In this document: piece after piece, positions 1 to 64,000 of the stretch
Layout: every line of letters begins with the position of its first letter
Numbering within the stretch: position 1 is the stretch's first letter
Assembly (NCBI RefSeq): GCF_019703515.2
Contig: NC_059349.1
Location: 28,455,744-28,519,743, forward strand
Direction: 5' to 3'
Length of the DNA: 64,000 bases
DNA from: Myxocyprinus asiaticus
Lineage: Eukaryota; Chordata; Actinopteri; Cypriniformes; Catostomidae
Made by a program: the position numbers and the translations under genes
Notes under the pieces: generated by a model
Databases searched by the model: none
Seen by the model: only the letters and a program-made list of their open reading frames with translations
Told to the model about the DNA's origin: nothing

Positions 1-1
1 T

Positions 2-94
2 CTACAAATACAGTTGGAGCTTTTCGACCAACCCTACCTATTTGAGCCCAAATACACCGATGAGGAACTGAGGGAGGCTGTTAGAAGTATATAA
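2..94 (+). pseudogene. Short open frame fragment with a PYLFEPKYTDEEL motif
   Basis: An open frame runs in from the left edge and stops at TAA after 30 codons. It contains PYLFEPKYTDEEL, acidic and aromatic in character, reminiscent of short domains found in fish transposon-derived or zinc-finger-associated proteins. It lies antisense inside a u2surp intron, has no visible start and is followed by intron-like AT-rich DNA. It is most likely the tail of a retrocopied or transposon gene. The family is not identified. Confidence 0.3.
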
Positions 95-194
95 GTATTG
101 TTTTGTTTCTAAAAATAATCAATCGTTTGCATTCAGAATAACTTTATTTGTCAACTGGAGTTGTGTGGATTATTTTGATGCACCCTAAATATGC

Positions 195-382
195 ATTTTG
201 GACCGTCAAAAAACGGAAGACATTCACTTGCATTGTTTAGAGGAGGAGGCCTGAAATGAAATCCTAAAAATCTTAAATTCTGTTTTGATGAAGAAAAAAA
301 ACTCAGATACATCTTGGATGGCCTGAGGGTGAGTAAATTATCAGCAAATTTTCATTTTTGGGTGAACTATTCCTTTAAACTC
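195..382. repeat. Half of a foldback MITE (u2surp intron)
   Basis: The stretch ends in TTTTCATTTTTGGGTGAACT followed by ATTCCTTT. This is the terminal motif shared by the elements at 2719-3334, 10530-10775, 24035-24310 and 26385-27195. The inner part, with GGATGGCCTGAGGGTGAGTAAAT, is the usual subterminal sequence of the same family. Only one arm is obvious, so the copy is truncated or strongly diverged. Confidence 0.55.
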
Positions 383-482
383 TGTGTAAATACACATTTT
401 CATGGTATATATGCCACTTCAGATGCCGCTTCTGTGCCACCTTAGCAGTGTAAAGATGGCTTAAGATTAAACCTTAAGGTCA

Positions 483-2101
<1,619 letters not shown>

Positions 2102-2340
2102 TTTGCCCGACACTGTGCAAGCGCGTGAAGCGCGTGAAGCGCGTTCACACTTGCTCACTGCACGAGACAATGTCACGTCCATTACTGAGGACAGGAGTCG
2201 GCACAGTCTGTTTTATGTTAACATTATATAAATTGTTTTTTGTGCACGCCTAACCCCAAAACATTAAAACTCAGAATATATAAACAATAATGTTTGTACA
2301 GTGCATGTAGTGCACACAGTATTGTGCTGCCTGAACCGGC
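2102..2340 (-). promoter_or_regulatory. u2surp 5' UTR and promoter region with 9-bp direct repeats
   Basis: Upstream of the u2surp ATG the plus strand reads GCGCGTGAA twice and then GCGCGTTCA (about 2120-2146), inside a locally CpG-rich stretch unlike the AT-rich surroundings. A CpG-rich promoter without a TATA box fits a housekeeping splicing gene. The transcription start cannot be placed from sequence alone. Confidence 0.4.
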
Positions 2341-2718
2341 ATGGATGTAATCTGCTGAGCTAAACCGTTACTTTAGACAACGTTTTGGAAGTCTTTCCTG
2401 GTTTGGAAGAAGACATACGCGCATATGTATGGTTTGTAAACATTTGTTATATGTGCCAGCCAGAGGACGTGGACAGTTTCCCCAGCTGGAGTCTTGGTCC
2501 CTCCCAGGGGTTCTTCTTCATCTACTTAAACATTAGGGAGTTTTTGCTAGTGTCAAATTGGCTTACTTACTGGGGGATGCTTTTAAACAATATGTATTAA
2601 GAAATGTGCTGTACAAATATACTGTCAATTTACTTATATTGATAGGCCTATCCACACTCTCTGTGAGGCCTAAGCAGTTATAGGCTTATCCGATTCAAAA
2701 ATCACAATTATCCTTATT

Positions 2719-3334
2719 AAAGGGATAGTTCATCCAAAAATAAAAATTATCTTAGCACTTACTCATGCCATTTCAGATGTATTTGACTTTCTTTCTTCTG
2801 CTGAACACAAACGAAGATTTTTTAGAAGAATATCTCAGCTCTTTAAGGCCATACAATGCAAGTGAATGAATGAACTTTCAAGCTCCAAAATTACATAAAG
2901 GCAGCATAAAAGTAATCCATACAACTCCAGTAGTTAAATCTATATCTTCATAAGCTATATAATAGGTGTGGTTGACAAACAGATCAATATTTAAGTCATT
3001 TTTTAATATAAATCTCCACTTTCATATTCTGAAAGTGAAAGTGGTGATTTATAGTAAAAAGGGATTGAAAATATATCTTTTTCTGCACCCAAAGTGATTG
3101 TATCACTTCAGAAGACATACATTAAAACACTGGAGTCATATGGATTACTTTTATGCTGCCTTTTTGGACATTTAAAGTTCTGGTCACCATTCACTGCATT
3201 GTATGGACCTACAGAGCTGAGATATTCTTCTAAAAACCTGTTTGTGTTCAGCAGAAGAAAGAAAATCAATCCGGGATGGCATGAAAGTAAGTAAATGATC
3301 AGAGAATTTTCATTTTTGGGTTACCAACCCCTTA
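2719..3334. mobile_element. Foldback MITE with long inverted arms
   Basis: The left arm starts AAAGGGATAGTTCATCC and the right arm ends GGGTTACCAACCCCTT, the approximate reverse complement. The arms also pair inside: CTTTCTTCTGCTGAACACAA on the left against GTTCAGCAGAAGAAAG on the right, and TCTCAGCTCTTTAAGGCC against a GAGCTGAGATATTC stretch. It is a non-autonomous DNA element with no coding capacity. The open frames inside it are not genes. Confidence 0.75.
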
Positions 3335-3524
3335 AAGCTAAGCACTTTATTTGCTTTGATTATTAAGATGGCAGCTGCCAGTTAGCCTACTGTTCTTCAT
3401 CAAGGCTGACCGTACAAAGTCAAAGTAGATTATTGTTATCTCTCTCCTGTGTGGTAGGAGAAGAAATTAAATACTGTATATACAGGGGCCACAGTGCAGA
3501 ACATACAGTCATACAAGAAACCAC

Positions 3525-3692
3525 TTTAATAGTACATTTACAGATTCTGCAGCTGTTTTTATCCAAAGCAGCTTACAGTGCATTCAAGTTCAAGGTATAC
3601 ATTTATCAGTGTGTGTGTTCCAAGGGAATTGAAGCCCTGACCTTGGCATTGCCGGCGCCATGCTATACTGTTCCAGTTTAGCTATGGGAACA
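3525..3692 (-). repeat. tRNA-related SINE remnant
   Basis: The stretch has the phrase CCAAAGCAGCTTACAGTGCA, common in fish SINE and LINE tails. It then has GAATTGAAGCCCTGACCTTG, GCATTGCCGGCGCCATGC and TGTTCCAGTTTAGCTA, which look like the reverse complement of a tRNA T-arm and variable region. It is degraded and is not a functional tRNA. Confidence 0.45.
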
Positions 3693-4689
3693 GCTAATAG
3701 TAATACAATACTACAGACAATTTCACAAATAAACAATAAATGCATCCGTGGACTCTATGCAGATAATGAGGTAGATGTTGTAGAGCAAAAATGGTGTTAT
3801 ACCAGTGTTTCAGAGCTGATATTGACAAAATTGTGTATATATTGTGACATCATTATCAATGATTAACTGTTCTAACAAATAGTTGGAGTAGCCTATATTG
3901 AGAGTGTCCTTTGGCTCCATCCTGATGTCTAACAATACAGCAATGGCTAATTTCAATAGCTTTAACAGTTCAGGTACTTTGAAGCCCATGAGTGTGACAA
4001 TACAAATACAGAAAATCACTATCATTCTAATGATATATAGCACCATTTTTTCATATTATGATCTACACATTGATGAACTTCCACACTGATTTGTGCATAA
4101 GCAGACAATGCAACATTTACACCTTGTACAGGACAATATCATTTAAGAAGTAGTTCAGGCGAGTGGCAATAAACTCTATTGTTATCCATCCAATGTAATT
4201 AGCTCGAGTATGACATTAAAGTGTTTCTTTTGGAAAATTCAGAGCTGTAGACCAGGGCCACCATCAGTGAGGGGGAAACTGTTTTTCAATGGTTAAATTA
4301 TTACACTGGGTACCCCCCCCCCCCGTTCTGAATATGTGGTTACCATCCCAAAATGTAGGCTCACATTAGAATAAATTAGGCTATGAAATGAATTTCATCC
4401 TTAAATGTACATAAACAAGAAATTTTAAATTTGTTGAAGTATATATGGTTCCGCTCTTGGCATTCACCGCGTGCCTTAATTGAAATACATTAAATCAAGG
4501 TCCACTGTGAACACGTACAGCGTGAGCCAAAAGTGCCAATAAAGACTGGGCCTGATAAGAACCGTGTGCCACAGATTTAGGAAATACTTCATGACTTGAT
4601 AGCCTATGCACAACAGGCTACATGCAAAATTAATATGATTCCGCCAACAGGTGTATTTATTCAAATGGACACAAGCCTATTGAGATATT
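3693..4689. other. Intergenic stretch, nothing recognised
   Basis: AT-rich sequence with a short C-homopolymer near 4313-4324 and scattered short open frames that have no recognisable protein. No repeat boundary could be drawn with confidence. Confidence 0.5.
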
Positions 4690-5330
4690 AATCTCATCCT
4701 GGTTACATGGTGTTGCCTTGATGTTCCTTTATCTTGTTTGGGGAACCACATGCAGTGCTTTCACTTCAAAGGATTCCTGCACAGCCAAGGCATCTAAAGG
4801 TCATCCATCTCTGTATAATAAAAAAACAATGTAAAGATAAGAATTAAACCATGACAGCAATAAAGCCTATTTGACACTGAATACACAGTTAACGTCGACC
4901 ATTAGGCAACAACAGCCTAGAAATTAAGCTCTAACATAATATATGCCTCAGTTATGACAATAGAATAAATATGGGCCATTGGTTCCAATATCCGACAATG
5001 ATTTAATGGCTACCGAATACGGAAAACCATCAAAAGGCTATCACTGAATACCACTGCTATGGGTAAACGCGCTAAATTCGGCAGCATCCGTTTTAACACC
5101 CTGCATCATGTCCGTAACTGCATCATCCCACTAGAATGGACGGGACTGAATTATTATCTACGTTCATTTTAGGATTAAGGAGTTCATGTACATACCTCTG
5201 TGAAGCCACTCAAACTGGTTTAAATAGCTGCTTAATATTAAAGCGGACTTGCAAATAACTGACGAGCCAGCAAAATAAATATGGAAACTGCGCTGAGCGC
5301 TACATTACAAGGGAGGCGTGTGACGTCACC
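4690..5330 (-). ncRNA. Possible divergent non-coding transcript (two exons)
   Basis: On the minus strand a strong donor context, CACAGAG|GTATGTAC, ends a possible first exon at 5196. A matching acceptor, TATTATACAG|AGATGG, starts a possible second exon at 4810. The first exon would start near a palindromic CRE at 5321-5328. Stops in all frames of the second exon argue against a protein. This is inference from splice-like strings only. Confidence 0.22.
5321..5328. promoter_or_regulatory. Palindromic cAMP response element TGACGTCA
   Basis: A perfect 8-bp CRE palindrome lies in a small CpG-containing island (GGGAGGCGTGTGACGTCACC). Full CREs close to CpG islands usually mark CREB/ATF-bound promoters. 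It sits about 1.4 kb upstream of ttpa and close to the possible minus-strand first exon, so its target is uncertain. Confidence 0.45.
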
Positions 5331-6734
5331 ATGCAGACAGATGTGCGTCCTTGAGTTTAGCTGTAAATTATGGCATGTGCCAAACGATTAATTTATACTC
5401 ATTTATTACGATACTGGCATGTGAAAAAACAGCCCATAGATTGTTTACAAAATAAAACAGCCTAGTTAAAAAAATGTAAGTTATCAAATTGTATGTGCAT
5501 TTTAAGATGACCACAAAGCTTCAATAAAACATGAAATGGATAGCTGCAGCTATTATAAGACACAGCAATGTTGACACTCAGCCTAGCTCACTAACTAAAA
5601 AGGTGCTTAAATCATCAATTCGACAACTCAAGAACATCAACACGATGATTAATAAGGGTTCACGTGGTAATTTTACGTCCTTTTACACATTTGAAGCAAT
5701 GACCAACTGTCTGTCTATACAGAGATTCTTTTAACTTCTCCGTTGTTACCTAAGGAGAGAGCGTAATAACGGTAAACTAGTGTGTTACGACAGTTAATCA
5801 CCGCTTGCGGATACCATACAAATGAATGGAGAGTGCCGTAAACTGACACATACCTGTCGCAAAATTCTCAGTAACTTTTTGTATAAAACAGCAATTTTAT
5901 CGTAGTAATCTCCACACATAGTTCACTCCAAACGGATTATTTAGTGTACAACATGTTGAACGTTAGCGAACAGGCGGTCAATTCATTAAGTAATAAGCTG
6001 TTTCCTCACAAAATCAGTTTATTCGGCGTACTGAAGCATCTCACCCATTAACATCCATTCAAGTAGAACGGCCTTTGGTCTCCTTGCCAGGCTACCGCCT
6101 ATGTTTAGCTAACCTTGAAGACTCAACCTTTGATTGAAATATATAACGTTCCCCTAAAGTTAGCACATGATTCCCGTTTGGTTATGTTGGGCGAACCAAT
6201 TCCTAACATTCTGGGAACGTACTTATTATGTTTTATTTTATATAAAAACACAAACTAACGTTCCCAGAAGGTTCTGGACACCCGAATTTGGCAGCTGGGA
6301 TATTTACACAGAAATCTCAATTTTGGATAAGGACCCAGTGGGTAAATGTGTTGTGAAGCATATTTCATATGTTTTCAACAACTCCCATTACAGGACAAAC
6401 TGTTTACTTTAGCGACTTATGGATGAACGCGTTAATATAGGCTAGTGGTTCAATCAGATTTCTGTAACGTATTGTTTTCTAGCAAAAAATAAATAAAATA
6501 AAAATAAAAATAATAATAAGTTTATCTTTGTGTGTCAGTGAGTAAGAGAGAAAGAGGTGTATAAAGTTGACCTGGCTAATGTTTGACAAAACAACTTGAC
6601 CTGTACAAAGGTGAAAACAACACTGGGCTACAATATGAGTTTTCATAGGATTGGGATGTGTGGGGCTCATTCCCTGCCCCTCTTACGTAAGCCTGCTGCT
6701 CCGAGAACATGCAACTCGGTCGGGTCCCGCAGAT
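5331..6734. other. ttpa upstream region
   Basis: AT-rich DNA without recognisable coding exons. The open frame that contains the ttpa start reaches upstream to 6651, but the residues before MKSEEVEN do not resemble the family. No clear TATA box was identified. Confidence 0.4.
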
Positions 6735-6929
6735 ATGAAGTCTGAAGAAGTTGAAAACATAGAAGAATTAAACAATTTGGCTTTAGATTCTATTCGCATC
6801 GAACCCTATTTGTCGAAGCTGAAACAAAAAGCAGAAGCAGAAAAAAGCATTCGACTCTTGGATTTGCCGAAAACTTTTTTGATTAGGTTTTTGCGGGCGA
6901 GAGACTTTGATGTTGAACTGGCGCTTTGC
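6735..6929 (+). CDS. ttpa: ttpa exon 1 (donor defective)
   Basis: Sixty-five codons from MKSEEVEN to DFDVELALC. Alignment to FDLDLAWR of the family and the phase-0 acceptor of exon 2 place the end after TGC at 6929. The next bases are CTAAATG, not GT. The nearest alternative in-phase GT, at 6912, would drop six residues (VELALC). No GT in the remaining open frame restores phase without loss of sequence. Confidence 0.85.
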
Positions 6930-8401
6930 CTAAATGATGGTTGAACTACAACTGATGCGCCACAACTGTACTTGATTTCTGTAGTGATAGATTTACAGAT
7001 TCCATTGGTGATACGTGATTTGATTTGCAATGCAAACCATGCCATGCCATGGTTTTACGTTTGATACTTTTTTTTTTTTTTTTTTTTTTTTTTAGTTTAT
7101 TATGAAGAAAATAAAGTATTTCTTTATTCTCATTTAATTGTATTTATATGCTCTTTACTTAAGTTCACTTAAAATGTATACGTACAGAACAGTAGCCTAC
7201 TGCAACAGTATTTATACAAGATAACACTTCTTCCTTTTATATCCTGGAGGAAAAAGAGGCTTTTGAGATTAATGTCACATGTCTTGGATGCAATCTTGTC
7301 TCTTCTATCCACAGCTATTGATCAACTATCATAAATGGAGACAAGAATGTCCAGAAATAACTGCTGATCTGCGTCCATCATCCATCATAGGACTTATTCA
7401 GAACAATTACCATGGAGTTTTGAGATCACGAGATGATGCTGGAAGTCAAGTTTTAATCTATCGGATTGGTAAATGCAGACACAAACAATGTTTGAACATT
7501 TATTTCTGCTGTTATAATGGCAAATATCACACATTTTCAAACACTTTTCAGGTCAGTGGAACCCCAAAGAATTCACAGCTTATGAGGTTTTTCGTGTGAG
7601 CCTCATTACATCAGAGCTAATCGTTCAAGAACGGGAGACTCAAAGAAATGGAGTCAAAGTTATTTTTGATCTCCAAGACTGGTGCTTTGCTCATGCACTG
7701 CAGATAAATCCTTCTTTGGCAAAAAAGATATCATCTGTACTTACGGTAGGCATCCGTTTTTTCCAAAGATTTTAAAGAACTTACTTGTTTAATGATGGTA
7801 CATTTTTCAAATTATCTGCAGATGTATCTGGTTTTATGCACTTATAACATCCATTAGATATGACAAAGTAAAATAAATGGGTAAACATAAAAAAAAAAAA
7901 AAAAACTAAAAAAACAAAACAAAACAAGAAGCTCAAATTAATTCAACAGAATAAACATCATATTTGTTTTACAGGACTCCTTTCCTTTGAAAGTACGCGG
8001 CATCCATTTGATAAATGAGCCCATTTTTTTCCGCCCTGTCTTTGCCATGATCCGTCCATTTCTACCAGACAAAATAAAACAACGGGTCAGCATTATTTAA
8101 GTACATGCATATAAGATATGAGGATTATCAAGACAATTCTCACGATAAAATCTAATAACAGTTGTTTTTGCTGTGTTTTTCTATATAGGTTCATATGCAT
8201 GGTAGTTCATATGCCCGGAGTCTCTGTGATTATTTTCCGAAGGCTATCCTCCCACCTGAGTATGGAGGCACAGGACCCAGCATAGATGAAGTGTGCCAAG
8301 AGTGGACTGAGTACATCATGCAATCTGAAGTCTATCTCCATAAGCTCTCTATAGACTTAGCTGGAGGATATTCTTCTCAGTCATCCACCCATGATGACTG
8401 A
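6735..8401 (+). CDS. ttpa: ttpa: alpha-tocopherol transfer protein, five coding exons
   Basis: Exons are 6735-6929, 7315-7468, 7552-7745, 7975-8085 and 8189-8401, giving 288 residues against 278 in human. The protein is a cytosolic CRAL-TRIO lipid carrier that loads vitamin E for export from liver. An N-terminal CRAL-TRIO-N helical part ([12 protein letters not shown], residues about 48-59) is followed by the lipid-binding fold, with [52 protein letters not shown] and VHMHG. The C-terminal end is longer and serine-rich ([12 protein letters not shown]). Phases match at every junction (0, 1, 0, 0). The exon 1 donor is abnormal: the intron begins CTAAAT where GTAAAT would be expected. The copy may therefore be mis-spliced, carry a sequencing error, or be decaying. 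Neighbour asph is also next to TTPA in human (8q12), supporting the call. Confidence 0.92.
7315..7468 (+). CDS. ttpa: ttpa exon 2
   Basis: Acceptor ATCCACAG|CTATTG and donor ATTG|GTAAAT. It encodes [15 protein letters not shown], then [20 protein letters not shown] and VLIYRIG, the start of the CRAL-TRIO fold. Confidence 0.93.
7552..7745 (+). CDS. ttpa: ttpa exon 3
   Basis: Acceptor TTTTCAG|GTCAG and donor ACG|GTAGGC. It encodes [20 protein letters not shown], then [20 protein letters not shown], forming the centre of the ligand pocket in the family. Confidence 0.93.
7975..8085 (+). CDS. ttpa: ttpa exon 4
   Basis: Exactly 37 codons, phase 0 at both ends, acceptor TTTTACAG|GAC and donor CGG|GTCAGC. 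It encodes [16 protein letters not shown] and [13 protein letters not shown], the most conserved part of the family. Confidence 0.94.
8189..8401 (+). CDS. ttpa: ttpa exon 5 with stop
   Basis: Acceptor TATATAG|GTT. It encodes [20 protein letters not shown], then PPEYGGTG and the C-terminal helix region ([19 protein letters not shown]), ending TGA at 8401. Confidence 0.93.
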   Translation, partial: VHMHGSSYARSLCDYFPKAILPPEYGGTGPSIDEVCQEWTEYIMQSEVYLHKLSIDLAGGYSSQSSTHDD

Positions 8402-9732
8402 ATACAACGAAGGTACTTGATACCATGTGCTGTTTGCTTTAGGTGATGTTGCAAGTTGCATGTTGCTGCTGTGGAAGGTTAAATTCCTTCTCTGTAATTT
8501 CCATGTGAAAATCTGAATGATGTTACAGAGACTGCACATGCCACCAGGTTTACTATTGCTGATTATTGATGAATTTTTCATATGTTGCAGAGGACTAAAT
8601 GGTGCAGCTTTTCAAATTGTCTGTTTAGAATTAACTCTTCTCATACTCCATACTGGAAAGATCATTTGCAGTATCAAAAGTGACATTCCCACAGTAACCT
8701 ATTTTAACTGAATCAGATTTTTGGATAATGAGATTTTATTGAATTCTATATATAACAGATATTTAGATGACATTGCCAGACATTACTTGATATACCTCTG
8801 TTGATACAATAATGTACAGTATACAATATCTATTTGCACAGGAAGTCACTGTCCAAGACTGAAATATGAAAGTGCCTTCCTTTTACTTCTGAATTATTTT
8901 GTTTTTCATAACAGTGGACAAAACTCAGGAAGTTACTTAAGCTTTTGTGCTTCTGGAAGTTAGATATCAAGCATAATCATGAGACAATTAATTATGCTGC
9001 AGCTATTTAAAGTGATTCAATTCACTGAAAATTAAGAAACTATAACTGGACCTTTTGTAATATGTTTTAATAAGAAAGCCTTTGTCAGATGAAATATAAA
9101 TCGAAAGTAGAGCTTTTGCATTTTAAATAAACAACTTAAAACATGTACGTATTCAGTTAACAGCAAGTGGGAGAGTACAGTGGCACTTTGGTCTATTGCC
9201 TTTTGCTCAGGCTCTTAAGCAAATAGAATAATGACCTTATTAGAGCACTTAATGTTGAACATTTCTTTGAGTTTTAACATTTTAAAACCATGTACATATT
9301 TATTTACAGTTTTATTTTCTATGACAGTGTTCAATATTTAATTGTATTGTCCTAATTTGTTGTCCAATTACAAAAGCTATTGTCATTTTTTTTTTTTTTT
9401 TCACTTTAAAGGGCACTTTTCATTCAAATGTACATTATCATAGTGATAATAAAAACTTCATCTAGACAAGTGTATTAATGCACAATGTGAAACTTGGCAA
9501 CCAGACAGTTGCAAAGATCATTGTGTGAAATTCTGTACCAACTAATATAAATGGTTTTGTTGTGACCTTTAGAGCCAAACTTGATTTGATCATACTTGGA
9601 TCTACTTTGGTAAGTTCTTCAATATTGGCTACCACAGCCCTGAAGTTTTATTTTAGGTGCTTTTTCCCCCAGCCTTTGAGTCTCAGATCACCTGTAATGC
9701 AGCAGCATCCACATTTAAAAACATTCAGAATT
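8402..9732 (+). other. ttpa 3' UTR and downstream DNA
   Basis: AT-rich non-coding sequence after the ttpa stop. Candidate polyadenylation signals AATAAA are at 9126-9131 and 9448-9453, and a T-homopolymer lies near 9387-9401. No coding exon is seen. Confidence 0.5.
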
Positions 9733-10254
9733 AACCATATTGCCAAAATGTGGACACCTTAACACCACACAATATATTCTTGTTGATCATTTAATTTCAA
9801 AATCATTGGCATGAATAGTGAGTTGGTCCTCCCTAACAGCTTTCACTGTTTTGTGAAGGCTTTTCCACTAGATATTAGAACATGGCTACAAGAGCATCAG
9901 TGAGGTTTAGCATGATGTTGGCTAATGGGGCTTGGCTCGCATTTGGCATTCTAATTCATCCCAATTTCCCAAAGGTGTTCAATGGTTTTCAGATCTGGGT
10001 TGTGTGCAGGCCAATCAAGTTCTTCCACACAAGTAAGCATTTCTGTATGGACCTCGCTTTGTGCACAAGGGTACTGTCATGCTGGAACAGAAAAGAGTTC
10101 TTCCCAAACTGTTAAAACAAAATTGGAAGCACAAGAATCATCTAGAATGTCACTGTATGGTGTAGTATTAAGATTTCTCTGTAGTGGAATCATGTGAATA
10201 ACCAAACCTCTTAATAAGACGGTAGTGTCCACATACTTTTGGCCATATAGTGTA
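9733..10254 (-). mobile_element. Internally deleted Tc1-like transposon
   Basis: The left end reads TTGCCAAAATGTGGACACCT. The right end is its inverted counterpart, GTGTCCACATACTTTTGGCC followed by ATATAGTGTA. Inside are reverse-strand remnants of a fish Tc1 transposase region, for example CATTTCTGTATGGACCTCGC and CAATCAAGTTCTTCCACAC. Most of the roughly 1.6-kb element is missing, so it is non-autonomous. Confidence 0.8.
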
Positions 10255-10529
10255 TACAAACTTAGAATTTTTTATATTTACCACAGTGTATGTTGGCTGT
10301 TATCAAAATTAATAATTGTTTTGTGAATACTTAGGAATCTCCTGGTGAAAACACATCAATGTAATCCAAAGATTACTCTTTTGATCTATACTGTAAGATT
10401 TGTATTGTCTATTAGGAAAGCCAGTTGAAATTCAGCACTTGTTATTTTATAATTACTGCACGCCCTCTGCTGGTAAAAACACAATATGCACAATACGTAA
10501 CATCCACATGAAAGACCCCGAAGAACTTA

Positions 10530-10775
10530 AAGGATTAGTTCACCCAAAAATTAAAATTATCTCTTCATTACTCACCCTCATGTCATCCCAGATGTGTATG
10601 ACTTTCTTTCTTCTGCTGAACACAAATGAAGATTTTCAGAAGAATATCTCAGCTCTGTATGTCCATACAATGCAAGTTAATGGTGGCCAGTACTTTGAAG
10701 GTCCAAAAAGCACAAAGGCAGCATAAAATTAATCCATATGACTTCAGTAAATCTATATCTTCAGAAGTGATATGA
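10530..10775. repeat. MITE fragment (same family as 2719-3334)
   Basis: It begins AAAGGATTAGTTCACCCAAA and continues with ACTCACCCTCATGTCATCCC and CTTTCTTCTGCTGAACACAA, the standard left arm of the foldback family. The right arm is missing. Confidence 0.65.
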
Positions 10776-11055
10776 TAGCTATCCTTATGAGGACTCTCCA
10801 TAGACATAATGATTTTTATGCTGTACAAACTATAGATTCTATCCCCTAACCCTAACCCTACCCCTAAACCTAACCCTCACAAAAAACGTTCTACATTTTT
10901 ACATTTTCAATAAAACATAGTTTAGTATGTTTTTTAAGATATTTGAATTATGGGGACACTAGAAATGTCCTCATAAACCACATTTATAGCATAATACCCT
11001 TGTAATTACCAGTTTGTAACCTAAAAAAATGTCCTCGTAAATCACACACACACTA
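10776..11055. repeat. Interspersed repeat with CCTAACCC core
   Basis: It contains CCCCTAACCCTAACCCTACC followed by CCTAAACCTAACCC, and the flanking pair TGAGGACTCTCC and GGGGACACTAGAAATGTCCT. The same CCTAACCC-rich unit is widespread in fish genomes as a dispersed repeat. It is too short and irregular to be telomeric. Confidence 0.45.
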
Positions 11056-12697
11056 CTTTGAATGACACAGCACTCTCCTACAGTTTCCAAATGTAAAAAC
11101 AGATGTACTGTATTGTGTGAAAAGACCATTATGTTCACACCTGTTTCACCTAACCATTTAGCAACTTTTCAAGCCAACAGAGCTCACAAAAAGCTTATAT
11201 TTTTTATTGAAGATGCAGAATTTGATTGAATTCGTTACTTATGTTTGTATAGACTTCTTCAAAAATTGCAAACTTTAATCCTGCCCATAAATCCTAATGT
11301 TATAATTTTTAGTAAAGTAAACATTTGGGACAGATTACCCCTCAACTCTTTCTTCAATTAATTTATGATTGTTATCTGAAAAAAATAAAATAAATAAATA
11401 ATAATAATCTGCTGATCTAGTGACCCCTCTTGTCCACATTTTAAAAGTGGGTGATAAAAGACACATTACTCTATGAAAGTGGACTACTAGATAATGTAGA
11501 GATGATCTAATTAAGTCATACTTGTTTGTCTTCTTTAATCTTTCACTTAACAGGAACAACGTCACATTGTGTGAGTGTTTAGAATAGTTCAGATCCAGCC
11601 AAGCAAGCACACGTAGACGTTTAAATTGAAAATAAAACAAATTAAGTACATTTTTTATATACTTTAGGAGGGTGATTGTTTAGATAGCATCTATGTTTGT
11701 GTGTTCTGTAGCTGAGGTCAAACACGGGCTATCATTATAATAATTACATTTGAAAAACAGTCAGTACTACATTATTTGTATCACATTTGCCCAATACTAT
11801 CCAGCTGCAGCATTTGCCACTTAGTCAGCTTTTAAGTGTTTTAGTAGACTTTTCTAAAAGTGCTTAACAACAGTTCTGAACATGTTTAGATATGCATACA
11901 AGTTCCAGCCTCGTGTAAGTGTAGTTACACACTCGCTTTAGGATGAGGTCGGTGGACAAAAGCGGAAAGGGGGTGGGGTGCAACGTATACATACGTCCCT
12001 GACTCAGTTGGATATTTTGTACTAAGAACAAAAAAAGTTAAAATAAAAGAATTACATTTTAAAGCATTATTAAGATGAAATCCTGTTAAATTAGCAAAAG
12101 AGTTGATGGCATAAAAATGCACTCGTTCAACTCAGAGGTGCATCATGCCATGTGTACTTTCTACTGCAGGATTAAACAAGTAAATCTGAAAGCTAAGAAA
12201 ATATCTAACTTCTAGGGTCCAATATAGTCTACAGTAATCTTGGAAATCCTACGTAGGTATATATAATACACCAAAAAAATCGTTCAAACGTTAAACAAAT
12301 GATAGCTGTCATGATATTACTACGTAATGAACAGGGGGCAAACAAACGCCAGGGGGTTAATCTCGCGATAAGTGCAACCTTCCATCTTGCCACGTTCCAG
12401 TGCTAGCAAAAAAAAAAACAGGGAACAACAGGGCGGTCTTACCTCGCAGGTATCCACACGATTGAATAAGGCATCTGACTCTGCTTGCCGATTGGATGGA
12501 ATTTTAATTAGCTCCGCCCACAATGGCTTTGTATGACTAGCACTGGCCGAATGCTTATTCACTCAAAAAGGGGACGGGTTGCTATGGGCTTCAGTGTATG
12601 AAGGCATAGGGATTTGATTTCGCAGGGTACCAGAATTAAGACTGGAATTTATAGTCAGCTCAGCTTTTACAGAACACGAAAATTCGAAGAACTAGCA
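11056..12697. other. ttpa-asph intergenic region with asph promoter
   Basis: AT-rich, with no recognised exon. The last about 300 bases are richer in CpG (AATCTCGCGATAAGTGC near 12359 and GGGGACGGGTTGCTATGGGC near 12571) and presumably hold the asph promoter and 5' UTR. Confidence 0.4.
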
Positions 12698-12734
12698 ATG
12701 GCTCAGAAGAAAAATGCAAGAGGACACAAAAAAG
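12698..12734 (+). CDS. asph: asph exon 1
   Basis: It encodes MAQKKNARGHKK plus one base, with donor AAAAAAG|GTTTGC. MAQ-K-NA matches the known N-terminus of ASPH. The product is cytosolic and basic. Confidence 0.85.
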
Positions 12735-14673
12735 GTTTGCATATTTACATATTGTCGTCAAAAATACACACAGTCTTCTGCAGAAGGCCTGAAAGTTAAT
12801 CGGGCGGCAAGATTGATTTTTCTTCTAATTCAAAATGCACTGAGTTGTGGTTATCAACAACAATGAGACATTAAATTGATATAAAAACTGGCTCGTGGAA
12901 CAAATAATTAATAACAATATCCCTAGTGTATTATGTCGATTAAAGCCGTAATCTATAAACTACCTTAGTTGCGTTACATTGTGATCCATGCATATTTCTT
13001 TAATCGTCTACACATTCTGAGCGAACAACAGCTTGCCAGTTACAGCTGTCCGAAGGATGTTAAATACCCAGAATAATTTCTGTTTACTTGGAAATCAGTA
13101 AGAAATGAGCGCAGAACTTCTGCATGCCTTTGCACTCTTGCACGAGTCCCAGTGGGCCTAGCCGTATTGAATTATATAGTAAAAAAAAAATCACGTTTGA
13201 GATATGCATGTGTGTAATTTATGTTGTAGAACAAAACCTCCACGTTTCGTCAAGTAATGTTTACCACAGACCTTATTTTACGCCTAAGACGAAAATCCCG
13301 AGGGAAACCCTGGCGAATTCTCTTACGGGTTTTTGGACTACAAGCTGAACAGCTCTTGCTGGAGTCAGAGTTGCCCCGCTGTGATCTCTTAAATGCTCAC
13401 GTGTCAAAATTGGGAGAGCGTGAGAGGGGTTATACGTGGCCTCTAGGGTCTCGAGTAAAATACAATAACCCCACAGACTCCGTAATTAAAAATAAAGCTT
13501 TCCTCAACTTTTTAAAGTTCTGCAACCTTTCTGGTTATCATCGTCCGTTTGTCTGAGTTAGCTATTATTCTTGATTTTCGTAACTGCGGGGTTATTATGT
13601 AAGAGTGGTCAAAGTGTGTTCCAAAAAATTGGTTATCGGACTTGAATTAAAGGTGCATGTTTTATAGGTGAATGAAACCTGTGAAATTATAACACATATC
13701 TCTATTTTTACCTTATAATCTGATTTAGGCATTTCGGTGTAGCCTGCTTGGTGTGCTAACTTTCTAAGTGAAGCAGCTCACTATCAGAAATGTGCTCCAC
13801 CTCATCCTTCTGTATTACAGTTCTTAGTTTCTATAAAGTATCTTTAATGGAAATATCCGTGTTCTTGATATTGTCATTTTAAGTATAATTTCACATGTGG
13901 AGAGCATTCCCATTTCTCTAGATCAGACATCTTGAATATCAAATAATTAAGTTATGGAACATTTTCCCTCTAATGAAAATGATCTGGAGTCACGGCCACT
14001 GTGAAGGCTCTGGAACATTTTCAAAAATTAGTAAAATCGGTTCATCAAGCATTTAAAGATGCGCTCAGTCATTTTTCATAATTTAAAAAGTTTAACTTCA
14101 AAGTAGGGCTGCAACTAATGATTATTTTGATAATTGACTAATGTAATGATTATTAGAATGATTATTCGGCGATTATTGCAATGATTAATCATAAGTTATT
14201 AACCAATTATTCAGCTTGTGCCTTGACTTAAAAAGTTGTATTAAACATGCTTACTAACAATAAAGAGGACAAAATCATCTTTTACCTCTATCATACCTCT
14301 AAATGATATTCACTGAATTAAAGGGAAAAAACCCAATTAAGTTTAATCCAGTAAAAAATTAACTGCTAAAAAAATATATAGTTATCAAGTGTTTTCTTGT
14401 TTTCCATTTAAAATTTTACAAAAATCCTTAAAACAAGATACATTTACTTGAGAAGCAACATATAAGATATTTAGACTTGCTTTCAGAGAATGTATCTTGA
14501 ATATAAGTGTATTGTTTTCACTTGATCATACTTCTGCCAGTGCTGTAAAGTCAAAATATACTTATATTCAAGATATATTTTCTGAAAGCAAGTCTAAATA
14601 TCTTATATGTTGCTTTTCAGGTAAATATATCCTGTTTTAAGTATTTTTAGATATTTAAAAATTATCTGACATT

Positions 14674-14730
<57 letters not shown>

Positions 14731-17700
14731 TAATTATATATATATATATTTTGTTTTTTTTTGTTTTTTGTTTTTTTGTTTTTTTGTCTGCAGTATAGCT
14801 GCTAAGGAAAATGTACGTTGTTTTAAAGGAGTTTTAGATATTTATATTGGAAAACAAGCCAAAACAAAAACATCAAAAACTTATTTTGTTGCCGTGCATA
14901 ATGGGCGAAGACTATACCCTCTCTAACCTTTTTGTTCACTCCAATCCATCTTTAACTCTTAAAAGAGCTGCGTTTCGCAGATTGTCTTCCCGATAAGATA
15001 CACACCGCAACATATGTGTTATGATTCACTACGTCGTGCGCAATCACGTAATAATCTAGCTGCAGCAAGCGCATGCGAGGGACAAGCGTTCCTGCGCCAG
15101 ACTGTGCATCAGCCGGGTACAGTTTCAATCTCTCTCTAGGTGAGATTGATCGGGTGACTTCACGCGACTCATAGAAGAGGCGCTGACCGCACAGAGAAAT
15201 GTCAGTTTTGGAGTTTGTACTTATTTACATGACCTGCTTCCTTATTTTAACTTTTAATAAAGGATGCATTAAAGATATAACGGCGGGTGTTTCCTTTAAA
15301 GACGCTCTGACAAGTTTTTAAGCATAAACGGAACGGCAGCTCCGGCTCCGCTTATTCCACAACGAGATTGCTTCTGTATTTTTCTTAGTTTGTAATTTTG
15401 TATAATGTCCTCATAATTTCCAATCTACATCACCTGAAACTGTTTGGAAAGTTTGGAGTGCGTCTGGACAGTAAGCTGTCTTCTTCCTCTCCTCAATCAT
15501 GCGCGAGCTGAAGTGCTCCTCTTGCGCACCATCATTAGAGTTTAATGTGATCTCATGTTATGTTAAATGAGATCAAACGACTGTTCGACAATGAAAATGT
15601 TTGTCGTCAATTTTTTGTTGTCGATAACGTCGACTAATCGTTTCAGCCCTACTTCAAAGGAAATTAATGGCAATTTTGAAACCTATGTATAAAATCATTA
15701 CTACTCAAGTGAGACTACTTAAGACCCCATTTGTATCAGTAACATTATAAAAGCTGTTTTATTCTACAAATAGAGGGTCCCCTAATGGGGGGCTGCCATG
15801 TTTATATCACTTTACCAGCCAAATACTATATGGTTAATCTCAGTAACCGCTTTGGAAACTTTCACTCAGGGATTAAATTAATCCTGGCTGACTGTGAAAA
15901 CTGAATTTCTGTAATGGCATTGGGAACTGAAAACTATTGCATTCAAAAGATGAATGGTGCTGCATTCACACCCCTAGGTGTCAGTATAAGAGGACATATT
16001 CAAAAATTACTGAGTGCATCTTTAAAGTGTCATGAAACCCCCCTGAGTGCTCAGTGCGAGACGATATGGAGCGCGGAAAACTAAGTACACCCATCACCCG
16101 ATCCTTCAGATTTAACAAAAGGCTCATGAAATGGCGTAAAATGGTGGGAGGGTGGAAGGGAAGGACGGGAGGGGGTCAAGCACAACAACACAGAACAACT
16201 CTTAAAAGAGATGGCTGAACATAAACGTTAAAGCCTTTTTCATCACCTTGCAGCTGGGTGCAACTACAGTAACACCTTCCAAATCAGTCAGAAATCTAGG
16301 GGTAACCACTGACAACAGATTAAATTTCACAGACCACATCTCAAAGGCCGCAAGATCACGTAGATTTACACTCTAGAATATCAGGAAGATAAGACCCTTC
16401 CTCTCTGAACATGCCACACAACTGCTTGTCCAGTCACTTGTCATAACTAGACTGGACTACTGTAACGCTCTCATTGCAGGCCTCCCTGCATGTGCAGTTA
16501 GACCCCTGCAAATGATCCAGAATGCAGCAGCATGTCTGGTCTTTAATGAACCAAAGAAAGCGCGTTACACCACTCCTTGTCTCTCTTCACTGGCTACCGG
16601 TTGATGCACGTATCAAATTCAAGGCTCTGATGCTGGCATACAGAACAGTCACTGGGTCTGCACCAGCATACCTAAAATCATTTATGCAGAGCTACACGCC
16701 CACTAGAAGCCTGCGGTCGGCTAAGGAATGTCGCCTTGTTGTACCAACACAAAGAGGCACCAAAACACTTTCCCGGACTTTCAGCTTCATCGTACTACGT
16801 TGGTGGAATGACCTTCCCAACTCCATCCATGAAGCTGACTCACTCTCTGTCTTCAAAAAACGACTAAAAACACATCTTTTCCATGAGCACTTAACCAGTC
16901 ATTAAAAAATAAATACATAAATAAATAAATTTCCTGTTGCACTTTATTCTGTTTTGAATACTATTATGATACTAGTGAAACTTTGTAATACAGCACTTTT
17001 CATACCACTGTCTCCTTAAGATGAATCGCTTATGTTTTCCTCTTTTTTTTAAGTCGCTTTGGATAAAAGCGTCTGCCAAATGAATAATGTAAAATGTAAA
17101 TGTAAAAGCTAAAGAGCTGCTGTATATCGATCATGGGACAAAAATATGAACGTGTGAAGAGTGAAAACATTTTACGAATCAAAGATTGAAATATTAAATT
17201 CAATCTTTTGGAATTAAGTAAAAGCAGGCATTGCCACCAAAACCAGGACTGCTTAAAGACTTAATATAATTCATAGATATTTATTCTTACAAGGAATGTT
17301 TCAGGTTTAATACAAGTTAAACTATTGACTGCATTTGTGGCAATGTTGATTACCGCAGAAAATAATCTCGACTCATCCCTCTGCGTTCAGTAAGGCACAT
17401 AAAGTAAATGGGTCCAATACACAATACATTAACTAAACACTTTTTCAAAAGTACAGCGGGAATACTTAAACATAATACGTGTTAACATGACTCTAGTAGG
17501 GCTGGGCGATATGTCAAAAGTTATTTTATCGATAATCGCCTTAAAAAATATCACGATATACATTGTCAACCCCCTGCCGAGGGTCGGTGAATATTTTTGC
17601 TTTATTGGTTTTGCTTTAAAAATTTTATTCATTTATTGAAACACAAAAAACATAAACAAAATACATTTCTAAATTCAAATTGCACTTTAAACTAAATGAA

Positions 17701-20700
17701 AAAAGCAATAAAATAACGAAGTTATCAAAAAATGTTATTTAACCACCTTATTTAAACATTTACTGTCTCCAATGGCTCCATTTGCCATCATGCAAGTATC
17801 TGTCAATGACACCAGGTGGAAAATTACTAATAGCCTACAGATTAAGAACTAAAGACGATTATAAATATAAATACATTAATGATCGTAATAAATAAGCCTG
17901 ATAAATTCCCTTGTGTTTCCAAAATAATGCTGCCAAATGTGTGTTCTTATGTATGTTCGTATGTTCTTATGTGTTTGTATTGCGTTTTGGTAATACAGTT
18001 AATGCTGCCTAAAGAAAATAAAATCGAACTCAATTTTAGGTTCAGGGTGAACGTGTCTTGTATTACTTTATGATTGAATCACTTTCATCTTTGTTTCTTT
18101 AATACAAAAATAACACTGGCAGACAAATGTTTGGAATAATTTACAGATTTTGCTCTTATGGAAAGAATTTGGTACTTTTATTCACCAAAGTGGCATTCAA
18201 CTGATCACAATGTATAGTTAGGGAATTAATAACATGAACAATTACTATTACAATGTGAAATTTTTTTCTTTTACTTAAACTACTTCAAAGAGTTCTCATC
18301 AAAAAATCCTCCACGTGCAGCAATGACAGCTTTGCAGATCCTTGGCATTCTAGCTGTCAGTTTGTCCAGATACTCAGGTGACATTTCTCCCCACACTTCC
18401 TGTAGCACTTACCATAGATGTGGCTGTCTTGTCGGGCACTTCTCACGCACTGTACAGTCTAGTTGATTCCACAAAACTCAATGGGGTTAAGATCCATAAC
18501 ACTCTTTTCCAATTATCTGTTGTCCAATGTCTGTGTTTCTTTGCCCACTCTAACCTTTTCTTTTTGTTTTTCTGTTTCAAAAGTGGCTTTTTCTTTGCAA
18601 TTCTTTCCATAAAGCCTGCACCCCTGAGTCTTCTCTTTACTATTGTACATGAAACTGGTGTTGAACGGGTAGAATTCAATGAAGCTGTCAGCTGAGGACA
18701 TGTGAGGTGTCTATTTCTCAAACTTATTTAGTTGTATCTGGCCTTCCACATCTCTTTCTGTCCTTGTTAGAGCCAGTTGTCCTTTGTCTTTGAAGACTGT
18801 AGTGTACACCTTTGTATGAAATCTTCTATTTTTTTTTTTTTTTTTTTTTTGGCAATTTCAAGCATTGTATAGCCTTCATTCCTCAAAACAAAGATTGACT
18901 GATGAGTTTCTAGAGAAAGCTGTTTCTTTTTTGCCATTTTTGACCTACGTAATATTGACCTTAAGACATGCCAATGTATTGCATACTGTGGCAACTCAAA
19001 AACAAACACAAAGACAAAGTTAAGCTTCCTTTAACGAACTAAATAGCTTTCAACTGTGTTTGATATAATGGCAAGTGATTTTCTAGTACCACATTAGCAA
19101 TTTAGCATGATTACTCAAGGATAAGGTGTTGGAGTGATGGCTGCTGGAAATGGGGCCTGTCTAGATTTGATAAAAAATTACTTTTTTTTTGTGATCAGTT
19201 AAATGCCACTTTGGTGAATTAAAGTACCAATTTCCTTCCGAAACAGCTAAATCTATACATTATTCCAAACTTTTGGCCACCGGTGTATATATTATTGAAC
19301 CTGCATAGTTGCGTTTACAATGCATGTTAACCGCGTGGAAATAAAGCAAAACAAACTCACAGCAGCACCTGAGATGATCTGAGATAATTTGCAGCATTCT
19401 CATAGACAACATTATTCTTGCAAACAGTTTTCAAACGAATGAAACAGAGAACAAAAAAGAGTGAAAACTCTTTACATGCGCTTGTTCCACGAGACAGGCT
19501 TGTGCTCGCCTCTGAACAGACAGCGAATCAGACACGAGCATTGATGGCTTTTCTTTTTGTCTGTTCTTAAAAATATAATAACGTGTATTTCTTCAAGCAC
19601 ATGTCTTTGTGACTAACAGCATTTCTTGTCATGTGTCACTCCGAGACGTCTTACAGGTCGCCCGCCTGTTGCGGGTAGATGAGCAAAATTACCCGCGCAT
19701 GAAATACATTTGGACGAGGAGCTTGCAAACTGGATTCAGCCTCGTCACATTCTGCGGGTGGTAGTGTCACACCCTGGACACTGTTATATATTTGGCGACT
19801 TCCCAGATCCATGGTTTTGCCATTTCCTGATATTGTAGATCATTATTTGTCAGTAACTACGTTTCCATCCAAGGGTTTTTTTTTTGCGACAAAAAGTGTA
19901 GCGCATCAAAATGTTTACCGATATAGCTGATGGAAATGGAAAACTTGTTTGGAAACTTTTTGTTGAGAAAATAGGCATTAACGCAAAAATATAGTGTCAC
20001 ATAACATAATTTACCCCAATCGTTAGCCTGTGTTAATCATAAAAACAAGGTATACATCCTTGAAAGCCAATTTATTGTATGTGAAGCATTACTCGCACTT
20101 TTATGGAACACTAACATATAGCCCAATTCTTGAAAATTATTGTTTAGCTTACTTTTGAAAATGTTTTGGCAAAAATGCCTTTTCTTTACACAAACTTAAA
20201 TTAGCCTTACCCTGTTCTGTAGACGAAAAAAGTCGGCTGAATGACGTTCTCAGAATGTGCTACACTTTTTTCAAGACTATAAACTATCATAACTATTTGT
20301 CCAATGCTATTTGTGAGTTCACTTTCAGAAAACGAGCTTTTGAAGATTTAAAAAACTTTTAAATATTTTAAATCTAACCCTCTTTACCTCTGATCGCATG
20401 CACTGAGCTGTAAATTGCATTATGACACTAAAATTAATTTAAGATGACAATCAAGTTCAGTTGGTCATTAAAAGTTGCTGGACAAATATGCGGGACATAA
20501 TGCAGTTGTGATGGCAATGCTTTAGATGATTGTTCAAAATAGCCTATTGAATATCAGGAATGTATCATACATGTAAACCCTGATATTACACCACATCAGT
20601 TTTTCTTTAATAGCTGTGCACACAGCATATACACATCTATGGATTGTCCTTATACTAAGACCGAAAGTTTCCCCCACTACTTGGTGCAGGTTGCCAGCTT

Positions 20701-23700
20701 GAACAGGGCCATGACGATTCGCTTCCGGGTCGGAACCGGTGGCAACCTGCGATAGGCGCAACATTAGGACCAAAATTACAGTCCTTTACAGAAGGGCAAC
20801 TGTTCACTTTTTATTGCAATTCCTCGTCTTCTGATTGTGTTTATTTGTGAAATTAAAATGACAGTAAGCTGGCTAATTTCAATGAATTGTCTCAATACTC
20901 TCCAAATATTTTTTGAAATCTGGGAGACGAAAGGTACACAATTAGCGATATATGCACATTTCTGTATGGAAACGGCTTAAGGGCAGATTTCTTTAGCGAT
21001 AAACCAAAACTTATGCGACAAAGTGTTTTTTTTTTTTTTTAAGCATGACTTCAAGCACACCATTTTTATCTATAAAAGTCTATTTGAATGGAAACAGGCA
21101 GAAGACAGCAAATCTCGCAAATTTCTTTTTTACGCATTTTCACTTTTGGTAAAATGTGGAGAGTATTGAGATAATTCACTGAAATTAGCCAGCTGACTGT
21201 CATTTTAATTTCACAAAAAAAGGCAATCAGAAGACTAGGAATTGCAATCAAAAGCGAGCAGTTTATCTAGTCTTGAAAAAAGTTTATTCAAGAATGTAAC
21301 TAGCTGACTTTTTTCATCTACAGAACAGGGTAAGGCAAATTTAAGTTTGTGTAAAGAAAAGGCAATTATATAGGCCTAACAATATTATTTTTTCATTTGG
21401 TAATTTGTTTTAATTTAATTCTTTATTCGTTTGGTAATTTATTTAATTTAATACAGGGAATTTTTCCGGCATTTTTTTAAAAGTAAGCTAAACAATAATT
21501 TTATAGAATTGGGCTATATGTTAGTGTTCCAAAAAAGCACACTGAAGCTTTTCTCCTAGTATTGCGTATTTATTTTAATTTAAAATATCTTTGTGGACAG
21601 AAATGATGTTTTTGTGTTGTGGGCTAATTCCACGACTGCTGTCTTTTATTTTGAATGATATGGAAAAGCAACTTTAATAAATAAATGGATGGCTACCGCG
21701 ATTAAATTAATCGCAAAGAGTGGCCATTCATTTGTCCTCCGTGCACTTGTCGATGATGGGTGCATGAGAGATATTTGTGTTGGCACTCCTGGTAGTGTCA
21801 TGATGCAGATGTGTTTACTTTGCAGCATCGGATCTGTGCAGGAATGCTGTTAAGACCAATCCATAACTGTGCGAGTAATGCTTCACGCACAATAAATTGC
21901 CTTTTAAGGATGTATACCTTGTTGTCATGAACACAGACTAATGATTGGGGTAAATTCTGTCATGTGACAGTATATTTTTGCGTTAATGCCTATTTTCTCG
22001 ACAAAAAGTGTTTCCAAACCAATTTTTCGCGACATTTTAAGTATTGACATAGAGTTTATGTGCTAGAGTTAAACTGAAAAATATTATGTTGAAACTTGCA
22101 TCTCCATCAGCTATTATCGGTAAACTTTTTGATGCGCTACACCTTCTGTTGCAAAAAAACCCTTGGATGGAAACGTAGTAAGACATTTTAGAAATCCGAT
22201 AACATCGTCTTATCGCCCATCCCTAGACTCTAGTGTGATTCTGATCTCACCTCATTGATTAGTGTGGAAGTCCGCTCTTATTTCTCTTCCCTGAATGTTG
22301 TTGAACTTGCGCCAGTCAGGAAACGCTGTCAAATCCGCATGTGATTTTAAATTTTTTGCCTATAATGCAAGCTCATGGATGAGGCAGTGCAGTGATCGGA
22401 TGGAAGGGTTCTTTCTCATAATGTAGAGAAATGTTCAGAATCTAATGATGTATTACTCTACTACCAATCACAACTCAGTTCTTACACATATGCCTCATAT
22501 TTTATGACATTGCTTCAAGATTCAGTTTTTTAAACCAGAAGAACGAAATGTAAAAAAAATAAAATAAATAAATAAATAACCACTTTACTCTTAACAATAA
22601 ATGTAATGAGTGCTATAATTGTTTTCAGTGATGTGCAACCTGAAAAAATCTGTTAACATCTCAAAAAATATGTTTTGTAGTTTCATGACCCTTTAATGCA
22701 TTGCTTTGCAAACTGTTCATAGGAAAGTGCAATGCCACCTTTTATTAAATTGTTGGAATTACTCCTTCTAGGCATCTTTTCAGAGGCACAGAATAACTTG
22801 CAGAGTGCCAAAGAAATGGTAAAGAAAGGACAGTCTGTCACGGTGTGCTTGTGCTTTCTTTTTTCAAAAGCATTTCTCCATTAATTTTAAATGTTTATTT
22901 ATTTATTGAATAAATAACCTTGCATGAGTTTTTTCCATGTAAATGTTTGATTTAATATTGGCTAATTAAGTCAGTGAAGCAAAAAAGTGACGTATGCATC
23001 TCACAAAAATGGGAATGATTGTTCAATGTTATGTGCCATGCAAAGTTTGAAGATGTTACTTTTTAACATAATTTAAAGGGTGGAAATAATATTTAAATAT
23101 AACACCATAGAGTGTGTAAAAATACATATGACTCATAATTAATTGTTTTTAGGCTGCTTGCTGGTCATTCAAGATTCCAGACGGGGGTGTTTGTTGGTAA
23201 GGTCGCATACAGGGGTTAAGGGCCATGGTATGCTCCTGTGACGATAGGCAGGAACTGTTTTACTCAGAATGTGAAGCAGTAGGGTGTGTGTAGGCATGAC
23301 TGAAGAAGAGAGGGTATTTCAAAGCAGACATTCCACTAGAATGTTGTGTAAGCTTCTTAATGAACATTGTTTACCCACGAACGTATAGAAACTTCTTCAA
23401 AAGCAGTGCATGAGTTACAAAAAGTGTTTGAAGCACAATTTTTCATTGCAGATAATAAATGTTAAATAAATGGGGGAGGGGGAGATGTTGAATAGGGCAC
23501 AGTGGCAGCCATTTGACTATCTGGATTTAGAGACGAGTTGAGCATGTGTGACTTTATAGGTGTCTTGTCTTTTCTAAACACTGTATTTTTTAACTAGGGG
23601 TTGGGAGTTGTGTGGTGTAAATATAGGCTATATGAAATGTATGTGAAATAGGATTTGGGTTTTCTTTGGAGATATTTTGAGTAATGGAGATGTTCTAATC

Positions 23701-24966
23701 TTTTGTTTCTTGTTGTGTGCTCACAGGGCTATTTTAAGTACATTATTTGGCAGTTTACTCTCTGATAATGTTTGATGCAGGTTTTCATTTCTATTTTAGT
23801 TCCTGCTACATGGCTGAATGTTTTTGAAAAGTACAAGTTGAAGCCCCTGCAAACATGTTTATTGTTTTAGCAAGAAACTAGGGAGACCTGTCCTTGTATA
23901 GCTCAATAGCAGGGAGAGTCACTGATGGTTTGCCTTGACAGACATGCTCCTCCAGCCTGAAAAAAGCAGGCTGAAAAAAGCTTTCCAAAGATTGATTTGC
24001 TTGCAATCAAAACTTAAACATGCAATGAAGCAGTAGGCCTATGCCGTTCCAAACTGTATGACTTTCTTCCATGGAACACAAAAGAACACAAAAGAAGATG
24101 TGAGGCAGAATGTTGAGGACTGATAGCCTTAGTCACCATTTATTTGCATTGTATGGAAAAAGGATGCAATGAAAGTGATTGAGGCTAACATTCTTCCTTA
24201 CATATCCTTTTATGTTCCATGGAACAAAGTAAGTCATACGGGTTTCAAACAATATAAATGATGAAATGGTAAATAAAGGCAGAATTTTCATTTTGGTTGA
24301 ACTGTCCATTTTAGTGTAGTAATTCTGTTGACCAATTAACTTTTTCTGCTTTAATATGTGGCTAAGAGCAGCAGGATGGAGTGGGGTTTGCCCCTACCCT
24401 TTCATATGAGTGCTTGCTGGATTTCAAGCAGACACTTCTAAAAATAATCCATTTGCTGGTTGAGTTCTATATCAAGTTCCGGCTCAATTCACCAGGAACA
24501 AAAAGGCAGGACGCCTGCTGTTGTACAGGGGTTTGGGGAAGGATTGGGGTGAAAAACATTCTCTTTTTCCCCACTTCTTCTGGAGGGATGGGGGAGCCGA
24601 AGGCAGAGGTCAAGGTGGTGGACGAAGAGACTGGTATTGTAATTGTGTGCTTTGAAATAACATTTGTGACAAGAGATGGCATTTAATGAAAAGTCTGGGG
24701 GTAAAAGAGAAAATCTTAACCTTTATATTCACATTATGTAGTTTTCATTGGATTTAAATTGGATTAGACAACAGTCAATATCTGATGTTATATTATAAAT
24801 TATTAAAGTGCATTAAATGTTTAGTTTATAGGTTTTATTGTCAAATAGTTAATATATGCAAAAGGTTAATATGAAATCTGTACAAAATGTAAAAGGAGAA
24901 TTTCTTTGTTTTAATGCTTGAAGAGTGGTTTAATAACTGTGTGTATATTTAATGGTAAAATTGCAT

Positions 24967-25002
<36 letters not shown>

Positions 25003-28000
25003 ATGATGTCATTTGTGTGGTTTGACCTAGGAGAACGTAGCGGACAAAACAGCTGTTCATTCTTCCTTCTAGAGTTCTTCATGCAAATGTATTTATACCA
25101 TGGTTCCATGAGGAGTGTCAACAGCCCTCAGAATAACTGCACTCTTTTAGCCTTGAAGTTTTGTCACCTTGAAAATACTATAGATGTGTTTTATATTTAA
25201 AATGTTGTAAGGGAATCTTTCATGTGAGTGAATAAAATATGGTTTGGATCTCATCCATGCTTTGAAATATGGAAAAAATTGGCTTGTCTAGTTTTTCAAC
25301 TTTAAATATTAACAACATTCTATCAGCAATACAGTATATGCGTATACACAAAGTGATACTAAAGGCCTAATCTTGCTTTAAAGGAATAGTTTTATTGTGA
25401 GCATGTATTTCTCATTGATCCATGGACATGGTTTTTACTTGGTTGTGGTACGTTTGTTCTGCCATTGTGTATAACGGTATTCTTTATTGTCCTTAAGATG
25501 CCAAGCCGCTGCAGGCGAATAAGAATGGGAAGAAAGCAGAGGCTGTGGGAGGAACCTCATTCTTCACCTGGTTTATGGTGCTGGCTCTCCTGGGCGTCTG
25601 GACCTCTGTAGCTGTGGTGTATTTTGACCTTGTTGACTATCAAGGTGTAATTGGTGAGTCAGTCATCTACATATTGTACTTTGTTGTATATCTGCATTCT
25701 TCAGTATGGTTTTAAATGTAATGATTGATTTGTATACTCCCTTTATTTGTACTTTTAATACCGGGCCTTAATTTTGCATGCAGCCAAAGCAAAGGACTTG
25801 CGCTATAATCTTTCAGAGGTATTACAAGGTATGAAATCTAAACCAATGATTGGGATCACCATCATAAACCTCATTTCATTGACCCATCATCCTCAATTAC
25901 AAAATATGGAAGTGAAAGTGCCATTTCATTTTTAGTTCTATATTAGGTATCCTCTTTCATACTTAAATTACAATATTATAAAGTGCATAATGTCTACTAA
26001 CCAATTTAAAGTATCAGGCATTGAGATCATATCTGTTCATAAAAATAACAGGTTTAAATCTGCCATAAATTGTGTGTGAATGAGGAAACAATAACAAGCA
26101 CAATTGGTAACACTTATATGCAAGCAAATGTATAATAACCTTTAAAGTCTTTATGTAATGCTTAACGGATCAATAGTTAATGTACGTTATTTGATGAATA
26201 TATGGAAAAAAATTCATATGAGCCAAATTTTTTTTAACTGTAGAATGTAATGACAATGTCAAACATTAAATAATGGTATGTTTGTTAAACATGTCCTAAT
26301 AAATGTTATTACCAAGTGTTATCTTAAGAAAGACCAATTACTGTAATTTGAAAACATTAAGGTGATTCCTTATCTTAAATGGAAAATAAAAATTCTCATT
26401 AATTTATCCTGATGCCAACCCAGATGTGTATGACTTTCTTCAGCAGAACACAAGTGAAGTTTTTTAGAAGAAGATAGATCTCTGTATCAGGTCCTTATAA
26501 TGGAAGGGTGGGAAGGGAATAATGTACATGGGTGCCAGCACTTTGACGGTCCAAAAATCATATTTCGGCAGCATAAAAGTAATCCACACGACTCCAGTCG
26601 ATCAATTAATGTCTTCTGAAGCAAATCGAGACGTTGCTTTTCCATACCATTCCAAAAATTATAAAAAAATAGATAATTAAAACGTTTTAACTTTAAATCA
26701 GCCCTAGCATCCAGGATGCTGGTGATGTTTGACATGGCTGAACTCTCATGTAATGTTTGTTCTTCTGTTATAAATAAGCGGCACTTCCGAATTCTCGCGT
26801 GAACTCACTGATGCGGTTACGTCATGCTTCACCTCAGCTGCTGGCAGGAAGCGCTTTTTAAAAGTTAATAACATTTTAATTATCTATTTATTTGTATTAA
26901 ATAGATAATATTATATATATTTACGTTTATACAAACGTATTGATTAGCTTCAAAGACATTGATTGATCGACTGGAGTCATGTGTATTTCTTTTATGCCAA
27001 ATAAATATGACCTTTGGACTGTCAAATTGCTGGCACCCATGTACATCCATTATAAGGACCTGACAGAGCTCTATCTTCTAAAAATCTTCATTTGTGTTCT
27101 GCTGAAGAAAGACAGTCATACACATCTGGGATGACATCAGGGTAAGTGAATAATGAGAGAATTTTCATTTTTGGGTAAACTATTCATTAAAGGTACCCCA
27201 AGAAAACTACTATTTGGCATAAGAGAAATGAATGTGCTCATTGCATTTTAATTCAAGAAGATATGGCTCAATGGATTATTTACCAACTTCAGTCAAAGTG
27301 ACAACTGACTAAATCAGATTCAAATTGCTTTACTAGGAAAACTTGTATCCTATGATGCTGATGGTGATGGAGACTTTGATGTGGAAGATGCTAAAGTACT
27401 ACTAGGCAAGTGCACTGATTTTTATGAAGTTGTTGCCAGATTTTATTGTTTTGCATGACAGACTTTGGTTCACTTTTGTGCAATATCAAATTAATTCAGA
27501 CCAATGCACGTGCATGGGACTTTCATGTTTTTGTAAACATAGTTTTGTTCAAATCACACTCTATTTTGTTGAAGAAGAGATGACTGATTATCTTGCATGA
27601 GTTTGTGAATTAGATCATCTTGCTAATATTAAAATAAAAACATGACTACCTCATGTCACAAGGTGAGAAAATAAAGAGATTTATTTTCTCATTTTACAGG
27701 CCGTTTAATTGTTAAATCAAATAAGTGAGCTGTGCATTCATCCAAAATATCAATGCTCAATTGGTTTTTCCCATGTATGGCCCTTTTCTGTCATTTTCCA
27801 TTCCTCAACTTATACTTTTAAAGCATCTTTACCCTCTTTATATAGCACTGGCTCCTTATCTAGTAAACCTTGCCAACCACCTCCACCCTTTCTCTATTTT
27901 CTTGTTCTACCGCTGTTCTTTCTTTCCCTTTCTGTCTCTTTTTCCTTATTTTCCCATTTGCGTAGGGCTGACCAAAGGTGGCAGCAAAGAAAACTCAGAC

Positions 28001-31000
28001 TCCCTTGAGGAAGTCCTCGATATTTTAGCAGAAGAGGGCAATGATTGGTTTCAAAGTTTCTTCACCTTCCTTTATGACGTTATGAGTCCTTTTGAAACAC
28101 TAGAGGATGAAGAAACCGAGACAGCCGCGGAGGACGTTGCTGGCGCGTCACAGACTGAAGGGGTTCAGGGCCAAAAGACATGCGTTATTTTAGGCCTTCA
28201 AAATCAATAGTCATGTTTTCTACTGTGATTGTGACAGAAGCACTTTATTAGAGGAGGACTTGCTCCCTAGACTACTTGATTCTGTTCCAAACACTTGAAG
28301 AACTATTTTGTTGGGAGCATCGCCAACAGTCACTTGGGGACCTATAAACTCTTTAGAACATGATGTCATTGTGAACATTTAAACCTTTGTAAATATTGAA
28401 CTTATGTAGTTCATGGTTTGTTGCTAATGTTTTGCAACTGTTATTTCCAACAATTATTTCCAACTACTAATATACTAATTACCTTTTATATATGACCTTA
28501 GTGCTGTAAGTTTTGCCAATTTAAAGGAATGTTCCAGGTTCAATACAAGTTAAGCTCAATCGACAGCATTAACATACCACCTTTGCTGCATGTCTCAATT
28601 CCATTATATCATAATCAATATAGAAAAAATGTATTACTCCTTGAGTCTTTCTTGCAATTTAGCATCTTACGTGTGACATCTTACTCCTTGAATATAGTCT
28701 TATCATTTGTGTCTTTTGAGCTCTGAACAGTTTATATATTTTGAGCTACTTTCATAACAAGCAACAATTGCTTTTTGGGGTAATTTGTTTCCTTGGCAAT
28801 TAAATGGAGATATTGTTGTGTTTTGTAATTTTTTTAAATTTTGGTACATCCAAGCACAGAAGTAGTTTGGCATAACATTGTCAGTTATTACGTTTTTGTG
28901 TTTCTTTGTGCTTATATGAGTTGCCGCTCTCCTTCCTCAAAGAAATTGACAATATTTTATTGGAGCCCGACCGATATGGGATTTTTGAGACCGATGCCGA
29001 TTTTCGAGGGGGAACATTCACCGATTACCGATATGGTGGCCAGTATAGTTCATTTTTGAGCTGGAATGAAAACGGACCTTTTCTATGTGGATTTTGCACC
29101 GATATGACAATGCAAAGGTACTCAGAAGGCTGCTTTCTTATACAAATATTTTTATCAAAGAATATTTGACATTATTATTATACATTGTCAACAAATTCTA
29201 GAAATGAACACTGAGAAAATAAAGAATAATTAAAAATACAATAAATAGCTTAAACATCAGTACTGTATGTTTAGTATAAGTCAATTGCTGACCATTAAAA
29301 TAAATAAAAATAAAATAAATAGCTAAATAAACATCAGTACTGTATGTTTAGTATCAGTCAAATGCTGACCATTTAAATAAAGAATAAATAAAAATAAAAT
29401 AAATAGCTAAATAAACATTAGTAGTACTGTTTAGTATCAGTCAAATGCTGACCATTAAAATAAACAATAAATAAAAATAAAATAAATAGCTAAATAAACA
29501 TCAGTACTGTTTAGTATCAGTCAAATGCTGACCATTAAAATAAACAATAAATAAAAATAAAATAAATAGCTAAATAAACATCAGTATTACTGTTTAGTAT
29601 TAGTCAAATGCTGACTATATTAATACTGCCGAGTCAAGAGATAAACAGTGGCAGCGGTGTTACAATGTATTCTGCTATAGAAGTTCAAGGGAAACTTTCA
29701 ATGGTGGAAAACCAGACTTTTAAATATTAAATTTTATAAATGACACGACTGGAATTGTTCGGTTGAAGGGGGTACCAAACCGTGAATCCTGAACAAAACA
29801 GTTTGGTGAATACATGTTTACTCATTAGCTTCCACTCAGCTGACAAGCAATGAAAGTAGCTACGTGATTAGCTAGTTAGCTATAAACTCGTTGTCATGGA
29901 GAATAAAAGACGGACGTTTTTTATTTTACTTTCCAGCATTATGTCTCACCAACTAGGTAATAACATAGCAAGAAATCAACACTCAACAGACACAATCCAC
30001 CACCGCACCATTGTCTGCTGAGCTGCAAAAAGATGCTCTGTTTACCTTTCAATCTGCTACATTACTTACTGCTCTGACAAACTATAGCTGGCTAACATAG
30101 CAAACAATAGCAATGATAAACACGAGTGACATGGTTGTCAGGGACAGGGTTAAAGTTATATTAGTAATACTGAAAAGGGAAAATTATGGGGTCATTGTTT
30201 ATTAACTTTCCAGTATGTATTTCACAAACTAGTTAGCAACTTACCATGAAGACACACCTCTTAACTCCGCCCTGTCTGCAGAGCCACCCTCCGCTCAGAG
30301 TCAGCTCTATAAACAATGGAGTCGGAGCGCGCTCTGCTGGACAAACTACGCTATGACACCAATTCTAAAGCATTGTTTTCTGCATTATATGTTCTGAAAA
30401 ATAGTTTTCATATCGGCGCATATCGGTAAACATATACGTTGATACCGATATATCGGTGAAAGGCTAATATTGGCTGATTATATCGGCCAACCGATATATC
30501 GGTCAGGCACTAATATTGATATGTTCAATAAGTATTAATAGGCTATATCCCACACTTCTTGCAGTATTGATATGACACTAGCTTCCTTAATCTGATTTTT
30601 AACTTATGGTCTCCGCAGACTTGAATTTAACCAAAAGATTACATATGGGTGTCAATTAAGCAACTTCAGTAGTTGTTCTAAGTAAAAACTGGTTAATGAC
30701 CCTTTCTAGGAGTCTTCTCCTGAACCCCCGAGTTCTGTAACCGTCAACAATTGGTTCCTACCTGCCAATCTAAGGAATCTGAAATGGTGTGCCCACCAAA
30801 TGTAATGTAGCATTTATATATCGATTCTGCTTTACCAGGTGATATTTGAGAGTGTTAGAAATGTTAATAACTAAAATGAAACATATTCCACATGCACATC
30901 AGGAACTCTATAAATTTTCGCTTTTATTACATGATGATAATGGGCACTATTACTTACCAACAGTTAAATTAATTTAATTAATTTAAACAACATAAGATAT

Positions 31001-34000
31001 CAGAATAATTCAGAATACTGGTATGTATTTGGTTCTGGGAATTTCTTTGAGTTGCAAAAGGATAATTCATGTTAATTAACTCATTGTAATGTTAAAATTA
31101 CAGTATATTTTCTAATTTCCTAATTATGCTAAGCTTGAGGGATATCCTTAGTTAAGCTGTAGTTCCTTTATTCTCAATTAACTATTCGGTTAAATACAGT
31201 TTTGGTGTTTTACTGGGAAATCAGAAATTCATATTTATTATTTTGCCATTGTTTCAGATTAGTGTCATTTGGCTTTTTTGGTTGTATTCATAAGATGATA
31301 TGTTCTCAAATGTTGCAGAAATCCCCATTAACAAATGTAGTAAACAAATGTTGCAGATGGTGATTTGGTAATGCAAGTTGTAAGGTTTTGGTTTCCGTAG
31401 TATGTCCATACGTTGTTTGGAAAGATCCTTTTCTTTCAGTGTAATTTATGTTGCGTGTTAAGGTGCATTATTTTATTTTTTTTCTTCTTTTAATCAAACA
31501 ATAGAATCATGTTGGACATGGATAAATGGACTGTATACTCTTTTCCATCATTAGAGTCGATGTATGAAGATGGGCTCATGTGAAAACAGTTTTGGCTAGC
31601 AATCACTGACTTATTTTAACATTTTCTATCTCATCTTCGCCAGATGAAAAGAAAGATGTTTCCAGGAAAAAAGGTATTTTGCACACTTGATATAAGTGCA
31701 TGGAGGAGACTAGTCCCTAGTGTGGTTTGGGATTTTAAAACTGTTTTGATAAGTGCTGGATCAACTTGTTTCTCTTTGCATGATGGAGCTGACATCAAAA
31801 TTTGAAAGCTACATAATGTTATTTTTCTGTTTAACCAAGGAGTGTTTAACAGTTAAGCTATAAAGCCCTCCTGCAGTTGTTACTTACAAACCTGCATGTG
31901 TTTAGACAAAGAACTACATGCACATGTAGGTCTTCAGTCGAAGAATTTTGATAATACTGGGGAACTTTGAACTCTTCTTAAACATATTCATCCTAAATGC
32001 ATCATCTTCCAGTGTAATTTATGGAGGATATCTCAAAATACTAATGAGGGAGCTTTACATTTTGGATCCTATTTACTCACCATTCCCCAACCGTTGCAAC
32101 TAATTGCATTGTGGTTTGAGGTGTGTGTAGTTAGTTTAGTCACAATGATGATGTCATCAAAAAAAGTTCTCACTCCCTAGAGCTTTCCCACTCCAAAGAC
32201 GTTGGATTGAAGCTAAGGGAAGCTCTGAAACAGCAGCTCACCATCATCCATGAGAGAGTGGAGGCCAGGAAGATAGCTAAAATGGCACTGGCCGAGGTGA
32301 GGAGCATCCTTGCCAAAGAGGAGGAAGAGAGGACCTTGAACCAAATAAGGGAAGAGTCGGAAACCAAGGCTTGGGAGAGAGCTGAGGCACGGCTAAAGGA
32401 GGAAGGAGAGAGAATAGAGAAAGAGGATGTGGAAAAGGCCATGGAAAGGATTAGAAAGGAGAAAGAGGAAAGGGAGAAAATGGCGGAAAGAGAATGGGCA
32501 AAAGAAGAGGTAAAGGAAAAGCCAGATATGGTAAAGAAATCTCATGATAAGCCTGTTGTTGATGAAGGTAAAAAGGTTGAGAAAGATGGAAAAGGCAAAG
32601 AGTCAAAGAAGGCTGCAGCTAAAAAGAAACAGTAAGGCATCTTAGAAGAAATGGCACACTGGTTGGTAAATCTTTTTATACCAGAGAAGGATGATTTTCT
32701 TTTGTTTAAATTGTGTTAACCTGTGGCTGAACTTGATCAAAGTCCATCATGTGTCATGGAGGCCCTTATAGGCAGGAGGCAAAGAAATACCTTTTGTCTC
32801 AATGAGAGACTGGGATAATCAACATTGCTAATCTTAATGGTTAGTTGTATAATCCTAGTGGCAGGCAGCAAAATGTTGCAGCATTTGATTGGTTGAAGCC
32901 CAAACAAGGTGCTATATGCTTATCATGTGGAAATTCTTTTATTTCTCTTAAACGTTTTTTTTTTTTTCTATTAGAAGGCAGCATCTTTGTTTATTCTTAT
33001 TAATACTAGCTATAGTGTGACGATTTCAACATTTGATAATTTTTCTGATATTGTTCATGCATAAATAAAATAAGTTGTGTTACTTTACAATGCGGGAGAA
33101 TCTTATTGTGTTGTCAATAAAGTATATGTATCCCTTGAATTGTTTTTTAGTGCTTTTGATTTTTTACCCCCAGTGTTACAGATGCACAATATTTGTTGTT
33201 ATATTATGCTTGAAAATTTGACTTTTTTCACAATATCTTTCACAATCTTTCCTCTACAAAAGATATAGCAAAAGTCCTTAATCCCTAATCACTTTTCCTC
33301 ACCTTCTTTTCCTATTGGTCTGTTTCAACTCTCAAACACATAGCTGTCTGTCTATAAAACAAAGCACAGAAAAAATATCTTGTGCGAAAGCAAACCAAAA
33401 GTCACAAGCTCTTTCATTTTGGTAATCCACTTTTGGGAGTGTAGAGATTATTCTATGAATATGATGCACTTCAAAAGGGCCATGTACTTGTTTTGTGCAA
33501 CTGTATTGTACACCTGCCTCATGTATGCACATCCACATGTGAAATCCTCAGGATTGAAAGATAAGCCTACCATTGTGACCAGTGAATCAGTTGAGGAGGC
33601 CCCTGCTGAACGTGTAGAAGAAGGTAAAGTAGAATTTTAGAGTTTTGTCACATAGACCTAGTATTACACTGTAAATTAGGGACTATGACATTTATTTTAA
33701 TGAAATGGAAGCATAGTTGTCTGCATCAATAAATTAAGACTTTTTCAAACCCTTGTATTCAGACTTGACCATTTGTAATAAAATTGTAATTATTATAATT
33801 ATTATTATTTATTTTTTTGGTTAAACCTAAAAGCATTTACAAATTACCCCTATATTCAATATTGCAGTATACACTCACTGAGCACCTGTCCACCTATTTA
33901 TTAATACAGTTATCTAATCATCCAATCGTGTGGTTGCAGTGCATAAAATTATTCAGATATGGGTCAGGAGCTTCAGTAACTGTTCACATCAACCATTAGA

Positions 34001-36168
34001 ATGGGGAAAAAATTGTATCTCAGTGATTTCGACCGTGGCATGATAGTTGGTGACAGATTGGCTGGTTTGAGTATTTCTGTACCTGCTAATCTCCTGGGAT
34101 TTTCATGCACAACAGTCTCTGTAGTTTACTCAAAATGGTGCCAAAAACTAAAAATATCCAGTAAGCATTAGTTCTGCAGACGGAAATGCCTTGTTGATGA
34201 AAGAGGCCAACGGAGAATGGCCAGACTGGTTCGAGCTGACAGAAAGGTTACAATAACTCCAATAATCCCTCTCTACAATTTTTGTGAGCAGAGCAGCATC
34301 TCAGAATGAACAACACTTCAAACCTTGAGGCAGATGGGCTACAACAGCAGAAGACCACGTCGGGCACTTTATTAGGACCATAGTGTTCCTAATAAAGTAC
34401 TCTGTGAGTGTATGCAAAACGCTAAAAAATAGGAGCTCTATCTTTTGTGCCTTGTAAAAACTTAATAATGGAGTCATGTTTGTATGAGGGGCCAATACTA
34501 AATTCCTAATATGAGCAATAATACATTTGATTGACTTGGATAAAAAATAAACTGGATTTATCTTGCAGATCATTAAACATTAACACTGTTCGTCCATAAG
34601 ACACCTGTGCTCTATATAGACACATTTGAGTAATGGGAACATGAGCAGTTTCTGCCTGTTTGATGGCAATGATAACCACCAAATTCTTGTGTAAACCTGA
34701 CATAAACGTCCGTATTGAACTGCAAGAATCAGCAAACATGTGAGCCTAATATCTAAAGCATGATTATACAAGCATCTTTTAACAATTAAATAAAGACCCT
34801 GGATCTGTAAGCACAATAATTGCTTTCCTTTTGAACAAAGACAAGTTTAATAGTCAACTAAGCATTGCCTGCCAACAAATACTTTTATCTGCGTTGGGCA
34901 TAGAGAGATATTATTAATTGAAGCATTAAATACGATTTTGCTGGTTATCTTCATTTAAACTACTTCTGTTTTTTCATCAGCTACAGAGCCTATTGTGGAG
35001 GAAGAGATCCAAGCCACTAAAGTTGAGGAAGCAGCTCAGCCACCAGCAGGTAGTGTTTGGTTCGAGTCCACCTTAGTCGAGTCCGAGTCAAGTCTGTGTC
35101 TTAAACGATCGAGTCCGAGTTGAGTCCGAGTCCAAAAGGGGCCGAGTCGGACTCAAGACCGAGTCCATAACAGGCCGAGTCAGAGTTGAATCCGTTCATG
35201 AATCTGAATTAAAATTGTAACCGTAAACTCAACCAATATTTTAAGATTATTTTAAACTTCACAACTGAAAAAACAGATTGTCAGTATAAATGTAACAAAA
35301 ACACCATATATATTTTATGTTTGGTGTCCTGCTGAACAACTTCAAAGTGGTTTCAGAATGAAAGCATATGCTTTAGGTGTTCAACACAATTCTTACTGCG
35401 TTCTGCTGACATTTAAATTATTTGTTGCTTTTTCCCCTTCACTCAAACATAGACTAAAGAAAGTGAAAGCTGCATTAGTCATTACAACCAGAGTTGTTGT
35501 TATTTATTTCTACTTCATTTTCAATTTGTCAATTGAATTTAATTTAGTTTTATTTAAAATGATCCCCATCTAAAGAAATAATAGTCTTGCTATGGTACAC
35601 GGTGTTACCGGTTATACTCTGTACCTAGGACGACACAGGTGCGAAAGTTTATACCGGTAAAATGGGTAAACATTATGAAAGAAACTTACTTAATGAAAAC
35701 AGTTCCTATATCAATAGCCAAATGAATAGAATTGCCTACATAAAGTCACCAAATGAGTTTGCGACTCATAAATAAACCTAAATGAACGCATTGAAAGCCA
35801 GATGTTCTTCATCGACATATCAAAATGACTTTGAACACGCACTTACAGAAGATGTTACTTTTAGCTGACGGCAACAACTGTGCAAGGTGGGACGCGGTTT
35901 GCCTCGTATTTTAGCGACTCACCCAAACTGAACCCGAACGTGATGCAAATTCTGAGATATTGACATGAAACACAGACACCTTCAGCGTGAGTTGGAGATG
36001 CATCCTGCTGCATACTCACATCAGGTTCAACTATTGATGAGTTGTGTGAGATAACACGGATGCTATATGACCGAAGTAGCCGGGGGGGGAGAAAACCCTT
36101 AATGGAAAAAAATAGCCTACTTGCTCCATTGATTAGTTATTTTGGGAAAGGTAGTGTTTATTATAAGG

Positions 36169-36246
<78 letters not shown>

Positions 36247-39200
36247 CAATTATAAATAAAATATTTCACTGCCCAAAATATCCTAATATTTTATTGTGCA
36301 TGGTTGAATGTTGTGAGTGGTGGACAAATGCTGTAAAAGAATGTATTTTAAGCAGCTCTTCAATGCTTTGAAAATAGTCAATCAATAATAAATAGGTGCT
36401 GTTTATCTGTTTAGAGTTACTGTCTGCTTTAGCAATAATGCTTCTTTCCCCCAGACTATTTCAAAAGTTACACAGTTAATTCATCAAGCTATTATGGACC
36501 AGTTTAAGCTGACAACACTGTGTAGACCACAAGAGACTACACATGTAGGCTTCTGTAGATACATTACACCCAAAAAGACTTAATATTTAATATTAATATT
36601 ATTTGTATGCATTTTTATTTCAATAAACCATGAGAGACATGATGTGGGTGACTTGACGCAATGAAGTTCTTGATTTTAAGTTTTAACCACTGTGGCAGGG
36701 TGAGCAAAAGACAGACACAGTGGGTGTGGCTTCAGGCCTTGGAGAGGCATTTATTGGAAACAATAATAAACGTAAAAATGTCCAAAAGGGGTAATAAAGT
36801 GTCCAAGGGGGAACAGTGTTCATAATAAAGGGGGAATCTGGCATCCTCGCGGTGAATGGGGCTCTGTGAAAGGGGCAGGGTAGTGTCCACAGGATAGCCC
36901 AGGCATGGGCTGGGTCAGTCGGCCGCTCACGCTCCCCTCCAAAGTCCACGGTGCGTGGGGCGGCGGTGTCACTGGTGGCCTATCTTCCCAGGCCCGCGGC
37001 AAGCATGAGGGGAAGGTGGCCCAGCATCTAGCCCGTCGGCAGCAACATGAGCAGTACACCCCTGGTGACTCATTACGGTGTCCGGGGGTCCGAAGAACAG
37101 GTCCGGCAGCGCGTCCACTCATCCGATCCCTCCCAGCTCTAGTCCTGGGCGTGTGAGGATGCCAGTGTGTGCACACATGGGAGATTTGAAGCCAGCTCCC
37201 CGAGAAGAGGTGCGCTCTGCGTTTTAAAGACAGCGGTGATGAAGCATTATCCCCATCAGGTGTGCTTCATTCACCGCTGACCAAACGAGGCTTATTAATT
37301 ATGCACCTCTTCTCGCTCTTCCGCCCAACTCCCGTCGTGAGCCTGGCTGAAGGGCGGCCCCAAGAGGCGGGGCGATGATGACGATCCAGATGGGCGGATC
37401 ATTCTGCCACACCATGATGTAACTGCAATGCGAGCACCGTCTTGGCTGTACAAATGCCACATGCAGTTTTACCAGTTGTCAGGTCCCATGTTGTGTGAAA
37501 CTGCCTTGTTTAGTTTCTATTACTTTTAATATATACCCGTCTTTATGTTTTCGTTGTGCCAGCCACCTCGGTAGTTGATGTTGTGTATGTGTGTGTGCGT
37601 GTGTTCGCTTAAACACAGCGAAACAACTCTGGCTACGTCTACAACTTCAGGGGATAATACAGCTGCATGCAGACAGAGATGTGTTCATTAATTTCTGGTT
37701 TCTTTTTTCATTGCATAACAAATGTCATGGACTCGGAAAAAGTCCCAAAGGCTCAAGTCCGAGTCAAGTACGAGTAAAAGTGCAGTCCATGACAAGTCCA
37801 AGTCCATTAAAATTGGACTCATGACTTGGACTTGAGTCCGAGTCCAAACTTGAGTACCCCAACTCTACCAGCAGGTATAGCTTTTGTGAGAGCTATAAAA
37901 TTACAATGTGTTGTTGCAACTTTTTGGCTTTCAGAAGTAATACTATAACAATTCTTTCAGATACTGTTTTTATGATCACATAAATTAGATTTCATTGATG
38001 GTTCTAAAAAAAAAAAAAAGTAGTATATCTAGACCTAAACAGAATCTGTGGTATCTGCGTCATTCACAAACGTCTACACATCCCCTACCCCTTACATATT
38101 TATTAAATATGATGTGGTTTATTAATATATGCTAAATTGACAATGCTTTCAGTTACCAAGAAGATTGTAGTACTCTCAACTCCATTTAACATATTTTACT
38201 TCTTTACCATCTTTTTTTTTCTCTTTGCAGAACCAGAGACTGTGGAGGAAGTGCCTGTGACAGTGGAGGAAGTGCCTGTGACAGTGGAGGAAGAGCCTGT
38301 GGCAGTGGAGGAAGAGCTTGTTGCAGCAGAAGATGAACTAGCTGAGGAAGAACCAGAGGTTGAAGAGGAGCATGAAGTTCCTGAGGAAGAACCTGAAGTT
38401 GTGGAGGAAGAGCCAGAGGTTGAGGAAGATTCCACTGCAGAGGCTCTTGAAGAGGCTATTGAGGAGACAATAGAAGAGGCTACACCAACAGAACAGATGG
38501 TTGAAGAACCAGTTGAGGAATCATTACCACTCGAGGAAGTTGTAGAGGAAGTTGTTGCAGAGGAAGTGGAGTCAGTAGAAGCAGTAGAGGAAGCTGCATT
38601 AGAGGAAGAAGCAGTAGAGGAAGCTGCATTAGAGGAAGAAGCAGTAGAGGAAGCTGTACTAGAGGAAGAAGCAGTAGAGGAAGCTGCAGCAGTAGAAGAA
38701 GCAGTAGAGGAAGCTGAAGCAGTAGAGGAATTGGCAGAAGAGGCTTCACCTGTGGAGAAAGTGGTGGAGGAGGTTGCATCAGTGGAAGAAGCAGTAGAAG
38801 AAGTAGTTGAAGAGGCTTCACCAGTGGACGAAGCTGTAGAGGAAGCTGAACCTGTAGAAGAAGTTGTAGAGGAAGCTGAACAAGTGGAAGAAGCTATAGA
38901 GGAAGCTGCACCAGTAGAAGTAGCTGTAGAGGATGCCGAACCAGTGGAAGAAGCAGTAGAGGAAGCTGAACCAGTGGAAGAAGCAGTAGAGGAAGCTGAA
39001 CCAGTGGAAGAAGCAGTAGAGGAAGCTGAACCAGTGGAAGAAGCAGTAGAGGAAGCTGAACCAGTGGAAGAAGCTGTTGAGGAAGCTGCACCAGTGGAAG
39101 AAGCTGTTGAGGAAGCTGCACCAGTGGAAGAAGCTGTTGAGGAAGCTGCACCAGTGGAAGAAGCAATAGAGGAAGCTCTGGAGGAGGCTGTACTAGTAGA

Positions 39201-42200
39201 AGAAACAGTAGAGGAGGCTGAACAAGTGGAGGAAAAAGCCGAGGAGTCAGAACCAGTGGAAGAAACACTTGAAGATACAGATGAGGAGTCAGCCCCTGTT
39301 GAAGAAACAGTAACAGAAGAGGAACTAATAGAAGCAGCTGAGGCTGTTCAGGAGCATGAGGAAGTACAAGACTCCACGGTGGAGGAACCAGAGCTTGAGG
39401 AAGAAAGTATGGAAGAAGAGGGTACGTGTTTATTAATTCACTCGGATGGAGATCATACAAAAGGAAAATATGGTCCAAAAATGGCAGCAGGAAACAATGC
39501 CTAAATTGTCTATTTCGTTCAAGTGGTGCATTAACAGTGCAATAGCAATGATGTGAATGTTAATGTTATCTGTTATACTGAACGGACACAAGAAGGCACT
39601 TAAGGCTCGGGTGTACTTTGATTTTTAGCGTACCTGAGATGCAAGGTTATTTTCGTAAACTGAAACGAAAATGAAAATTACTGATTAAAAAACATTTTCG
39701 TAAACTGAAATAAAATAAATATTTAAAAGTAAACGAAAAACTAAAACAAAACTAACAGCAGTTCCCTATCTGTCACTCACTCGACGTTGGTGTCGATGTA
39801 GTGACACTAGGGGTCACTCTTGGGAGCCCGAGACACCTCTGGTCTTTGATAAATGGCCAATGAAAATTGGCGAGTGGTATTTGCATGCCACTCCCCCGAA
39901 CATATGGGTATAAAAGGAGCTGGTATGCAACCACTCATTCAGATTTTCTCTTCGGAGCCGAACGGTCATGCTCACTGAGCTGAATGCTACTGTTCATTCA
40001 CCTCTGCTGGATCTGACGGCGCATTTCAGCGGCTTCTCCCTCCTCTGCACTGGTGCACTGCAGAGAATGCCCCTGGGCGCTTCGGCAGAAAAACTAGAGA
40101 GTATATTTTCTGAAAGAGCATTTTTCCCCTCTAAAAGAGTATATATTTCTCTAAAAGAGCGCACGTCTTTTTACGGTCACGATCACTGTCTTTCGTGTCT
40201 GGGCACTGCTCACGTGGAGACAGCGTTCGTGGATGGTCACGTTCTCATTGCGAGAATATGTCCATGGCAATGTTGCGGTCGCGGCTCGCCTTCGTAAGAA
40301 AGCGAGCCACCCCAGAGGCTCCCGCCTTGGTCCTTTTACCCACGGGTTTGAGGCCAGCGCGGCTAGCACTGGGGGCGATTTGGGGACCCCAATGGGACCG
40401 CCTCCGCCGGGTATCCCCCCGCGGACCTCCCATTCCCCAGCTCATCTGCCCCGATCGGGCTTCCGGGTGAGTCCGCCGGCTCGTCTCACGGCGAGTTCGA
40501 CCTCTTAATCGGAGCCCGCGAAAGTGATGAGCTCTCGAGCGCAGCATCGGAGAGCAGGCTCGTCCAGTCGGAAGCCTCAGCTGGGCTCCTCCCTTTGGGG
40601 TCGATCGCCCAGTCACAGGCTGACGCGGAGATGACGACATGCGAGACGGGGACAACGAAACCCGCTGCTCTGGAGCTGGTAAGCAGATCTTCGTCTTTTT
40701 GTTACCTTTTGCATTTAATTGCGCTGCATGCCCAAGTGGCTGCAGTACTCAAGAGCTCAGCAAGAGTGGTTTCCTTGTTCCCTGGGTCACATATCCGGTG
40801 TGTACGGCTGGCATCACGACCACCATCCACCACTCCATTTGGCAGGTTGGCGCTCCAGCGGTGGTCTCCCGCCCTGAGCGCCCAGCTGTGGCACAAATCC
40901 GCCCCCGATGTGACAGTCTCCACGGGTCACGAGGACAGGCCTCTTCCTCCCCCGTCCCAGGCTGTTCCGGGGGTGGTCACAAGGAGCCAGGTAAGTGCTT
41001 TGATGTCCTCGGACTCAGCACGGCCACGATGTGGTGTGGCACCTCAAGCTCCGCCCCGCCGCGAGGCCCCACCTGCCGGTACATCCGATGACGTTGTCCC
41101 TTTGGTCCCCCTTGCGCGGAACTTGGACGCATGGCTTGCACTTTCCAGTCCGTCACGAGGGCTGGTCCGGACCGTCCGACTCGGCTGCGCGATTCACTTC
41201 GCCGGGCATCCGCCCAGGTCCAGCGGTGTCCACTTCACCTTGGTGAAAGACGGAAATGCTGCTACCTTGCACGGAGATCGCTACCCTCCTACGGAAGGAC
41301 GCGATAGAACCTGTCCCTCCAGCCGAGATGAAGAAGGGGTTTTACAGCCCCTACTTCATTGTACTGAAAAAAGGCGGTGGGTTGCGGCCAATCTTGGACC
41401 TGCGAGTACTGAACCGGGCTTTACACAGACACCCGTTCAAGATGCTGACGCAAAGACGCATTCTAGCGAGTGTCCAGCATCAAGATTGGTTCACGGCGGT
41501 AGACCCGAAGGATGCGTACTTTCACGTCTCGATCCTTCCTCGACACAGACCCTTCCTGCGGTTCGCGTTCGAGGGTCAGGCGTATCAGTACAAAGTCCTC
41601 CCTTTCGGCCTGTCCCTGTCTCCTCGCGTCTTTACAAAGATCGCAGAGGCTGCCCTTGCCCCGTTAAGGGAGGTGGGCATTCGCATTCTCAACTATCTCA
41701 ACGACTGGCTAATCTTAGCTCACTCTCGAGACGTGTTATGCGCACACAGAGACCTGGTGCTCTCACACCTCAGCTGACTAGGGCTTCGGGTCAGCTGGGA
41801 AAAGAGCAAGCTCCTCCCGGTTCAGAGCATCTCTTTTCTCGGTTTGGAGTTGGACTCAGTCTCCTTGACGGCGCACCTTATGAATGAGCACGCCCAGTCG
41901 GTGCTGGCCTGTTTGAAGGCGTTCAAACAGAAAACAGCGGTTCCACTGAAACTTTTTCAGAGGCTCCTGGGGCATATGGCATCCTCGGCGGTGGCCACCC
42001 CGCTCGGGTTGATGCATATAAGGCCGCTTCAGCACTGGCTCCAGACTCGAGTCCCGAGACGGGCATGGCGCCACGGGACACACTGCGTGGCCATTACGTC
42101 GGTCTGTCACCGTCTTTTCAGCCCTTGGACCGACCTCTCGTTTTTACGAGCAGGTGTTCCCCTAGAACTGGTCTCCAGGCGGGTCGTGGTCACGGCAGAC

Positions 42201-45200
42201 GCCTCCAAAACGGGCTGGGGCGCAGGCACGCAGCCGCCGGCCTCTAGACGGGTCCGCGGCTGCGTTGGCACATCAACTGCCTCGAGTTACTGACAATTCT
42301 GCTCGCCCTGCGGAGGTTCCGGCCGTTGATCCAGGGCAAGCACGTGCTAGTTCGGACAGACAGCACGGCAGTGGTAGCATATGTCAACCGCCAAGGCGGT
42401 CTGCGCTCCCGCTGTATGTCACAACTCGCCCGCCTTCTCCTCCAACGGAGTTAGCAGCACCAAGTCGCTGCAAGCCACTCACATCCCGGGCAACCTCAAC
42501 ACTTCGGCAGACGCGCCATAACAGCAGGTTACCCTCAAGGGAGAGTGGAGACTCCACCTTCAGGTGGTCCAGCTGATTTGGAGTCAATTTTGGTCAGGCA
42601 CAGGTGCACCTGTTCGCCTCCCAAGAATCCTCCCACTGCCCGCTCTGGTACGCCCTCACCGAGGCCTTCCTCGGCATAGACGCGCTGGCACACAGCTGGT
42701 CCCCTGGCATTCGCAAATATGCATTTTCCCCCAGTGAGCCTGCTCGCACAGACCCTGTGCAAGGTCAGGGAGGACGAGGAGAAGGTCGTCCTGGTAAGCA
42801 CCCTACTGGCCCGCCCAGACGTGGTGCTCGGACCTCATGCTCCTCGTGACAGCTCCCCCCGGGCAAATTCCCCTGAGGAAGGACCTTCTTTCTCAGGGAA
42901 GGGGCACCATCCGGCACCCGCGCCCAGACCTCTGGAATCTCCATGTCTGGCCCCTGGATGGGACGCGGAAGACCTAAGCTGTCTCCCACCTGCGGTGGTA
43001 GACACGTTCACTCAGGCTAGGGCTCCCTCTACGAGGCGCCTGTATGCCTTTAAGTGGCGTCTGTTCTCTAAGTGGTGTTCTTCCCGTCAGGAAGACCCCC
43101 AGAGGTGCGCAGTCAGATCAGTGCTTTCCTTCCTGCAAGAGAGGTTGGAAGGGAGGCTGTCCCCTTCCACCTTGAAGGTGTACGTTGCTGCCATAGCAGC
43201 ACACCACGACGCAGTCGACGGTAAGTCCTTAGGGAAGCGTGATCTGATCATCAGGTTCCTAAGAGGCGCCAGGAGGCTGAATCCCTCCAGGCCGTGCCTT
43301 GTTCCCTCATCGGACCTCTGTAGTTTTTCAGGGTCTACAGAGAGCCCCCTTTGAGCCTTGCAGTCAGCCGGGCTTAAGGCACTCTCCTTGAAGACTGCGC
43401 TCACTTCCATCAAGAGGGTAGGTGACCTGCAAGCATTCTCTGTCAGCGAAACTTGCCTGGAGTTCGGTCCGGGCTATTCTCACGTGATCCTGAGACCCCC
43501 GACCGGGCTATGTGCCCAAGGTTCCCACCACTCCTTTTAGGGACCAGGTGGTGAACCTGCAAGCGCTGCCCCAGGAGGAGGCAGACCCAGCCCTGTCGTT
43601 GCTGTGTCCGGTGCGCGCTTTACGCATCTATTTGGATCGCACGCAGAGCTTTAGAATCTCTGAGCAGCTCTTTGTCTGCTTTGGTGCACAGCGGAAAGGA
43701 AGCGCTGTCTCCAAGCAGAGGATCGCCCACTGGCTCATTGACGCCATAATTATGGCATATCTCGCCCAAAACATGCCGCCCCCGGTAGGGCTACGAGCCC
43801 ATTCTACCCGTGGTATAGCGGCTTTTTGGGCCCTGGCCAGAGGTGCCTCTCTAACAGACATTTGTAGAGCAGCGGGCTGGGCAACATCCAACACCTTTGC
43901 AAGGTTCTACAACCTCCGGGTGGAACCGGTTTCGTCCCAGGTAGTGGCACGCAACACAAGCGGATAAGCCCGGGATAGCCGGCCGGGTGTATCGCTTGCA
44001 CATAGCGCCTTCCACCTCCTTTTTGAGCTGACGACGTGCGCTGTTAATTCCCAGTAGTGTTCACAAAAGTTGTTCCCTGGTTGACTTCCTCCGAGCCCTG
44101 TGGCAGTCGAGTTTTCGGAGAGACTCGCTGCCGGCCCAGTACACGCGCTAACTAAGAGCCCTGTTCTGGGGTAGGTGCTCCGCATGTGGCGGTTCCCTGT
44201 AAGGCTAACCCCGTGCGATCTATATCTTCCGCTAGTTCGTTCCCCTACTGGCAAACTGCGTCTTCCTTGGGCAGAGCCCCTCAGTCTCCATGTTGTAGTA
44301 ACTCCTCCCCCATTGGGCAGGATCTACCTTGAAGGCTCTCCACATGGTTGGAAAGACCATGTGATGTATTCTTCCATTTAAATATCCCCCCTCTCTTGGG
44401 GCGAGGTGTGGTCTCCGCGGTGTCCTCCCCTTGGAAGGGACACCCCCCGACTAGACCTGGCGGCCCAGTCAGATAATCCCCCTTCTTTTTTAGGGAGTGG
44501 AAAAAGAGAAGGGGAAAGAGGCCACGACTGCGTTAAGCCTGTCTCTATCTCTGGGTAGTCGACTTGTCCCCAAAAAGGGCCGTTCGACACTCATAACTGT
44601 GTTGGGGGAGGTTACGTGTCGACCTGGTGCGCTGGCTATGAGGCACACAGCAAGTCTGCCCACCACACACCGCCAGTTCACATAACACAGTTCAGCCTTG
44701 TGGCGTTTTGTATAGGGACCCCTAGTGTCACTACATCGACACCAACGTCGAGTGAGTGACAGACAGGGAACGTCATGGTTGCTGGTGTAACCTCCGTTCC
44801 CTGATGGAGGGAACGAGACGTTGGTCCCTCCTGCCACAACGCTGAACTACCCACTGAAATGGCCGGACCTTATATCGGCTCCTCAGCGTAAAACCTGAAT
44901 GAGTGGTTGCATACCAGCTCCTTTTATACCCGTATGTTCGGGGGAGTGGCATGCAAATACCACTCGCCAATTTTCATTGGCCTTTTATCAAAGACCAGAG
45001 GTGTCTCGGGCTCCCAAGAGTGACCCCTAGTGTCACTACATCGACACCAATGTCTCGTTCCCTCCATCAGGGAACGGAGGTTACACCAGTAACCATGACG
45101 TTATTAAAAAAACTAACTGAAATCAAATAAAAATTCTCAAAAATAAATTATCGTTTTCCTGCGGTGTGACTTCAGAGAAATTTCATCTATAAATATTTTC

Positions 45201-47527
45201 AGGTCCTACTGTGGCAAAGGCTGGCATACTGGGGTAACAGGTGCAATACTATGGCAAAGGCACTAGCGTGTTAGCATTAGCCCATTTAAACATTACAAAT
45301 TACACATAATCTAATGCAAATATCTTAATTTCAGTCACCATCGAGTTGTTATAACAGCTTCTTTTACTGATTTCATGTGGATTCCATTCATAAAATCAAG
45401 CAGAAAGCATCATATTTCTAGAATTTGCAGCCTGAGTCCAGTGCCAGATCCTGAACTGTTCAATAAACCTATACAAATACCAGCAATTGTTTGGAAAATA
45501 TTGACATACCATACATTTTCATTATCATCTATATATTCATGATACCTTTCATCAGACTAAACATAATTGTTTTGCTTTACACAGAGTTTATACGTATAGA
45601 TCTGAATAATGTGGTCTCTGATGTGATGCACTTTTTTCTTCATGTCCATATTTGGATCATTTCTGCGCTACAGCGGCTTCTAGCTTCGTGGTTGAATGAA
45701 TAACATACTATATTTAACAGACGACCATGGATTTCAAGATTATACAAGACACGCATCATATCGTATGCAGTAAATGTAAACATATAAATTATACATTTAA
45801 CTTTTGTACTTTTTGGTTCTTTGAGACTTTGTTGAATCTCAAACCATTAGGTTATTGTTATTATGCACAAGTATGCTGAGTCTAAGTAAACTGTGCAAAT
45901 ATTCAACTGTTTCGTTTTGCTTTAAGTGTATTGTGTAAGTTTGCCAAACTTAATTTCAAATGTCTTGCTTTGGTCTACACTCTGGAAGTGTTCTGTTAAC
46001 TCTCAAAACTATAATTACTAAAACTAAAACTAAAATATATTAAAAAGAAATAGAAATGTGTTTACAAAATAAAAACTAAACTAAAACTAATAAAATCATT
46101 TATGAAACTAACTGAAACTAAACTGAAATTTATAGCAAATTTGAAAACGATATAAAATAAAAACTGATTTGAAAACCACATTTACATGATAACTGAAATC
46201 ATCAGAGGAGATCATCAGAAGCCGGTAAGAATGCCAGTAAAAGGTGTTTACATGCAACACGAAATCAGGTTAATGGGCAAAAATCGACAGTACCTGTAGC
46301 AATCGGCTTATGCTTAAACCGTTTATGGCCTTACTTTGATAAAAGGAATCAGTTAAATTAGTTTACATGACAACACAAGTTGACGGATTACTAAGCATAA
46401 TCAGTGTAAAGGCCAAAGTACAATTTGGTATCCATTCCGGATCAGATCGCGCACAGTATGCATGACGCAAATTTAGTCATTAACACAGTCTGCACGGACC
46501 GTCTGCATGAGGCCCAGTTTTTCTCAACACGCAGAAAGTCCTCGTCTGTGCTCATCATCAGCACATATGCACCTGCAGCTGACCGTACTAAAAGAGTATT
46601 TCAAAGCAGTCATAGTGCGCATGCATCAAACTCGTTCGTATGCGCTCGTGGTCAAAAGGGTATAATTTGAAAGGCTGAGCGCTCAAATGTGTGCATCTCT
46701 GCAAGGTTATTATAGTTTTGCATTTTCCTTCATTGTTGGATTTTTTGAATAATCTGATTTGTGGTAGTAAATAGCAAATTGGTGTGCATGTAAATCACTT
46801 AGTCTGTGTCTATGTTTATATGCACAGTTATAATCGATCTAAAGTGGGTTTTTGCATAGTCGAGCTACAGTGTCATATGTATGTGCAAGTAAACATGGTA
46901 CAATGCATGATTGAATATTTGAAGGGAGGACGTCAGCGGATGTTTTCTACTTTTGAAAAAGGTGTTCAACATGTCTAGTTCTGTCAGTCCCTTTTTTGCT
47001 AAAATTGGACTGTCTTCTGGAAAATATTATTTCAGTAGAAGTAAAGATTTTACATGACATTATAAAAAGAGAAATTATTGTTTCAGTCCTCCAGTGTAAA
47101 TTAGTACAGTGCAATTAGGTACTGACTTTGAAAAATTATTTATTATATTTGCTTTGTTGTAAAATGTTTCAGAAGATGTAGCAGCTGAGGAAGATCAGTT
47201 TGAGGAGGACATTGCAGGTTGGTTCTTCAATTTTGTATGTTTATAGAAAAGATAGAGAAAATGGAGATCACTTTCATTAATGACAAGTCTGTGAAGAAAT
47301 TAACTTTGTGTGAAATTGAGTATAGAACTTTTTATTGATCTGTTTGTCTATTTTTATTTCATTCTTTCTTAATTACTTGATTAACAGAGGAACAATTTGA
47401 AGAAGAGCCCACAGGTAATCAAAGTTTTGCACTGAAATTTCTTGTCATAATTGTGACTTAACTAACCAAAATCCTACAGCAGTTTAAGTGTATTCAGCAT
47501 CTATAATTTTGTGTTACAGAAACATAA
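12698..47527 (+). CDS. asph: asph: aspartate beta-hydroxylase / junctin / junctate gene, non-catalytic isoforms
   Basis: Shared exons 12698-12734, 25498-25653, 25784-25828 and 27337-27405 encode a short cytosolic tail, one membrane helix (residues about 34-55), the junctin KAKDLRYNLSEVLQG segment and one EF-hand-like loop (DADGDGDFDVED). Three stop-containing ends follow. They give a 183-residue form (27966-28210), a 263-residue junctin-type form (31644-31673 plus 32181-32635) and an acidic-repeat form of about 572 residues (33552-33623, 34981-35049, 38231-39421, 47173-47217, 47388-47414, 47520-47527). Every internal exon is phase 1 to 1, and all three totals divide by three. In vertebrates the products are ER/SR membrane proteins handling calcium with ryanodine receptor, calsequestrin and triadin, or the Fe(II)/2-oxoglutarate hydroxylase. 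Catalytic exons are not in the window; they may lie further right. Confidence 0.9.
12735..14103. other. asph intron 1, first part
   Basis: No recognisable exon or element. The open frame near 13257-13556 has no familiar motif and no splice context. Confidence 0.4.
14395..14655. repeat. Foldback repeat nested in the hAT element
   Basis: Two arms around a centre near 14535 are reverse complements: ATATTTAGACTTGCTTTCAG on the left and CTGAAAGCAAGTCTAAATAT on the right. AAAACAAGATACATTTAC and GTAAATATATCCTGTTTTAA lie at the outer edges. This is a palindromic MITE. Confidence 0.8.
14681..14750. repeat. (TA)n microsatellite
   Basis: A long alternating TA tract at about 14681-14727, briefly interrupted and then resumed before a T-rich stretch. 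Confidence 0.95.
16236..17107 (+). mobile_element. L2/CR1-like LINE 3' fragment
   Basis: The reverse-transcriptase tail is readable in pieces: PSKSVRNLGVTTDNRLNFTD, SLVITRLDYCNALIAGLP, VSLHWLPVDARIKFKALM, then PTRSLRSAKECRLVVPTQRG and RLKTHLF. These are the conserved C-terminal motifs of fish L2/CR1 ORF2. A stop (near 16375) and a one-base shift (near 16565) break it. It ends with the typical tail TCGCTTTGGATAAAAGCGTC and ATGTAAA repeats. Confidence 0.88.
18113..19286 (-). mobile_element. Degenerate Tc1-like transposon
   Basis: The left end ACACTGGCAGACAAATGTTTGG pairs with the right end, whose reverse complement is ACACCGGTGGCCAAAAGTTTGG without the last bases. Long inner inverted repeats share GCCACTTTGGTGAA. 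Minus-strand remnants of transposase include MAKKKQLSLETHQSIFVLRN and RIAKKKPLLKQKNKKKRLEW, AKKHRHWTTDNWKRVLW. Poly-T tracts and shifts have destroyed it; the catalytic C-terminal half is missing. Confidence 0.85.
19857..22178. mobile_element. PIF-Harbinger-like foldback element
   Basis: The ends CTACGTTTCCATCCAAGGG and CCCTTGGATGGAAACGTAG are perfect inverted repeats, flanked by TAA on both sides (19854-19856 and 22179-22181). This fits the 3-bp TWA duplication of PIF-Harbinger. The two halves are largely reverse complements of each other over about 1 kb, for example GAACACTAACATATAGCCCA at 20106 against TGGGCTATATGTTAGTGTTC near 21510. A minus-strand remnant at 20534-20773 (VGETFGLSIRTIHRCVYAVC) resembles the helix-turn-helix of Harbinger transposase. 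Confidence 0.8.
24035..24315. repeat. Foldback MITE copy, degraded
   Basis: CCAAACTGTATGACTTTCTT and CCATGGAACACAAAAGAACA on the left pair with TATGTTCCATGGAACAAAGT and AAGTCATACGGGTTTC on the right. The right edge reads TTTTCATTTTGGTTGAACTG. Confidence 0.65.
24969..25001 (+). repeat. (GT)n microsatellite
   Basis: About sixteen GT dinucleotides in an uninterrupted run inside asph intron 1. Confidence 0.97.
25498..25653 (+). CDS. asph: asph exon 2, transmembrane exon
   Basis: Acceptor TCCTTAAG|ATG and donor ATTG|GTGAGT, phase 1-1. It encodes a lysine-rich stretch, then GGTSFFTWFMVLALLGVWTS and VAVVYFDLVDYQGVIG. This is the signature membrane helix of ASPH/junctin, nearly identical to mammalian sequence. 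Confidence 0.96.
25784..25828 (+). CDS. asph: asph exon 3, junctin-type KAKDLRYNLSEVLQG
   Basis: A 45-nt phase 1-1 exon with acceptor GCATGCAG|CC and donor CAAG|GTATGA. It matches the KAKDFRYNLSEVLQG segment of mammalian junctin/junctate, which is alternatively included there. Confidence 0.93.
26385..27195. mobile_element. Foldback MITE with long arms
   Basis: Left-arm strings GTATGACTTTCTTCAGCAGA and AGGTCCTTATAATGGAAGGG pair with right-arm strings TCTGCTGAAGAAAGACAGTC and TATAAGGACCTGACAGAG. The right end has GAATTTTCATTTTTGGGTAA. It belongs to the same family as 2719-3334, expanded in the middle. Confidence 0.72.
27337..27405 (+). CDS. asph: asph exon 4, EF-hand-like loop, with a GC splice donor
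   Basis: It encodes KLVSYDADGDGDFDVEDAKV and LL. The loop D-A-D-G-D-G-D-F-D-V-E-D has the acidic spacing of an EF-hand and ends in E-D. Acceptor TTTACTAG|GA. The donor is CTACTAG|GCAAGT, a GC donor in otherwise perfect consensus. Phase 1-1 is kept with all following exons. Confidence 0.93.
   Translation, partial: ENLYPMMLMVMETLMWKMLKYY
27966..28210 (+). CDS. asph: asph alternative terminal exon A
   Basis: The acceptor TTTGCGTAG|GGCTG leads in phase 1 into 81 codons ending TAG. The product LTKGGSKENSDSLEEVLDIL is followed by an aromatic amphipathic stretch (WFQSFFTFLYDVMSPFETLE) and an acidic tail. I see no usable phase-1 donor before the stop, so it looks like a terminal exon. The aromatic stretch faintly recalls the region after the membrane helix in triadin; that resemblance is only an impression. 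Confidence 0.7.
28211..28960. other. 3' UTR of terminal exon A and intron DNA
   Basis: AT-rich. The string GGAATGTTCCAGGTTCAATA at about 28526, with CAAGTTAAGCTCAATCGACAG, is a dispersed fish repeat also seen in altered form near 17296. No further exon is seen. Confidence 0.4.
28961..30512. mobile_element. hAT-like element with ACCGATAT ends
   Basis: The left end reads TGGAGCCCGACCGATATGGG; the right end is ACCGATATATCGGTCAGGCA then CTA. Subterminal copies of CCGATA/TATCGG crowd both ends. The flanks ATATTTTA and ATATTGAT could be a worn 8-bp duplication. There is no transposase frame. It contains a tandem repeat at 29220-29620. Confidence 0.68.
29220..29620. repeat. Tandem repeat, unit about 80-84 bp
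   Basis: About five copies of a unit with AAATAAATAGCTAAATAAAC, then TTTAGTATCAGTCAAATGCT and GACCAT. The AGCTAAATAA anchor recurs at spacings of 84, 83 and 80 bases. Confidence 0.9.
30513..31643. other. asph intron, nothing recognised
   Basis: AT-rich intron sequence without exon or repeat signatures that I can name. Confidence 0.45.
31644..31673 (+). CDS. asph: asph small lysine-rich exon
   Basis: A 30-nt phase 1-1 exon, DEKKDVSRKK, with acceptor TTCGCCAG|AT and donor AAAAAAG|GTATTT. It leads naturally into the junctin-type terminal exon. Confidence 0.7.
32181..32635 (+). CDS. asph: asph alternative terminal exon B, junctin-type tail
   Basis: Acceptor ACTCCCTAG|AG in phase 1; stop TAA at 32635. 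The product of about 151 residues is almost entirely K/E/R/A and predicted helical, ending VEKDGKGKESKKAAAKKKQ. It resembles the charged KEKE-like lumenal tail with which junctin holds calsequestrin and the ryanodine receptor. The downstream 3' UTR has AATAAA at 33064-33069 and 33116-33121. Confidence 0.85.
32636..33551. other. Junctin-type 3' UTR and following intron
   Basis: Non-coding; polyadenylation signals at 33064-33069 and 33116-33121. Short open frames near 33077-33538 have no family resemblance. Confidence 0.45.
33552..33623 (+). CDS. asph: asph exon in the acidic-repeat isoform
   Basis: A 72-nt phase 1-1 exon with acceptor ATCCTCAG|GA and donor GAAG|GTAAAG. It encodes LKDKPTIVTSESVEEAPAER and VEE, and starts the acidic lumenal region. 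Confidence 0.8.
33869..34412 (+). mobile_element. Internally deleted Tc1-like transposon
   Basis: The left end TACACTCACTGAGCACCTGT and the right end AATAAAGTACTCTGTGAGTG then TA are inverted. The left half keeps the 5' part of a fish Tc1 transposase region, with TCAGTGATTTCGACCGTGGC and GGTTCGAGCTGACAGAAAGG, up to CAGCAGAAGACCACGTCGGG. It then jumps directly to CACTTTATTAGGA, so the catalytic region is gone. Confidence 0.85.
34981..35049 (+). CDS. asph: asph exon whose splice donor is built by a transposon
   Basis: A 69-nt phase 1-1 exon, ATEPIVEEEIQATKVEEAAQ then PPA, with acceptor TTCATCAG|CT. The last seven exon bases and the donor G belong to an 8-bp target duplication (CCAGCAGG, 35043-35050). 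The donor T and following AGTG are the first bases of the hAT element at 35051. The second copy of the duplication at 37868-37875 keeps the ancestral donor G|GTATAG. Confidence 0.85.
36168..36243. repeat. (TA)n microsatellite
   Basis: More than thirty-five uninterrupted AT dinucleotides. Confidence 0.97.
36692..37413. mobile_element. GC-rich insertion with short terminal inverted repeats
   Basis: It begins CTGTGGCAGGGTGAGC and ends GATCATTCTGCCACACC, inverted over about ten bases. The base composition is much richer in G and C than the host hAT. Open frames on both strands have no recognisable product. The family is not identified. Confidence 0.5.
37876..38230. other. asph intron remnant before the repeat exon
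   Basis: This is the original intron DNA after the second copy of the hAT duplication, ending in the T-rich acceptor of the large exon. No other feature is seen. Confidence 0.5.
38231..39421 (+). CDS. asph: asph large Glu/Val/Ala repeat exon
   Basis: The 1191-nt phase 1-1 exon has acceptor CTTTGCAG|AA and donor GAGG|GTACGT and encodes 397 residues, almost all E, V, A or P. Repeats are short and acidic (VEEVPVT, EEEAVEEA). They sharpen into eight tandem 10-residue units of the type PVEEAVEEAE at 38941-39180. It corresponds in place to the acidic lumenal region of ASPH/junctate, which binds calcium with low affinity and high capacity, but is longer and much more repetitive than in mammals. Confidence 0.88.
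38941..39180 (+). repeat. 30-bp coding minisatellite in asph
   Basis: Eight 30-bp units in register with the reading frame: four identical units, three identical units of a second type, and one variant. The shared core is CCAGTGGAAGAAGC. Near-perfect identity inside each type indicates recent expansion. Confidence 0.95.
39968..41255 (+). pseudogene. DIRS gag-like region
   Basis: Frames here hold the DIRS-typical HDHCLSCLGTAHVETAF stretch near 40180-40230, then serine- and proline-rich text broken across frames. It would encode the nucleocapsid-like protein. Several shifts separate the pieces. Confidence 0.7.
41256..42293 (+). pseudogene. DIRS reverse transcriptase/RNase H, interrupted
   Basis: The frame runs through KKGGGLRPILDLRVLNRAL, YQYKVLPFGLSLSPRVFTKI and RILNYLNDWLILA. 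It stops at TGA 41775-41777 and continues in the same frame to VVVTADASKTGWGAG, the RNase H start. The YLDD catalytic motif reads YLND here, so even read-through product should be inactive. RNase H continues in another frame (VRTDSTAVVAYVNRQGG). Confidence 0.9.
42990..43967 (+). pseudogene. DIRS tyrosine recombinase, frameshifted
   Basis: The N-terminal DNA-binding part (RAPSTRRLYAFKWRLFSKWC to LSPSTLKVYVAAIAAHHDAV) and the catalytic part lie in different frames, broken near 43320-43350 and 43500-43515. Catalytic landmarks remain: SIKRVGDLQ (arginine), AHSTRG (H-x-x-R) and ARFYNL (nucleophile tyrosine). Confidence 0.88.
44700..44830. repeat. DIRS internal complementary region
   Basis: It reads TGTCACTACATCGACACCAA then CGTCGAGTGAGTGACAGACAG and GGAACGTCATGGTTGCTGGTG, apart from overlaps. 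This is the reverse complement of the right outer end joined to the left outer end through GTT. It serves as the template for circular cDNA closure in DIRS elements. Confidence 0.9.
45103..47172. other. asph intron after DIRS, AT-rich repeat remnants
   Basis: AT-rich. The A-rich strings AACTAAAACTAAAATATA near 46020 and the mirrored A-rich stretch just left of the DIRS (about 39645-39760) suggest the DIRS entered an older repeat. No exon is recognised until 47173. Confidence 0.4.
47173..47217 (+). CDS. asph: asph small acidic exon
   Basis: A 45-nt phase 1-1 exon encoding DVAAEEDQFEEDIA, with acceptor ATGTTTCAG|AA and donor GCAG|GTTGGT. Confidence 0.75.
47388..47414 (+). CDS. asph: asph micro-exon
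   Basis: A 27-nt phase 1-1 exon encoding EQFEEEPT, with acceptor TTAACAG|AG and donor ACAG|GTAATC. Confidence 0.7.
47520..47527 (+). CDS. asph: asph alternative terminal exon C (start of last exon, ET stop)
   Basis: Acceptor GTGTTACAG|AA. In phase 1 it completes a glutamate, then ACA and TAA, so the acidic isoform ends here. A long 3' UTR follows. In isoforms with the hydroxylase domain this exon would have to be skipped. Confidence 0.6.
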
Positions 47528-49196
47528 AACACTGGGCAGTGTGTCCACTGGGCAGGATACAGAGAGGATCAGCACCACATGGCATTCCACTGAAAGTGAG
47601 CAACTGCCAATTCCCACCATGGGTTTAAAAAAATGAGAACGCAACTTGTACCCTTTTATTTTTCCAAATTTTTCCTGTTTTTATTTTTGTTTTTTTGTTT
47701 ACTGATCACACAGTCTTTTGGGTAGGAGTACAATTTTTGGAATGTTTTGTCAACTTTTGTTTGGTTGTTTGATTTTCCCCTTTTTTCTGTTTCCTCGTAC
47801 ATAGATGTGAAGTAGCCTTTTTTGAATGATCATGGATGATAGTTTGGTTCTAGTTTCCTATCATGTGTACACTTTCCTGTTGCTTTGTAGCTCTGAGAGC
47901 TTCATATTTTATTCAGCATGTAATTAATCAGTGTCTCTCTCTTTTTAAATCATTTGTCGGAATAATATAAAACATACTTTTTGCTTTAATGTGAAGGTAC
48001 TATGCAAAGCTGCACTGATATTTCGCTATGATTTCACCCTTAAGTTTAGTACTACCAATATGTATTGAGTCTATATTTCCAATGATGCATATCAAGGACA
48101 AGTTTATGCTGGCAGGTTAACCAAGATAATTATGTGATCTGTATGTGGAGTGAATGGGTGTGCATGTGCATGTTTTTTGTGTGTTTGTCTTATTGCATGT
48201 TCATGTTTAACTTTATTGCGAAACAATCTTTTGTGCCACATTGTCATGTTATTTCCTCAATTGTGTGGCTTTTTTTTTTTTTTTTAGCTTACTTTCAACA
48301 ATTTAGTACCTCTGTTAATGTTCTCAATACTGTAACTATTTGTTTTGCTTGGTGAGAGCAGAGAGCTTGTTTTTGCATTTTTTCATATACAGGAAAGGAT
48401 TTTAAAATACAAAATCATAGGTTTACTCCCCTCCATTTAGTCTTTTTTTATTGACAGTTTTTCCTTTGTCAGTAAGTTGTGTTCTATCATGTGAACTTTT
48501 GAATGTGATTCTGCTCTTTGACTTAGAAATACAGCTAAGGTAAGCCAAGACAATAAACGTCAGCGCTTCGAAGGCTCATGATTTGACAAGCTCTCTGTTC
48601 CAGTAAGACACTCCAGCTGCTGTGCAGTATTGTATGATGCCTGTGTGGCAGGGAACCTGAGTTTAGTGAAATAGTGTTTGAGAAGTGTCATCTAATGTAA
48701 TAACTGTTTAATAATGCTTACATAAATAGTGCTTCAAATATGAAGCAACCTATTTTACAAAATGTTTTATTTTTATATCAAGGGATAGACTTGTGCTTTT
48801 TGTGGGATATCATTAGTCAGTACATGCTAATTAATTTGTCTGATGTCATGCACTGCTATTGACACAAACAGAAAAGACACCCTTTTGTTGGCTGGATTCA
48901 AAAGGGAATATGACTAAGGGTATCTTGTCATTGTAATATCTTATCAAGACCAAATTAGTTTGTATTTACTATTAATGGTTCTGTCATCATTGTTGTCATG
49001 ATTATTACAACACAATGTAGCTCTCACCCTTGATACAGAGTAAATGGCTATAAATTGAAAACAGGTTGGATCTTTTGAAGGAAACTCAATTCTGGCTCCT
49101 GAATTATTTCACTGTGGATTAATTTTTTTTTTTCCTCATTGTGGTGTTATATGTACACTGTGGTTTTGCGGGCCTGCCAGAATAAATTTTGTTTAT
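47528..49196 (+). other. asph 3' UTR (acidic isoform)
   Basis: Non-coding, with AATAAA at 48552-48557 and 49181-49186 and T-homopolymers near 48270 and 49125. The second signal is followed by a GT-rich stretch, as expected for cleavage. The exact transcript end is inferred. Confidence 0.5.
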
Positions 49197-50919
49197 GTGA
49201 TAAGCTTTAGGAAATGCTGCACATCTCTTCAAAACAATGGTTTCTCAACCCACAAGTGGCTGCAATATAGTTTTTAGTGTTTCCTTTTCTACAACACTAC
49301 AGGGTGTTTTTAACCCTTAACATTTTTGAAGTCAATGTGAATTTTTTTAGTGGTATTAATTTTACATAATTGTTTTTTTTTTTTTTTTTTTTTTTTGTTT
49401 TTTAAGGTTTTGACAGTTTATAGTCAAATTAAATTAATTTTACAAAAGTGTTAACCTCTCAAAGCCATACGTAAAGGTTGGATTTAGCAGCCTTAGTAAG
49501 GACCGGACTTCAAGGGACAGACACCTTACAACCAGCAATAAAACGATTTGTAAAGAGGTCATTTTTTATTGTAGTTCAAGTAAACAGAATTTTACTCAAG
49601 GCTTTTTATTCAGAGGTTTACATGAAATCCTGCTGTATAGGCTAACTTGTTTTTAAGTTATTGAAATATTGCAATTTTAGGGAGTTTTGGGTGACTTCAC
49701 AAATCTGCAAACAACTGTAAATGTTCTGTTTGAGTGCTGCAATAAAGGTTGGGGACAACAAAACCACCTATTTTCTCCTTATTTTCTCTTTATTCTTCAA
49801 GCTGTCCCATTATCAGCCACATAATAAAATAAATATTTTAGGGTAACTACCTTTTTTCTTTGCTTGTGTTCCTATCTAAATTACAGGGACTTCCCTTTAA
49901 TGCAGATTGAAGGCTCAGATATAAGCGTGATTTGATAGTTGTTTTAATGATCTGGCTTGGACCCTGAACCCAGGCAAAAACTTTACTACAGAGATCAAAG
50001 AGAAAGAGTGTAGAAGATGAGAACTTGCTGAAAATGTGTTTTAGGGCATCTACTACAAACACATGCTTTAGGACACCAATGACTCTGGATGTTGCCTTTC
50101 CTCAGCATTGCAGTCGGGTTGTATGTTCCACAGCATCAGAAACAAAATCAGAATATTCAAGAACAGATCCCTCTAAAAAGCAGCACAAATATTGAAAGAT
50201 TAATCACACATTTACTGACAAGCATACAGTACTGCCAACCAACATCTGATTCCCCTACACGCACCACAGTATAATTTACTATCATCTTTGTACTATCATA
50301 TCTGTCATGCTACTCTTGTATGCTTTCAATAGTAACAATAATCCCCAAAATTGGACAATTTCTGTACATGCTGTACGATTTCTTTAGTGTATCAATACAA
50401 TATAATGTACAATGCACTATGCAATATGTTAGTCCTGTAATCTGCTCATATATTTCCAAAGGCATTGTAAATGATATGGTACAACATACTGTCAGTTTTT
50501 ACAGTACAGTACATCATTATGTACAGTGTATTTTATTGTAAACCATATATATAGTACAGTAAGATCAAATGTCTGTAGGAATTCAGATGTAGCAAAAAAA
50601 AAGTGTTGAAACCAGTTGTCATAAAAAAATAAAATAATAATAATTACATTATCAGTGCCGTTGCTGTAACTCAGAAAGCAAATGCTGTAGAGTGACCTCG
50701 GTTTAATGAATAAATCTCACATTTCAATGGTGAATACACAGTCAGTTATGGCCAGTTCAAAGGGTTAGGCTGTCAGGGTCGTGATGCTTATACTGATGCG
50801 CATCAGTAACTTTAGAAAACAAACAAACACTGTATTTGAAGAATGTAGGCTAGGTGCTAAACCATAGAAGCGCATGTTATTATATGGCAAGCTGTTTTGA
50901 CATTTATTCTCTAAAACTT
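49197..50919. other. Intergenic or intronic DNA, nothing recognised
   Basis: It has a T-homopolymer at about 49373-49396 and otherwise AT-rich unique-looking sequence. If asph catalytic exons lie right of the window, this is intron. Confidence 0.4.
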
Positions 50920-51450
50920 ACTAGTATATATTTTTATGTTACTAGTACTTATTTTTTAGTGACTAGTATCTATTCCATTAGATAAAAGTACTTATTCATT
51001 AGGAACTAGTACTTATTCAATAGATGCTAGTACTTATTCATTAGATACTAGTAGTTATTCTTTAGATACTAGTACTTATTCATTAGGCACTAGTACTTAT
51101 TCATTAGGCACTAGTACGTATTCAACAGATACTAGTATGTATTCATTAGATACTAGTACTTATTCAATAGATACTAGTACTTATTTTGAATGTTACTAGT
51201 AAGATTTTTTATTTTAGTTGTACAATGTTTTATTCTACTCTACAGTCACCATTCTGACTAGTCATTGCATTTTACGTTTAAAAAAACAATTGTTACTAGT
51301 AAGATACAAAATTTTACTAGTAACAATAGGAAAAAACACTAGTGTCTAATAAACAGGCACTAGTATCTAATAAATAAGTCCTAGTATCTAAATAATAAGT
51401 GCTAGTACCTAGTGAATAAGTACTAGTATCTAAGAAATAATCACTAGTAA
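50920..51450. repeat. Inverted pair of ACTAGT tandem arrays
   Basis: The left array (50920-51200) repeats a unit of about 20 bp such as ACTAGTACTTATTCATTAGA. The right array (51296-51450) repeats its reverse complement, such as TCTAATAAATAAG and CTAGTATCTAA. About 95 bp of spacer lies between. Units vary by a few bases, but the palindromic ACTAGT core is strongly kept. Confidence 0.92.
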
Positions 51451-51452
51451 CT

Positions 51453-52640
51453 AAACTCAGCAAAAAAAGAAACGTCCCTTTTTCAGGACACTGTATTTTA
51501 AAGATAATTTTGTAAAAATCCAAATAACTTTACAGATTTTTATTGTAAAGGGTTTAAACAATGTTTTCCATGCTTGTTCAATGAACCATAAACAATTAAT
51601 GAACATGTACATGTGGAACGGTCGTTAAGACACTAACAGCTTACAGATGGTAGGCAATTAAGGTCACAGTTATAAAAACACTAAAGAGACCTTTCTACTG
51701 ACTCCGAAAAACACCAAAAAAAAAAGATGCCCAGGGTCCCTGCTCATCTGCGTGGACGTGCCTTAGGCATGCTGCATGGAGGCATGAGGACTGCAGATGT
51801 GGCCAGGGCAATAAATTGCAATGTCCATATTGTGAGACACCTAAGACAACATTACAGGGAGACAGGAAGGACAGCTGATCGTCCTCGCAGTGGCAGACCA
51901 CGTGTAAAAACACCTGCACAGGATCGGTACATCTGAATATCACACCTGCGGGACAGGTACAGGATGGCCACAACAACTGCCCGAGTTACACCAGGAATGC
52001 ACAATCCCTCCATCAGTGCTCAGACTGTCTGCAATAAGCTGAGAAAGGCTGGACTGAGGGCTTGTAGGCCTGTTGTAAGGCAGGTGCTTTCCAGACATCA
52101 CCGGCAACAATGTCATCTATGGGCACAAACCCACCTTTGCTGGACCAGACAGGACTGGTAAAAAGTTTTTGTCTCAGCGGGGTGATGGTCGGACTCGCGT
52201 TTATTGTCGAAGGAATGAGCATTACACCGAGGCCTGTACTCTGTCTGGAGTGGGATCGATTTGGAGGTGGAGTCTGTCATGGTCTGGGGCAGTGTGTCAC
52301 AGCATCATCGGACTGAGCTTGTTGTCATTGCAGAAAATCTCAATGCTGTGCATTACAGGGAAGACATCCTCCTCCCTCATGTGGTACTCTTCCTGCAGGC
52401 TCATCCTGACATGACCCTCCAGCATTACAATGCCACCAGCCATACTGCTCGTTCTGTGTGTGATTTCCTGCAAGACAGGAATGTCAGTGTTCTGCCATGG
52501 CCAGCAAAGAGCCCAGATCTCAATCCCATTGAGCACATCTGGGACCTGTTGGATCGGAGGGTGAGGGCTAGGGTCATTCCCCCCAGAAATAACCGGGAAC
52601 TTGCAAGTGCCAACAACATCTCCAACAACAAAAGGAACTA
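51453..52640 (+). mobile_element. Tc1-like transposon, 3' truncated and frameshifted
   Basis: The left terminal repeat AACTCAGCAAAAAAAGAAACG is present. Transposase pieces on the plus strand start MPRVPAHLRGRALGMLHGGM with DNA-binding RPRSGRPRVKTPAQDRYI (51727-51936). Later pieces are SISAQTVCNKLRKAGLRACR and, in another frame, VMVWGSVSQHHRTELVVIAE to AKSPDLNPIEHIWDLLDRRV (52261-52600), which holds the last catalytic glutamate context. Stops and shifts separate them, and the right terminal repeat is missing. Confidence 0.9.
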
Positions 52641-55300
52641 GTAAAAATGTGGATGGGGATATCTTCATTCAAACTGATCATTGCATAAACAAGAGAACCT
52701 TTCGCCCTTTTAGGCGCGAAGCTGTCTACTATAAAAGCGGGCACGCAAACACCATTCCTCCGAATTTTCTGACTGAGGGACAAAGAACGCATCGCTCGCA
52801 ACTCAAAGAACTCGTGAGTCTTGTAGTTCAGCCAGCTTACACAATGTCTCAGGGAACCAAGTTTATGTACATAACCGAGACGTTCCCTTACGATTCAGTA
52901 CACTTGACATTGCGTCACTAATCTGACACATATGGGTAACAGAGTACCATCATGCTGCACTACACGACATAACCTTCCAGAGAGGAAACCTGACGCCACG
53001 GTCCCGCGGGACGGCGACTGACATGAGTATGCCGCATGTGAATGACCCTCATGGTCAGCCAGGAGGGGAACACTCAGACTATATATATGAACTATGGTCA
53101 TATAGTATGGATTAACCCCTTGATGAACCCAGTCAGAAAGGACATTTATTTATAATGAAGTGCCTGTAACTTTGGGAACACAATGGTCCGAATGCAGGCG
53201 GTTGTGTAAAGTGACAGGGAGCCCGTACTTAAAAAGAGGGGCATAAATATATATTTGGCCAATAAAATAGCAAGTACTCTAGACAGAAAGGACTTGTTTT
53301 GAGAGAGACATTATGTCTAGGTTGTAAAACCTTGCGAATGTATTTTAAGAAGACCATCCTGCTGTAAAACATATGTCTTGTAAGGACACACTGTTCGTCC
53401 ATGCCCATGAAGTTGAGTGTATTTTAACACCAGTTGGGCAGTTCGCACCCTGTGACTCGTAAGCCAAGGTGACTGCATCAACGATCCAGTGAGAAAGTTT
53501 TTGCTTGGAGATGGACATTCCTTTTGTGCGTCCTCCATAGCACTCAAAGAGTTGGTCAGACAGTCTGAACTAGCGTGTGCGCTCATTGTATGTGTGTAGC
53601 ACTCGCAAAGGCATAACAAGTGCAAGTACTGTTTCTCATCTGAATTAAATGAAGGAGGGAAAAAGTCTTGAAGGCGAACCACATGTGGTTACAACCTTAG
53701 GCACATAGCCTTTTCTGGGTTTGACATGGTTTTGAAAGACCCGGACCAAACTCCAGACATGAATTGCCAATTGACAGTGCTTGCAAATCACCAACCTGTA
53801 TTACTGAGGTCAAAGCCAGCAGTGATGCGGTCTTAGGACATAGTCCAGAGGCTCGAAGGGAGGCCCCGCAAGCACTTTTAGGATGCAGTTAGGTCCGAAG
53901 TCAGGGCTGTAACCGGGCAAGGGGGATTTAGCTGCCCCGCCCCCTAGGAATTATGATTTAATCATGTTTTCCTATAGAGGTGCCGGTTTAAGGTGCGTGA
54001 TACGCAGATACAATCGCCACATAAACTTTGAGCATAGACGGAGTGAGCCCACATGTGTAGGTTTTGCAGTTATAGCTGGGGATGCCAAACTGTGCCTTAT
54101 GTTTGAGAGAGAAGTTCTTCAGTGATATTTCCCATGGAGGCCCATCCAGTATTTCTACCATCTCCAGAAACCAGGACTGATTGGGCCATTTCGGCGCAAT
54201 TAACAGAACTGTTTCCATGTCCACTCGGACTTTGCTGATGACAGAATGAAGGAGGCGCACGGGGGGAAATGCATACTTGAGTTTCGCTGGCCATATGTGG
54301 GCTAGCACGTCATGGCAACATATATATGCCACTACAGTTGTGTTGTTCGAACGAATCAAAATGTGGTGATTCACAATATCAGAATGAAAAGCTCTCAAAG
54401 CTAGAAAGACAGCCAGTAGCTCTAGGCGGCTGACATGTCATGGCTGTTTCGCACCTGTCCTTGTGTCGAAAGTTGGACATCCATTACACCCCAACCTGTG
54501 TTGGATGAATTTGTGGTCAGCACTTTCCTTCTGAAAACTTGACCCAGCATAACACCCTGTTGGTAAAAGGCTGGCGCTGTCCATGGTGCTAGAGCATCCA
54601 GACAGTGGCGAGTCACCACAATGTGCATGAAGATGAAATGACTTCAGTGGTAAAGTTTTTTCAGTTTGAACTGAAACAGACACTGAAGAATGGTCTGTAC
54701 GTGGTCGTTCATGAGGTGCGCACACTTGAACTCCTAAAAATGAGATTTACTGGCTGGGGAAAAGTGTGCTTTTGCCCAGTTGACATTAGACCAGATTTTA
54801 CATATGGCAAAGCAGCAAGTCTCTATGTTGACTCAGTAGTGCCTCTGATTGGCTAGTAAAGACCAATTGCTGAGGTAATTCAATGGGGCGAGCGCTGCAT
54901 CGATACATTTCGTGAATGTGTGGGGAGCCGGAGACAGACAGAAATTTAGGACTTTAAATTGATACGCAGTTCCCTCGAACACAAATCTAAAAAGCCGCCT
55001 GTAACGCGGTACGATTGGTACATGAAGTACGCGTCCATCAGATCTATCGACGTAAATCAGTCCAGAGGACACTGGGGGAAAGGGTGGCAGCATCATCCAC
55101 TAACCACTCGCCAGATGCATTGAGAGACATAACATCATCATTCCCAGTGTCAGAACCGCCAAACGTGACAAGGTGGTGCGCTCCTACAGAGGGCCGAAGC
55201 TCATCATGCACATACTGTAGCAGCACGGAGATTGAGGGGCTTGCGGGGCGTGTTGGCATGAGGTCCACCTCAAATTCATCCTGCTTGACCTTTAATTTTT
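52641..55300 (-). mobile_element. Degenerate DIRS retrotransposon, opposite strand
   Basis: Minus-strand pieces in order are a gag-like tail (SVGAHHLVTFGGSDTGNDDV, about 55250-55100) and reverse transcriptase (YRRLFRFVFEGTAYQFKVLN, then HTFTKCIDAALAPL, 55030-54860). RNase H context follows (VLTTNSSNTGWGVMDVQ near 54520), then IRSNNTTVVAYI and CGLTPSMLKVYVAIVSAYHA leading to the recombinase. The left part, 52641-53110, holds terminal-repeat-like sequence (GGGAACCAAGTTTATGTACA). Heavy internal loss: most of the RT N-terminus and the recombinase catalytic part are absent. Confidence 0.82.
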
Positions 55301-56459
55301 TTTTAATGTTTTGCTGTGTAAACCTTTTAAAAAAACAACACAAAACAAAGTACAAGGGAATACATTATTGTAATGCACTAACAGCCTTATACCACAAATT
55401 TTTCATGTCTGCATCACTTATCCATCAAATACAGACAGATATATCTTAAATCTTCAATACAAAGTTTTATTTATTTATTAATTTTTATTGAATTTAATGT
55501 ATTTATTTATTTACAAAAGAAGAGATGTCTTGCCAGCTTTACTACTATTCTTTAGAGAAATCAAAGAATTATATAAAAAAGTTTCAAATCAATGTTTATT
55601 AAGCAGAAGTCCCGGGTTGGATTCCCCAATTTTCCCCATCCTGTTTCCTGTCTCTACTCTTTATATTTCCTTTAATACTATTATAATAATAAATAAAAAT
55701 TAATATAAATGTTGATTGCCTCACAGTGATTTGGTCACGGTGAAGGTCGGGGAGTTGAGAGGAAGGTACCCGGGTAAAATTAACCATGATTTTCTAATAA
55801 TATATGGTAGTAACAATGTTTTTTTGGTGGAAGCCATAGTTTTCATGCAATTAACCATGGTGTTACATACAGTAATATTATAGTAACCGTGTTTAATTTT
55901 GTGGTTACTCTGCTACAAAATACCATGGTAATATATGGTTACTGCAGTAAAACCATGGTTAATTTTTGTAAGGTTAAGGTTAGGTTTTGAGGTAGGGGAT
56001 GATCTGGGACTCTAAATAAACACAATAAACATGCTGCAAAGATGCCCCTGCATGTTAGTATTTAACTGGGAGTGCAAATAATATCTAACACTATTCACAC
56101 TTAGTGCAAAGAAAATGCTTTTTGTTGCTATTTACTGCAAATAGCATCTAGCCTATCTGTATTTGCACTTAGCTACCTTTGTATTATTATTATTACTTCA
56201 TAAAGAAACACATTACTTTAGACTTTTATTCTTTATTTTGTATTGGAGCATGGCAAGAATAGGGAAACTAGAGCATGACATGACAATTAAATATGGTAAA
56301 AAAACATCTGTACAAGAATGCATCCATAAAGTGTAGAAAACCTGTCATGGCTATTATTCATGATACTGGCTCAACTTCATACCCCTGCAGACCTTTAACA
56401 CAGATCTGACCAACACTTAAAAAACAATGCAGATGGAAAGCAAGAACATGTCCTGCGTG
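55301..56459. other. Repeat-like intergenic DNA
   Basis: AT-rich, with several ACCATGG and TAACCATG words between 55780 and 55960, typical of dispersed low-complexity fish repeats. No gene is recognised. Confidence 0.4.
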
Positions 56460-57232
56460 AACTTTTTTTTTCAATTAACATTTTTTATTGATTCAAAAAT
56501 ACACAACAGAGAAAAACACAACACATACACATCGAATCAACATTTAACATTTAACCCCCACTAATATCCCTCTCCAATCACCAACCCCACCCTGACCCCC
56601 AACGAACACCCCTGTGGTCACATATCATAATACACACACACACACATAATAAAATATAATAAACATACATAATTAAACTAAAGTTCTCTCTCCACACCCC
56701 CTCCCCGAGAGTCCCCCAAAAACACCAAATAACTGCCCCACTTCCTAACAAATAAGTCCCAAAACCCCAGCCTTCTACTTGCCACCTCCTCGAAAGCTGC
56801 CACCCTCCCCATCTCCGCACACCACCCTAGAAACCAGGGCACTTCATCCGACTTCCATCCCCTTAAAATAATTTGTCTGCCAATCATGATACTGGTCAGA
56901 ACCCAATTTTTTATGTGTTTATCTTCCAAATTTATGACTGCCCCATCACCTAAAATACAGAGTCTGGGGCAAAGTAAAATCTGAGTACCCAAAATGTCAC
57001 ACAAACAACTCTGAACCTTCAACCAAAATTCTTGGATCTTAACACACCCCCAAAAAACATGGGTTGTGTCTCCATCTTCTGATTGGCATCGCCAGCAGGT
57101 GGGTGTGTCTTTAAGACCAAGCCTGTACAATCTAGAGGGGGTCCAATAGAATCTATGTAAAATCTTGAATTGCATAAGGCGCACCCTTGCATCTCTAGAT
57201 GCAGACTTGATGTTTTTTAGAATCCTAGCCCA
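56460..57232 (-). mobile_element. L1-type LINE, 3' end of ORF2
   Basis: The minus strand encodes ILKNIKSASRDARVRLMQFK, then HRFYWTPSRLYRLGLKDTPT and CWRCQSEDGDTTHVFWGC, the C-terminal cysteine/histidine motif region of fish L1 ORF2. The reading is largely open to about 56690, followed by a short A/C-rich 3' UTR. It is cut off at 57232 by the plus-strand copy. Confidence 0.85.
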
Positions 57233-57373
57233 CAGAGGTCACGTGACGCCATGCAAGAAGCAGATGTGTGAGCGACCAGCTCTGGGCACTTTGCTAAATT
57301 TTTAATTATTTTCATGTTATAATCTGGTGAAATTTGATACACCCAGTTATACATTTGCTCTTTGAGGCAAAAC

Positions 57374-58168
57374 ATGGCAAAGAAGTCAAAATCCTCGGGC
57401 TCTGGAGACATTAAAAGACACTTACGTGTTCAGGATGAAAGCCCCGACAGGCCTACAGACCAGGGAATCGATTTGGATGGCGCGGCGGGAGAGATGATCC
57501 AGCGTCAGTTGTCCAACATGTCGGTGATGTTGACGAAGGTTCTTGCTGACTTGGAAGATCTCACTGTTATACGTCGATCGATTATGGCGATGGAAATAAA
57601 ATTAGTTACAAGAGTGACTGATGTTGAGAGACGAATCGATTGTCTGGAATCTTCGGAGAGGGAATTAACCGCTAATACGCCCGTGACCAAAGTTGATTTG
57701 GAACATCTCCTTGAAAAGCTTGAAGATCTTGAGAATATAAGCCGCAGGAATAACGTTCGAATTGTTGGAATTCCTGAGCATGAGGAGGGCAGAGATATGG
57801 TGAAATTCCTAGACAAGCTTTTCCCGAGTCTGCTCGACATAACAGGCCACAAGCTGGAAATCGAGCGAGCTCACAGAGTCCCAGCTCACAGATTTGCTGA
57901 GGGAGATAGGCCCTGATCGATTCTGGCCAGATTTTTGAGATCATCCGATAAAGATCTTGTGTTGTGCCAGGTGAGGAGCAAAGGGAAGCTTTCTTGGAAG
58001 AACCATAATATTTTCTTGTTCCCGGACTTTGCGAGTTCGACAAGAGTGAAACGCGATCGGTTCAAGGAATGTAAGAAACTCTTACATCAGCGAAAGATCA
58101 CCTTTGCTCTGATGTTTCCAGCCAAACTGAGAATAGAAATGAAGGACGATCGCAAAGTCTTTTATTGA
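57374..58168 (+). pseudogene. L1 ORF1 protein with one internal stop
   Basis: It begins MAKKSKSSGSGDIKRHLRVQ, has a coiled-coil-like middle and the RNA-binding core NNVRIVGIPEHEEGRDMVKF then IERAHRVP. An in-frame TGA at 57914-57916 interrupts it, where the family has arginine. The same frame then continues ILARFLRSSDKDLVL to a TGA at 58166-58168. ORF1p is the RNA-binding trimer of L1. Confidence 0.88.
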
Positions 58169-58333
58169 ATCAATGGGTGAGTAAACCATTGGGTGTTTCT
58201 CATGTGAGTGGGTCGACTCGCTGAAATTACTCTGGCTTTTGAGGAAGCTGGGCGTCATTTTGGTTTCTTTTTGCTTTTTGCATTGGCTCCGCCAAGTGAC
58301 TGGAGTTTGTTTTGTGAATAACACTTTTCCTTA

Positions 58334-59765
58334 AAGAAAGTGGTTTTTATTCCGGGCCATAGCTCTTCTGATAACATCAGGTGTCTCATCAATATCATGT
58401 GGTCAGTAGCGAATGACCAATCTCCAGTCGCTGCCATCTCACTTGACGCCGAAAAGGCGTTTGATATGGTAGAATGGGATTATCTTTTTAAGATTTTGGG
58501 AATGTATGGGTTCGGGAGTACATTTATTGGTTGGATTAAGTTACTTTATAGACACCCTGTAGCTGCGGTACAAACAAATGGATTGATTTCAGATTATTTT
58601 ACTCTGGATAGGGGCACTCGGCAGGGCTGCCTTCTTTCCCCTTTATTGTTCTGTCTTGCCCTGGAACCATTAGCAGCCACGATAGGGGGGAGGATGATTT
58701 TCCAGGGGTGATGGCAGGAGGTGTGGCGCATAAGCTTCTGCTTTACGCAGATGATATTTTATTATTTGTCTCTGAACCTACTAGATCTATGCCTTGCCTC
58801 CACAGAGTTATTAATTCCTTTTACAAGTTTTCAGGATACAAAGTTAATTGGTCTAAATCCGAAGCTTTGGCTCTGACAGCATACTGTCCAGTAACGGCTT
58901 CCCAGCCGGGTGCCTTCCAATGGCCCAAACAGGGCATTAAGTATTTGGGGATTTTATTCCCAGCAAATTTGTCTGATTTAGTTAGTGTTAATTTTGACCC
59001 TTTAATAAAAAGATTTTCAGGCGATGTGGGCAGGTGGGCTTCATTACATTTATCGATGATTGGAAAGGTTAATGTTATTAAAATGATTTGTATTCCAAAA
59101 TTTAACTACCTGCTACAATCTCTCCCTGTAGATGTCCCCCTCTCTTATTTCAAGCAATTTGATAGCATAGCGAAGTCCTTCATTTGGAATGGTAAACGTC
59201 CCAGATTGCATTTTAATAAGTTACATAGGCCGATTGACAAAGGAGGGCTAGGCCTCCCCAAGATTTTGTTGTATTACTATGTGTTCAGTCTCAGACATTT
59301 GGCTCATTGGTCACTTCCACCTGAGAGAGCCCCTCCCTGGTTTATTATTGAACAGGCAGTTCTTGCCCCTATTTCGCCATTACAAAGCATCTCTATCAAA
59401 CTAATCGGAAAAGTTAAGTTACACCCTGTTATTTCGCATTTACACTCGGTATGGACTAAAGTGTCCAGATTGTTTAAATTGGACACTTATTTAAATGTTG
59501 CCTCGAGCATATGGCAGAACCCAAGATTATGTATTGGCAAGTCCCTTTTCTGCTGGCCAGAGTGGATTGTGAGGGGGGTTGTTACACTCGGTGACCTATA
59601 TGTAAGTGGAGTGTTGAGATCGTTTGAAAACTTGAACCAACATTTTGGGGATCCCCAGACCTCAGTTTTATAGGTATTTACAATTGCGCCACCTGATTTG
59701 TACTATTTTTGGGAGTAGCACACACCCCCCTAAGGAGGCAGATGCTTTGGGAGAGGTGATTGCGC
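58334..59765 (+). pseudogene. L1 ORF2 reverse transcriptase, partial, frameshifted
   Basis: It opens at VVFIPGHSSSDNIRCLINIM, with SLDAEKAFDMVEWDYLF and GTRQGCLLSPLLFCLALEPL, then a frameshift near 58690. The second frame has KLLLYADDILLFVSEPTRSM with an intact YADD site, then the thumb and connection to 59673. A shift or stop follows there, and the coding resumes briefly. Confidence 0.9.
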
Positions 59766-62200
59766 TTCGGATTTAGACCAATTGACTCTGTATCCTGGGA
59801 AATTAGAAAATGAATTAATAATTCTATGGAGGCAAGGCATAGATCTAATGGGGTCGGAGATGAATAATAAAATATAATCTGCATAAAGCAATAGCTTATG
59901 CACCACACCTCCCGCCACCACCACTCATCTTCCCTTATTATCCCAGCTGCTAATGGTTCCAGGGAAAGACAGAACAATAATGGGGAAAGAGGGCAACCCT
60001 GCCGGGTGCCCCTATCCAGAGTAAAATAATCTGAAATTAATCCATTTGTTTGTACCGCCACTACCGGGTGTCTATAAAGTAATTTAATTCATCCAGTAAA
60101 AGTATTCCCGAACCCGTATAGTTCCAAAATCTTAAAAAGATAATCCCATTCTACCATATAAAACGCCCTTTTGGCGTCAAGTGAGATGGCCGCGACCGGA
60201 GACTGATCATTCGCCAATGTTATCAGAAGAGATGTGGCCCCGAATAAAACCCACCTGATCTATGTCATACCTTTACTTAATCATTTTTTTGACAATATTT
60301 TTACGTCTAGCTGGATCAGGGAAATTGGACAGTAACTCTAACACTCACTTGGATCTTTGTCCTTTTTAAAAATCAGACTGATCCGGGCTTGAGTCATGGT
60401 TGGCGGAAGCTTTCCATTCTTTAATAATTCCTTATAAACTTCTAACAAAAGTGGAGCCAGTTCTGTAGCATAAGATCTAAAAAAACTCAGCGGCAAAGCC
60501 ATCTGGCCCCAGATCCTTGCCTGTAGGCAAGGCATTAATTACCTCACCAAGCTCCTCCAAGATTATCTCAGAATCAAGAGAATTGTTTTGCTCAGTTGTC
60601 AGTTTAGGGAGTTCTAATGGTTCCACAAAGTTTCTAATGTCTTCATCAGTAGATGAAGACGTGGAACTATAGAGATCAAGATAGAATGCTTTAAAAGCAT
60701 TATTAATATCAATGGCTGAGGTAAATATTTCATCACCAGCAGATTTCACTGGGGGAATGGTAGAAAAAGCCTCTCTCTGCTTTATATATATAGCCAAAGG
60801 CTTCCCTGCTTTGTCCCCCGACTCAAAATATGACTGTCTATATCTGTATTTCAGTTGGGTCAATTATCTGAGGCCATCAGACGACATTCGGCACTTCAAC
60901 CCTACCTCGGCACTTTTAATATTCCCTTCCAAATCCATGAGTTCTCGTGCTTTGGATTTTTTGGTGAATGAGGGATACTGTATGATCCGACCCCTAAGAA
61001 CCACCTTGAGTGCCTCCAAAGCCACGCCTACAGAGGATACTGAGGACCAGTTGGTCTCCATATAGACATTGATTTCAGCCTTTAGCATTTGTTAGAATTC
61101 AGGATTTTGCAAAAGGGATACATTAATCAAATCAAATCAAATCACTTTTATTGTCACACAACCATATACACAAGTGCAATAGTGTGTGAAATTCTTGGGT
61201 GCAGTCCCGAGCAACATAGTAGTTGTGACAGTGATGAGACATCTACCAATTTACAATAAATATCAGATTAACACAACACAATTTAAAATCTAATATACAC
61301 ATAATTAAACACAACACAATATACAGATAATAACATACAATGTACAGTATACAATACACACAATATAGAATACACATTATACAATAAAAAAGTATATATA
61401 GTATATATAAAATTAAAGCACCAACTATATGACTGTGGCAAAACCTCTAAACTCACCAGGTTGTGATCTGAGACTAAAATGTTTCCAATTGAACAATCAA
61501 CAACAGTTGAAAAGAGGGACTAAAAAATCTATTCTAGAATAAATCTTATGGACTGATAAAAAAAATGTATAGTCCATACCAGATGGGCTCAAATGTCTCC
61601 AGATATATGTAAGACCAAGAATTTTACACATCCTGTGAAGCATCACTTTTGCTCTGGGGGCTTACCCACGTTTGCTTCACTATGATCAAGGACTGAGTCC
61701 ATCAAAAGATTAAAGTCTCCACCCAATATTATATCATGAGGGGTGCCAGTGGCTTGCAACTTCCCTTCAAAATCTATAAAAAAGCCCTGATCATCAGTGT
61801 TAGGTGCGTAAATATTAGCCAAAATCAACCTATGCCCCTGAATTTCTGCTAAAACAATAATGACTCTTCCTAATTTATCTTTAATCTGTTTAAGATATTT
61901 GAATTGTAGATGCTTACTTAACAATGTTATGACTCCCCTGCTCTTACTTGAGTCAGCACTAAAGAAAACATGTCCACCCCATATCTTCCCAAATTTTTCA
62001 GCTTCCTGCGGGAAAGATGTGTTTCTTGAAGAAACACTATATCATATTTCTTACGTTTAAGAAAATAAATAACCTTCCTTCTTTTTATGGGGTGCCCCAA
62101 CCCATTCACATTCCACGTGGAGAGAGACAATCCACTCATATTAACATTTGATATTTTGACATATTAGAAAAATTAGATTGTGTCAAAAATAAAATTATAA
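59766..62200 (-). mobile_element. L1-type LINE, ORF2 endonuclease and reverse transcriptase, opposite strand
   Basis: Read from 62139 downwards: STWNVNGLGHPIKRRKVIYF, VFLQETHLS, ANIYAPNTDDQGFFIDF and ILGGDFNLLMDSVLDHSEAN (APE-type endonuclease), then the linker. RT blocks follow, LPTGKDLGPDGFAAEFF and PPTMTQARISLIFKKDKDPS, to GTRQGCPLSPLLFCLSLEPL. The active site reads YADY instead of YADD. Several shifts and stops break it. A dispersed repeat is inserted at 61126-61432. Confidence 0.88.
61126..61432. repeat. Repeat insertion starting with ATCAA units
   Basis: It begins ATCAAATCAAATCAAATCAC, then TTTTATTGTCACACAACCAT and further AC/AT-rich DNA to about 61432. It interrupts the endonuclease-RT linker of the minus-strand L1. 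The ATCAA-plus-TTTATTGTCAC unit is a common dispersed fish repeat. Confidence 0.7.
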
Positions 62201-62506
62201 TGACCACATTCCGACATTAGTACAACAGTCAAACCCCGAACTTCCCCCAAAACCAAACAAACAGAAAAAAGAAAAATGTGTGCATTAACCCTGCGCACGA
62301 CAGCGCCAACCAGCGTCCATCCCAAACTCAAACAGTCCATGTACGCCTACGAGAGCCCCCGCAACAACTTTGCCATCGGATTGCTCAAATCTGGTGCTTC
62401 TATACAAAAATTGTGAAACAGAATTACACAACAGAATATAATCTTTAAAACAAATTCCAGCCAATAGGAGGCATAAGCATAAAGAATGTGCAGATTCATC
62501 CACATA
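62201..62506. other. DNA between L1 and Tc1-like element
   Basis: This may be the L1 ORF1-ORF2 region or unique DNA. No motif was recognised. Confidence 0.35.
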
Positions 62507-64000
62507 CAGTTGTGCTCAAAGGTTTGCATACCCTGGCAGAAACTGTGAAATTTTGGCCTTGATTTTTATTTAAGGATAATGATCATATGAAGCCATTTAT
62601 TATCACATAGTAGTTTGGCTCCTTTTTAAATCATAATGATAACAGAAATCACCCAAATGGCCCTGATCAAAAGTTTACATACACTTGAATGTTTGGCCTT
62701 GTTACAGACACACAAGGTGTGACACACACAGGTTTAAATGGCAATTAAAGGTTAATTTCCCACACCTGTGGCTTTTAAAATTGCAATTAATGTCTGTGTA
62801 TAAATAGTCAATGAGTTTGTTAGCTCTCACGTGGATGCACTGAGCCGGCTAGATACTGAGCCATGGTGAGCAGAAAAGAACTGTCAAAAGACCTGCGTAA
62901 CAAGGTAATGGAACTTTATAAAGATGGAAAAGGATATAAAAAGACATCCAAATCCTTGAAAATGTCAGTTCGGGGATCTCTTGATACCAAGCCAAGGTCA
63001 GGTAGACCAAGAAAGATTTCAGCCACAACTGCCAGAAGAATTGTTCGGGATACAAAGAAAAACCCACAGGTAACCTCAGGAGAAATACAGGCTGCTCTGG
63101 AAAAAGACGGTGTGGTTGTTTCAAGGAGCACAATACGACGATACTTGAACAAAAATGAGCTGCATGGTCGAATTGCCAGAAAGAAGCCTTTACTGCGCCA
63201 ATGCCACAAAAAAGCCCAGTTACAATATGCCCGACAACATCTTGACACGCCTCTCAGCTTCTGGCACACTGTAATTTGGAGTGACGAGACCAAAATAGAG
63301 ATTTATGGTCACAACCATAAGCGCTATGTTTGGAGAGGGGTCAACAAGGCCTATAGTGAAAAGAATACCATCCCCACTGTGAAGCATGTTGGTGGCTCAC
63401 TGATGTTTTGGGGTGTATGAGCTCTAAAGGCATGGAGAATCTTGTGAAAATTGATGGAAAGATGAATGCAGCATGTTATCAGAAAATACTTGCAGACAAT
63501 TTGCATTCTTTTGCACGAAAGCTGGACATGGGACGCACTTGGACTTTCCAGCAAGACAATGACCCTAAGCCCAAGGCCAAGTTGACCCTCCAGTGGTTAC
63601 AGCAGAAAAAGGTGAAGGTTCTGGAGTGGCCATCACAGTCACCTGACCTTAATATCGTCGAGCCACTCTGGGGAGATCTCAAATGTGCGGTTCATGCAAG
63701 ACGACCAAAGACTTTGTATGACCTGGAGGCATTTTGCCAAGACGAATGGGCAGCTATACCACCCGCAAGAATTTGGGACCTCATAGACAACTATTACAAA
63801 AGACTGCATGCTGTCATTGATGCTAAAGGGGGCAATACACAGTATTAAGAACTAAGGGTATGCAGACTTTTGAACAGGGACATTTAATTTTTTTCTTTGT
63901 TGCCATGTTTTGTTTTATGATTGTGCCATTCTGTTATAACCTACAGTTGAATATGAATCCCATAAGAAATAAAAGAAATGTATTTTGCCTGCTCACTCAT
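62507..64000 (+). mobile_element. Tc1-like transposon, nearly complete, right end outside the window
   Basis: The left terminal repeat CAGTTGTGCTCAAAGGTTTG follows a TA at 62505-62506. Transposase lies at 62863-63848. Near 63855 the inverted-repeat-like GGGTATGCAGACTTTTGAAC occurs, and AT-rich 3' DNA continues to the window edge, where the outer right repeat would be expected soon after. Confidence 0.92.
62863..63848 (+). pseudogene. Tc1-like DD34E transposase with one frameshift and a shortened DNA-binding domain
   Basis: It starts MVSRKELSKDLRNKVMELYK. The helix-turn-helix KSLKMSV jumps directly to RGSLDTKPRSGRPRKISATT, shorter than usual, so part of the paired-like domain is deleted. The catalytic D contexts are VIWSDETKIEIYG and TFQQDNDPKPKAKLT; the glutamate is in SPDLNIVEPLWGDLK. 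A one-base loss near 63413 moves the frame between MFWGV and CMSSKGMENL. The usual PKH in the second block reads PKP. Confidence 0.93.

Follow-up and report, generated by a model that had tools for sequence, protein, structure and literature searches.

What becomes of a splice donor when a transposon enters between its two bases? The question is raised by an asph gene of Myxocyprinus asiaticus, within a 64,000-nucleotide stretch of DNA (hereafter the window), in which a 2.8-kb element stands at the end of a short coding exon. The probable answer is that a hAT-like insertion rebuilt the donor and that the spliceosome most likely joins position 35049 to 38231, leaving the protein unchanged; we infer both the use of this site in RNA and the hAT class from features of the DNA.

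An asph exon end and its empty counterpart

The original assignment of the gene to asph is borne out by an exon lying farther upstream in the same orientation, part of the transmembrane exon (25518..25640, plus strand, borders approximate), whose translation matches Pfam PF05279 (Asp-B-Hydro_N, the aspartyl beta-hydroxylase N-terminal region) at E 2.2e-19. The predicted exons around the insert lie on the plus strand, are of phase 1-1 and have lengths that are all multiples of three: a preceding exon of 72 nt (33552..33623, alternative start 33561), the affected exon of 69 nt (34981..35049), and a Glu-rich exon of 1,191 nt (38231..39421) in frame with the affected one. The outer two were placed by splice sites, phase and a second gene copy (for the 72-nt exon, through its alignment over 31591-33742), and the affected exon by phase and by its identity with that copy. 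Since the second copy lacks six bases (CTACAG) at the start of this exon, it favours a start at 34987 and a length of 63 nt; the frame is maintained with either start.

A perfect 8-bp direct repeat, CCAGCAGG, occurs at 35043..35050 and at 37868..37875 (both plus strand) and brackets an element of 2,817 bp at 35051-37867. Its first copy comprises the last seven exon bases and the donor G, just as the original prediction had described the target-site duplication. An 11-bp run, ACCAGCAGGTA, is common to 35042-35052 and 37867-37877, longer than the duplication itself because the terminal bases of the element equal its flanks. In the donor now bordering the exon (GT at 35050..35051, plus strand, context CAG|GTAGTG), the G comes from the duplication and the T is the first base of the element, while the ancestral donor, CAG|GTATAG, stands at the far end of the element (37875..37876, plus strand), with its hexamer also present in the second gene copy. 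Both the borrowed T and the surviving donor had been anticipated.

The second copy was found by searching the 2.34-Gb assembly (345 contigs), in which the window was placed on contig C6. The affected exon has two matches in this genome, namely the window itself and a locus on contig C5 (L014), which by its sequence we identify as a second asph copy and take as the homoeologue of the C6 copy; an excerpt of the genome description gives Myxocyprinus 50 scaffolds in 25 homoeologous pairs (PMC8412299). L014 aligns collinearly with the window over 31591-33742, 34416-35052 and 37867-38077, and in the Glu-rich exon. Identity is 58/63 in the affected exon and, with gap columns excluded, 389/442 in the upstream and 101/124 in the downstream intron sequence; with gaps counted, BLAST gives 75% over 688 columns upstream, a figure that takes in the affected exon, and 67% over 265 columns downstream.

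At the position of the insertion, L014 carries one 11-bp stretch (4197-4207 of that locus) that aligns to both flanks of the C6 element. The exon end is present there once, as ...CAGCCACCACCAG|GTATAG and in longer context ...GCAGCTCAGCCACCACCAG|GTATAGATTTTGTG, with no element following; a comparison of the whole element with L014 returned only two matches, of 19 and 14 columns (E 0.29). An empty site with a single copy followed by TATAG had been proposed as a check, to be sought in related species, and is thus found in the same genome. Because the exon end is duplicated on C6 and single on C5, the insertion is placed on C6, where it separates G1 of the donor from T2, and this site bears out both the predicted transposon insertion and its register. 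Both duplication copies on C6 read CCAGCAGG and the corresponding L014 position reads CCACCAGG, as would be expected if the difference arose in the C6 line before the insertion, or if the C5 line changed.

The inserted element and its class

The 2,817 bp of the element (35051..37867) include an (AT)n tract at 36170..36243 and a second transposon, absent from the original prediction, nested within it at 36691..37411. The nested transposon, with ends TGTGGCAG...CTGCCACA, occurs at full length in other parts of the genome, with identities reaching 93%, and its best copies in seven other loci are 91.3-92.8% identical over 719-733 columns; its 4-bp flanks are CCAC and CCAT (3/4). Without it, the host element measures about 2.1 kb.

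The termini of the host element read TAGTG...CTCTA (full ends TAGTGTTTGG...CCCCAACTCTA). The terminal inverted repeat, TAGTGTTTGG against TAGAGTTGGG, matches at 8/10 positions; over 16 bp, 447 of 20,000 random pairs do as well. Two traits of hAT elements are present: the 8-bp target-site duplication, single at the empty site, and short repeated motifs near both ends, here GAGTC/GACTC, 15 of whose 18 occurrences lie within the terminal 200-bp stretches (10 in the first, 5 in the last). No Pfam domain was detected at E<=0.1 in any of the 12 open reading frames of at least 60 codons; the lack of a transposase domain of its own is as in any non-autonomous hAT member.

Relatives of the element were sought in several ways. 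The whole-stretch genome search, in which 40 of 5,880 candidates were scored, gave 68 matches, comprising the window (1), the nested repeat (62) and the AT tract (5). Sampling of the genome took 20 stretches of 10 kb. Among the 29 loci compared (239,148 bases; L001-L003, L011 and L012 excluded), L024 alone matched the element, in part (250 columns, 73%), and L021 had a single loose hit to the end motif, unconnected with the former. The neighbourhood of the L024 match (L035) has no recognisable element ends and one loose end-motif match, and did not lead to a further copy. A search for the terminal pattern returned no stretches in viral contigs, and the two stretches from prokaryote contigs (L001, L002) do not match the element at E<=0.001 and were taken as chance.

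Two other accounts of the insert were weighed. The direct repeat might be a product of chance or of tandem duplication and no mark of transposition, and the inverted repeats of the element are indeed weak. TAG...CTA pairs with an 8-bp flanking repeat, moreover, number 9 in the window with the insertion counted (eight others beside it), where 60 first-order simulations average 1.58, so that such a pairing, taken alone, is not a rare chance occurrence. Against this stand the clustering of GAGTC/GACTC at the two ends of the element and, above all, the junction in the second gene copy, where the exon end occurs exactly once; the C5 empty site rules out a chance repeat as the origin of the CCAGCAGG pair, and we consider this account as a whole extremely improbable. 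It is also improbable that the element is a cut-and-paste transposon of a superfamily other than hAT. The 12 domain-free reading frames would allow such an origin, as would the result that the 40 of 5,880 candidates scored include no second copy of the element body, but the 8-bp duplication and the repeats near both ends argue against it, and the TAGNG...CNCTA ends resemble the C/TAGGG...CCCTA of Ac/Ds given in an excerpt of PMC3260210. The hAT label of the original prediction is therefore likely on sequence grounds, in keeping with the duplication, the TA...TA ends and the subterminal motifs; against it stand the lack of a transposase domain and of any further full copy in these searches. We write "hAT-like" because the element's own 12 reading frames contain no Pfam transposase match.

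Splicing across the insertion

The rebuilt donor scores 1.47 and the ancestral one 0.84 by a donor weight matrix (95.4 and 93.2 percentile, respectively, of all GT in the window), and pairing with the U1 end gives computed duplex energies of -8.2 and -7.2 kcal/mol. Both matrix scores are lower than those of the adjoining exons' donors, 2.83 and 3.37. By these predictions the rebuilt site is at least as strong as the ancestral one, and neither is strong. Joining 35049 to 38231 keeps the reading frame intact in the window, and the corresponding two exons of the second copy are also in frame; translation predicts the peptide EPIVEEEIQATKVEEAAQPPA for the window and EPVVEEEIKATKVEKAAQPPP for its C5 counterpart. 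A comparison of the joined exon protein with a protein collection, using words from residues 1-60, gave none of 1,064 candidates at E<=0.001. Use of the old donor would give a computed exon of 2,894 nt with an early stop, and if no donor near the exon were used, reading would enter the element and reach a stop at codon 48 of the translated stretch. Within the element, 15 GT sites score at least as high as the new donor (9 of the 15 in the nested transposon), and its sense strand has nine poly(A)-like hexamers, so that minor transcripts may arise within the element.

In our reading, a non-autonomous hAT-like transposon entered the C6 asph copy behind the short in-frame exon, exactly at the border of G1 and T2, and duplicated CCAGCAGG. 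Because the element begins with TAG, the upstream duplication copy and the first base of the element together form the new donor CAG|GTAGTG, and the old donor now lies 2.8 kb inside the intron. Splicing most probably runs from the new donor, from 35049 to 38231, with the element as intron filler; since it would only lengthen the intron, the predicted protein is unchanged. Of the working, protein-sparing splice site in the original prediction, the register, the borrowed T and the frame across 35049/38231 are seen in the DNA, and use in RNA is presumed. Adaptation need not be invoked, since the register of the insertion and an element starting with T suffice, and survivorship would account for such an insertion being observed.

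Rather unlikely, by our estimate, is the alternative that donor recognition was disrupted, with the short exon now mostly skipped in the C6 copy and the loss of 21 to 23 residues tolerated with the help of the second copy. Such skipping would also be in frame, the exon being a multiple of three (69 or 63 nt) and of phase 1-1 with both neighbours; both donors are weaker than those of the neighbouring exons, and a second asph copy is present in the genome. The score of the new donor is nonetheless not below that of the ancestral site, of which the second copy retains the hexamer GTATAG, and this speaks for continued recognition of the exon. The insertion also admits a removal in steps, a reading that the original prediction did not include. 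Since the duplication copies AG besides G, the stretch 35050-37874 begins with GT and ends with AG (GTAGTG...CCAGCAG|GTATAG; candidate acceptor AG at 37873..37874, plus strand), and its excision would regenerate CAG|GTATAG. This arrangement matches that of a [D1,2] stwintron, defined in excerpted text of PMC12403724 by an inner intron that separates donor base 1 from donor base 2; here an inner GT...AG unit, its register supported by the C5 empty site, lies within an outer donor G^TATAG. The unit might thus be excised first and the restored donor then joined to 38231, either as a [D1,2] stwintron or through a recursive zero-length exon, ratchet points being described in passages of PMC8605326 as juxtaposed AG|GT. 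Although the letters fit this geometry exactly, we regard stepwise removal as very unlikely: the acceptor has a mediocre context (65% pyrimidine, with a rival AG only 3 nt before it), and the sole yUnAy match in the last 60 nt sits 53 nt away. Recursive splicing in Drosophila is moreover reported, in the same passages, to require ratchet points with a cryptic exon (PMC8605326), and none of the 18 GT sites in 37876-38224 scores >=0 (best -0.82); the stepwise route and the twin-intron reading are both rated lower because there is no fair downstream donor for such an exon. As the direct and stepwise routes give an identical mRNA, only intermediates can separate them.

Less probable still, and highly speculative, is the stronger claim that a vertebrate DNA transposon made a genuine [D1,2] twin intron in a single step, which would be spliced as an inner intron with the old donor regenerated and used, and that hAT elements of the TAGNG type would keep supplying vertebrate genomes with such units and with ratchet points. 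Were the C6 case spliced as a stwintron, its origin would differ from that of the 288 surveyed fungal stwintrons, which in the excerpted text of PMC12403724 are without target duplications.

Comparison with known systems

That transposon ends and target duplications can be sources of splice signals is already known from Introners (PMC9860276), the AGGT model (PMC3443670) and Ds elements in plants (PMC5432752). What sets the asph case apart is its target: the element entered an existing vertebrate donor between G and T, and the same genome preserves the empty site. Among the literature matches listed, none described a vertebrate donor interrupted in this way, and their partial coverage makes this weak evidence of absence. 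The locus offers a base-level case in which a transposon end replaces half of an existing donor, the predicted protein stays the same and the empty-site control lies in the same genome. It suggests a rule, which can be checked in any genome: elements starting with TAG should survive more often when inserted directly after a donor G than one base to either side.

The supply of splice donors by Ac/Ds elements in plants was reportedly the subject of work by Giroux in 1994. Excerpts on these hAT elements (PMC5432752, PMC3260210) describe 8-bp duplications and donors near the element start, like the asph case, with ends given as C/TAGGGATGAAA...TTTCATCCCTA (PMC3260210). The Ds1 donors, however, are reported there at 12, 22 and 33 bp from the terminus, whereas the T of the asph donor is base 1 of the element.

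In Introners (Gozashti et al. 2022, PMC9860276, as excerpted), a transposon end and a target duplication likewise supply splice sites jointly, and mRNA length is unchanged in most families. These are, however, new introns present in many copies, whereas the asph case is one element at an existing donor. The AGGT insertion model, as outlined in part of a review (PMC3443670), also has a duplicated AGGT provide the donor at one border of the insert and the acceptor at the opposite border, as here; it differs in that in asph the duplication contributes AGG while the T belongs to the element, and in that the target was already a donor.

In geometry the asph unit resembles fungal stwintrons. The [D1,2] stwintrons of PMC12403724, in the text excerpted, have sequence between G1 and T2 that runs from GT to AG and whose removal restores the donor, like the asph unit; the 288 cases lack a target duplication and their two-step excision was examined with RNA data, whereas the asph unit has a plain duplication and is a candidate seen in DNA. 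In the [D] stwintrons of Lipomyces, a duplicated donor element flanks a new inner intron, as in asph, but the passages of PMC7138796 propose a tandem duplication of 4-7 nt with later mutations in an extant intron, in place of the one-step transposon insertion seen here. For the fungal [D1,2] class, the proposed origin is the ligation of intron RNA at breaks (PMC12403724, in part). Set beside these proposals (PMC12403724, PMC7138796), the asph insertion shows a one-step DNA route to the twin-intron geometry.

Repeats within the host element

The nested transposon at 36691-37411, which has TGTGGCRG-type inverted ends and lies inside the hAT-like non-autonomous host element (35051-37867), accounted for 62 of the 68 rows among the matches listed in the genome search, where the whole element stretch served as query and 40 of 5,880 candidates were scored. 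A perfect 4-bp repeat, judged by eye, flanks four of seven fetched copies of this nested transposon, one of these four within an AT run. The 35587-35827 part of the host element is similar to a stretch of contig C11 (73% over 250 columns) in which no element ends were recognised, and the two may perhaps have an older repeat in common.

Differences between the two asph copies

The exon at whose donor the host element is inserted (34981-35049) starts with six bases, CTACAG (34981-34986), that are extra in comparison with the second asph copy of this genome; they produce a tandem CAG...CAG acceptor, with the frame kept whichever is chosen. The following exon (38231-39421) is Glu-rich, with repeated VEEAVEEAEP-like units, and its counterpart in the second copy is shorter, with a different repeat pattern. 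Because an intronic stretch of the second copy (locus L014, 4460-5952) does not align to the window at the corresponding place, the two introns seem, from sequence comparison, to have gained different insertions.

Other candidate mobile elements

Translations inspected by eye revealed candidate reverse-transcriptase-like and recombinase-like ORFs in a long insert (39760-45100) within the intron after the Glu-rich exon, and candidate Tc1/mariner transposase-like ORFs in two frames at 62860-63848.
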